A DNA stretch of 43,582 nt from Opitutaceae bacterium (GTDB lineage: Bacteria > Verrucomicrobiota > Verrucomicrobiia > Opitutales > Opitutaceae), in contig JAPKDW010000005.1 of assembly GCA_028822375.1 (NCBI GenBank), positions 1 to 43,582 on the forward strand. The letters run 5' to 3'. The notes under the pieces are model-generated. The model made no database searches. It was given only the letters and a program-made list of their open reading frames with translations, and had not been told where the DNA came from. Position 1 is the stretch's first letter. The number at the start of each line of letters is the position of its first letter. The translations under genes and the position numbers were made by a program. Positions 1 to 43,582 of this stretch are shown in pieces.

Positions 1-1
1 G

Positions 2-463
2 TTTCTAGTGAGCAATGGTGATCGGACAAGGACGCTTCACGATGGATTGGGAAGGGGAGAATCGATGAGAGATGCGTTGAGCTGCCGAGAGCGCGAACCG
101 GATGCTCCGAACTATACGCCACGCATAACGGCGATGTTGGATTTGCAAAGCGGTGACGCTTCGATCGGTTTGAGCGTTTTGAAAGCGAATAAGATAAATC
201 CTGAGTTCACGGATCGCCATTACTTCTATCCGGGCGCTCCAAGCGACGGAATTGGCTATGGTTTGACGACTTATATGGGCGACGGGAATCCTCTCCCGAC
301 GTTCATTGGCGACCCGCTTTTGTTGCCGCTTAAGGGTACCGCGGAAGAAACGTTGGAGGCCTATTGGGAAGTCCTAGATAAGGACAATCGGATCTCGTTG
401 GCCGTGAAGGAAATCGCTCTGGATGGATCATCTTCTCGGATTATATTCAAAAATAAGTACTAG
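2..463 (+). CDS. IMP cyclohydrolase, PurO type (5' partial)
   Basis: The C-terminal 153 codons of a protein matching the PurO/IMP_cyclohyd family, which closes the ring of FAICAR to give IMP in the last step of purine synthesis. The frame is open to the window edge (F-L-V before SNGDRT), so the GTG at 8 in the ORF track is very probably not the start and the gene begins upstream. Family-typical blocks are visible: SNGDRTRT near the left edge, EPDAPNYTPRI, and the glycine-rich core YFYPGAPSDGIGYGLTTY followed by GDPLLLPL. Bacteria usually use the PurH C-terminal domain for this step, so an archaeal-style PurO enzyme is a modest oddity known from several bacterial phyla. The function is by family resemblance; the N-terminal half cannot be seen. 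The next gene may start inside its 3' end. Confidence 0.82.
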   Translation, partial: FLVSNGDRTRTLHDGLGRGESMRDALSCREREPDAPNYTPRITAMLDLQSGDASIGLSVLKANKINPEFTDRHYFYPGAPSDGIGYGLTTYMGDGNPLPTFIGDPLLLPLKGTAEETLEAYWEVLDKDNRISLAVKEIALDGSSSRIIFKNKY

Positions 464-1262
464 AGTAGATTCTTTCTACCGATTCCGGTGGAGAGTTGCT
501 GAACATTCGTTTATTCATTATATGAAAGTTCCAGATTATATCGCTTCCTACAAATCCCATTTAGCTAAACTCATCGTGGAGCACGGTCGCGAAGAGGCCA
601 TGCAATTAATCGTGGGTGGGGAATATGATCAAATTGGGAAGTTGGAGCGCAGTGCTCTCATTGATCTTGGTTTGGAGCGATACCATTCTTTAGTCGATAT
701 TGGTTGCGGTAGCGGTCGACTCCCTTTTGCACTTCGGGACTATTTGGAAGGGCCTTTTGTCGGGACGGACATACTAGAGGATGCTCTTGATTATGCGAGC
801 GATAAATGCGACCGCCCTGATTGGCGTTTTATGCCGACTTTCCAATCATCTATTCCTCTTGGAGATGCGACTGCGGATTTCGTTACATTCTTTTCGGTTT
901 TCACGCACCTATTAGACGAGGACATTTTTCGATTTCTATTGGAGGCAAAACGGGTTGCTAAGCCTAGCGGGAAGATCGTCTTTTCCTTTCTCGATTTTGA
1001 GTGCGATAGGCATTGGCATATTTTCGAAGCGACTGTAGCCGATCAGAATCCGCTCCGAGTGATCAATAAATTCATCTCGCATGGAGCGATCCGACGTTGG
1101 GCACGTGCTCTCGACCTAAAGGTAGAGGTTATCTATGACGGTTCGGCACCGTGGGTTAATCTGGACGAACCATTCAACTATACGGATGGGCGGCGTGCTG
1201 AAGGAGTGGTTGAATTTGGGCAGTCAGTGGCTGTCTTAAGGAAATGCGGGCTAAACGAATAA
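423..1262 (+). CDS. class I SAM-dependent methyltransferase
   Basis: A 279-aa protein with a Rossmann-type methyltransferase core. SAM-binding motif I is VDIGCGSGRLPF near residue 92, an acidic strand-2 end follows (GTDILEDALDYA), and motif IV/post-IV lies around FVTFFSVFTHLLDEDI. The substrate cannot be read from the sequence. The start is uncertain. ATG 423 overlaps the preceding gene by 41 nt and has a GAAGGA 11 nt upstream. ATG 522 (MKVPDYIASY) would avoid the overlap but has no clear ribosome binding site. Either start leaves the catalytic domain whole. It is convergent with the PfkB kinase gene, with only 44 nt between the stops and no obvious terminator hairpin there. Confidence 0.8.
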   Translation: MDHLLGLYSKISTRVDSFYRFRWRVAEHSFIHYMKVPDYIASYKSHLAKLIVEHGREEAMQLIVGGEYDQIGKLERSALIDLGLERYHSLVDIGCGSGRLPFALRDYLEGPFVGTDILEDALDYASDKCDRPDWRFMPTFQSSIPLGDATADFVTFFSVFTHLLDEDIFRFLLEAKRVAKPSGKIVFSFLDFECDRHWHIFEATVADQNPLRVINKFISHGAIRRWARALDLKVEVIYDGSAPWVNLDEPFNYTDGRRAEGVVEFGQSVAVLRKCGLNE

Positions 1263-1306
1263 ACCTATTATGAGGGGATTCCGTGGTGATCTACCTTGAT
1301 GCAGAC

Positions 1307-2215
1307 TTAACGGTTAAGTTCCAGACTAAACGTTGCAACCTCTGTAGATGCTGCGTTCCTCGAAGCGTAGTTTGCAGCGAGTTCGATTGCAGATTCGAGA
1401 GACCTATCGGGGTGATTGTATTGTTGGTCCAAGAGCGTTGCGAAGAAGATGTCACCGCAACCTATCGGCGATAGGCATTCTACGATCGGGGGCTGAATTG
1501 CTTGGGGCTGGCCGCCAGCTTCGAATGTCCAGATTTTCGATTCTCCGTCGGTAACGATCCAAAGGGGGCAATCGTAGTTTTCGGTTACGCGTTTCATTAG
1601 ATCGTCGGTCGGCGAAGCGCTCACGCTTTCGTCGAAAAGCGTTTCCAATTCTTGTCGATTGATTTTGGCGACATTAGGTTGTTGCCGAGCGAACCAGGGG
1701 AGGCTTGGACCGTAGGTATCGACTGCCAGGTTGACGTGTTTTTCTCGGTTGGGTAGCCAGTCGCGGAGAGGGTCCCAGTTCGAGCTTTCCCATTCTTGGA
1801 AAACGCCGCAGATTGCGAGAACGTAGGGTTCGCTTAGGCCTTTCAGGTAGTTCACGCAATCCTGTACGGATTCAGCGGATACGTGGCTGTCGATTCCTAG
1901 AATCGAGATTTCCTCGCTGCGAGGGGCACGGATAATCGCCCCAGATCGAGTGATGCATCCGGAAGAGAACGATTTGAAATGGCGTTTTCGCTCGGTCAAC
2001 CATTGTTCGCAAATCGGGCCGAAGTCGCCTCCGGGAAAGCAGAGGGCAGTCGTTTCGGCTCCGAGGCGTTGAAGCATTTTCGAGACGTTGATTCCTTTGC
2101 CGCCGACTTGAAAGCGCTCTTCCGTTGCGCGACTAGTTTTACCTGCGCCCCAATCGGATACGTAGTAGGTGGTCTCGGCGACAATGTTGGCTGTGAGGGT
2201 AATGATTGGAGGCAC
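1307..2215 (-). CDS. PfkB-family carbohydrate kinase (1-phosphofructokinase-like)
   Basis: A sugar or sugar-phosphate kinase of the ribokinase/PfkB superfamily. The N-terminal signature FQVGGKGINVSKMLQRLGAE and the C-terminal SPIGCGDIFFATLL, which holds the catalytic-base Asp and anion hole, are both present. The anion-hole motif reads GCGD where GAGD is usual. The order of blocks and the LTANIVAET opening resemble 1-phosphofructokinase and tagatose-6-phosphate kinase (FruK/LacC), so a phosphorylated hexose is the likely substrate. No PTS gene adjoins it. The 381-aa ORF in the track runs back through the DUF3108 gene. I place the start at GTG 2215 (MPPIITLTAN), which gives 302 aa, the usual length, 25 nt after the upstream stop. 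No strong Shine-Dalgarno is visible, so the start is moderately certain. Confidence 0.8.
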   Translation of the reverse strand: MPPIITLTANIVAETTYYVSDWGAGKTSRATEERFQVGGKGINVSKMLQRLGAETTALCFPGGDFGPICEQWLTERKRHFKSFSSGCITRSGAIIRAPRSEEISILGIDSHVSAESVQDCVNYLKGLSEPYVLAICGVFQEWESSNWDPLRDWLPNREKHVNLAVDTYGPSLPWFARQQPNVAKINRQELETLFDESVSASPTDDLMKRVTENYDCPLWIVTDGESKIWTFEAGGQPQAIQPPIVECLSPIGCGDIFFATLLDQQYNHPDRSLESAIELAANYASRNAASTEVATFSLELNR

Positions 2216-2240
2216 AGTAGCTTTGTTTTGAGAGACTAAC

Positions 2241-3164
2241 TTATTGGGACTGGGCAACGAGTGTATCGTTGCTGAGAGTGAAGGCTTCGATTCGCAGAGA
2301 GGCAGTGCCGATGGAAATCTTAAAATCGATTCGGAGAGGGATGCGTCGCTCGTCGGCTGAAACCCAAAGGGACATTTTACCGCCTTCGCGGAAGAGTTTG
2401 CTTTGAGGCAGGGCCAAAATGGGTTCCAGTTTAAAGGCGTCGAGTTTTCCAAATTTCGTTTGGATAGATTCGGTTTTCATCGTTTGCATTTCGATGAGAT
2501 AGAATTTCCCTTTTGAGCTAATCAAAAAGGAATGACGGCTATCCTGGGCGAGGTTCCAGCCGCGGACTTGAAGGAGGGCGGATGCGTAGTCCAGTGGTAC
2601 GGGATAGGGAAGGCTCTTGGTGGTATTTCGGTCGGGGCGTGTTTCGTCTACGAGGCTCATATTGCCAGCTTCGTAGTCGAAAGTGGTTTTGACGTCTGTT
2701 TCTCTCGAGCGACTGATTTCGGTGACGCGGCTATTGAGGATGCGTCCTTTTTGGGGTTGGAGAAGGGTTTGCCCTTCGAAGAGAATAGGAAAAAGCGCTT
2801 TTGCCAAACCCAGCGTTCGGACATTGGTTTTCACGAGGAGCAGGGCGTCGTCAGTTTCGGTCGCTTGGATGGAGATTGTGAGTCTGGCGGCTTTGCGCAG
2901 CAGGCCCCATTGACCTCGGAATTGGAATTTTTCTCCGGATTTGAATCCACTTGCGGTTTCAGCGGGGTCGGGAACGTCTCTTTCGGGCCAAACGATTTCT
3001 TGCGATTGAGTGGACCCGTCGTCGTCTCGTATTTCTGACAAATTGATTTTCGCTGCTACGGTTGGAGCGATGACAGCCCACAGTAGAATGAACGAGCAGC
3101 AGGCACGCCCATATTTTGGCGAGTGATTGAAGCGGGGGGTATTATGGGAAACAAGAGGCATCAT
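2241..3164 (-). CDS. DUF3108 domain-containing exported protein
   Basis: About 307 aa. The N-terminus has a basic stretch followed by a hydrophobic segment (CCSFILLWAVIAPTVAA), which fits a signal peptide or membrane anchor, so the rest is probably periplasmic. The body matches the DUF3108 pattern: an opening strand GEKFQFRGQWGLLRKAARLTI, a central FDYEAG strand, and a closing block LWVSADERRIPLRIDF. The fold is beta-rich. DUF3108 proteins have no firmly assigned activity, so none is claimed. The start could be either ATG of the MM pair (3164/3161) or TTG 3209, which lies 11 nt after the fusion gene's stop. It sits between the exonuclease/ligase fusion and the PfkB kinase on the same strand and is probably cotranscribed with them. 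Confidence 0.78.
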   Translation of the reverse strand: MMPLVSHNTPRFNHSPKYGRACCSFILLWAVIAPTVAAKINLSEIRDDDGSTQSQEIVWPERDVPDPAETASGFKSGEKFQFRGQWGLLRKAARLTISIQATETDDALLLVKTNVRTLGLAKALFPILFEGQTLLQPQKGRILNSRVTEISRSRETDVKTTFDYEAGNMSLVDETRPDRNTTKSLPYPVPLDYASALLQVRGWNLAQDSRHSFLISSKGKFYLIEMQTMKTESIQTKFGKLDAFKLEPILALPQSKLFREGGKMSLWVSADERRIPLRIDFKISIGTASLRIEAFTLSNDTLVAQSQ

Positions 3165-3219
3165 TCGTGATAATCGACGAGCATTGGCGTGAATGGAGCC
3201 GAGAATCAAGCCTTGAAGG

Positions 3220-5925
3220 TTACTTGAAGGAGATCCAACCGGATTTCGAATCCGACAGCGGATTGTAAGGGGAGGTTTCTTTTTTGATTATCAAGCCTTG
3301 GTTGCCCCGCTTTTGCGAATCTTGTAGTTGACCGTGGATTTGATCGATTGAGTCGAGATGAGTGACAGGCGAAATACGAAGTTTCGGGTTCACTGAGAAG
3401 GAATATAGACGGCTTTTGCGTTCTGAAAGCGGTTGATCGACAAGGGTATCGCCATTGTTCCAGAGCAAGTCGTGAAGCCAGAGCAGCGTATCGGCTTCGT
3501 CGCTCAACAGAAGTTCCGCCGCGGGACGTTCGAGTCGTTCGCGCAGCTTCGAATAGGGTAGCGGGGCTTCTTTTTCCCAGGCGACGAGTGTTCCATCGGC
3601 GATAAAATCTTGGGGAATAAGCGTAGCGGCTTCGGTTATTTCGGGAAATTTGTGAGTGATGGAATTCCCTTGGGCGTCGTACATTTCGACACGTTCATCG
3701 AGTTTGTGGATTTGGCAGCGGAATCCGTCGTATAGGTCTTCGACCCAGAGCGGCGCTTCGAGAGTTGAGAGGTATTCAAGGTCGATCTGCCCTCGGCTGG
3801 AAGTGACTAATGAGAGGGGGAAGAAGAGCTGGATCGGGATGTATTCGAGCATGTTGTCCAGAGCTGCATTCGCTATGCGTTCGAGATCGGAGCAACGAAA
3901 ATTGGCCTGTCGGACCGTATCTAAAGGACAATTGAATCGGAGGGCCAGGGCTTCTTCGATGATCGACTCGGTGACGTTTGTCTTTAAATCGCCTGCGATT
4001 AACCGGCTTAGATATTTGCCTTCGACGGGTGCGAGTTTTCGGTATTCGTCGGCGAGGACAGAGTGTTGGTATACCGGGTTGGGCCCTTTTTCTAAGAGAG
4101 CGAAAGTCGATCTGAAATGGCCTAAGGTCCGGCCGCCTGCTTGGGATTCGGATAGAAGGGAAGCGAGGGCGGTCTGTGGATCCGGGTTTTCCTGCTTACG
4201 ATCCTTGAAGTCGGCTTCGCTGGAATCCGAGGCGAAGAGAATGGCTTGCTTGTTTAACTTTCCGTCTACTCGGATATTGCGTCGCGATGCTCTTGGAAAA
4301 ATCTGACCGGCGAGGAAAAGGCTGGCGGTGGCGATCTCCGTTGCCGGGAGGCTTGAGAGGTACTGCGCGATGATTTCTGCCTGTTTGCTTCGGCTTTCAG
4401 TTTTCGAGAGAGCTTCGCAGGTGTTTGCAAAATGAAGAATGGCGTCGCCGCTAGGAGTTTTAGTGGAAGGGGAGTGAGTAGAAGGAGTGGTTTTCGGCTT
4501 CGGTCGAGTGACGGCAGGGATACCGAGACCCATTTGATTTTGACTTCCTAGGGCCCAGGCGGCTATTCCGCGATCATTGAGAGTTTCGGCGAATTCTTTG
4601 GCGAAGCCATGGGTTGTGTAGACGATTTTAGGAGAGACTTGTTCGACGAAGTCTTGAAGGTCCAGGAAATCGGCGTGGTCTGAAAGCGGAAACGATCGAT
4701 CGGCCTGGTTTCGATATTGAGCGGATGGATCGATGGCCCAACCCGATATCATTGCTGTTTTCCGGTTCGGGATTTTGGATAACCAGTCCGAATTTGCTGC
4801 AAGAGGAGGGCTGATGATAACGCGGCCATGATGGCTCGGGAAATCGAATTCGGAATAGGAGGGGAAATCGAAACCGATTTTTTCGCACGCTTGGGTCATT
4901 TTGAAAACCTGCGGATGAACCATGATTTCGAGCTTGGCTCCAGAAAGCGCTTTCAGAATCTCCTGGGCTTTGCCGAGGCTGTAGCCGAAAAGAATAGGCG
5001 TTTCGCCGTTCTCGAGCGTGTCTCTACAAAAACTGATGATGTCTTGAATGACCTCGGAAGCTGGAGGGAACGTGTATCGAGGAATTCCGTACGTGGTTTC
5101 GATTACGAGCGTGTCGGCTTGAGGAACGACACAGGCTTCGGCAGCGAGGTTTGGACTGAGCTTGAAGTCGCCCGAATAGAGAAACGTTTTTCCTTCTCGC
5201 TCCAGCCAAAGCATCGCGGATCCAGGAATATGGCCAGCTGGGTAAAGGCGGGCATTGGTTCCTGGCTCGATCTCGAATGGTTCGTCAAAATCGAAGGTTT
5301 GCCAATCGCGTTGGCCTGGCATTCGAGCTTGAAGCAACTGAGCCGTGCCTTGAGAGCAGAGGATGGAAGCGTGCTTACCGAAGTGGTCAAAGTGAGCGTG
5401 GGAAATGAATGCCCTGGGAACGGGCTTTCGGGCATCGAGATGCCAGTCGATTTCCGGGAGATAGATCCCATTTCGCTTCTCGACTTTCCAAGTCATTGCG
5501 AGTCTCAAGATCCCTTTACGATCGAGGCTGATCCGTCCTGGACCGATGAATACAAGGGAGAGCAATGCTAGGCCGATTTGAAAATGGACGAGGAGGGAAA
5601 GATCGACTCCCTTGCTATGTTGTATCAGATTCGCGATAGCGAAACCCGTGATAATCGTCAATAGGAGCGCGATACTGCGGGTTAGGATGCCGAGAATGAG
5701 AAACAGTCCTCCAACCGATTGGATAACTGCGGATGCTGCTCCAAAAAACAGGTGAAACCCAGTGATGCCGATTAAGCCAACGGGGCCGCCAACTTTTTCA
5801 TAGCTGTCAGTTCCGCTGACAAGCAGCGGAAAACCATGGAAGGCCATAAGCGCTCCCGTCCCTAGACGGAGATAGAGCACTCCTAAATAATCGAATTTAC
5901 TTAAACCTGCGAGCGATAGCTTCAT
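3220..5925 (-). CDS. DoxX / beta-CASP exonuclease / degenerate ATP-dependent DNA ligase fusion
   Basis: One uninterrupted 901-codon frame with three modules. Residues 1-140 are a DoxX-type domain with about four membrane helices, ending in the typical GPGRISLDRKG. Residues about 144-470 are a metallo-beta-lactamase/beta-CASP nuclease of the ligase-associated exonuclease type, with metal ligands HAHFDH (176-181), GH (231-232), SGD (251-253), SDHADF (415-420) and THG (438-440), all intact. A Pro/Thr/Ser-rich linker (about 472-492) leads to a ligase DNA-binding domain and a nucleotidyltransferase domain. There, motif I KxDG reads LYDG (Leu731 for Lys), motif III DGE reads DGT (779) and motif IV EG reads QG (876). 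The chain stops at GWISFK, before any OB fold. The nuclease is predicted active and the ligase dead. An internal ATG (residue 144, position 5496) could give a separate soluble product, but AAGGGA lies too far upstream to be convincing. Confidence 0.85.
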   Translation of the reverse strand: MKLSLAGLSKFDYLGVLYLRLGTGALMAFHGFPLLVSGTDSYEKVGGPVGLIGITGFHLFFGAASAVIQSVGGLFLILGILTRSIALLLTIITGFAIANLIQHSKGVDLSLLVHFQIGLALLSLVFIGPGRISLDRKGILRLAMTWKVEKRNGIYLPEIDWHLDARKPVPRAFISHAHFDHFGKHASILCSQGTAQLLQARMPGQRDWQTFDFDEPFEIEPGTNARLYPAGHIPGSAMLWLEREGKTFLYSGDFKLSPNLAAEACVVPQADTLVIETTYGIPRYTFPPASEVIQDIISFCRDTLENGETPILFGYSLGKAQEILKALSGAKLEIMVHPQVFKMTQACEKIGFDFPSYSEFDFPSHHGRVIISPPLAANSDWLSKIPNRKTAMISGWAIDPSAQYRNQADRSFPLSDHADFLDLQDFVEQVSPKIVYTTHGFAKEFAETLNDRGIAAWALGSQNQMGLGIPAVTRPKPKTTPSTHSPSTKTPSGDAILHFANTCEALSKTESRSKQAEIIAQYLSSLPATEIATASLFLAGQIFPRASRRNIRVDGKLNKQAILFASDSSEADFKDRKQENPDPQTALASLLSESQAGGRTLGHFRSTFALLEKGPNPVYQHSVLADEYRKLAPVEGKYLSRLIAGDLKTNVTESIIEEALALRFNCPLDTVRQANFRCSDLERIANAALDNMLEYIPIQLFFPLSLVTSSRGQIDLEYLSTLEAPLWVEDLYDGFRCQIHKLDERVEMYDAQGNSITHKFPEITEAATLIPQDFIADGTLVAWEKEAPLPYSKLRERLERPAAELLLSDEADTLLWLHDLLWNNGDTLVDQPLSERKSRLYSFSVNPKLRISPVTHLDSIDQIHGQLQDSQKRGNQGLIIKKETSPYNPLSDSKSGWISFK

Positions 5926-6007
5926 ATTTGGGGAAGATCAATTGCCTGGAAACCTAAGCAAAGGATTTCGGGAAGCGCAATGGATTATCATGCAAAAGCG
6001 CGGCAAT

Positions 6008-6613
6008 CTATTTAGAGCTCGGCAGCCAGCCTTTGGCCACGGCATCGCGGATTAGGCTATCGGTGTAAGTCCAAAGCGAAGCGCTGCCATCTTCGATTTT
6101 GCGATTGACGGCCCGTACTTGTTCGGCGGTGACTTCGTGCTCGCCCCAAGTTTTGCCTTCGGCGAGGTGATTGAGTATCATAGGGTGCAGGCGATCGACT
6201 GCTTTGGCGAATCGAGCTTCATCGGAGGCTTCGGTTTCGAAATCGATCCATAGATCGTGGAAGGCTTGGGATTGATCGCCTGGGAGTAGGCCAAAGAGGC
6301 GATCGGCCGCCTTGGCTTCGCGTTGGGCTTGGGTCTTTTTGGCTTCCTCGTCGTAAATGTAAGTGTCGCCTGCATCGATTTCGACAATGTCGTGAATGAT
6401 GAGCATCTTGAGGACTTTGAGCGTATCGAGATCCTTGAAGTTCGAATGTTCGGCGAGCAGCAGAACCATCAGGCAAAGGTGCCATGAGTGCTCGGCGTCG
6501 TTTTCGCGACGCGATTGATCGCTGAGATAGGATTGACGAAAGACATGCTTCAGCTTGTCGGCTTCGGCGATGAAGCGCATTTGCTGCTGAAGGCGTTCCG
6601 AGATCGATTCCAT
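6008..6613 (-). CDS. HD-domain hydrolase, YfbR/HDDC2-like 5'-deoxynucleotidase
   Basis: 201 aa with a complete HD metal-binding signature: RRENDAEHSWH (first His), MLIIHDIVEIDAGD (HD pair and following acidic turn) and FAKAVDRLHPMILN (final Asp). The E-N-D-A-E-H-S-W block and AGD turn are typical of the YfbR/HDDC2 group, which dephosphorylates deoxynucleoside 5'-monophosphates. Substrate specificity is inferred from the family. The start ATG is 5 nt from the stop of dtd, so the two are almost certainly cotranscribed, forming a small nucleotide and tRNA quality-control pair. The fusion nuclease gene starts 82 nt further downstream on the same strand. Confidence 0.85.
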   Translation of the reverse strand: MESISERLQQQMRFIAEADKLKHVFRQSYLSDQSRRENDAEHSWHLCLMVLLLAEHSNFKDLDTLKVLKMLIIHDIVEIDAGDTYIYDEEAKKTQAQREAKAADRLFGLLPGDQSQAFHDLWIDFETEASDEARFAKAVDRLHPMILNHLAEGKTWGEHEVTAEQVRAVNRKIEDGSASLWTYTDSLIRDAVAKGWLPSSK

Positions 6614-6618
6614 AGCGT

Positions 6619-7071
6619 CTATTCTCTGTTGCGTGTGTCGAGAGTGATGGTCACTGGGCCGCCGTTGACGAGCGATACTTGCATGTTGGCGGCGAAGACA
6701 CCGGTTTTGACCGGGCGATCTAGTACGGATTCGAGTCCTTTGGCAACACGGAGGTAGTAGGCGTTTCCTTTTTGAGGATCGGCAGCGTCGTTGAAGGAGG
6801 GGCGATTTCCCTTTTTGGTCGAGGCGATTAAAGTGAATTGGCTGACGACTAGGACTTCGCCTTCAATGGTGGAGAGGTCCGAATTCATGAGGCCGTTTTC
6901 GTCTTCGAAGACGCGCATGTTGGCGACCTTTCGCACCATCCATTCGATATCGGAATCGGTATCCTCTTTGTGGATTCCGAGGAGAACGAGGAATCCCTGT
7001 CCAATTGACGAGTGAACATTTCCGTCGATGCTCACAGTTGCGTTCCTGACGCGCTGGACGACCGCTTTCAT
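6619..7071 (-). CDS. dtd: D-aminoacyl-tRNA deacylase
   Basis: 150 aa from the ATG that begins MKAVVQRVRNATVSI, the standard Dtd N-terminus. The ORF track's longer start adds seven residues that run into a terminator and is rejected. Both family motifs are seen: SQFTL (here VVSQFTLIAS) and the Gly-cis-Pro motif in NGGPVT near the C-terminus. Dtd cleaves D-amino acids and glycine mischarged onto tRNAs and acts in the cytoplasm. An intrinsic terminator hairpin ends only about 9 nt before the start codon and no Shine-Dalgarno is visible, so translation initiation here is unusual. The HD nucleotidase gene follows after 5 nt. Confidence 0.95.
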   Translation of the reverse strand: MKAVVQRVRNATVSIDGNVHSSIGQGFLVLLGIHKEDTDSDIEWMVRKVANMRVFEDENGLMNSDLSTIEGEVLVVSQFTLIASTKKGNRPSFNDAADPQKGNAYYLRVAKGLESVLDRPVKTGVFAANMQVSLVNGGPVTITLDTRNRE

Positions 7072-7079
7072 TTTATTAT

Positions 7080-7107
7080 AAAAAAGCCGCAACCCTGAGG
7101 TTGCGGC
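7080..7107 (-). terminator. rho-independent terminator of fabV
   Basis: A perfect 10-bp stem AGCCGCAACC / GGTTGCGGCT with a 4-base loop. On the minus strand it is followed by TTTTT. It starts 7 nt after the fabV stop codon and ends about 9 nt before the dtd start codon. The shape is textbook; the unusual point is how close the next start codon lies. Confidence 0.88.
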
Positions 7108-7113
7108 TGAAGG

Positions 7114-8298
7114 TTATTCGAAGTCAACTTCCGGTTCGACTTCAGCTTGGTAATCGACGCCGTCGACGCCGAACCCGAAGAGGCGAAGAAATTCTTCTTG
7201 GTAGCCGACGAAGTCCGTTAGCTCGTCAACTGTATCGGTTTCGACTTTCGGCCAAACTTCGGCGACAGCGTTTTGAATTGCCTCGCCCATTTCCCGGTCG
7301 TCCATGCGGATGAGTCCAAGTCCGTCCACCGGTACTTCGCCACCGTTATAGAGGCGATCCTTGAAGAGGCGGGCCATTTGCTCGATACAGCCTTCATGGC
7401 CGCCGAGCTCCTTCATTATTTTGAAGAGAATGGTGATGTAGAGATTAACGCCAGGGATTGCCGAGCTGGCTTGGGTGACAACGGCTTTGTTGACCGCTAC
7501 GTGGGCTGCTCCGTCGATGGATCCGATCGTTTCGTTGATCGCAGCCTTGGCGCGTCGAAGATCGAGTTTGGCTCGACCGATCGTACCTTCCTTGTATACG
7601 GGCCAGGTGACCTTGGGTCCGATGTAGTCGTAAGCGACGGTTTTGCATCCGTCGGAGAGCAGGTCGGAATCTTTAAGAGCCTGTATCCAAAGTTCCCAGT
7701 CTTCGCCACCCATGACTTTCACGGTATTGCGAATGTCCTCGTCGGTAGCTGCGTCGAGTTCCGCCATCTGGATGGTTCTCTTATCCGTATCCAAATATTT
7801 GTTGGAATAATTCGAGCCGATTGGTTTGAGGGTGGACTTGTAGACTTCGCCCGTTTCCGGGTCGGTACGACGCGGAGCTGCGAGCGAGTAGATGACCAGG
7901 TCGACCTTACCCATATCAGCTTTGATGCGCTCGAGCGTTTGGTCTTTGATGTCTTTGGAGAAGGCGTCGCCGTTTATGCTACTGGCGTAGAGTCCAGCTG
8001 CCTTGGCTTGTTTTTCAAAGGCAACGGAGTTGTACCATCCAGGAGACGCTGTTCGTCCTCGTTCGGAGGGGCGTTCGAAAAATACGCCCAGCGTATTGGC
8101 TCCGGCTCCGAATGCCGCGGCTACTCTAGAGGAGAGGCCGTAGCCCGTCGACGCTCCGAGGATGAGCACGTTTATCGGGCCACCTTCGACGGGAGTTTGC
8201 TTTTTAACGTAGTCGATCTGCTCTTGGACATTCGCGGCGCAGCCGGTGGGATGCGCAGTGACGCAGACGAAACCTCTAACTTTGGGACGGATAATCAT
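7114..8298 (-). CDS. fabV: NADH-dependent trans-2-enoyl-ACP/CoA reductase FabV (Ter)
   Basis: 394 aa, the normal FabV/Ter length. It reduces the trans-2 double bond of enoyl-ACP or enoyl-CoA with NADH, the last step of each fatty-acid elongation round. The nucleotide-binding turn is GASTGYG (48-54). The catalytic pair falls in YKEGTIGRAK, giving Tyr235-x8-Lys244, the long-spaced Y-x8-K that separates FabV from FabI (Y-x6-K). The N-terminal IIRPKVRGFVCVTAHPTGC block is also typical. Whether ACP or CoA substrates are preferred cannot be told from sequence. FabV enzymes are commonly insensitive to triclosan. The gene is flanked by terminator hairpins on both sides, so it may be transcribed alone. 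Confidence 0.95.
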   Translation of the reverse strand: MIIRPKVRGFVCVTAHPTGCAANVQEQIDYVKKQTPVEGGPINVLILGASTGYGLSSRVAAAFGAGANTLGVFFERPSERGRTASPGWYNSVAFEKQAKAAGLYASSINGDAFSKDIKDQTLERIKADMGKVDLVIYSLAAPRRTDPETGEVYKSTLKPIGSNYSNKYLDTDKRTIQMAELDAATDEDIRNTVKVMGGEDWELWIQALKDSDLLSDGCKTVAYDYIGPKVTWPVYKEGTIGRAKLDLRRAKAAINETIGSIDGAAHVAVNKAVVTQASSAIPGVNLYITILFKIMKELGGHEGCIEQMARLFKDRLYNGGEVPVDGLGLIRMDDREMGEAIQNAVAEVWPKVETDTVDELTDFVGYQEEFLRLFGFGVDGVDYQAEVEPEVDFE

Positions 8299-8306
8299 AC
8301 TGTTTC

Positions 8307-8342
8307 AAAAAAATCGGGCGATTCCAATTAGCGCGAATCGCC
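8307..8342 (-). terminator. terminator-like hairpin directly upstream of fabV
   Basis: An inverted repeat GGCGATTC / GAATCGCC with a 10-base loop. On the minus strand it is followed by CGA and a run of seven T. It ends 8 nt before the fabV ATG. It could terminate transcripts from the small ORF at 8457-8549, or act as an attenuator in a fabV leader. Confidence 0.65.
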
Positions 8343-8456
8343 ATTGCACGTTTAAAGAAGGGTTTATTTGGGCGATTTTGGGAGATTATTCCAGGATAAA
8401 CCTCAGTGGATCGCAATCAGCGCGGTCGAGGCAGCGTTCTGACCTAGGATGACGCT

Positions 8457-8549
8457 CTAGAATAATGCGAGTCCGATTAGGCCTAGCACAATGAGAAGAG
8501 TGACTATCGCAAGGACGGTTTTCTCCTGTTTGGTAGTTTTAAACAGCAT
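8457..8549 (-). CDS. small membrane protein, 30 aa, hypothetical
   Basis: Too short for the ORF track. The frame from ATG 8549 encodes a basic N-terminus (MLFKTTKQEK) followed by one hydrophobic helix of about 18 residues and a stop. That is a plausible single-pass membrane microprotein with its N-terminus in the cytoplasm. Directly upstream on the minus strand there is TTGCCC, 15 nt, then TATACT, a fair sigma-70-like pair, but it sits so close to the ATG that the message would be leaderless. A terminator-like hairpin lies about 115 nt downstream. No function can be assigned. It could also be chance coding in the fabV/dsbD divergent region. Confidence 0.4.
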   Translation of the reverse strand: MLFKTTKQEKTVLAIVTLLIVLGLIGLALF

Positions 8550-8597
8550 AAGTATAGAGTGGATTAGCGCCGGGCAAGGCGCTAGAAATTGGATTTT

Positions 8598-10793
8598 ATG
8601 GATATGCACACTTTTAAATCGATGCTCAAGCTTTTCGCAGGACTGTGGATGGCGCTTCCCGTCGCTATGGTGGGACAGGCTTTTCAGGAGGGTCCGGTCG
8701 ATACGGATCAGGCGATCGCCGAATTAGTATCGGATGTTGCGGTGATTCGGCCAGGCCAAACTTTTGAAGTGGCTCTGAGGGTGAAGCTGGATCCGCATTG
8801 GCATGTTTATTGGAAGAATCCGGGCGATACGGGTTTGGCGCCGAAGATTGAATGGGAATTGCCAGACGGGTTCGTTGCGGGCGAGCTAGAGTTTCCCGTT
8901 CCAGAAAGGATCGTGACTCCTCCGGATTACGTTTCCTACGGTTACGAAGGGGAGGTCTTTTTTCTAACGCAAGTGACGGCGCCCGCGAATCTGGCTGTCG
9001 GGCAGACTTTGGCTTTAAATGCAAAGGCGAACTGGTTGGTATGTGAGAGCATGTGCATTCCGGGCAATGCGGACTTGTCGTTGAAATTGCCAGTCACGGA
9101 AACGGGAGAGAGCTTGGCTCCTTCGCCTTGGGCAGATGCGTTGGCGACTGCTCGGAAAGAGCTGCCGCGATTGCTGAAAACGGCGAGCGTGAATTTCGAA
9201 GTTCTCGAGAAGACCGTAACGGCGAGCATCGATTGGGCTGGTTTCGAGGGAATCGAAACCGATGAGCTATATTTTTACGTGGAAGCGGAGGGGTTGGTGA
9301 ATTCAGCCGCAAAGCAGAATTTCGTTTTGAGTGGTTCTTCGCTGATTGTTTCGATGGAGAAATCGGAGTGGTTCGAGGGGGAGGTTGATCAGCTTAAAGG
9401 GATACTCGTGAACGCTTCTGGTTTTGCCGCTGCGGGGGGAGTTCAAGCGGTGGCGTTGGATTCGGCTTCGATCCCGAAGAGCGGAGATCCAACGCTCGCG
9501 GTTGGCGCCGCTGGGTCGAGTCTGACATTTTTGAAGGCTCTGGTGTTCGCGTTTTTGGGGGGGATTATTTTGAATTTGATGCCCTGCGTATTTCCAGTGC
9601 TTTCGATTAAAATATTGGGATTCGTTAAACAATCGGGCGATGACGAGAAAAAGATTTTCGCTCACGGCTTGGCGTTTGCAGGCGGGGTTCTGGTTTCTTT
9701 TTGGGCTTTGGCGGGTGCGTTGATCGCTTTGCGAGCAGGAGGGGAAAGTCTCGGGTGGGGCTTTCAGTTGCAGTCGCCGTATTTTGTTGGGGCTTTACTG
9801 CTCGTGATGTTTTTGTTCGGCCTGAGTTTGATGGGCGTTTTCGAATTCGGAACTTCTGCGATTAGCTTGGCGGGCAAGGTGAAAGGGGAAGGCTTTATCA
9901 GTTCTTTTTCGTCCGGGATATTGGCAACGGCGGTCGCAACGCCCTGCACGGGGCCGTTCATGGGCCCGGCTCTGGGTTTCGCTTTGACGCTTTCAGCTTT
10001 TCAGTCGTTGACCGTGTTCACTTTCCTCGCGCTAGGAATGGCGGCGCCTTATCTGATTCTTTCATCGTTTCCGAAGTTGATCGAGCGTTTGCCTAGACCA
10101 GGTGCGTGGATGGAGACGTTTAAGCAAGTGATGTCTTTTCCGATGTTCGCGACTTGTATTTGGCTAATTTGGCTGATGGGTGCACATGTGGGTGTCGACG
10201 GGTTGGTTGAGGTCTTGGGCGGCCTGTTGATCGTTTCGATTGGCGCCTGGGTTTACGGACGCTGGGCCACGCCGATCAAGAGTGTCGGGACGCGTCGGAT
10301 GGCTACGTTTATCGCTTTGGTTATCGCGAGTTCTGGCGTGTGGATGCTTATGCCGAGCGAAGAAGCGACTTCGGCGGTCGCATCCGAAGGCAGTGGCGGT
10401 CCGGATAAATATGGGTTGACCTGGAAAGCGTTTTCTCCGGAAGTCGTAGCAGCGGCTCGAGCAGAAGGGAAGCCGGTCTTTATTGATTTTACAGCTAAGT
10501 GGTGCCTGACATGTAAGGCGAACAAGGCAGTGATTTTTGCTTCGGATGAAGTGAAACGGCGGTTTGACGAGCTTGGCGTAGTGATGGTTCGAGGCGACTG
10601 GACCAAACGCAATCCTGTCATTACGGAAGCTCTGGAATCGTTCGGACGATCAGGCGTGCCACTTTACGTTTTGTACGATGGCGAACCTTCATCTTCGCCG
10701 CAATTGTTACCAGAGCTGCTTAATCCTGGTATTGTCTTGGATGCGTTAGATAAAATCGTGCCGAGCGGAAGCGGTTCAGCCGCTTCGCGATAA
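8598..10793 (+). CDS. DsbD/ScsB-type thiol:disulfide interchange protein
   Basis: A large membrane reductase carrying electrons from cytoplasmic thioredoxin to the periplasm. Order of parts: N-terminal signal segment; a beta-rich periplasmic domain of the DsbD-alpha/ScsB type (PGQTFEVALRVKLDPHWHVYW) with a cysteine pair in CESMCIPG; a membrane domain with about eight to nine helices and the two redox prolyl-cysteines LMPCVFPVLS and ATPCTGPFMG; and a C-terminal thioredoxin-like domain with WCLTCK near residue 636. The ORF track uses TTG 8589; ATG 8598 or 8604 is likelier. No dedicated partner adjoins it. Likely roles are cytochrome c maturation or keeping periplasmic isomerases and peroxidases reduced. 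It converges on rpoN with only 9 nt between stops. Confidence 0.92.
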   Translation: MDMHTFKSMLKLFAGLWMALPVAMVGQAFQEGPVDTDQAIAELVSDVAVIRPGQTFEVALRVKLDPHWHVYWKNPGDTGLAPKIEWELPDGFVAGELEFPVPERIVTPPDYVSYGYEGEVFFLTQVTAPANLAVGQTLALNAKANWLVCESMCIPGNADLSLKLPVTETGESLAPSPWADALATARKELPRLLKTASVNFEVLEKTVTASIDWAGFEGIETDELYFYVEAEGLVNSAAKQNFVLSGSSLIVSMEKSEWFEGEVDQLKGILVNASGFAAAGGVQAVALDSASIPKSGDPTLAVGAAGSSLTFLKALVFAFLGGIILNLMPCVFPVLSIKILGFVKQSGDDEKKIFAHGLAFAGGVLVSFWALAGALIALRAGGESLGWGFQLQSPYFVGALLLVMFLFGLSLMGVFEFGTSAISLAGKVKGEGFISSFSSGILATAVATPCTGPFMGPALGFALTLSAFQSLTVFTFLALGMAAPYLILSSFPKLIERLPRPGAWMETFKQVMSFPMFATCIWLIWLMGAHVGVDGLVEVLGGLLIVSIGAWVYGRWATPIKSVGTRRMATFIALVIASSGVWMLMPSEEATSAVASEGSGGPDKYGLTWKAFSPEVVAAARAEGKPVFIDFTAKWCLTCKANKAVIFASDEVKRRFDELGVVMVRGDWTKRNPVITEALESFGRSGVPLYVLYDGEPSSSPQLLPELLNPGIVLDALDKIVPSGSGSAASR

Positions 10794-10802
10794 CGGATAG
10801 CG

Positions 10803-12269
10803 CTAATTATACTGTCGCCTGAGATTGCTTGGCAGGATGCCGAGTTCTTCGCGGTATTTGGCGACGGTGCGGCGGGCGATTTTTATATCGCGCTTTTTTA
10901 ATTGAGCAACGATTCCTTGGTCGCTCAAAGGTTTAGCGGTGTTTTCAACGGACACGAGCTGTTGGATCATGTCTTTGACGCTCGTGTTGGAAATAGATTC
11001 TCCGCCGCCGCCTTGGTAGCCGGGCGTGAAGAAAAACTTCATATCGAAGATGCCGTGCGGCGTTTGGATGTATTTGTTGGCGATGGCACGACTCACTGTC
11101 GTCTCGTGCACTCCGACGACATCGGCGACTTGAGTCATAGTGCAGGGCCGCAGCTTGGCGACACCTTCTTCGAGGAAATCGGTTTGGATCTTTACGATCT
11201 CGTTGGCGATGCGTTCGATTGTTTGCTGGCGTTGCTCGATGGAGCTGATGAGAAATTTGCCGGAGCGCATTTTCTCTTGAATGTATTCCTTCTCTTTTCG
11301 CGATAGCTGACCTTTAGCGAGCATCTCTTTATAAGAGGCGCTGATTCGCAGGCGCGGGATGTAATCGCTGTTGAGGGTGACCTTCCATTTGTCTTCGTCG
11401 TATTCGACTACGACGTCGGGTAGAACGGAGCGGTTTGTGTCTTCAGCGAATCGGCGTCCGGGCGCAGGGTCGAGTTGGGAAATTTCTTCGATTGCGGCTT
11501 GTGTGTCTTCAAGAGTGATGCCCATTTTTCGCGCAATGTCGGGAATGCGTCGTCGGGCAAGCAGCTTGAAGTGCTTTTCGACTATTTCGTAGGCATCGGA
11601 ATTCTTGAGGCCTTGCTGTTCGAGCTGCGTGGTGAGGCAATCCTGAATGTCAAATGCTCCAATACCCGCTGGATCGAAGGCTTTGAGTGTGGTGTGCGCT
11701 GCCTGCATCTCGCCTAGCGAGAGTCCGGAGACGAGGGCGAGGTCGGATAACGGAGTGCTGAGGAAGCCGCTATTGTCTAGGCTGCCGACTAAGTACTCGA
11801 TAGCGGTCCGTTGCGACTCGGACATGTCTGACATAGAGGCTTGGGAAAGGAGATGTTCTTGAAGAGAGGCTTCGGTCGTGAGGGAGTTGAAAAAGTGCTC
11901 CCGCTTTTCGGCGTCTTCGCTTGTGTACGCCTGCGCTCCGCCGGCTTCCGAGAAATGGTCGCTCCAATCTTGATCGAGTTTGTTTAGAATCTCGAACGTT
12001 TCATCGAAACGAAGTTCTTCGTTTTCAGAGGCATTGGAATCGGCGGGAGTTTCTGATTCCGAATCGTTTGGAGCAGGTTCGTCGAGGCTCATGCCTTCCA
12101 TTGGCAATTCCTCGATCGACGGATTGGTTTGAAGCTCTTCTTGGATGGTCGTGCGAAGATCCTGAGCGGCAACTTGAAGGATTTTGAGAGAATGGCGAAG
12201 CTGCGGGGCAAGGACTTGAGACTGGGTCTGCTTTTGTCTCAGCTCTTGGTTAAATCCTTGTGCGGCCAT
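10803..12269 (-). CDS. rpoN: RNA polymerase sigma-54 factor
   Basis: 488 aa with all three sigma-54 regions. Region I is Gln/Leu-rich (QELRQKQTQSQVLAPQLRHS) and contacts activators. An acidic variable stretch rich in Glu, Asp and Ser follows (about 55-110). The core-binding domain comes next, then a helix-turn-helix (VADVVGVHETTVSRAI). The C-terminal RpoN box is ARRTVAKYREELGI, which reads the -24 promoter element. Full length and intact. No bacterial enhancer-binding protein (AAA+ activator) is encoded in the window, so its regulators lie elsewhere. It is divergent from the A-type Fe-S carrier gene, with 184 nt between the two starts. Confidence 0.97.
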   Translation of the reverse strand: MAAQGFNQELRQKQTQSQVLAPQLRHSLKILQVAAQDLRTTIQEELQTNPSIEELPMEGMSLDEPAPNDSESETPADSNASENEELRFDETFEILNKLDQDWSDHFSEAGGAQAYTSEDAEKREHFFNSLTTEASLQEHLLSQASMSDMSESQRTAIEYLVGSLDNSGFLSTPLSDLALVSGLSLGEMQAAHTTLKAFDPAGIGAFDIQDCLTTQLEQQGLKNSDAYEIVEKHFKLLARRRIPDIARKMGITLEDTQAAIEEISQLDPAPGRRFAEDTNRSVLPDVVVEYDEDKWKVTLNSDYIPRLRISASYKEMLAKGQLSRKEKEYIQEKMRSGKFLISSIEQRQQTIERIANEIVKIQTDFLEEGVAKLRPCTMTQVADVVGVHETTVSRAIANKYIQTPHGIFDMKFFFTPGYQGGGGESISNTSVKDMIQQLVSVENTAKPLSDQGIVAQLKKRDIKIARRTVAKYREELGILPSNLRRQYN

Positions 12270-12453
12270 TATGTGGGAATCCTAGTCAGTTCTCGATCCG
12301 AATTGTTATATGATGGGATTGAAGGAGGAAAAATCGAGCATTGCAAGTCGCTTGAATCCAATTAGCGCGATTTATGCTGTATCGACTTATGAAGCACAGT
12401 CTTGAGCTTCCAATCTCTTGACATGGGAAGTTAATTGCAGCATTGACAGTGGA

Positions 12454-12771
12454 ATGATAACGCTCACTGAAAACGCGGCGATTAAGGTGAAAAACCTTCA
12501 AGAGGAGAATGGCGATGACGGGAAACTGCTTCGCATCTTCGTCGAATCCGGAGGGTGTTCAGGATTCCAGTACGGAATGTCTTTTGATCAAAAGAAGGAT
12601 GGAGATAAAGCTCTAGAGAGCGCTGGCGTCTCGTTTTTGATGGATGACGCTAGCATAGCTTACATGGAAGGCAGCGAGATTGATTTCGATGATGGCCTCC
12701 AAGGCAAAGGATTCGAAATAAAGAACCCGAATGCCGAGAGCACCTGCGGCTGCGGGAAATCGTTTAACTAG
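12454..12771 (+). CDS. A-type iron-sulfur carrier (HesB/IscA/ErpA family)
   Basis: 105 aa from ATG 12454 (MITLTENAAIKVK), preceded by AGTGGA. The 12 extra residues in the ORF track are unlikely. The three conserved cysteines are present: one in ESGGCSGFQYG (Cys35) and two in the terminal CGCG. These bind an Fe-S cluster or iron that is passed to apo-enzymes. No isc or suf genes are nearby, which fits a stand-alone ErpA-like carrier. The protein is short and complete. The gene ends in front of a long palindrome shared with the convergent ubiE-like gene. Confidence 0.92.
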   Translation: MITLTENAAIKVKNLQEENGDDGKLLRIFVESGGCSGFQYGMSFDQKKDGDKALESAGVSFLMDDASIAYMEGSEIDFDDGLQGKGFEIKNPNAESTCGCGKSFN

Positions 12772-12818
12772 ACTTAATAAGTTTGTTGGCTCGGCAAACG
12801 CCGAATACTCCATGTTTA

Positions 12819-12852
12819 ACCTTTAAAATTACAACGTTGTGATTTTAAAGGT
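12819..12852. terminator. bidirectional terminator palindrome
   Basis: A 34-base near-perfect palindrome: outer arms ACCTTTAAAAT / ATTTTAAAGGT and inner ACAAC / GTTGT, with one mismatched pair. It lies exactly between the convergent Fe-S carrier gene and the ubiE-like stop codon. On each strand the A/T-rich outer arm gives the U-rich tail expected of a two-way terminator. Confidence 0.7.
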
Positions 12853-13548
12853 CTAGGCTTTGCCGATGTGCAAGGCGACGCTTCCGAGGGCCATGGGGAT
12901 TGCGATGATGTCGCGAAAGCCGGCGGTTTCGAGTTCTTGGGTAATGCCGGCACGATCGGGGAAGGATTCGATTGAGTCGCTCAAGTATTGGTAGGCCGCG
13001 AAGTCTCCGGTTACTATGCTGGCGAGAGCGGGGAGCATGTACTTCAGGTAAAAGTAATAGAAGGGTCGATAAAGCGGGTGTGGCTGGGAAAATTCGAGAA
13101 TGAAGAGGTGGCCTGATTCGGCCTTGAGGACGCGCTTCATTTCGAGCAATCCTTTGTGGCGGTCTTCAAGATTTCGATAGCCGAATGAAATGGTGATGGC
13201 GTCGGCTTCTTCGCTTTCGAGCGGAAGATCGAGGATGTCGCCAATTCCGAATTGGATATCGTCGCGGCCTAGAGCGATTTGCTTGCGATTTGCCTCGTCG
13301 ACCATCGGGGCGCAAAAATCGAGTCCTTGAATGGAGGTTTCTTTGGGAAGGCCCTCTCGAAGAGCGAAGGCGACATCGCCACTTCCGGTTGCTAGGTCGA
13401 TTACTGTTTTCGGAGAGCGGTAGTCGACTTCGTCGACGAGGCGATTGCGCCACATTCGGTCGATGCCGAAGCTCAGCATGCGATTGGCAAGGTCGTATCG
13501 CGATGCAATACGGGCGAACATGGAGTTAACTTTAGAGGCGTCAGGCAT
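12853..13548 (-). CDS. ubiE: demethylmenaquinone methyltransferase (UbiE/MenG)
   Basis: 231 aa. UbiE-family C-methyltransferase for the last step of menaquinone (or a step of ubiquinone) synthesis. Signature 1 is seen as FARIASRYDLANRMLSFGIDRMWR, shown here only in part by YDLANRMLS. Motif I is DLATGSGDVAF, and the second signature is ITISFGYRNLEDRHKGL. An anaerobe-compatible menaquinone role is likelier for this lineage, but the sequence alone does not decide. The start at ATG 13548 (MPDASKVNSMF) is preferred; GTG 13569 in the ORF track is the alternative. No other men or ubi genes are in the window. Confidence 0.93.
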   Translation of the reverse strand: MPDASKVNSMFARIASRYDLANRMLSFGIDRMWRNRLVDEVDYRSPKTVIDLATGSGDVAFALREGLPKETSIQGLDFCAPMVDEANRKQIALGRDDIQFGIGDILDLPLESEEADAITISFGYRNLEDRHKGLLEMKRVLKAESGHLFILEFSQPHPLYRPFYYFYLKYMLPALASIVTGDFAAYQYLSDSIESFPDRAGITQELETAGFRDIIAIPMALGSVALHIGKA

Positions 13549-13651
13549 GTCGGTTTGCCCACGAATCACACGTATCTACACGAATGATCTGGTTTAGGGC
13601 CAAAGCGTTTTCTCGGTATATTCGGGTGATTCGCGGATGAGGTTTTTCAGA

Positions 13652-15265
13652 TTATCCGCTAGTAGACTCCTCATTGGCTCGGTAGCTTTTGACTACCCAG
13701 TCGGAGAGTTCTTTTTCCGCGTTCTTGACGACGGATTCAGTGATAGGGAAGACTTTTTGTCCGGTGTTTCGCGAAATAAGCGTAAGGCCGTGATGGAAGT
13801 CGCGGAATTTTTTTTCGCAGAGGGCGCGGATCGTTTTGTCTAAATCGAGGCTTTCCTCGACGAGAGCGATTGCCGCGTCTTCGTCGAAGTCAAGGGTGAA
13901 GCCGTATTGAGCCTCGAATCGCTGAGCGTAGGTGGTGACTTCTTTTAATAGGACTGAGCGTTGCTCCGAAATATTTTCGCGGAGCAATTGCTTGAGATCT
14001 CTGGCCGGGTCGTCGACGGTGCTTTCTTTGACTTCGAATCGCTTGATTCCGGTAGAAGGCAGTTCGAATTTGAAATCGCGGAATACGCGTTCGAGGATCG
14101 TCATAAGACCACGAGCGCCGGTTTTCTCTTTGTGCGCTTTTTCTGAAATGCTTTGTAGGGCCCCTTTGGTTACATCTAGCTTTATGTTGTATCCATCGAA
14201 GTCGGCAAGGTATTGGGCGAGGATGCTGCCTTCTGAGGAGGTGAGGATTTGAAGAAGGTCGTCGGGGAGTAGGTGCATGCAGGCTACTCGAACGGGTAAG
14301 CGGCCGATGAATTCAGGTTCGTATCCGTATTTGATGAAGTCTCGCGTTTCGACTTTGCTCAGGAATTCGTCACTGTCTTCGTCGTTATTCGAACGTGGAG
14401 CCCCGAATCCTAGCGATGAGGTGGTCAGGCGTTTCTTGACAGATTCGCCCAGTTTGTCGAATGCGCCGCTCACGATAAAGAGGATGTGACGCGTATTGAG
14501 CGTTTTCTTACGAGATTTTCCGGATTGTTGTAGATCCATCATCGCTTGCATTTGGCCAAGGAGGTCGGTTTGGCTTTGGAGGTTGACGTCGGTTTCCTCC
14601 ATTAGCTTGAGGAGGTTTATTTGTACGCCTCTTCCGGATACGTCTCGTCCGCCTTCTGTTTTATTGGCAATTTTGTCGATTTCATCGATGTAGATAATTC
14701 CGTATTGGGCCAGGTCTTCATCGCCATTGGCATTTTTGACGAGATCGCGAACGAGGTCGTCGACGTCGCCGCCGACGTAGCCGGTTTCGGAAAACTTGGT
14801 AGCATCGGCTTTTACGAATGGCACTCCAATCAGTTTCGCGACGTTGCGCATCAAGTAGGTTTTTCCAACGCCTGTCGGTCCGAGCAGGATGATATTCTGC
14901 TTGGCGTAGTCGCGATCTTTGATTTCCGGATTCTCAAGGCAGCGGCGGACGTGGTTATAGTGGTCGCAGATGGCGACGGAAATCACCTTCTTGGCTTCTT
15001 GTTGCTGGATGACGAAACGGTCTAGATAGTCGCGAATTTCTTTCGGCTTGAGGTTGAACCCTTGGATGCGTCTAAGTATTTCTGCACGCTCTTCATCGTC
15101 TTCGTTGGGATTTTCTGGCTGGGAAGATTCGGTTTTTGCGGTTGCTCCGCTCGGTTGATTTGGACCGCTGCCCATAGGGAAAAAGGCGTTTCCGTGCTTA
15201 AAAACCTGATCCAGGTTTTTCTTTATCTCCTCCATGGGGTCTTTAGGGTCCTTCTCTTGACTCAT
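13652..15265 (-). CDS. ClpX-like AAA+ unfoldase lacking the zinc-binding domain
   Basis: 537 aa from ATG 15265 (MSQEKDPKDP); ATG 15283 is an alternative. The first 132 codons of the ORF track are antisense to the HU gene and are rejected. ClpX features: Walker A GPTGVGKT (129-136), pore loop GYVG (162-165), Walker B IIYIDEIDK (190-198), the EPEFIGRLPV block (about 316-325) and the sensor-2 GAR (383-385). The tripeptide LGF (285-287, in LGFGAP) corresponds to the ClpP-docking loop, so partnership with ClpP is plausible. Odd points: the N-terminus is acidic and proline-rich with no C4 zinc finger, and a C-terminal extension of about 120 residues, helical in look, goes beyond normal ClpX. It may be a second ClpX paralogue with its own substrates. 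It is divergent from HU. Confidence 0.85.
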   Translation of the reverse strand: MSQEKDPKDPMEEIKKNLDQVFKHGNAFFPMGSGPNQPSGATAKTESSQPENPNEDDEERAEILRRIQGFNLKPKEIRDYLDRFVIQQQEAKKVISVAICDHYNHVRRCLENPEIKDRDYAKQNIILLGPTGVGKTYLMRNVAKLIGVPFVKADATKFSETGYVGGDVDDLVRDLVKNANGDEDLAQYGIIYIDEIDKIANKTEGGRDVSGRGVQINLLKLMEETDVNLQSQTDLLGQMQAMMDLQQSGKSRKKTLNTRHILFIVSGAFDKLGESVKKRLTTSSLGFGAPRSNNDEDSDEFLSKVETRDFIKYGYEPEFIGRLPVRVACMHLLPDDLLQILTSSEGSILAQYLADFDGYNIKLDVTKGALQSISEKAHKEKTGARGLMTILERVFRDFKFELPSTGIKRFEVKESTVDDPARDLKQLLRENISEQRSVLLKEVTTYAQRFEAQYGFTLDFDEDAAIALVEESLDLDKTIRALCEKKFRDFHHGLTLISRNTGQKVFPITESVVKNAEKELSDWVVKSYRANEESTSG

Positions 15266-15365
15266 AATCGTGGGAAATTGCATGGCTTTGAGGTTGACGC
15301 AACCTAAAGTGTGAAAGTAAGTTAGGTGTGAATCTATACCAATAACATCCCTACTAGCTCCCCTC

Positions 15366-15677
15366 ATGTCCAATAATCTCACCAAGCGCGACATCGTCCT
15401 AAAGATATTCGAAAAGACGAAAGACATTCCCCAGAGCAAAATCCAAGAGACGGTGCAGATGACTCTCGATATCGTGTTGGACGCATTGGCGGAAGGCAGA
15501 AACGTAGAGTTACGCAATTTTGGCGTATTCGAAGTGCAGAAGCGGAAGGCGCGCGTCGGCCGCAACCCGAACCGTCCAGAGACTGACGTAGTGATTCCGA
15601 CCCGAGCGGTGGTCAAGTTCAAGGCGGGTAAAGTGCTGAAGGCGAAGATCAAGGATATCAACCTGGAAACTCTTTAA
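15366..15677 (+). CDS. HU/IHF-family DNA-binding protein
   Basis: 103 aa. A typical HU fold: two helices (TKRDIVLKIFEKTKDI, KIQETVQMTL), then the beta saddle with VELRNFGVFEV, and the DNA-intercalating arm containing RNPNRPETD. It bends and packages DNA as a dimer. The RNPxxxE arm is canonical; the C-terminus is slightly longer than the 90-residue standard. It is transcribed away from the ClpX-like gene across a 100-nt divergent region and is followed by an intrinsic terminator. Whether it is HU or IHF-like cannot be settled from sequence. Confidence 0.93.
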   Translation: MSNNLTKRDIVLKIFEKTKDIPQSKIQETVQMTLDIVLDALAEGRNVELRNFGVFEVQKRKARVGRNPNRPETDVVIPTRAVVKFKAGKVLKAKIKDINLETL

Positions 15678-15705
15678 GAGCGTTCGAATCCTTGACACAC
15701 GGAAC

Positions 15706-15727
15706 AGGCGGCATATGTCGCCTTTTT
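15706..15727 (+). terminator. rho-independent terminator after the HU gene
   Basis: The stem GGCGGCATATG/TCGCC (one G-T pair) is followed by TTTTTT. It lies 29 nt after the HU stop and 15 nt before the hisS start codon, so it separates the two genes but must be passed or bypassed for any readthrough into hisS. Confidence 0.75.
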
Positions 15728-15742
15728 TGTTAGCGAAACACG

Positions 15743-17065
15743 ATGTCGAATTTCAAATCACTGCCTGGCTTCCGCGAATTCTATCCAGAGGATTTTGCGG
15801 AGCGCCGCTTCCTCTTTCAAGTATGGCGCCAAGTTGCCCGTCGTTTTAGCTTTCAGGAGTTCGATGGCCCGGTTCTCGAGTCCCTAGAATTGTTCAAGGC
15901 GAAGTCTGGCGATGAGATAGAATCCCAGCTTTTTTGCTTCGAGGATAAGGGAGATCGCGAGGTATCGCTGCGTCCGGAGCTGACCCCGACCTTGGCTCGC
16001 ATGGTAGCTGCTCGGGCGAATTCTTTGAAGCGTCCAATTAAATGGTTCAGTATTGGCGACAATTTTCGCTATGAGCGGACGCAAAAAGGGCGTTTACGGT
16101 GCTTTACTCAGCTTAATGCGGATATTTTGGGCGAGGCGGGTCCGGCGGCAGAGCTCGAGCTGATTTCGTTGCTTATTCAGCTAATCCAGGGATTTGGGTT
16201 GGGGCAGGATGATTTTTTCATTCGATTGAGCGACCGGAATTTGTGGATGCTTTATTTGGAGGCTCAGGGTTTTCAAGAAGAAGCACCGAAAATATTGGAG
16301 ATTGTAGACAAGTGGGAACGCATGCCGGAGGAGGTTGCTCGCGAGAAACTCTCGGCAATCGCTGGCGAGCGAGGCGAGGGTTTACAGGCTTCGATTACAG
16401 CGTTTTTAAAAGTGGGTAATTTGGCCGAGCTCTCGGCTGCTTTTGAAGCAGTGTCGAGTGGAGCGGATGTCGGCGAGGCGCTACAGGCGCGAGTCGACGA
16501 TTGGTCGACTTTGCTGGATGGCTTCGAATCGATGGGGTTGGCGGGTTTTGTGGAAATGGATCTGAGTATCGTTCGTGGACTGGCGTATTATACGGGTTTC
16601 GTTTTCGAGGCTTTCGATCGAGCTAAGTCAAACCGAGCGATCGCGGGCGGTGGGCGCTACAATAATCTTATTAAGAAGATGGGTGGTCCGGATATGCCGG
16701 CGGTCGGATTCGGGATGGGCGATGTTGTTTTGGCGGATATTTTGAAGGAGCGGGGCATCATGCCGAAGTTCGTCGATACGGTTGATGCGTATATGGTTAT
16801 CGGCGGAGAAGCAGAGCGAGCAGTTGCTTTGGCGGATGCGAATGCTCTGCGCCAGTCGGGGTTTTCGGTGGATTATCCATTTAAGAACTCTGGCTTCGGT
16901 AAGCAGTTCAAGGCGGCCAGCGCGTCTGGGGCGCGGGTGGCGTTGATTTACGGATCGGAAGAATTAGAGAAGGGCGTGGTAAAACTACGCGATTTGAACG
17001 ATCGGAGCGAAGAGGACGTGCCACGTGAGCGGTTGATGTTGGCTCTGCGCGATCGATTGAGCTAG
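15743..17065 (+). CDS. hisS: histidyl-tRNA synthetase
   Basis: 440 aa class II synthetase. Motif 2 region is FRYERTQKGRLRCFTQ; the preceding motif carries RPELTPTLARM. The histidine-specific block reads RGLAYYTGFVFE (often RGLDYYTG) and motif 3 is AIAGGGRYNNLI. A C-terminal anticodon-binding domain follows (about 345-440, with DYPFKNSGFGKQFKAA). It attaches histidine to tRNA-His in the cytoplasm. The Asp-to-Ala change in the RGLxYYTG motif is worth noting but is seen within the wider family; the motif-2 arginines are intact, which argues against a HisZ-type paralogue. ATG 15743 is the natural start (MSNFKSLPGFREFYP). The alpha/beta hydrolase follows after 10 nt. Confidence 0.92.
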   Translation: MSNFKSLPGFREFYPEDFAERRFLFQVWRQVARRFSFQEFDGPVLESLELFKAKSGDEIESQLFCFEDKGDREVSLRPELTPTLARMVAARANSLKRPIKWFSIGDNFRYERTQKGRLRCFTQLNADILGEAGPAAELELISLLIQLIQGFGLGQDDFFIRLSDRNLWMLYLEAQGFQEEAPKILEIVDKWERMPEEVAREKLSAIAGERGEGLQASITAFLKVGNLAELSAAFEAVSSGADVGEALQARVDDWSTLLDGFESMGLAGFVEMDLSIVRGLAYYTGFVFEAFDRAKSNRAIAGGGRYNNLIKKMGGPDMPAVGFGMGDVVLADILKERGIMPKFVDTVDAYMVIGGEAERAVALADANALRQSGFSVDYPFKNSGFGKQFKAASASGARVALIYGSEELEKGVVKLRDLNDRSEEDVPRERLMLALRDRLS

Positions 17066-17075
17066 GCGTCTCGAG

Positions 17076-17897
17076 ATGCAAAGAGATCGAACCAAGGTAT
17101 TGAATCCGTTCAATGGGGCTTTGGCCTTGGTCGTCGGTTGCGTCATTTTCTTCGTTGTATTCGGGCGGCAAGCGGCCGAGCGGATGCTTTTCCAGCCGCC
17201 GGTGATGAGCTACGAACTTGACGAGTCGTTTTTGACAGTCGAGGTGTCGGACGGAGTTTCTGTGAATGTTTTTTGGGCCGAGGGCTCGGGGGATGGGTGG
17301 ACGATTTTCTATTTCTATGGAAGCGACGAGGATATTGGTTTGGCGATGCCTCGGCTGCGTTCTTACCAGCTGAGAGGCTTCAATGTCGTTTGTTTCGATT
17401 ATCGCGGTTACGGCCATACGGCCGGAAAACCATCGGAGCCGGTTTTGTATGAAGATGCGGAAGCGGTTTATGCTTATGTTTTAGAAGAGAAGGGAATTCC
17501 GGAATCAAAGATAGCGCTCCATGGCCGTTCGCTCGGGGCGGGCGTGGCAATTGAACTGGCGGTGCGCCGCTCTCCGGCTCGGTTAATTGTCGAATCGACT
17601 TTTCGAAGCGCTTATAAGGCGGTCTTGCCGTTGAATTGGGTGCCGGGCGATTCGTTCGAGAATGAGAAGAAGGCCGAAATGACGACTTGCCCTGTCCTGT
17701 TGATACATGGAGATGAGGATGAATTATTCGATGTGGGGAATAGTTTGGTTTTGCGGGAAGCGTTCGGGGCGGATAGGGCTCTGCTCTACCGGGTTGCCGG
17801 GGCGGGTCACCGCAATGTGGCCGAGTTGGGCGGGATTGCCTATTGGAGAACGGTTGAGCGATTCATTCGCGAGCCGAAAAAGCGTGGGTTGGACTGA
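17076..17897 (+). CDS. membrane-anchored alpha/beta hydrolase
   Basis: 273 aa. One N-terminal membrane helix (about 14-31, LALVVGCVIFFVVFG) anchors an alpha/beta-hydrolase domain. The nucleophile elbow is HGRSLGAG (Ser), the acid is probably in LLIHGDEDELF, and the catalytic His in AGAGHRNV. The DYRGYGHTAGKPSE block is typical of the BAAT/FrsA-like serine hydrolases near YfhR/ABHD13. The substrate is unknown. The gene follows hisS after only 10 nt and is probably cotranscribed, without an obvious functional link. Confidence 0.85.
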   Translation: MQRDRTKVLNPFNGALALVVGCVIFFVVFGRQAAERMLFQPPVMSYELDESFLTVEVSDGVSVNVFWAEGSGDGWTIFYFYGSDEDIGLAMPRLRSYQLRGFNVVCFDYRGYGHTAGKPSEPVLYEDAEAVYAYVLEEKGIPESKIALHGRSLGAGVAIELAVRRSPARLIVESTFRSAYKAVLPLNWVPGDSFENEKKAEMTTCPVLLIHGDEDELFDVGNSLVLREAFGADRALLYRVAGAGHRNVAELGGIAYWRTVERFIREPKKRGLD

Positions 17898-17977
17898 TTT
17901 TTCCGAGGGTGGTCGATGTCGCCATTCGCTATTGCTTTTTATGTGGCATCACCTTTTATGAGGCCTCTTTTTTTCAG

Positions 17978-19585
17978 ATGAAGATCCTAGTAGCCGACAA
18001 AATATCTTCCACAGGAGTAGACTTTCTCAAAAGCCAAGATGGCTTTGAGGTAATCGAAATCTTTGACCTGCCCAAAGCCGAGCGGGCAGCAAAGCTCATG
18101 GAATACGCTCCCGAGGTTTCGGGGATCATCGTTCGAAGCGATTCTCAGATCACTAGGGAAGTGCTTGAGAACGCGCCGAAGTTGAAGGCAGTTGGCCGTG
18201 CAGGCGTTGGTGTGGATAACATCGATATTCCTGCGGCGACCGATCATGGCGTTGTTGTGATGAACACGCCGGGCGGCAATACGATCGCTACTGCTGAACT
18301 GACTTTCACGCATATGCTCTGCGGAGCTCGTCCAGTTCCTCAAGCGGCTGCTTCGATGGCAGCGGGACGCTGGGATCGCAAAGTATTGGGCGGCAGTGAG
18401 TTGCTGAATAAGACTCTCGGCGTTTGTGGCATGGGTCGCATCGGCGCGGAAGTGGCGAAGCGCGCGAAAGCCTTTGGAATGTCGGTTATCGCTTATGATC
18501 CGTTTTTGACGGAAGCGCGTGCGGAAGCGATGGGCATCAAGCAAATCGAGCTCGAGGAGCTTTTCAAACTTTCGGATTACATCACTGTCCACATGCCTTT
18601 AACCGATCAGACGAAGTACATGATCGACGAGGCAGCTTTCGCTAAAATGAAAGATGGCGTTCGCATCTTCAATTGCGCTCGTGGCGGCATTATTAAGGAA
18701 TCGGCGTTGCTGGAAGCTTTGAATAATGGAAAAGTGGCTGCTGCTGGATTGGATGTATACGAGTCCGAGCCGCCGGCGAATGATCACCCGCTACGCAGTC
18801 ACCCGAAGGTTAATTTGACGCCGCATTTGGGCGCGTCGACTCAGGAAGCTCAAGAAAGCGTTGGAATCGAAATCGCGGAAGCGATTGCCGATGCGGTTCG
18901 CGATGGCGAGATCCGCAACGCGATCAACATGCCGGCCTTGGATGCGACGACTCTCGAGAAGGTGGGTCCTTACTTGGATCTTTGTTCGAAGTTGGGTACT
19001 TTTGTACAGCAACTCGCCTTGGATAAGATCGAGAGCGTAAAGATTTCATACTTGGGAAAAATCGTCGACCTCGACGCAAGCTCGCTCACTCGGGGAGTCT
19101 TAAAGGGATTTCTTCAAAATATTTCTGGAAGCAATGTGAACTTCGTCAACGCGATGGTGTTGATCGAGCGTTTGGGAATTGGCGTTGAAGTGTCCAAGTC
19201 GAATGAGAAAATCGACTACACGGAACTAATTCGCGTGGAAGCCAAATGCAGTAATGGCGAATCCGTATCAGCTGAAGGAACTTTGATGGGTAAGGGCAAC
19301 TCGCCGCGCATTGTAAGCATCAATGGACGCGAAGTTGAAGTAGACCCTTGCGGTTATCTACTAATAATCGCCAATAGCGACGAAACCGGAATCGTAGGCC
19401 TCTTGGGCACGATTATCGGCAAGTTTGGCGTGAACATCGCATCGATGTCCTTGAGCCGAAACGAAGTGGGCGGCATTGCTTTGAATGTCGCTGGGCTGGA
19501 TAGCGCTTTGAACGATGACGCGATGAAGGAAATCCTGTCGGTGAACGCGATCACTCAGGCTAAGTTAGTGCACTTGGAGTGCTGA
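17978..19585 (+). CDS. serA: D-3-phosphoglycerate dehydrogenase (ASB + ACT domains)
   Basis: 535 aa from ATG 17978 (MKILVADKIS); the track's 23-residue extension is rejected. It oxidises 3-phosphoglycerate, the first step of serine synthesis. The NAD fold is GMGRIG (151-156). The substrate Arg lies in NCARGGII (Arg235) and the catalytic His in TPHLGAST (His283). After the dehydrogenase core come an allosteric substrate-binding domain (about 315-450) and a C-terminal ACT domain (LLIIANSDETGIVGLLG), so serine feedback is likely, as in the long type-1 enzymes. It is followed 11 nt later by plsY. Confidence 0.95.
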   Translation: MKILVADKISSTGVDFLKSQDGFEVIEIFDLPKAERAAKLMEYAPEVSGIIVRSDSQITREVLENAPKLKAVGRAGVGVDNIDIPAATDHGVVVMNTPGGNTIATAELTFTHMLCGARPVPQAAASMAAGRWDRKVLGGSELLNKTLGVCGMGRIGAEVAKRAKAFGMSVIAYDPFLTEARAEAMGIKQIELEELFKLSDYITVHMPLTDQTKYMIDEAAFAKMKDGVRIFNCARGGIIKESALLEALNNGKVAAAGLDVYESEPPANDHPLRSHPKVNLTPHLGASTQEAQESVGIEIAEAIADAVRDGEIRNAINMPALDATTLEKVGPYLDLCSKLGTFVQQLALDKIESVKISYLGKIVDLDASSLTRGVLKGFLQNISGSNVNFVNAMVLIERLGIGVEVSKSNEKIDYTELIRVEAKCSNGESVSAEGTLMGKGNSPRIVSINGREVEVDPCGYLLIIANSDETGIVGLLGTIIGKFGVNIASMSLSRNEVGGIALNVAGLDSALNDDAMKEILSVNAITQAKLVHLEC

Positions 19586-19596
19586 TCTGAATACGA

Positions 19597-20232
19597 ATGT
19601 CTCTTGACGTCATAGCGGCATCGCTTTCGGCCGGATTGGGTTACCTTATTGGTTCTCTTTCATTCGGGTACTGGATCGCGAAGGCTAATGGAGTCGACAT
19701 ATTTTCTGTTGGCAGCAAAAGCCCAGGAGCGACTAATGTAAAACGGTCGGTGGGTAAGGCCGCGGGAAATTGGGTGTTCGCTTTCGATTTTCTGAAAGGC
19801 TTGGCGGCGACGGGTTGGCCAATTGTTGTGTATTCGAATACTGGTGATTCGGATGCGTATGGATTGATTGGTCTTTTTGCTGCGGTGATTGGGCATTCGT
19901 TTTCGCTCTTCACTGGATTTCGTGGAGGCAAGGGAGTTGCTGCTATGCTGGGAGGTGTCGTGGCTTTGATGCCGATCGCGGCATTTATTGGAATGGGGGT
20001 GTGGCTTGTTGCGTTTTATTCGACCCGTTACGTGTCGGTTGCCTCGATTGCGATGGCGATCAGCTTGCCGGTATCGAATTATTTTTTGGATACTAGTAGC
20101 GCTCTGCAATGGGTTTCCGTTGCGTTGGCGCTGGTAGTGGTTTTGAGACACAAATCTAATATTAGTCGCCTGATAAAGGGCGAAGAAAATCGTTTTGAAA
20201 AGAAGCAGAACCTTTCGGGGAATAACGAATGA
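19597..20232 (+). CDS. plsY: glycerol-3-phosphate acyltransferase PlsY
   Basis: 211 aa integral membrane enzyme that transfers an acyl group from acyl-phosphate to glycerol-3-phosphate, the first step of phospholipid synthesis. Motifs: GSLSFGYWIAK, the serine/arginine loop GSKSPGATNVKRSVGK, FDFLKG, and the phosphate-binding FRGGKGVAAMLG. About five membrane helices. The C-terminal tail is charged. Its stop overlaps the hom start by 4 nt (ATGA), so the two are translationally coupled even though their pathways differ. PlsX is not in the window. Confidence 0.95.
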   Translation: MSLDVIAASLSAGLGYLIGSLSFGYWIAKANGVDIFSVGSKSPGATNVKRSVGKAAGNWVFAFDFLKGLAATGWPIVVYSNTGDSDAYGLIGLFAAVIGHSFSLFTGFRGGKGVAAMLGGVVALMPIAAFIGMGVWLVAFYSTRYVSVASIAMAISLPVSNYFLDTSSALQWVSVALALVVVLRHKSNISRLIKGEENRFEKKQNLSGNNE

Positions 20233-21554
20233 GCGAACGAATGATAAAGGTTGGCCTTTGCGGATTTGGAGTCGTAGGGCAGGGAGTTTTCGATCATCTG
20301 GATAGGAAGCGTGCTGTGCTAAGCGAGCAGCTAGGCGCAGAGATTACCGTATCTAGAATTGCGGTACGGAATATTGGGAAAGCGCGTGATATCGCGGTAG
20401 ACGCTTCAATCGTGACGGATGATCCTCTCGCTGTAGCGATGGATCCGGAAATCGAAGTGATTTGCGAACTGATGGGCGGAACGGGCATTGCTCGTGAGGT
20501 AGTCCTTGCCGCTTTGCGGGCGGGAAAAATCGTAATAACCGCCAACAAGGCGCTGCTATGCGATTTCGGCGAAGAATTGCTTTCGGTCGCCCGCGAGCAT
20601 GGAGGTCATTTGCTTTTCGAAGCGAGCGTCGCTGGTGGGATCCCGGTTATTAAAGCGATTAGAGAAGGTCTGGTGATCAACGATTTTTCGAGTATTTATG
20701 GGATTCTGAATGGGACATGTAATTACATCCTGACCCGTATGACGAACGAGGGATTAAGCTATCCCGAGATTTTGGTGGAAGCGAAGGCTCTGGGATACGC
20801 GGAAGCGGACGAGTCTTTGGATGTCGACGGAATAGATGCGGCGCATAAAGCGGTTGTTTTGGCTTACCTAGCTCATGGTAAGTGGGTTGATTTCAAGGAC
20901 GTTCGTTTGCAGGGAATTACTGAAGTTTCGCAGGAAGATATTCAGTTCGCGAAAGACAATGGCTACGCGATCAAGCTCATTGCTGTTATCGATCGCGCTG
21001 CTGAAGAAGGAGCGTTACGCGTATCCGTATTGCCGACACTGGTATCGACTCAATGTTCTTTGGGTCGAGTCGATGGCGTGTTCAATGCGATTTCGGTCCA
21101 TGGCGACGTGGTTGGAGAAACCGTTTATATTGGTCCAGGCGCGGGCCGGGATGCTACAGCAAGCGCGGTTATTTCCGATGTCGTTGATGCGGTTAAGCTT
21201 TTGATATTCGGCGGACCGGAAGGTCGTTTTCCATTTTTGGACCCGGCACCTCGTAATGGCTCTTTAATTACGTTAGCGAAAGCCGAGGATATTGAATCTC
21301 GATACTACGTTCGTTTGATCGTTTTGGATCAACCTGGTGTAATGGCGCAGATCGCTTCGATTCTCGCCTCGCATGAAGTTAGCTTAGCGAGTGTCTCTCA
21401 GAAAGAAGTTGGCGAAGACGCGGAGCGCGTTTCGCTGATCATTACGACGCATGTAACCACCGAAAGTTCGATCGTAAGCGCGGTTGCAAGTTTGGCGAAT
21501 TTAGAGAGTGTGGAAGAGAAGCCGTTTTACATGCCGATCGGCAACTTTGCTTGA
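20229..21554 (+). CDS. hom: homoserine dehydrogenase
   Basis: 441 aa. It reduces aspartate semialdehyde to homoserine, the branch point to threonine and methionine. The nucleotide fold is LCGFGVVGQGVFDHL, the NANKALL-like block is VITANKALLCDFGEE, and the active-site stretch is GILNGTCNYILTRM with a YAEADESLDVDGIDAAHK segment. A C-terminal ACT domain (RLIVLDQPGVMAQIASIL) suggests feedback, usually by threonine. It overlaps plsY by 4 nt and is followed by lysC, forming the aspartate-family run. Confidence 0.95.
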   Translation: MSERMIKVGLCGFGVVGQGVFDHLDRKRAVLSEQLGAEITVSRIAVRNIGKARDIAVDASIVTDDPLAVAMDPEIEVICELMGGTGIAREVVLAALRAGKIVITANKALLCDFGEELLSVAREHGGHLLFEASVAGGIPVIKAIREGLVINDFSSIYGILNGTCNYILTRMTNEGLSYPEILVEAKALGYAEADESLDVDGIDAAHKAVVLAYLAHGKWVDFKDVRLQGITEVSQEDIQFAKDNGYAIKLIAVIDRAAEEGALRVSVLPTLVSTQCSLGRVDGVFNAISVHGDVVGETVYIGPGAGRDATASAVISDVVDAVKLLIFGGPEGRFPFLDPAPRNGSLITLAKAEDIESRYYVRLIVLDQPGVMAQIASILASHEVSLASVSQKEVGEDAERVSLIITTHVTTESSIVSAVASLANLESVEEKPFYMPIGNFA

Positions 21555-21555
21555 T

Positions 21556-21561
21556 AAGGAG
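21556..21561 (+). promoter_or_regulatory. Shine-Dalgarno of lysC
   Basis: AAGGAG, 12 nt before ATG 21574 and immediately after the hom stop codon. It supports starting lysC at MARIVKKFGG instead of the longer frame in the ORF track. Confidence 0.7.
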
Positions 21562-21573
21562 ATATCGATTGAG

Positions 21574-22794
21574 ATGGCGCGTATCGTAAAAAAGTTTGGT
21601 GGTACATCCGTAGGCGATGTGGATCGTATCCAAAATGTGGCTCGGGTTATTAAGGCCGAGTATGACAAGGGCAATGAAGTCGTGGTGGTCGTTTCGGCTC
21701 GTTCGGGCGTAACGAATCAACTCGTCGCGCGCGCGAAGGCGATTAATCCAAATCCCGCTGACCGGGAAATGGACATGCTGCTTGTTGCAGGCGAACAGGA
21801 GACAATCGCGTTGACTGCGATGGCGTTGCACGCGGTAGGCGTCAATGCGGTTTCGATGACTGGAGCGATGGCGGGTATCAAGACGGACGCGGACCATACG
21901 CGGGCTCGAATCGTGAGCATGGAGTGTCAGCAACTGATCGAGCACCTTGAGAATAAGCGCGTGGTAATCGTAGCGGGCTTTCAGGGGGCGAATGAGTTGG
22001 GACAGATTACGACTCTCGGTCGTGGTGGATCTGATTTATCGGCCATTGCGCTTGCGAAGGGAGTAAACGCAGATCTCTGTCAGATTTATACGGACGTCGA
22101 TGGCGTTTACACGGCAGACCCGCGTATTGTGCCAAAGGCTCGCAAGATTCAGGAAATCAGTTACGAAGAGATGCTCGAACTCGCTAGTTTGGGTACGAAA
22201 GTGATGCAGGCGCGTTCGGTGGAGTTTTCCAATAAGTACAATGTCCCATTTGAAGTCAGATCCAGTTTTAACAACAACCCAGGCACGATCGTGAAAGAGG
22301 AAGTCAGTTCAATGGAAGATGTCGTGGTGCGCGGCATCGCTCTCGATAAGAACCAAGCAAAGGTGATTATCACTAACATTCCCGACAAGCCCGGTTCGGC
22401 GGCGAAAGTGTTCCAGGGCATTTCCGAGGCGAACGTGGTTGTGGATATGATCGTACAAAATATCGGTCGCAATGGCGTGGCGAATATGACGTTCACCGTG
22501 CCTCAGGATGATATGGCTCGCGCTCGCGCTGCGGTAGAAGCGATTCTTGCAGAATTGGGTGGCGGCAAAGTGACGCTTATTGGGGACGTAGCCAAATTGT
22601 CTGTAGTGGGCATCGGAATGCGTAGCCATTCGGGTGTGGCTGGTCAGCTCTTTGCTGCGTTGAGTGATGCGAAGACGAATATACAATTGATTAGTACATC
22701 TGAGATTAAGATCTCGGTGGTTATCGCAGAAGACGAAGCCGACGAAGCGACGCGCGTGGTGCACACCGCCTTCGGCTTGGATAAAGTCGATTGA
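21574..22794 (+). CDS. lysC: aspartate kinase
   Basis: 406 aa. It phosphorylates aspartate, the entry step to lysine, threonine and methionine. The N-terminal KKFGGTSVGD motif binds ATP and substrate. GRGGSDLSAIALA and DVDGVYTADPR belong to the kinase core. Two C-terminal ACT domains (about 265-335 and 345-406, the second containing VVGIGMRSHSGVAGQLF) form the regulatory site; this monofunctional architecture is usually inhibited by lysine, threonine or both. It lies 19 nt after hom. The frame is complete, with no fusion to hom as in ThrA-type bifunctional enzymes. Confidence 0.96.
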   Translation: MARIVKKFGGTSVGDVDRIQNVARVIKAEYDKGNEVVVVVSARSGVTNQLVARAKAINPNPADREMDMLLVAGEQETIALTAMALHAVGVNAVSMTGAMAGIKTDADHTRARIVSMECQQLIEHLENKRVVIVAGFQGANELGQITTLGRGGSDLSAIALAKGVNADLCQIYTDVDGVYTADPRIVPKARKIQEISYEEMLELASLGTKVMQARSVEFSNKYNVPFEVRSSFNNNPGTIVKEEVSSMEDVVVRGIALDKNQAKVIITNIPDKPGSAAKVFQGISEANVVVDMIVQNIGRNGVANMTFTVPQDDMARARAAVEAILAELGGGKVTLIGDVAKLSVVGIGMRSHSGVAGQLFAALSDAKTNIQLISTSEIKISVVIAEDEADEATRVVHTAFGLDKVD

Positions 22795-22806
22795 TTCCTA
22801 CGTTCT

Positions 22807-24165
22807 ATGAAATTCGTAAGCACGCGGGGTCAGACGGAACCACACTCGTTTTTAGAAGCGGTGAAGGTTGGGTTGGCTCCAGATGGGGGGCTTTTCGTTC
22901 CGGAATCGCTTCCTGATCTTTCGGGCGAGTTGCGGTCTTGGGCAGGAAAGAGCTACCCTGAATTGTGCGCAGCATTTTTTCGTCATTTCGCTACGGATAT
23001 ACCGGAGAGTGAATTGAAGGAGCTGATCGTTGATGCGTATTCGCGTTTCGATCACAAGGAATACGCTCCATTAGTAAAGCTGGACGCGAAGATCGACGTC
23101 TTGGAATTGTTTCATGGTCCGACGCTAGCGTTCAAGGATTTTGCTTTGCAGTTGCTCGGTAAATTCTACGAGCGACAAGTGGCTCTTTCTGGAGAGTCGA
23201 TCAATGTGCTTGGCGCAACTTCAGGCGATACGGGCGCAGCTGCTATAAGCGGATTGCTTGGAAAGCCCGGAGTAAATATTTTCATTCTGTACCCAGATGG
23301 TCGGGTTTCGCCTCTTCAAGAGCGACAAATGACCTGTACGGAAGCGTCGAATGTGTATCCGCTTTGCGTAACGGGAAGTTTTGACGATGCTCAAGCGGCT
23401 CTGAAGGAAGTGTTCGGCGATAAGGCGTATAGCCAATCCGTTAGGCTTTCTGCAGTGAACTCGATCAACCTAGCCCGAATTCTCGCTCAGTGCGTTTATT
23501 ACATCTACGCATGGCTACAGTTGCCAGAAGCGATACGAGAGAAAACGACCTTTGTCGTCCCAACGGGCAATTTCGGAAACGTGCTGGCCGGTTGGATGGC
23601 TTCGCAAATGGGAATGAACGTTGCAGGCTTTCGAGTGGCGACGAATCAGAACGATATTCTCGATCGTTTCTTTTCGTCGGGAAACTATTCCGTAGGAGAT
23701 GTCGAACCAAGCCTTGCGCCGTCGATGGATATTCAAATAGCGTCGAATTTCGAACGCTTCCTTTATTATACGACAGGTGAAGATGCGGCTAAGACGCGCG
23801 AGACGATGAGCGAGATCAAAGAGCGAAAAGCTTTTTCTTGCGAGGATACTGAAGTTTTACATTCAATGAGTAGTTCGCGTATGGGCGATGCTGAAATTCG
23901 AGAAACGATCTCAAGCGTGTATGAACGATTTGGTTACGTTGTAGATCCGCATACGGCTTGTGGTTTTAAGGATTTGGATACGCTGGAGCATTGCGTTATT
24001 CTTTCAACAGCGCATCCTGCGAAATTCCCCAACGTAGTAGAGGAAACGCTCGGTCAAACATCAACGCACCCTTCTTTGGATGCTTTGAAAATGCACGACA
24101 TCATTAAATTCCCCCTCCCCTCCGAGGCGAATTCCATAAAGGAATTCATCGCTTCGAAGCAGTAG
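22807..24165 (+). CDS. thrC: threonine synthase
   Basis: 452 aa PLP enzyme making threonine from O-phosphohomoserine. The N-terminus MKFVSTRG is standard for the long bacterial type. The PLP lysine is in TLAFKDFALQ (Lys110), preceded by ELFHGP. The phosphate-binding loop is GATSGDTGAAA, and PTGNFGNVLAGW follows. ATG 22807 lies 12 nt after lysC. Homoserine kinase (thrB), which makes its substrate, is not in the window. Confidence 0.96.
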   Translation: MKFVSTRGQTEPHSFLEAVKVGLAPDGGLFVPESLPDLSGELRSWAGKSYPELCAAFFRHFATDIPESELKELIVDAYSRFDHKEYAPLVKLDAKIDVLELFHGPTLAFKDFALQLLGKFYERQVALSGESINVLGATSGDTGAAAISGLLGKPGVNIFILYPDGRVSPLQERQMTCTEASNVYPLCVTGSFDDAQAALKEVFGDKAYSQSVRLSAVNSINLARILAQCVYYIYAWLQLPEAIREKTTFVVPTGNFGNVLAGWMASQMGMNVAGFRVATNQNDILDRFFSSGNYSVGDVEPSLAPSMDIQIASNFERFLYYTTGEDAAKTRETMSEIKERKAFSCEDTEVLHSMSSSRMGDAEIRETISSVYERFGYVVDPHTACGFKDLDTLEHCVILSTAHPAKFPNVVEETLGQTSTHPSLDALKMHDIIKFPLPSEANSIKEFIASKQ

Positions 24166-24187
24166 ATCAATCAAGAGTGATATAGTT

Positions 24188-25774
24188 ATGAGCAAGGCAA
24201 AGATTTTCGTTTACGATACGACTTTGAGAGATGGCACGCAGGGCGAGGGCGTTTCATTTTCAGTTACGGACAAATTGCGAATTGCCGAGAAATTCGATCA
24301 ATTTGGAATCGACTATATCGAAGGTGGTTGGCCTGGCTCGAACCCACGCGATATGGCTTTTTTCGAAGAAGCGAAGTCTTTGAATTTGAAGCACGCGAAG
24401 ATTGCGGCGTTCGGTTCGACTCGCCGAGCGAATTTGAGAGCGAGCGAGGATCCTCAGCTTCAAACGCTTTTGGATGCAGAAACGCCGGTTGTCACTATTT
24501 TCGGAAAGACCTGGCTCTTGCATGTAACGGAAGTGCTGCGAGTGGAGCCCGAGGAGAACCTTCGCATGATCGAGGATTCCGTCCGCTTCTTGAAGGGAAA
24601 CGGTCGTGAAGTTATCTACGATGCGGAACATTTCTACGATGGATATGTGGATAGTCCGGAGTACGCTTTGAAAACGCTCGACGCGGCAGTTGCCGGCGGG
24701 GCTGATTGCTTGGCTCTTTGCGATACGAACGGCGGCATGATGGTCGCCCAATTGGCGGAGATTACGAAAGCCATCGTGGACCGGTTTCCGGAAACCCAGG
24801 TTGGCGTGCATTGCCATAATGATGCAGGGGTTGGTGTGGCTGCTGCGCTCGCAGGCATCGAAGCGGGCGCTACGCATGTGCAAGGTACATTTAATGGATA
24901 CGGCGAACGTGTTGGTAATGCGAATTTAACTACGATAATCCCTAATTTGGGATTGAAGCTTGGACACGAGATGAATTGTGGAGAGAATATGTCGAGCCTG
25001 CGCGAGCTTTCGACCTTTGTCGCAGACCTGGCGAATTTGCCTCATGATAAGAAAGCTCCGTTCGTTGGGCTATCAGCCTTCACTCACAAAGGCGGCGCCC
25101 ATGCGGATGCGACTAAGAAGGTGAGCTATAGTTACGAGCATATCGACCCGACGAAAATAGGGAATAAGCAGCGGATTCTTATATCCGATATGGCGGGACG
25201 CAGTAGCTTGTTGATGAAGGCGCAGGAACTTGGTTTCGAAATTGACCGTGATTCACCGGAAACGAAGGAAATTATCGCCAAGTTGAAGGAGCTCGAATTC
25301 AAGGGTTATGAGTTCGAGTCAGCCGACGCTTCTTTGCGTCTGCTATTGGATCGATTGACGGAGCGGCATAACGCCCATTTCGAATTCGAAGGGTACCGCG
25401 TGATTGTCGAGAGCCGTTCGAAAGGCGAAGCGACGCTTTCAGAAGCGACCATTAAACTGAGGATTAACGGAGAACCGCATTATACAGTTGCGGAAGATAG
25501 CGGGCCGATCGGCGCTTTGGATAAGGCATTGCGTTTGGCTTTGGCTAAAGCGTATCCAAATGTAGATGATATTGAGCTTAAGGATTACAAGGTCCGTATC
25601 CTCGGATCGAAGAAAGGGGCTGATGCCAAGACGCGCGTTTTGATTGAATCCGGAGACGGAAAGAGCATTTGGGGCACCGTAGGCGCGAGCGACAACATTA
25701 TCGATGCCAGCTGGCAGGCGATTCGGGATTCCATTGAGTACAAATTACTCAAGGACGAAGAAGAAAAAGGATAG
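24188..25774 (+). CDS. cimA: (R)-citramalate synthase
   Basis: 528 aa of the HMGL-like aldolase family with a LeuA dimer domain. It condenses pyruvate and acetyl-CoA to citramalate, giving 2-oxobutanoate for isoleucine without threonine. YDTTLRDGTQGEG (9-21) holds the catalytic Arg-Asp pair; HCHNDAGVGVA supplies metal-binding histidines; GTFNGYGERVGNANL is the glycine-rich block. The pattern GGWPGSNPRD and the length match the CimA branch (NCBI/TIGR type) better than LeuA or homocitrate synthase. The C-terminal LeuA-type domain (about 400-520) is the usual site of isoleucine feedback. Substrate choice is inferred. It lies 22 nt after thrC. Confidence 0.9.
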   Translation: MSKAKIFVYDTTLRDGTQGEGVSFSVTDKLRIAEKFDQFGIDYIEGGWPGSNPRDMAFFEEAKSLNLKHAKIAAFGSTRRANLRASEDPQLQTLLDAETPVVTIFGKTWLLHVTEVLRVEPEENLRMIEDSVRFLKGNGREVIYDAEHFYDGYVDSPEYALKTLDAAVAGGADCLALCDTNGGMMVAQLAEITKAIVDRFPETQVGVHCHNDAGVGVAAALAGIEAGATHVQGTFNGYGERVGNANLTTIIPNLGLKLGHEMNCGENMSSLRELSTFVADLANLPHDKKAPFVGLSAFTHKGGAHADATKKVSYSYEHIDPTKIGNKQRILISDMAGRSSLLMKAQELGFEIDRDSPETKEIIAKLKELEFKGYEFESADASLRLLLDRLTERHNAHFEFEGYRVIVESRSKGEATLSEATIKLRINGEPHYTVAEDSGPIGALDKALRLALAKAYPNVDDIELKDYKVRILGSKKGADAKTRVLIESGDGKSIWGTVGASDNIIDASWQAIRDSIEYKLLKDEEEKG

Positions 25775-25857
25775 AGGCGATTTGGAAATGCGGCCGAATG
25801 CCAAGCCGGTCGCGCGGCGGCTCTCGACCTCTAAACTCGTGGTCTTGATCGTGGCTT

Positions 25858-27252
25858 TCAGAGGAGAGGCGTAACGAGGCGGCTGAGGTCTTCGGCCATC
25901 AACCGGAGAAAGCTTTGCTTTTCGGTGTCGAACTCTTGGAAAGGTTCGGCGTCTGTGGAGAGTTTTTGTATCCAATTTTCAATTGCTTGGATGTCGCCGT
26001 GGTCGTAGAAAAAGGCGCCTAGTTCGTAGTTTACGAAGAGGCTCCTTAAATCGATATTGGCCGAGCCGGTCATCGCTATGGTGTCATCTACGAGGATTGC
26101 TTTTCCGTGTAGCATTCCCGGAGCGTACAAAAGAACTTCAACGCCGGCTTCGGAAAGTTCGCGGAGAAAGGAGTTGCGCGCTAGGTCGGTGATCGGGTGA
26201 TTCGATTTCTTTGGGATGAGCAGTTTGACGGATTTGCCTGTGCGAGCTTTGACGATAAGCGACCGCTGAATAACTTCATCGGGAATGTAGTAGGGGGTCA
26301 CTATGGTGACGCTTGTATCCGCTTCTTGAATAATGGAGAGAATTTTTTCGTAAAGCGGATCGCCAAGAGTATCGGGTCCACTCGCCATTATCTCGATCGT
26401 GCTGAGTTCGGTTCCTTGGTACTCTTCGACTGTTTTGATCTCTCGGGCTTGATGGCCTTTTTTGTGACAAGCGAATGTCCAATCGGCTTCGAAGATTGCG
26501 GATAGCTGCATGACGGCTGGGCCTTCGATGAGGAGACTGAGATCTTTCCAGCGTTTACTGGCGGGGACGGGCCCCATATATTCGCGACCGATGTTGCGGC
26601 CCCCGATTATGGCTCGTTTGCTGTCGAAGATCGCGAGTTTACGATGATTGCGTAGATTGGCTTTTCCGAGGGAGGCGAAGGGGAGGACGGGCATGAATCG
26701 TTCGATTTTCCCGCCAGCTTTTTCGAGTTCTAGCATGTAGAGCGTCTTTTTACCGAAGGAACCAACTGCGTCGAGAAGCAGGCGGACTTCGACGCCTTTT
26801 TTGGCTTGTTGGGAGAGCTCTCTGACGATGCGACGGCCGATCGCGTCATGGCTGAGAATGAATGTGGCGATCTCGATGGAGGTCGTGGCCTGTTGGATTT
26901 CGTGGATGAGGGATTCGAATGCCTTGACTCCGGTTTGCTGGAATTCGGTGCGGTTGCCTTTTGAGATGACTCCGAATGGAGATGAAGTGACGGTTCCTGA
27001 TGAGGCGTTGGGTGGAGCGATGTTTATACGGCTCTTTCGCTTGGTAAGTTTGGAGATCTTTCGGCCTCCTAGTACCAAGTACAAGGGCACTCCGATGTAC
27101 GGGATCCAGACAATAACCAGCATCCAAGCGACAGTGGCGCTCGGTCTGCGCTTTTCGCGCATCAACCTCGAGATGAGGAGAAACGCGAGGCCGAAACCTA
27201 GCGGAGGACCGAGGTATGGCCAGATGGCATCGACGTAGTATCCGACTTCCAT
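25858..27252 (-). CDS. cls: cardiolipin synthase (phospholipase D family)
   Basis: 464 aa. Two N-terminal membrane helices (about 12-27 and 38-62) precede two phospholipase-D domains. The HKD motifs are complete: HRKLAIFD with IGGRN, and HGKAILVD with TGSANID. It joins two phosphatidylglycerols to make cardiolipin at the inner membrane. The basic loop after helix two (GRKISKLTKRKSRI) is usual. It is convergent with cimA, with 83 nt between, and is the last gene of the minus-strand group that begins at exeA. Confidence 0.94.
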   Translation of the reverse strand: MEVGYYVDAIWPYLGPPLGFGLAFLLISRLMREKRRPSATVAWMLVIVWIPYIGVPLYLVLGGRKISKLTKRKSRINIAPPNASSGTVTSSPFGVISKGNRTEFQQTGVKAFESLIHEIQQATTSIEIATFILSHDAIGRRIVRELSQQAKKGVEVRLLLDAVGSFGKKTLYMLELEKAGGKIERFMPVLPFASLGKANLRNHRKLAIFDSKRAIIGGRNIGREYMGPVPASKRWKDLSLLIEGPAVMQLSAIFEADWTFACHKKGHQAREIKTVEEYQGTELSTIEIMASGPDTLGDPLYEKILSIIQEADTSVTIVTPYYIPDEVIQRSLIVKARTGKSVKLLIPKKSNHPITDLARNSFLRELSEAGVEVLLYAPGMLHGKAILVDDTIAMTGSANIDLRSLFVNYELGAFFYDHGDIQAIENWIQKLSTDAEPFQEFDTEKQSFLRLMAEDLSRLVTPLL

Positions 27253-27280
27253 TTCTAAAATCGTTGCTTGAGAAGCGGGG

Positions 27281-27757
27281 TTAGAGGAGCGCTCCCTCGT
27301 GTTTAAGGAGCCATTCTTTACGCCAGATGTCTCCTGCGTAACCGACGAGTTTTCCGCTTTTTCCGATTACACGATGGCAGGGGAGGAAAATCGGCAGGAG
27401 GTTTCGATTGTTAGCGAGCCCAACGGCCCTTGAGGCTTTTGGGTTTCCGATGCGATCGGCGATTTCACCGTAGGTTGTGGTGGACCCACTAGAAATTTTG
27501 CTAAGTTCAATCCAAACGCTTTTTTGAAAATTGGTGCCTTGCGGCGATAGTGGAGTTCGGAGGGGGTTCGAGCCGTTCGCGAAATAGGATTTTAGTTCCT
27601 TTACAGCGCTTTTCAGGTGGCGGTTTTTGCTTTTGCTGGGCCGAGCGATGGATGAGCGGGTCGCTTTGGGTTTTGGGAAACGGACGGCGGTGAGACCCTG
27701 TTGGTCTGCTTCGAGCCGGAGGAGTCCGATTGGCGAGTCATATTCCACTTCGTCCAT
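27281..27757 (-). CDS. ogt: methylated-DNA--protein-cysteine methyltransferase (MGMT/Ogt)
   Basis: 158 aa from ATG 27757 (MDEVEYDSPIGLL); the ORF track adds 25 unlikely residues. It repairs O6-alkylguanine by irreversibly moving the alkyl group to its own cysteine, in LPCHRVIG. The helix-turn-helix block TTYGEIADRIGNPKASRAVGLA and the active-site loop are complete. The asparagine hinge reads NNRNLLPIFLPCHR. It is single-domain, without an Ada regulatory part. It lies about 28 nt upstream of cls and 95 nt downstream of the gspB-like gene. Confidence 0.93.
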   Translation of the reverse strand: MDEVEYDSPIGLLRLEADQQGLTAVRFPKPKATRSSIARPSKSKNRHLKSAVKELKSYFANGSNPLRTPLSPQGTNFQKSVWIELSKISSGSTTTYGEIADRIGNPKASRAVGLANNRNLLPIFLPCHRVIGKSGKLVGYAGDIWRKEWLLKHEGALL

Positions 27758-27852
27758 AATCCGGCGGAGATTGGACGAGCGCTGAACAATGTTCAATCGC
27801 GTAATTTCGAGTCCGCTACCTTGCAGACTCACAGTTCGAGTCGGTCGGAAGC

Positions 27853-28569
27853 CTAGAGGGATTTCGTATATTCGAAATCCAAGGAGTCTTTGAAGATGAG
27901 CTGTCCCTCCCTGGAGCCGATGAATCGAATCCCGAGTTGGTGATTCACGACATCGTTTAATCGGAAAACGCGTCCGCTCATTAACAGTCGGGAATTGGCG
28001 CCTGCGTCACGAAAACCATGTACTTCGAATTTCTCGATAGCTGTTAGAACTTCAATTTTGAAGGCTGCCTTTTCGGCGACTGGGTCGACTATTGGAACTT
28101 CGCTTGCTAATGGTGGTTCTGTTCCTTCGGGAGTTGCAATGGGTTCTGCATCGAGTGAATGAGAGTCTTCTAAAATGGCGTCCACGTTTTTCGTGGAAAC
28201 TTCCTCGACTGAATCAACGGTCTTAATGCTAGTAGTGAGGGCGTTTGAGAGGGGATTAATTGATGGCCCGGTCGCAAGCGAAGTAGGACTTGCCTCGTCG
28301 GATTCGGCCCTAGCGACCACTGATGGAGGACTCAAGTTAGAGAGGTATGATTTGCCGAAATAGGCAAACGCTCCTCCGCAGACGAGCATCACAAAGCCAA
28401 TGCCGGTGAAACCGATTAGTACCCCGAGAGGATTCTTGGAATTGCGTCGGGCGACCTCGGACGCGGTGAGGGGTTCGGATTCGTAAGTCGGTATGTCGAG
28501 CGATGGGGTCTTTATGTTAAGACTCCGTCGCTGTTGCTCCTTTTTCAGGGCCTTATTGATGAGGCTCAT
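27853..28569 (-). CDS. GspB-like general secretion pathway protein
   Basis: 238 aa. The N-terminus MSLINKALKKEQQRRS resembles the opening of GspB/ExeB proteins. One membrane helix follows (about 48-70, LGVLIGFTGIGFVMLVCGGAF), then a Ser/Thr/Pro/Glu-rich periplasmic linker. A C-terminal domain (about 185-238, RLLMSGRVFRLNDVV then FIGSREGQLIF) resembles the T2SSB/GspB domain. GspA and GspB work together to insert the secretin through peptidoglycan in type II secretion. Its neighbour upstream is the ExeA/GspA ATPase, which supports the call. Since exeA carries an in-frame stop, this gene may be losing its partner. Confidence 0.75.
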   Translation of the reverse strand: MSLINKALKKEQQRRSLNIKTPSLDIPTYESEPLTASEVARRNSKNPLGVLIGFTGIGFVMLVCGGAFAYFGKSYLSNLSPPSVVARAESDEASPTSLATGPSINPLSNALTTSIKTVDSVEEVSTKNVDAILEDSHSLDAEPIATPEGTEPPLASEVPIVDPVAEKAAFKIEVLTAIEKFEVHGFRDAGANSRLLMSGRVFRLNDVVNHQLGIRFIGSREGQLIFKDSLDFEYTKSL

Positions 28570-28653
28570 ATTTGATTTCGGCTGCGTTGCTTGCGATTCG
28601 ATGGAATCGTTACGTTTACAACGGCTTTTTTACCGGTGGATTTAGGTGCAGCC

Positions 28654-28667
28654 GCCGAAATTTCGGC
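28654..28667. repeat. 14-bp perfect palindrome between exeA and the gspB-like gene
   Basis: GCCGAAATTTCGGC, a perfect inverted repeat without loop, lies in the 150-nt stretch between the two minus-strand genes. It could be an operator or a weak hairpin. No poly-T follows closely, so it is not a convincing terminator. Chance cannot be ruled out. Confidence 0.35.
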
Positions 28668-28719
28668 ATCGCAGTCGGAAATTGAAGCCAAGCGAGGCAA
28701 GAGCCTTAATGAGCTAGGA

Positions 28720-29538
28720 TCAGTTGAAATCGAGAGAGCTGATTTCTTTGAGTGCGGTGCGAACGTCTCTGACTTTGACTACTTCGGAGCTTCGAATGTA
28801 GGCAGAAAGGAGCGACTTATCGCATATGTTATTGATAATCCGTGGGATACCTCTGGATTTCCAGTGGATCCAACGAACGGCCCAAGTGGTGAAAAAGGGA
28901 ATCCCTTGGCCGCCCGCCATTGCGATACGGTGATGGATGTATTGCTCGACTTGATAGCGATTTAACGGACGAAGCTCAGTGTGGACGAGGATTCGCTGGC
29001 GCAATTGCCTCAATCGATTTTCCGAGAGAATTCGCTTAAATTCAGGCTGACCCATCAGGATAATCTGGAGCAGCTTCTGCTTGTCGGTCTCGAGATTGGA
29101 AAGCAGGCGCAGTTGTTCGAGCAGTTCGAATGTGAGATTCTGCGCTTCGTCAATAATCAACAGGATGTCTTTCCCTTGTTGGATTTTGTCGAGGAGGATA
29201 TCGTTGACTTGCTTGACGAGGCCGCTGCGGCTCCGGCTTGAGCCTTCTTCGCCGAGCTCCGTCAGAATCGTTTTGAGCAATTGAGTCTCTGTAATTCTGG
29301 GGTTGAGGATCAAAGCGCTTTAATATTTTTCGTCGTCTATTTCGTTGATGAAATGACGGCAAAGCGTGGTTTTTCCGCATCCTACTTCTCCGGTCAGCAC
29401 GATGAATCCCTTCTTTTCCGCAATCCCGTACTTCAGGTGCTGGAGAGCTTCCTGGTGAGTTGGGCTGAGGTAAAGGAAGTTAGGATCGGGGGTAATATTG
29501 AACGGCATCTCTTTGAGGCCGTAGAAACTTTGATACAT
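28720..29538 (-). pseudogene. ExeA/GspA-family AAA ATPase interrupted by an in-frame stop
   Basis: Two track ORFs (29320-29538 and 28720-29313) are one gene in one frame, broken by a TAA at 29322-29320. Part one (72 aa) begins with the ExeA hallmark YGLKEMPFNITPDPNFLYLS and ends after Walker A, GEVGCGKTTL. Part two resumes at once as SALILNPRITETQLL and carries Walker B (LLIIDEAQNL), the MGQPEF sensor region and the arginine-rich RLRQLRQRI segment. Joined length is about 272 codons, normal for a core ExeA without the peptidoglycan-binding domain. No frameshift is needed; one base change would restore it. Options are a true nonsense mutation, a sequencing error, or readthrough. Neither part alone can be an active ATPase. 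The gspB-like gene lies downstream. Confidence 0.85.
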
Positions 29539-29618
29539 AAGCGTAAATTATTTTTTAAACCGAGGGGATGGTGCAATTATATTTTTGCAAAGAGAAGCCT
29601 ATTATAGGAAATAAGTGA

Positions 29619-29918
29619 GTGTCTAACATGAGAACCACTCGACTCCTAAATATTTTGTTCATTTTCGGCCTTTTGGCTGTTGGTTTTTTTGCGGGTTCTG
29701 ATGCGTTCAAACGCTACGAGAAGCTGAATGCTGCTCGCGGAGCGGAGGCAGAAGCTGTGGAGAATCTTGAGTTGGTAAATTCAAAAACGGATACGCGAAA
29801 AACCGCTCTTGAAAGACTGAAGCACGATCCTGAATACGTAGAAAAGGTCATTCGGCAGAAGCTGAATTACGCCAAAGCAAACGAAGTCGTGTTCAAATTC
29901 GAATTTGACGACCAATAG
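29619..29918 (+). CDS. septum formation initiator-like protein (DivIC/FtsB family)
   Basis: 99 aa. One N-terminal membrane helix (about 9-26) is followed by a short coiled-coil stretch and the family's C-terminal block DPEYVEKVIRQKLNYAK then EVVFKF, which is diagnostic of DivIC/FtsB proteins that link the divisome inner-membrane complex. GTG 29619 has AGGA 9 nt upstream; ATG 29628 (MRTTRLLN) is the alternative. The coiled coil is weakly patterned, so identification rests mostly on the C-terminal block. It is divergent from exeA, and the nucleotide-sugar pyrophosphorylase follows. Confidence 0.82.
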   Translation: MSNMRTTRLLNILFIFGLLAVGFFAGSDAFKRYEKLNAARGAEAEAVENLELVNSKTDTRKTALERLKHDPEYVEKVIRQKLNYAKANEVVFKFEFDDQ

Positions 29919-29977
29919 ATGCGGGATTGCGATATTGGTCTTAAGGCGGTCGCTTGGCCGTCGAAGAAAATTGCCAT

Positions 29978-31402
29978 ATGGAGATTAGGATTCGATTCGA
30001 GAAGCACGGACAGGGGCATGTCTTTCAATATTGGGATGAACTCGGAAGCGAAGAGCAAGCGAGCTTGCTGGAGCAGGCCGAGGAGATAGATTTGGATGAG
30101 CTGGATCGGCTTATCAATACATTGGTCAAAGCGACCGAAGCGCATTCGGAGATCAACTACGATGTACTCGAACCGGCCCCGTATGAGCGAATCCCTGAAG
30201 GTCTCGCGAACGATGCTCGCTGGCAGGCGGCAAAAGAGGCGGGCGAAGCGGCTTTGCGATCCGGTCGCGTGGCTGCCTTTACCGTAGCTGGCGGACAGGG
30301 AACGCGTTTGGGATATGACGGACCGAAAGGGACTTTCCCGATTTCGCCGATCAAACATAAGCCCCTTTTTCAACTTTTTGCGGAAAAAATAATGGCTGCT
30401 CGTCGCCGTTTTCAATGCGACCTGCCGTGGTTCATCATGACGAGCAATGTGAATCACGATACTACGGCAGCGTTTTTCGCTGAAAACGATTTCTTCGGTC
30501 TGGGTGGCGAGTCCGTACGTTTTTTTCGCCAAGGTCGCATGCCGGCGGTAGATCTCGAGGGATGTATTTTGATGGAGTCGAAGAGCGCGATCGCGATGAG
30601 TCCGGATGGGCACGGAGGTTCTATGCGAGCATTGGATCGTAGCGGAGCTTTAGATGAGATGGAGTCGCGAGGAATCGATTTGCTGAGCTACTTCCAAGTC
30701 GACAATCCGCATGTGCAGGTGGTTGATCCGTGTTTTATCGGGTTTCATGCCCTTTCCGGGACTTCGATGTCGAGCAAGATGCTGCCTAAGGCTTATGAAA
30801 AAGAGAAACTTGGCCACTTTTGCATTAGCGGCGATCGCCTCGAAGTAGTTGAATACAGCGATATGCCGGATCGCTTGACGGCGTTAAGAGACGAGTCTGG
30901 GGCGTTGAAATTTATCGCGGGCAGTATCGCTATTCATATTGTTTCAGTGGATTTCGTTCGGAAGCTGACCAATGAGGCGAGCGCCCTAGCGTTGCCGTTT
31001 CATAAAGCCCTGAAGAAAATTCCGTACTTGAATACATCGGGAGAATTGGTTCGGCCTACGGAGGCCAATGGCGTGAAATTCGAAACATTCGTGTTTGACG
31101 CGTTGCCGTTTGCCGGCGAGGCAGTGATTGTCGAGTCGACGCGTTTAGGCGATTTTAGTCCGGTTAAGAATGCGGAGGGATTGGATTCCCCGGAATCCTG
31201 TCAGGCGGATCAGCAACGGTTGTTCGCTCAATGGCTGATGGCCGAAGGAGTTGAGCTGGATCTCGACGAGACGGGCGTTCCTATCCACAAGTTAGAAGTC
31301 TCTCCTTTATTTGGTTATGATGCGGAGAGTTTCAGCGAATCGTGGAAGCGGTTCGGAGAGGCGGTCGATTTTTCCAAGGACGTATATCTTGGCGATTTCT
31401 GA
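29978..31402 (+). CDS. UDP-sugar pyrophosphorylase, AGX1/UAP1 type
   Basis: 474 aa from ATG 29978. It matches the UDPGP type-1 family, the eukaryotic-style UDP-N-acetylhexosamine or UDP-glucose pyrophosphorylases. The nucleotide loop is VAGGQGTRLGYDGPKG. The block SYFQVDNPHVQVVDPCF is the uridine/sugar and metal site, and FETFVFDALPF is also typical. It joins UTP and a sugar-1-phosphate; in UAP1 proteins the sugar is GlcNAc-1-P or GalNAc-1-P. Bacteria usually use GlmU for UDP-GlcNAc, so this enzyme may serve another route or be redundant. The exact sugar is not readable. A hairpin overlaps its stop codon. Confidence 0.88.
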   Translation: MEIRIRFEKHGQGHVFQYWDELGSEEQASLLEQAEEIDLDELDRLINTLVKATEAHSEINYDVLEPAPYERIPEGLANDARWQAAKEAGEAALRSGRVAAFTVAGGQGTRLGYDGPKGTFPISPIKHKPLFQLFAEKIMAARRRFQCDLPWFIMTSNVNHDTTAAFFAENDFFGLGGESVRFFRQGRMPAVDLEGCILMESKSAIAMSPDGHGGSMRALDRSGALDEMESRGIDLLSYFQVDNPHVQVVDPCFIGFHALSGTSMSSKMLPKAYEKEKLGHFCISGDRLEVVEYSDMPDRLTALRDESGALKFIAGSIAIHIVSVDFVRKLTNEASALALPFHKALKKIPYLNTSGELVRPTEANGVKFETFVFDALPFAGEAVIVESTRLGDFSPVKNAEGLDSPESCQADQQRLFAQWLMAEGVELDLDETGVPIHKLEVSPLFGYDAESFSESWKRFGEAVDFSKDVYLGDF

Positions 31403-31420
31403 AAGGCACTTACCTTTCAG
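31399..31420 (+). terminator. hairpin at the end of the pyrophosphorylase gene
   Basis: A perfect 8-bp stem CTGAAAGG / CCTTTCAG with a 6-base loop starts inside the stop codon. It is followed by AGGTTTATTA, which is only weakly T-rich, so it may be a terminator or an mRNA 3'-end stabiliser. Confidence 0.5.
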
Positions 31421-31433
31421 AGGTTTATTACAA

Positions 31434-31553
31434 GTGTCGGCCGTAGATCTTTTCGAATTCGAGCGAGAGTTTAAAAGGTATTTGAATCGCTTGGAAATTG
31501 AATTGATCTACTTGCGGATTGCTTGGGTTTTGCTGATTTTGGCGACTCGGTAA
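31434..31553 (+). CDS. possible 39-aa small protein
   Basis: A GTG-start frame inside a longer track ORF. It encodes a charged N-terminal half (VDLFEFEREFKRYLNRL) and a hydrophobic C-terminal half (LIYLRIAWVLLILA), an amphipathic-then-membrane pattern. It fills most of the 194-nt gap between the pyrophosphorylase and the receiver-PAS-receiver gene. There is no good Shine-Dalgarno and no recognisable family. A short TCGCTT / AAGCGA hairpin follows its stop. The case for translation is weak. Confidence 0.25.
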   Translation: MSAVDLFEFEREFKRYLNRLEIELIYLRIAWVLLILATR

Positions 31554-31554
31554 G

Positions 31555-31582
31555 TCGCTTTCAAGCGATTCAAGCCTTTCTT
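31555..31582 (+). terminator. weak terminator-like hairpin
   Basis: TCGCTT / AAGCGA stem with a very tight loop, followed within a few bases by the pyrimidine-rich CCTTTCTTTTCC. It would separate the small ORF region from the downstream signalling gene. The stem is short, so the call is tentative. Confidence 0.3.
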
Positions 31583-31596
31583 TTCCAAATCGCTAA

Positions 31597-32847
31597 ATGA
31601 CTCTTCCCCACGTAAATGCTCTGATAGTCGAATCCGACGGAGATCGAGCGACTCGTATATGCGCTCTATTAGAGGAGACGCTAGATCTGGCTATTCGTTG
31701 CAGGCAAGTGTCCTGTCTTTCCGAGGCGAAAAATCAACTGATAGAGATGTCCTGGAGTTTCGCTATTGTGCGTTTGCGTCTTCCCGATGCCAAGGGCCTT
31801 GAAGCCCTAGTCGAGGCTCGCACTCGGCAAAACGATCTGCCGGTAATCGCTATCCTTGAGGGGGACGATCCGGCGGCGGTAGTCGATGCTGCGAGGAGCT
31901 TGGCGAGTGAATGCCTTTTTTTTGAGGAAATCGATCAGGCGTCCTTGGGTCAGTCGATTCGGTTTGCTTTGGAACGTGGGGAAATGCTCAGGGAGCTACG
32001 AGAGCGGCAGAGCGTGCAGGTAGCAATTGACGATGAATCGAAGTATCGGGATTTGATTGATCGTATCGACGATGCAGTTTTGGTCGTTTCGGAGGGATTG
32101 GGTACGCTTTTGTTTGCGAACGAAACGGCCGAATCGTGGTTTGGAGAGACGGTTGGAGAGACGGTGGTAGATTTACTGGAGTATGATCTCCGCAAGGTGG
32201 ATTGCGTTGAAATGGAAATATCGATCAGGCATCCGCGAACTCCGAATGTAGCGTTGAAATCGAAATGCTTGGAATGGGCGGGGCAATCGGCCTGCATGAT
32301 TGTTTTGAAGGATATTTCGAAGCAGAAAGAAGCGGAAGAGGCTTACCGGAATAGCCTTCGACAGTTGGAGGTTATTGGCGACCTTGTTGAGTCCGTCGAA
32401 ATTCCAACGGAAGTTGCCGATGAGCCAGAATTGGCAGTGGAGGGTGATTCGTTAGGCCCTGGGAAAAACGCTGCATGCCGAGGTAAGGCGCTCGTCGTTG
32501 ACGACGAGGAAGTGTTACGAATGGTCTTGAAATCGATTCTTGGCTCGCTGGGCTACGAGACGATCGTCGCGAGCGACGGTTTGGAGGCGGTTCGAATGTA
32601 CGAGGAGAATAGCGATACAATTTCGCTGGCGATCGTCGACCTGAATATGCCCGGCCTTAATGGGGGCGAAGTGTTTCAGCGATTGCGGGAAGATGGACGG
32701 CGTATTCCTATTCTTGTGACCAGTGGAATAGATGATTTCGACACGCTTCCTTTCGATGATTTCGAAAAGGAGAACAGTCGTTTTCTTATGAAGCCATTCG
32801 GGGCTACTGACGTTCGCGAGGCGATTGATTTGCTGATCGGCAACTAA
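31597..32847 (+). CDS. receiver-PAS-receiver signalling protein with a degenerate first receiver
   Basis: 416 aa in three parts. Residues about 5-125 have a receiver fold, but the phospho-acceptor position is Arg59 (AIVRLRLPD where DLxLPD is usual) and the lysine of the K-P motif is replaced (CLFFEEID), so this is a pseudo-receiver. Residues about 145-260 form a PAS domain (YRDLIDRIDDAVLVVSEG to VLKDISKQKEAEEAYR). Residues about 290-416 are an intact receiver: VVDDEE, the phospho-Asp in IVDLNMPGLNG, the switch residue in VTSG and the Lys in MKPF. There is no histidine kinase, HTH, GGDEF or other output domain and no kinase neighbour, so it likely works through protein contact. The REC-PAS part looks like a hybrid kinase whose catalytic core was lost or never present. 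Confidence 0.85.
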   Translation: MTLPHVNALIVESDGDRATRICALLEETLDLAIRCRQVSCLSEAKNQLIEMSWSFAIVRLRLPDAKGLEALVEARTRQNDLPVIAILEGDDPAAVVDAARSLASECLFFEEIDQASLGQSIRFALERGEMLRELRERQSVQVAIDDESKYRDLIDRIDDAVLVVSEGLGTLLFANETAESWFGETVGETVVDLLEYDLRKVDCVEMEISIRHPRTPNVALKSKCLEWAGQSACMIVLKDISKQKEAEEAYRNSLRQLEVIGDLVESVEIPTEVADEPELAVEGDSLGPGKNAACRGKALVVDDEEVLRMVLKSILGSLGYETIVASDGLEAVRMYEENSDTISLAIVDLNMPGLNGGEVFQRLREDGRRIPILVTSGIDDFDTLPFDDFEKENSRFLMKPFGATDVREAIDLLIGN

Positions 32848-32880
32848 ATGGTCGACGTTGCTTCGTAAGGTGGGCTTCGA

Positions 32881-33420
32881 TCAGGCAGCGTTGAATGTAT
32901 TCAGAATTAGGTATACGAGTATCCCTGTTACCGAAACGTACATCCAGATCGGGAAGGTCCATTTTGCGATTCGCTTATGTCTATCGTAGCGCTTCGTTTT
33001 TGCGAACCATAGGGTAAGGAAAATCAGCGGCACCACGACTACGGAGAGTAGGATGTGGGATATTAGAATGAAAAAATAGATGGGTCTGATTATCCCTTCT
33101 CCAAGAAATTTAGTGTTGCCGTGGTAATGGTGATAGATGATGTAAAGTATGAGGAATACGGCTGAAGAAACAGTCGCCGAAATCATAGAGGCGATATGAA
33201 CCCGTTTAATACCTCGCTTGATCGCAACGAGACCGACGGCTAAGCAGCAGGCCGAAACCGCGTTCAGGGACGCTAATATAGTAGGCAAGGTTTTTACCCA
33301 GCCAGCATCGCTATAGGCGGGAGTTTTGAAATAAATCAACCAGAATAGAAATGCCAAGATGGCGAAGCTGATTCCTATGATTGGGCCGATTGCCTTGCTT
33401 GATTGCTCGTCCGGATTCAT
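32881..33420 (-). CDS. DUF420 family membrane protein
   Basis: 179 aa with about five membrane helices. The signature block is YHHYHGNTKFLGEG followed by IRPIYFFILISHILLS, as in DUF420 proteins (YozB/CtaM-like). Histidines in the membrane-flanking loops recall haem or metal handling. Some family members help cytochrome oxidase assembly, but that role is not shown here. It lies 41 nt downstream of the pdhC stop on the same strand and may be the last gene of that transcript. No oxidase gene is in the window. It is convergent with the receiver-PAS-receiver gene, with a 33-nt gap. Confidence 0.85.
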   Translation of the reverse strand: MNPDEQSSKAIGPIIGISFAILAFLFWLIYFKTPAYSDAGWVKTLPTILASLNAVSACCLAVGLVAIKRGIKRVHIASMISATVSSAVFLILYIIYHHYHGNTKFLGEGIIRPIYFFILISHILLSVVVVPLIFLTLWFAKTKRYDRHKRIAKWTFPIWMYVSVTGILVYLILNTFNAA

Positions 33421-33461
33421 GTCGTTCTGTTGCCAATACTGTTTGGTAATGCCTTGGGAAA

Positions 33462-34760
33462 TTAGATGAGAGTCAAGGCGGGGTTTTCAATAATGGTCTT
33501 CAGAGCTTGGAGAAATTGAGCGCCGACGACTCCATCTACGACTCGATGGTCGCAGCTGAGGCCGATCCTCATTATCTGGCCGATCGCAATTTCGCCGTTG
33601 GCGTCAACCACTGGGCGAGCAACGGTCGCTCCGACTGAGAGGATGCCAGCGTTGGGTGTATTGATGATTCCGTAGAATCCGGTTACGCCGAACATGCCGA
33701 GGTTGGTTACGGTGAAAGTGCTGTCCGACATTTCGTTGGGCGCGAGTTTCTTGGAGCGTGATTTGCCGATGAGTTCCTTCGCCTCTAGGGCGATGGTCTT
33801 GAGCCCCTTGGCGTCAGCATCGCGGATTACTGGTGTAAGGAGACCGTCATCGATAGCAACGCCGAAGGAAATATTGACTGCCGAGTGTTGTCTTATAGTG
33901 GTTTCGTTCCAGGAGCGATTCATCTCGGGAACGCGCCTGAGAGCTTCGGTTGCTGCTTTGAGAATGAAATCGTTAACGGAGAATTTTACGCCGCCTTGTT
34001 CGGGCGAGAGTTCAGAGAGCTCTGAGTTGAGTTGTTTGCGCAGCTCTAGCAAGGCTGCGACGTCGACCTCGGTTTCGAGATAAAAGTGGGGCGTGGTCGT
34101 TTTGCTTTCGAGGAGACGCTGGGCGATAACGGCCCTCATTTGGGAAACGGGCAGATCTTTCTCTTCGGCGATTCCAGCCGAAACGATCGCGGATGAATCT
34201 GGGGCTGCCGGCTTTTTCACGGTAGTGGATTTGGAGGAGGTTGGATTTGCTGCGAGGACGTCCTTTTTGACGATGCGTCCATTGGGACCGCTACCAGTTA
34301 CATTCGCTAGATCGATGCTCTTTTGAGCGGCGAGTTTTTTTGCGAGCGGGGAGGCTTTGATGGCTGGACCGTCACCTTGCGGTTTTGGTTCGGCTGGAGC
34401 TTCGGCGGTTGGCTCGGCTTCGACTGCTTCCGCTTCTTCGCTAGTTGCTTCTTCTGTCTCGGCTGCTTCTGTTTCCGCGGGCGCATCCGCTGCGGGTAGG
34501 GAACTACTGTCGAAGGTTTCGCCGGCTTCTCCTACTGCTGCTATTGGAGATCCGACGGGCACTTGGCCTCCCGCGGGTACGATTTGCTTGAGCAAAACGC
34601 CTTCGTCGAAAACTTCCAGTTCCATGGTTGCTTTGTCCGTTTCGATTTCCGCGATGATGTCGCCGGATTCGATGGAATCGCCTTCGTTTTTCAACCAGCT
34701 AGCGACAGTTCCCACGGTCATGGTGTCGCTGAGTTTAGGCATATCGATTGTTGTAGCCAT
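33462..34760 (-). CDS. pdhC: pyruvate dehydrogenase E2, dihydrolipoamide acetyltransferase
   Basis: 432 aa. One lipoyl domain (1-78) has its lipoyl lysine in ETDKATMEL. An Ala/Glu/Pro-rich swinging linker follows (about 88-130). The peripheral subunit-binding domain is KASPLAKKLAAQ to GRIVKKDVLAA. A C-terminal acyltransferase domain carries the catalytic DHRVVDGVVGA (HxxxDG). It moves the acetyl group from E1 to CoA. A single lipoyl domain is typical of alpha-proteobacterial and mitochondrial-like complexes, as are the split E1 subunits encoded upstream. An E3 gene (dihydrolipoamide dehydrogenase) is not in the window. Confidence 0.95.
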   Translation of the reverse strand: MATTIDMPKLSDTMTVGTVASWLKNEGDSIESGDIIAEIETDKATMELEVFDEGVLLKQIVPAGGQVPVGSPIAAVGEAGETFDSSSLPAADAPAETEAAETEEATSEEAEAVEAEPTAEAPAEPKPQGDGPAIKASPLAKKLAAQKSIDLANVTGSGPNGRIVKKDVLAANPTSSKSTTVKKPAAPDSSAIVSAGIAEEKDLPVSQMRAVIAQRLLESKTTTPHFYLETEVDVAALLELRKQLNSELSELSPEQGGVKFSVNDFILKAATEALRRVPEMNRSWNETTIRQHSAVNISFGVAIDDGLLTPVIRDADAKGLKTIALEAKELIGKSRSKKLAPNEMSDSTFTVTNLGMFGVTGFYGIINTPNAGILSVGATVARPVVDANGEIAIGQIMRIGLSCDHRVVDGVVGAQFLQALKTIIENPALTLI

Positions 34761-34803
34761 AGAGAAAGATGCAGAGTTTTTGAATTAGAAAGAGTAGCGA
34801 AGC

Positions 34804-35778
34804 TTAGCAGATTTCGAGAACTTTTTTGACGACGACATCCGCTTGTGGAAGCTGTTTTTTTTCGAGCGGCGGGCTGTATACGGCAGGTGCGTCGATTGCC
34901 GAAATCCGTTGAACTGGCGCGTCAAGATAGTCGAATGCCTGGTTTTGGATAAGGTAGGCTATTTGTGCGTCGACGCCGCAGAAAGGTTTATTTTCTTCCA
35001 CGAGAACTGCGCGGCTCGTTTTCTTGACCGAGTCGACGATGGTTTTTTCGTCGAGCGGGCGAATGGATCGGAGGTCGACTACCTCTGCGTCAATGCCATG
35101 TTCCGCTTTTAGGATTTCCGCAGCTTCGAGACAGACAATGACGGATGGCCCGTGGGCGATGAGGGAGACGTCCGTGCCTTCGCGTTTGACGTCGGCTTTG
35201 CCTAGCGGGATGACGTATTCTTCTTCGGGTACCTCTCCCGTACTGTTGTACAGTATTGTACTTTCCATGACGTAGACGGGGTCGTTGTCGCGGATCGCTG
35301 CTTTGAGCAGGCCTTTGGCATCGTATGCGGTTACTGGACACACGACTTTGAGCCCGGGTGTATTCGCGATGAAGTTTTCCGGAGTGTGCGAGTGCGTTGC
35401 TCCGACTCCTGTGCCTCCGTTGGCGGGGCCTCTAATTACGATTGGAACGTTGATCTTCCCACCGGACATGTAGCGTACGCTGGCGGCGTTGTTGATGATC
35501 TGGTCCCATGCGACGTAGGCGAAGCTCCAGAACATGAGTTCCATAACTGGGCGTATCCCTAACATGGACGCACCGATACCCATGCCAATAAATCCGGCTT
35601 CGCTGATCGGCGCGTCGACGATGCGCTTTGGGCCAAATTGGGCGAGGAGACCTTCGGTGACCTTGTAGGCTCCATTGTATTGCGCGACCTCTTCCCCGAT
35701 GATGACGACGTTTTCGTCTCGTTCGAGTTCTTCGATCATCGCGTCTTTGAGCGCTTGGCGGTAACTGATTTTAGACAT
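34804..35778 (-). CDS. pdhB: pyruvate dehydrogenase E1 beta subunit
   Basis: 324 aa transketolase-like beta subunit. Typical blocks: MSKISYRQALKDAMIEE at the start, GEEVAQYNGAYKVTEGL, DAPISEAGFIGMGIGA, and GGTGVGATHSH. A C-terminal transketolase domain (about 200-320) carries VVDLRSIRPLDEKTIVDS. With PdhA it forms the alpha2beta2 thiamine-diphosphate decarboxylase that acetylates the E2 lipoyl group. It lies between pdhA and pdhC with gaps of about 45 nt each, consistent with one operon. Confidence 0.95.
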   Translation of the reverse strand: MSKISYRQALKDAMIEELERDENVVIIGEEVAQYNGAYKVTEGLLAQFGPKRIVDAPISEAGFIGMGIGASMLGIRPVMELMFWSFAYVAWDQIINNAASVRYMSGGKINVPIVIRGPANGGTGVGATHSHTPENFIANTPGLKVVCPVTAYDAKGLLKAAIRDNDPVYVMESTILYNSTGEVPEEEYVIPLGKADVKREGTDVSLIAHGPSVIVCLEAAEILKAEHGIDAEVVDLRSIRPLDEKTIVDSVKKTSRAVLVEENKPFCGVDAQIAYLIQNQAFDYLDAPVQRISAIDAPAVYSPPLEKKQLPQADVVVKKVLEIC

Positions 35779-35825
35779 TTAAAAATCCTTTTGTATGCAA
35801 ATTGTATTCAATAGTCTTCGACGAC

Positions 35826-36941
35826 TCAATCGTTGAAGAATATGCGACCTTCCGACAGCTTTTGGTCAGGATGGTCTTCTTCCCAATAGACGTCCTTGAG
35901 AATATCGCTCTCGGGAGGGAAGGGGCTTTCGTCCGCGAATTTTGCGGATTCTTCGGCTTCGGCTTTGGCGGCGAGGTCGATCTCTTTCATTCCTTCGTCG
36001 GTGAGTAACTTGGCGTCGAGCAAGTATTCGCGATACAGGGACAGGGGATCGTGATTCTTTCTATAGTCGTCGATCTCTTCTTTTGTGCGGTACTTCTTGT
36101 GGTTGGCGTCGGCGATTGAATGTCCTTGGTAGCGGTAGGTGTGAATTTCGAGGAGGGAAGGTTTGGATTCTTCGCGGGCGAGATCCATGGCTTTCTTTAC
36201 GCCTTCACGAATGTCGAAGATGGATTCTCCGTTGATGTGAGCCCAGTTCATCGAGTAGCCCTCTGCTCTGGCGGCCAATCCTAGATCGGGATGCATGCTG
36301 GAGCGCTCTTGCGAGGTTCCCATGGAGTAGCCGTTGTTTTCGATGATGTAAACGACTGGCAAATCCCAGAGAGATGCGATGTTTAGCGATTCGTGAAAGG
36401 CTCCTTGATTGATGGCTCCGTCACCGAGGAAGCAAAGGGCGCAGCCTTTCTTGCCTTGATATTTTAGGCCATAGGCGAGTCCGGCTCCGAGCGGGGTCTG
36501 TCCGGCTACGATACCGTGGCCTCCCCAGTAATTCTTGCTTGGATCGAAGTAGTGCATCGATCCGCCTTTTCCTTTGGAGCATCCGGTGCTTTTGCCGAAG
36601 AGTTCGGCCATGCACTCATTCATATTCATGCCGACAGCCAATGCATGCCCGTGATCGCGGTAGGCCGTGATCACATGGTCGTTTTCTCCCATGAGGGAAA
36701 TGCTTCCGACGGCGATGGATTCTTGTCCGATGTAGAGATGCAAAAAACCTGCGATCCTACCCTGCTGGTAGGCTCGGAGAGATCGTTCTTCGAAACGGCG
36801 GATGCGGACCATCTCGCGGTAGAAGCCGATCAGTTCGTCTTTGGATAAGTCGGCATTTGCTGGAGACTTGGCGTCTTTGGCTAGAATCGCTTTTGTCGGT
36901 TTTTGACGGTTGGTCGTTTTTGAAATGGATGATTTAGTCAC
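35826..36941 (-). CDS. pdhA: pyruvate dehydrogenase E1 alpha subunit
   Basis: About 371 aa. The thiamine-diphosphate motif is GDGAINQGAFHESLNIA to IIENN. The substrate block RDHGHALAVGMN and the phosphorylation-loop-like YRYQGHSIAD are as in split-type E1 alpha. IRRFEERSLRAYQQGRIAGFLH is the family N-terminal core. The start is uncertain. GTG 36941 gives a short Lys/Ser-rich lead (MTKSSISKTTNRQKP) and is chosen. ATG 37004 and TTG 37031, which overlaps the Nudix stop, would add 21-30 residues of no recognisable homology. First gene of the pdhA-pdhB-pdhC run. Confidence 0.93.
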   Translation of the reverse strand: MTKSSISKTTNRQKPTKAILAKDAKSPANADLSKDELIGFYREMVRIRRFEERSLRAYQQGRIAGFLHLYIGQESIAVGSISLMGENDHVITAYRDHGHALAVGMNMNECMAELFGKSTGCSKGKGGSMHYFDPSKNYWGGHGIVAGQTPLGAGLAYGLKYQGKKGCALCFLGDGAINQGAFHESLNIASLWDLPVVYIIENNGYSMGTSQERSSMHPDLGLAARAEGYSMNWAHINGESIFDIREGVKKAMDLAREESKPSLLEIHTYRYQGHSIADANHKKYRTKEEIDDYRKNHDPLSLYREYLLDAKLLTDEGMKEIDLAAKAEAEESAKFADESPFPPESDILKDVYWEEDHPDQKLSEGRIFFND

Positions 36942-37027
36942 AATTTGCGTTTTTCGGTCTTTGCGGAGAACATGAGTTGAAAAAGACGCGTTGATCAAGG
37001 GCATACCGACATTCGGAAGCGAACTCC

Positions 37028-37570
37028 TCAATAGAGGAGGGTATCCGGGGGGTAGGCTGATGCTGGGGCGTCGTTTAAGGCTCCTTTAACTGCTTGCTCT
37101 ATAATGATTTCAAGAGCTTGGTCAGGCCCGCAGTTGGCTCGGGCGGAGACAAAGCCGTGGCGGTGTTTGTCGTAGATGGCCCAAAGTCCTTCCCGGTCGG
37201 TTTCGGGTATCGGCAGCGTTTCGATGGCTTCTCTAGAGAAAAATGAGAATTGTCCTTCGTCAATCGTATCGGGGAGCTTGGCGATCGGGGTGTGGCAATC
37301 GAAGAGGAACATAAGCCAGTGATTGCTGCCCTCGTAGGCCTTCTCGGCGATCATACAAAATAGGTGAAGCTGGGAACTATCGATTTGCAACCCGACTTCT
37401 TCGAAGGTTTCACGGACCGCGCATTCGTGCGGGGATTCGCCGCTGTCCATCTCGAGTTTTCCGCCGATGGGGCTCCAGAGCCCCTTGTTGGGCGCTTTTT
37501 CCCGCTGGATCATGAGGAATTCGCCTGCTGCGTTACGGATGAAGACTAGGACGCTGATTTTGTAGTGCAT
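37028..37570 (-). CDS. Nudix hydrolase
   Basis: 180 aa from ATG 37570 (MHYKISVLVFI); ATG 37639 would add 23 basic residues. The Nudix box reads GGKLEMDSGESPHECAVRE then TFEEVGL: the ExxxxxxxREUxEExGU half is exact, while the first half has two extra residues between the glycine and glutamate. It should hydrolyse a nucleoside diphosphate linked to some group; the substrate is unknown. The C-terminal segment (about 130-180) is unremarkable. It precedes pdhA on the same strand, possibly in the same transcript. Confidence 0.87.
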   Translation of the reverse strand: MHYKISVLVFIRNAAGEFLMIQREKAPNKGLWSPIGGKLEMDSGESPHECAVRETFEEVGLQIDSSQLHLFCMIAEKAYEGSNHWLMFLFDCHTPIAKLPDTIDEGQFSFFSREAIETLPIPETDREGLWAIYDKHRHGFVSARANCGPDQALEIIIEQAVKGALNDAPASAYPPDTLLY

Positions 37571-37688
37571 GATGATTGGAAGATTACGGTTTCGTTCTTT
37601 CTTGCGCCGTTTGAGGGCTATTCGAGAAAAATCTTCCATTTTCGCGCTAAGGCTTGCCGATGAATGAGTCTCGATCTAAGGTCGAAGG

Positions 37689-38294
37689 ATGTCACTGATC
37701 CCACGAATGTTGCTCGCTCTGGTCTCGGCTTCCCTGATAAATGCGTCTGGGGCGTTTGCTTCGGTATCGGTTCGTGACGTGGAATTCAATCGAGTGGACG
37801 ATCAAACGAGCTCGGATGATTGGCTGGAGTGCTCGATTGAGGTTGAAGTCCGGCGAGATACTCAGGACCTCACGCGGAGGCGACCCGACTACGTAGATGA
37901 TCTGGTTGTAGAGCTTATGCTCGGGGTAGAGTCGAATGTCAGAGGGCAAAATGGATTCGAATTTTTTGAGGCGGAAGCTGCTTTGGTTTCATTGAAGGAA
38001 GGGAGGCACTTGGTCCGTTTCTATCTTCCACCGGAAATCGTTGAGAGAGATAGTGTTAGAAATGAAGTGCATTCTTTTTTGATTCGTCTAACGCGTTCGG
38101 GTACGGTGGTAGAGGAACAGGTTTCAAGGGAATTGGAAGGAACCAATGTGCTCGATAGCTTTCTAAATCGGGTAGATTCGGAGGCTGCGCACAACAATGG
38201 CATTTTGCTTCCTCAATTTAAGACGCCTTTTCGCATCGCATATCCTGGTAAAACCCCGAGTTTTAGGGATTCAGGCGATCGTGTCGGAGAATAA
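37689..38294 (+). CDS. Amuc_1102-like pilus-locus exported protein
   Basis: 201 aa. A signal peptide (MSLIPRMLLALVSASLINASGAFA) is followed by a beta-rich domain with alternating hydrophobic strands (WLECSIEVEV, DDLVVELMLG, LVRFYLPPEIV, HSFLIRLTRSG), in keeping with the Ig-like fold known for Amuc_1102. The assignment rests on weak sequence resemblance plus position: it opens the run whose next four genes resemble Amuc_1101, 1100, 1099 and 1098. It is probably periplasmic or surface-exposed. The C-terminal 30 residues are polar and loop-like. It is divergent from the Nudix gene. A 119-nt gap with an A/T-rich stretch separates it from the PilM-like gene. Confidence 0.7.
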   Translation: MSLIPRMLLALVSASLINASGAFASVSVRDVEFNRVDDQTSSDDWLECSIEVEVRRDTQDLTRRRPDYVDDLVVELMLGVESNVRGQNGFEFFEAEAALVSLKEGRHLVRFYLPPEIVERDSVRNEVHSFLIRLTRSGTVVEEQVSRELEGTNVLDSFLNRVDSEAAHNNGILLPQFKTPFRIAYPGKTPSFRDSGDRVGE

Positions 38295-38413
38295 GGGTAA
38301 TTACTAGCGCTGCTTCAGGCGGCCTATGGTTCGTTTTCGTATAAAGGCTTGATACTTGTCCGTTTTTTCTTGTACCGGATAGGCAAATATCAAAATATAG
38401 TAAATATACCTAC

Positions 38414-40108
38414 ATGAGACCTCCTCATTACTTAGTCATTAGTTGTGGTTCTAGTCATATTGCCGCGGTTCATCTTTCGATGAATACGAGTGGTCGATGT
38501 GAGTTGGAAAACTATTGGATCAAGGAAGTGGAGCTTTCGCTGAACGAGCCGTTGCTTTGGCTGAAGGCGGTATCGCAGTCTTTCGAGGAGATTCGTTTGA
38601 AGTTTAAGGAAGTCTCTCCGGTCGGTTATTCGCTTCCGGGAAATCTGATTCTGACGAAATATCTGAAGATTCCTCAGGCATCGATGAAGAAGCGCGATAA
38701 GATCGTCGCTTTCGAAGCGAAGCAGAACATTCCGTATCCGATTGGCGAAGTCGCCTGGGACGATTGTCTAATAGACGAAGGAGATTTGGATATCGAAACA
38801 CTTATTGCGGCGTCGAAGATTGAATTGGTCGAATCGCTTTCTCGCTATGGCAAGGAGGCGAAAATGGATCCGGATTTGATCGAGCCGGCGTTTGTGGGGC
38901 TTATCAATTGCTTTCGTTTTAATGAGCCGCAAATCGACGGTTGCACGCTTTTGCTTTCGATTGGCGCGAAATCGACGGATATCATTTTCTTTAATGGGTC
39001 GGACTTCTATTCGCGCAATGTATCGCTTGGCGGCAATACGGTGACGCAGGAAATGCGAAGCGCGTTGGATTTGCCATTCGAAGACGCGGAGAGGATTAAG
39101 CGTTTGGCAATCGCAGGCGATCCGCTTCCGACCGGCGAGCATATAGCATTCGAAGAAGCCCAGAAGGCGTTTCTGAAACGCTTAAACGTAGAGATCTCCC
39201 GGACTCAAGCGATATACAAGAATCATGGATACGAAGACGAACCGATTCGCTGCCGTTTGTCGGGCGGCGGCTCATTGCTTCCGAGCATCGAAAGTACATT
39301 GAACAATCGATTGGGAATACCGGTCGAGCGCTTCGATCCGCTCAAGCGCATTCGCGTGGGACGAGATTGTCCAGAGGGAGCATTGGAAATCGACAAGGCG
39401 TTTTTGAGCGAAGCGATGGGCGTGGCTATTGGACGTTTTCTGCCTGATTCTCCGGAGATCAATCTGCTGCCGCGCAGCATTGTTTGGCAACGCCGTTTCA
39501 AGCGGCAGCAACCGTATTTTCTAGCTGCAGGATTGGTCGCGTGCGCCGCCGTAGCGTTACCTTTGGTTAATACGAACCTTTCTTTGCAGCGCTATCGAGA
39601 AGAGATTCAAAATTTGGATACTAATATTGCTCCTCTTCGCGAATTAAACGCCAAGATTGCCGAAAGGATTGAGGAAATCGAGAAACTAAGGGGTGTGATT
39701 CACGATGCGAATGAAGTTTCTTTGGCCCGTTCGAATTGGATGCGGTTTTTGAATGACATACCGGCGCGGTTGGATGAGGTGGAAGATGTCTGGTTGGACC
39801 GAATTGAAATCGTCCGATCGGATACGCAGTCGGGCAGTCCTTCGAATCGCTTTAACTCCTCTAGAGGGAAAGCGACGAAGCCAGTGTCCGAAGTTTTGAA
39901 ATTGCGTTTGGAGGGGCGGCTTTTGGACGTTTCGAATCCGCTTTCGACTGTGAGTCAGGAATCGAATAAACGGGTTTCGGCTTTATTGGAAAGCTTCGCC
40001 GCTTCGGAGTTTATAGACCACTTGGAAAACGAGCGCTTCTATAATAATCTGCCAGGTATTTTGAAATTCAACTTTACCTTGGTCGTCGATTCGACTCGAC
40101 CCTTATAG
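38414..40108 (+). CDS. PilM-PilN fusion, Amuc_1101-like
   Basis: 564 aa. Residues 1-350 are an actin-like ATPase domain of the PilM/FtsA group: VISCGSSHIAAV phosphate-1, LLSIGAKSTDIIF phosphate-2 and RLSGGGSLLPSI adenosine motif, plus a KIVAFEAKQNIPYP segment typical of PilM. At residue 349 the chain continues with INLLPRSIVWQRR, the N-terminal PilN signature (INLLP plus basic residues), then a membrane helix (about 368-387), a coiled coil (390-430) and a PilN-like periplasmic domain. So two proteins that bind each other in type IV pilus machines are one chain here. The upstream DNA is A/T-rich (AAATATCAAAATATAG), probably promoter-bearing. The next gene follows after 11 nt. Confidence 0.88.
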   Translation: MRPPHYLVISCGSSHIAAVHLSMNTSGRCELENYWIKEVELSLNEPLLWLKAVSQSFEEIRLKFKEVSPVGYSLPGNLILTKYLKIPQASMKKRDKIVAFEAKQNIPYPIGEVAWDDCLIDEGDLDIETLIAASKIELVESLSRYGKEAKMDPDLIEPAFVGLINCFRFNEPQIDGCTLLLSIGAKSTDIIFFNGSDFYSRNVSLGGNTVTQEMRSALDLPFEDAERIKRLAIAGDPLPTGEHIAFEEAQKAFLKRLNVEISRTQAIYKNHGYEDEPIRCRLSGGGSLLPSIESTLNNRLGIPVERFDPLKRIRVGRDCPEGALEIDKAFLSEAMGVAIGRFLPDSPEINLLPRSIVWQRRFKRQQPYFLAAGLVACAAVALPLVNTNLSLQRYREEIQNLDTNIAPLRELNAKIAERIEEIEKLRGVIHDANEVSLARSNWMRFLNDIPARLDEVEDVWLDRIEIVRSDTQSGSPSNRFNSSRGKATKPVSEVLKLRLEGRLLDVSNPLSTVSQESNKRVSALLESFAASEFIDHLENERFYNNLPGILKFNFTLVVDSTRPL

Positions 40109-40119
40109 CTTTATATTAA

Positions 40120-41082
40120 ATGGGCTGGTTTAAACGAAATCCATTTTTCTATACGATTCTCTCACTCTTGCTTGCAGCGACGGTCGGAGGCGTATGGTTT
40201 GCGTCCAATGGGCGGGACGAATTGGTGGCTCTGAAAGAGCAATACGAGAATAAAAATCGTCAATTGCAAATGTATATCGCACGCTCGCCAGCTCCGACGA
40301 AGGCCAATCTCGATGCTTTGGATCGGAATTACGTTCGTCTCAATGATGAATTTAAGAAAGTCCAATCGTCCTTGAATTTGAATACGTATGATCGAGAACT
40401 CTTTTTCGGTCAAGCTCCGGAGTCACGCAACGATGCGTTCTTCATGGTCGCGAAGTTTGTTGATGATGTTCGCAATATGGCGGTAGGTAGCGGGGTGAAG
40501 GTTCCCGATGATTGCCGGTATGGATTTAGTGAGTACGAGAATGTGGGTCCTGAAGCGGAGTTGGTAGAGAGAGTTCATCGCCAGTCTAAAATCATGGAGT
40601 CGTTGTTATTGACTTTGTTTGATTCTGGAATAAGCGAATTCGTTTCCATTAAACGAGAATCCTCAGTCGAGGAGGATGCGGATAAGGGCGACAGCGGGGA
40701 TTTGTTTAGCTTGAAAAATGGCCGGTCTATTGGTTCGGCAGAGGCATTCAATTCCTTGGCATTCCAATTGGAGTTCAAAGGGCAATCGTTGTCGTTGAGG
40801 AATTTTTTGAATCGGGTGAACAGCTCTTCGCTTCCGTTCTCGATAAACGAAATCGAAGTGAGGCTCGATCGTGAAACCGGTTCGGTAGAGAGTCGCAGCT
40901 CGGTTCTTGAAAATCCATTCGTTGGGTCTAGCGAGACTGAGAGCTCGATGTCAGCGGTACGCGTACCGATTATAGCGGAGAATGAATCGTTCTTCGTCAT
41001 TACGTTAGAGTTTTTAGATTTGGTTGAGAGTCCGGTTACGGCGTCAGTGGATAAGTCGATTGAAGGGAGGAAAGATGTTTAG
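40120..41082 (+). CDS. Amuc_1100-like pilus-like protein (PilO-type)
   Basis: 320 aa. One N-terminal membrane helix (about 10-28, FFYTILSLLLAATVGGVWF) is followed by a coiled-coil stretch (about 33-95) and two small alpha/beta lobes joined by an acidic loop (SSVEEDADKGDSGD). The layout matches Amuc_1100 and the PilO/EpsL-like family, which dimerise through ferredoxin-like lobes in the periplasm. Amuc_1100 of Akkermansia is widely studied for effects on the host; nothing here shows such an activity. Homology is inferred from architecture, length and gene order. The next gene overlaps its end by 8 nt. Confidence 0.83.
   Translation: MGWFKRNPFFYTILSLLLAATVGGVWFASNGRDELVALKEQYENKNRQLQMYIARSPAPTKANLDALDRNYVRLNDEFKKVQSSLNLNTYDRELFFGQAPESRNDAFFMVAKFVDDVRNMAVGSGVKVPDDCRYGFSEYENVGPEAELVERVHRQSKIMESLLLTLFDSGISEFVSIKRESSVEEDADKGDSGDLFSLKNGRSIGSAEAFNSLAFQLEFKGQSLSLRNFLNRVNSSSLPFSINEIEVRLDRETGSVESRSSVLENPFVGSSETESSMSAVRVPIIAENESFFVITLEFLDLVESPVTASVDKSIEGRKDV
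41065..41070 (+). promoter_or_regulatory. Shine-Dalgarno of the Amuc_1099-like gene
   Basis: GGGAGG, 4 nt before ATG 41075 and inside the end of the preceding gene. It fixes the start at MFRFSLSEFL, not at the 17-residue longer frame in the ORF track. Confidence 0.75.
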
Positions 41083-42019
41083 ATTTAGCCTTTCTGAGTT
41101 TTTGGATAAATTTATTTTGCTAGTCGCGATGGTGGTCTTTCTTCTCGTGGGAATATCGAGTATAAAAAGTGTTAAGATTTTGGATACGATATCGCGTCAG
41201 GATGCTCCGATGCTATCGGAGAGCAAAGTGGATGTGGACGTATATGCGGTGGACACTAGCCTGCCGGAAACTCCTTTGTGGGGACGTCCGCAAAGTCAAT
41301 CTCGAGGCGATGATTGGGTGTTCGATGTTTTTACGCCTCCCGTCTTGTATTATAATCCAGCTTCGCGCGAATTTACAGTGACTCCCCCGGAATTGGTTTC
41401 GGCGAATGAGCGGGATCCGTCGAAGGCGTTTGAGATCGAGTTGCTAGAGGTTCGTCAGCGTCCTTATCGCTTGCAGCTCGTGGGGTATGCGGGTAACGAC
41501 GGTGATTACCTGGCCTCTTTCGAGTATATTCCCACAGGCGAGGGTTTGCTCGCTAGGGCGGGAAAACTACTCTCCGAAGCGGGCGTGAAGATTCTTTCGT
41601 TTGAAGTGAAGCAGATGGAAGTCGAGCAAGAGGGTAGTATGCCAGTATTCGAAAACGTTGGCGTAGCGCGGTTGCATGATTACGAAAGCGGCCAGGAGAT
41701 CTTTCTAACCAATCTTGAAACGAAAATCTTCTCCGATCTCGAAGCGCAGGTGCGTTCGGTCGAGAATGGAGATGTGTTTATCGTGCGAGAAGGAAGTCAG
41801 GTAGAACTGGACAACGGATTTTACATTATCGGCGACCTTTCGGAGAACCCACAGGAAGCTATGGTGACGAAGGTTTCGACAGATGGAGGGAAACGGCTAT
41901 CTAAGTTGTTGAAACCGTTGACCGAAGATGACTTTCTTAATCGAGGAATACTGGAACCTAGCCCAACCAGTCCTTTTGCAATCAAACCTCGTGAGGTTCC
42001 ACCCAAGCCTAATAGCTAA
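41075..42019 (+). CDS. Amuc_1099-like pilus-like system protein
   Basis: 314 aa from ATG 41075, supported by GGGAGG. One N-terminal membrane helix (about 12-28, FILLVAMVVFLLVGIS) is followed by a periplasmic part rich in beta strands. Two repeats of similar feel are seen: FDVFTPPVLYYNPASREFTVTP, then later LYDYES-like strands (VARLHDYESGQEIFL). Its place between the Amuc_1100-like gene and the secretin suggests a role like PilP or GspC, linking inner-membrane ring to secretin. Lipoprotein features are absent. It overlaps the preceding gene by 8 nt, so translation is coupled. The secretin gene starts 21 nt later. Confidence 0.82.
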   Translation: MFRFSLSEFLDKFILLVAMVVFLLVGISSIKSVKILDTISRQDAPMLSESKVDVDVYAVDTSLPETPLWGRPQSQSRGDDWVFDVFTPPVLYYNPASREFTVTPPELVSANERDPSKAFEIELLEVRQRPYRLQLVGYAGNDGDYLASFEYIPTGEGLLARAGKLLSEAGVKILSFEVKQMEVEQEGSMPVFENVGVARLHDYESGQEIFLTNLETKIFSDLEAQVRSVENGDVFIVREGSQVELDNGFYIIGDLSENPQEAMVTKVSTDGGKRLSKLLKPLTEDDFLNRGILEPSPTSPFAIKPREVPPKPNS

Positions 42020-42040
42020 GTGCCTCAACTTTCAGCTGCG

Positions 42041-43582
42041 ATGCTTATGAAGAAATCAAAATCCTTTATGTCGAATTTGGCGCTGTGTGCTTTCGTCTCG
42101 ATATTCACCCTCCTCTCTCCGCAAGTTGCGGAAGGCCAAACGGAGATTGATTTGAAGATCCGGTTGATGTCTGAAGCCTTGCAGGCGCGGGATTCCGGAG
42201 ACCTGTCCACGGCGCGTGACCGATTGCAGCAATTGCTGGAGATCGCTCCGGGCGATCGTTCGGTGCAAAGCATTTTAGACAGCGTTGACGGTATGATCGA
42301 TAATAAGGCTCGCTCAGGCGGCGCTGGAAACTCGGTTGATCGGCGGTCGGCTTTGCAGAGCGAAGCGGAGTACCTGGCTCGTTTGGAGGCGGAGCGTATC
42401 GAGAAGTCGATGGTGAGTTCGCGCGAGATTCGAAAAATAGCATTGAGGCAGGCGAAGCGGGGCGATTTTCCTCTCGCATTGAGAACGATTCAAAAAGCGG
42501 TCGAAATGCTCGAGCCGAATCCATTGACTCAGACTTTGATAGATGAGCTAAAACGCGATGAACGCGATATCCTCAGGCAGCGGTCAACTTTTGACGCGAA
42601 ACGCGTGACAGCTTCCGAGTATGGAAGAGCAAGTTTGCCGATCGAGCAAATCAGTCCGGATTTCGTTAACCTCCAGGAGGAGGTCGAAGCCTTGGCGCTC
42701 AGGGGACGAAGCCAATTCGTAGCTGGCGATATCGATGGGGCCGAAGCGACTTTCAAGCGGATTGAAGCTTTGGATCCGAATAACGCGATGGCCAAGAGTT
42801 TTCAGATTCGCATCTCGCAGGAGCGCCAGTCGATGGCCTATTTGAATAAGCTGAAATCTCGAGAGCAACTGCTCGAGGAGGTTTCTAGCGCTTGGCAACG
42901 CCCGGGAATTTACGAAGAGCGACCTGATATCGATCCCACTGTTTTGGGACCAGCTCCTTTGTTGCAGAAGCTTAATCGAATTGTGATTTCAAATGTGAAT
43001 TTCACAGAGCAGCCGCTCAATCGAGTGGTGAATACCTTGAGCGCGATTTCTGAGGAATTCGACAATACGGATACTGGAGCTCGGGGCGTGAATCTCGTTT
43101 TGCTAGATCCGAATAAAACGAATCCGATGGTGAACATCACTTTACGGAATCTTTCGCTGAAGCGTATTTTGGATTTTATCGTAGATTCGGTGGGTTTCCA
43201 GTATGAGATCCAAGAGGATGCGGTTGTCTTGAGGCCAGGAGGCGAAAACCGGAATCTGAATACGGAGGTTTTTCCCGTGTCACGTTCGACGGTTATCCGC
43301 ATGACGGGTATTTCAGGCAGCACTTCGGAAAGCTCTTTTAATGCGGATCCGTTTGTGCCTTCCCAGGGGACTTCTTCGCCTGCTGGTGGAATGGCCAGCG
43401 ATGCGGTCACGATTCGAAACTTTCTTCAGCAGGCTGGCGTAGACTTTTTCGGATCGGAAGGCAGCACTCTCGCATACGATGGATCGGCTATGATCGTGAC
43501 TCAGACCACACGTAATCTGGAACGTATCCGAAATATCCTGAATCGTTACACGGACGTTAAGCAGGTCGAAATCGAAGCGAAA
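42041..43582 (+). CDS. Amuc_1098-like type IV pilus secretin (3' partial)
   Basis: 514 codons are present, open at the window edge, so the gene is absent from the ORF track. ATG 42041 or ATG 42047 starts a signal peptide (KKSKSFMSNLALCAFVSIFTLLSPQVAEG). TPR-like helical repeats follow (LQARDSGDLSTARDRLQQLL; AKRGDFPLALRTIQKAVEML; FVAGDIDGAEATFKRIEALD). Then come secretin N-domains (NVNFTEQPLNRVVNTLSA; NITLRNLSLKRILDFIVDS; YEIQEDAVVLR), ending with TRNLERIRNILNRYTDVKQVEIEAK-type sequence, the usual entry to the next N-domain or the secretin gate. The beta-barrel domain lies beyond the edge. It should form the outer-membrane pore of the pilus-like machine. Confidence 0.88.
   Translation, partial: MLMKKSKSFMSNLALCAFVSIFTLLSPQVAEGQTEIDLKIRLMSEALQARDSGDLSTARDRLQQLLEIAPGDRSVQSILDSVDGMIDNKARSGGAGNSVDRRSALQSEAEYLARLEAERIEKSMVSSREIRKIALRQAKRGDFPLALRTIQKAVEMLEPNPLTQTLIDELKRDERDILRQRSTFDAKRVTASEYGRASLPIEQISPDFVNLQEEVEALALRGRSQFVAGDIDGAEATFKRIEALDPNNAMAKSFQIRISQERQSMAYLNKLKSREQLLEEVSSAWQRPGIYEERPDIDPTVLGPAPLLQKLNRIVISNVNFTEQPLNRVVNTLSAISEEFDNTDTGARGVNLVLLDPNKTNPMVNITLRNLSLKRILDFIVDSVGFQYEIQEDAVVLRPGGENRNLNTEVFPVSRSTVIRMTGISGSTSESSFNADPFVPSQGTSSPAGGMASDAVTIRNFLQQAGVDFFGSEGSTLAYDGSAMIVTQTTRNLERIRNILNRYTDVKQVEIEAK

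Follow-up and report, generated by a model that had tools for sequence, protein, structure and literature searches.

A beta-CASP nuclease fused to an eroded DNA ligase in the Opitutaceae, and a missing stop codon that joins DoxX to it in one assembly

The closest described counterparts of the protein considered here are fusions of a metallonuclease to the DNA ligase LigB. Thirteen Dry Valley sequences of this kind have been described (PMC10140301), and that paper credits Ejaz and Shuman (2018) with the earlier identification of metallonuclease-LigB fusions in Opitutus terrae. A second point of comparison is human Artemis, a fragment of which was solved in complex with the catalytic region of LigIV (PMC3664939). 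The locus analyzed here lies in a window of 43,582 nucleotides, meaning the whole stretch of DNA that was analyzed, from an Opitutaceae bacterium (contig JAPKDW010000005.1 of assembly GCA_028822375.1).

The minus strand of the window contains a complete ORF of 901 amino acids without an internal stop (3220-5925). A sequence-only reading had described this frame as a DoxX membrane domain, a beta-CASP nuclease and a ligase-like region in one polypeptide, and the frame is present exactly so, open throughout. Of its interpretation, the nuclease-ligase fusion stands, while the DoxX tether as an architecture and the functional ligase module do not. Pfam places DoxX at residues 15-97, and the doxX gene body occupies residues 1-139 (5509-5925, minus), ending in SLDRKGI like its relatives. 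The MBL/beta-CASP nuclease domain, with intact metal-ligand motifs, spans residues 144-463 (4537-5496, minus); the metallo-beta-lactamase fold begins at about residue 164 (Pfam), and an RMMBL match at residues 412-449 is slightly below the Pfam cut-off. The NCBIfam model for the ligase-associated exonuclease, TIGR04122, matches residues 150-460 at 227.8 bits, which is below its curated cut-off of 325 bits, as are the scores of two intact fusions (212.9 and 220.6 bits). A variable linker of low model confidence follows (4435-4536, minus), as judged from the dN/dS comparison and the predicted structure. The ligase-like region consists of a DNA_ligase_A_N match at residues 498-661 (3943-4434, minus) and an eroded adenylation domain matching DNA_ligase_A_M at residues 720-901 (3223-3768, minus), whose C-terminus is motif V, with no OB fold beyond it (Pfam).

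Searches covered 57 related genomes and then 373 genomes of the order, and every DoxX-nuclease junction was read. The sequence-only reading had proposed that DoxX tethers the nuclease to the membrane, that conservation of the join be checked in relatives, and that separate genes with a stop between them would speak against it. That is what the relatives contain: in 20 of the 20 other genomes with an adjoining pair, DoxX is closed by a stop ahead of the nuclease start, and in none is the frame open across the join. In the g1 loci, the group to which the window genome (G000) belongs, DoxX ends in GPGR.SLDR.G[IV] and then a stop, which is TAG in G002, G003, G004, G006, G007, G009 and G010, TGA in G001 and TAA in G005. 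A stop also separates the two genes in genus g20 (G029, G356, G367, G369, G377, G379), in G022 and in the more distant pairs of G331, G348, G248 and G135. The junction in the window, GGG ATC TTG AGA CTC GCA ATG, is equal in length to that of G002, GGG ATC TAG CGC CCC GCG ATG, whose protein is 83% identical to the window's. Comparison of the junctions thus places the loss of the stop at codon 140 (5506-5508, minus), where the window has TTG and the relatives a stop, mostly TAG; it is a single A-to-T change in the second codon position, at base 5507. The junction alignment further shows that the ATG at residue 144 (5494-5496, minus), the start of the nuclease gene at 5496, is conserved among the relatives. 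When the junction was scanned for promoters and terminators, no terminator and a single weak promoter-like site on the plus strand came up, a yield no better than chance.

The locus is therefore best read as doxX followed by a separate nuclease-pseudoligase gene that begins at 5496, the two being joined by a missing stop in one assembly. A DoxX fusion as a conserved architecture is ruled out by the junctions of the 20 genomes, a membrane tether of the nuclease is not supported beyond the window assembly, and what would have been a false membrane-tethered nuclease is struck from the list. The TTG reflects an error in the assembly or else a mutation private to this genome. If the mutation is real, this strain would make the 901-residue membrane-tethered DoxX-nuclease-pseudoligase protein of the sequence-only reading, since no stop interrupts the frame in this assembly and the nuclease start is in frame with the site of the DoxX stop. 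This is unlikely, given that no other genome has such a frame and that the retained ATG could serve the nuclease alone. Alternatively, the conserved TAG might be leaky, so that low-level read-through makes a DoxX-nuclease fusion throughout the genus. Most g1 pairs are indeed in frame, with gaps of 6-9 nt and mostly TAG, but the stop is TGA in G001 (gap of 5 nt) and TAA in both G022 (gap of 17 nt) and G005, while the gaps in g20 are 37-451 nt, with neither frame nor stop codon conserved, and G018 retains DoxX without an adjoining nuclease. Among the 20 genomes the gaps range from 5 to 451 nt and at least 7 pairs are out of frame, so there is no sign of selected read-through. Because stop codon, gap and frame all differ between genomes, programmed TAG read-through is unsupported, and a leaky stop is highly improbable.

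The joining of the nuclease to the ligase-like module is of a different kind. This fusion is real, conserved in the family and already published for O. terrae; the sequence-only reading was correct in placing both parts in one polypeptide. In an alignment of the family's 34 fusion loci, with frames judged over the available sequence, internal stops occur only in G007, and two further loci run off contig ends. Elsewhere in the family, many genomes encode the nuclease by itself. The gene order in G013, G014, G016 and G023 is like that of O. terrae, with a helicase gene and a phosphoesterase gene after the fusion. Long open frames had hinted at fusions in other families of the order, but in five of the six loci checked a stop divides the nuclease frame from that of an active ligase, and the sixth, in G056, has no recognizable ligase motif I.

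The two halves of the fusion differ in their active sites. The nuclease metal-ligand motifs (HxHxDH, AGH, GDF, the E and H columns, SDH and TxHG) are conserved in all 34 fusions, and by its MBL and beta-CASP motifs the window protein is a predicted beta-CASP nuclease. The ligase half was taken at face value in the sequence-only reading, but it lacks the motif I lysine, the motif III and IV glutamates and the OB fold. Motif I is E[ED]K[YF]DGIR in intact relatives and EDLYDGFR in the window, with leucine instead of the catalytic lysine at residue 731 (3733-3735, minus). Motif III, DGTLV, and motif IV, QGLIIK, are both without glutamate, with threonine at residue 779 (3589-3591, minus) and glutamine at residue 876 (3298-3300, minus). 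In the alignment columns, all 22 intact proteins have the motif I lysine and none of the 11 eroded ones does; the counts for the motif III glutamate are again 22 of 22 and 0 of 11, and those for the motif IV glutamate 20 of 20 and 0 of 11. The OB-fold domain PF04679 has no match in the window protein, G000 or the other g1 genomes searched, and is found in G022, G356 and G379. With Leu, Thr and Gln at motifs I, III and IV and no OB fold, the window protein does not have the features of an active LigB-type ATP-dependent DNA ligase, and its ligase part is, judging from these residues, catalytically dead. Other residues are identical in intact and eroded forms, namely E586, G591, R593, W640, D676, G734 and K738 (numbering of the 758-residue protein). 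It has also been considered that the eroded domain might bind ATP non-covalently and serve the nuclease as a nucleotide sensor. In favor of this, Glu and Arg of motif I and Asp of motif IIIa are retained, but most eroded forms have lost the glutamates of motifs III and IV and the first lysine of motif V, and this function is quite improbable.

Eight g1 genomes in the tree have the eroded form, as do four of the six g20 genomes, while the ligase part is intact in G356 and G379 of g20 and in G022. A tree of the nuclease domain only places the eroded forms in two separate groups, requiring two changes, and rejects a single clade (AU p=0.0037). When nuclease and ligase columns are combined, with the eroded columns included, one origin is not rejected (AU p=0.455). 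The nuclease tree is trusted over the whole-protein tree because it excludes the columns of the trait itself, and a single origin of the dead ligase is accordingly rejected on the nuclease columns and not on those of the whole protein. Based on this evidence, erosion of the ligase apparently happened twice in the family.

Despite the loss of its catalytic residues, the adenylation domain is under selective constraint and its predicted fold is retained. The NG86 dN/dS values of the eroded adenylation domain and the nuclease are 0.12 vs 0.29 for G010/G003, 0.04 vs 0.07 for G000/G002, 0.11 vs 0.09 for G000/G006 and 0.23 vs 0.24 for G367/G369, and are rough because dS is near saturation in G000/G002 and G000/G006 and small in G010/G003, with one value at dS 2.4. 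Within that precision, the adenylation domain (0.04-0.23 in the four degenerate pairs) evolves no faster than about the rate of the nuclease. When change without constraint was simulated at 0.25 substitutions per site, the 421 codons acquired 9 stops on average and no run was stop-free. The AlphaFold model has a mean pLDDT of 87.6 and a pTM of 0.54, so the relative placement of the domains is uncertain, and the best Foldseek matches are archaeal ATP-dependent DNA ligases over about 425 columns. The ligase half could instead be a passive relic on its way out, inert, with only the nuclease of importance. The many family genomes with the nuclease alone agree with this, as do the faster evolution of the DNA-binding domain than the nuclease in some pairs and the broken copies of two g1 genomes, G005 (a deletion) and G007 (several stops), which make the gene dispensable. 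However, low dN/dS and open frames persist in seven g1 and four g20 copies. Moreover, the nuclease part is damaged as well in both broken copies, which argues that whole genes decay, and the relic explanation is rather unlikely.

The surroundings of the gene do not form the four-gene repair operon, as no helicase and phosphoesterase genes lie alongside in the window. Profile searches of G000 found no second PF01068 ATP-dependent ligase, no TIGR04123 phosphoesterase and no ligase-type TIGR04121 helicase, the sole match to the last being a generic DEAD-box protein of 452 amino acids; these absences are not absolute because the assembly has 457 contigs and a completeness of 93%. Some g1 relatives encode a long Lhr of about 1470 amino acids elsewhere in the genome. 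Upstream of doxX is a gene with an HD_3 domain (6011-6613, minus), and after the nuclease is a DUF3108 gene (2244-3209, minus); similar flanks were seen by eye in G002 and G022. In G005 (L034, L035), a complete and separate canonical nuclease-ligase-helicase-phosphoesterase operon is present elsewhere in addition to the broken copy of the window locus, which suggests replacement by gene transfer. A gene for a methylpurine-DNA glycosylase is only a few genes away from the nuclease-ligase gene in G013 (L036 388-1011), G006 (L033 5058-5594) and G022 (L039 3272-3823), in all three of which PF02245 was confirmed, and by eye in G005 (L034 6715-7248). It is not at the corresponding place in the window or in G002.

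Overall, the locus is probably best explained by a split between doxX and a nuclease-pseudoligase gene, the latter presumably descended from the fused nuclease-ligase of the Lhr/ligase repair operon. The ligase half would have lost its adenylation residues and OB fold in g1 and, separately, in part of g20. The predicted beta-CASP domain would continue to cut DNA, while the DNA-binding and adenylation core of the ligase may now only hold a DNA end or nick for the nuclease, so that the protein would not ligate. The more specific proposal, that a nuclease-fused ligase became a pseudoenzyme twice in this one family, on both occasions with loss of the same three catalytic residues and the entire OB fold, and was retained to position DNA for a beta-CASP nuclease, has about an even chance of being correct. 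Sister lineages that carry an intact or a dead ligase on the same nuclease constitute a testable natural experiment. Comparing them could reveal what the ligase usefully contributes to this repair operon, which is poorly understood: the sealing of DNA or the holding of it.

As described in PMC10140301, O. terrae OTER_RS15935 and the Dry Valley LigB-nuclease fusions resemble the window protein in that an MBL/beta-CASP nuclease precedes the LigB DNA-binding and adenylation domains. In contrast to those fusions, the window protein has neither the catalytic Lys and Glu residues nor an OB fold, and no helicase or phosphoesterase gene adjoins its own. The nuclease and ligase-like parts are likewise homologous to two members of the ligase-associated DNA damage response operon (TIGR04120 ligase, TIGR04121 helicase, TIGR04122 exonuclease, TIGR04123 PdeM), namely TIGR04122 and TIGR04120, but G000 yielded only one gene of the set, and the ligase part of that gene is predicted to be inactive. 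Among proteins of solved structure, human SNM1A matches the sequence of the nuclease part best; like Artemis, it is a beta-CASP DNA nuclease, as the window's nuclease part would be. The pairing of human Artemis with DNA ligase IV offers an analogy only: there the nuclease and an active ligase are separate proteins, whereas in the window the two are fused and the ligase appears to be inactive.
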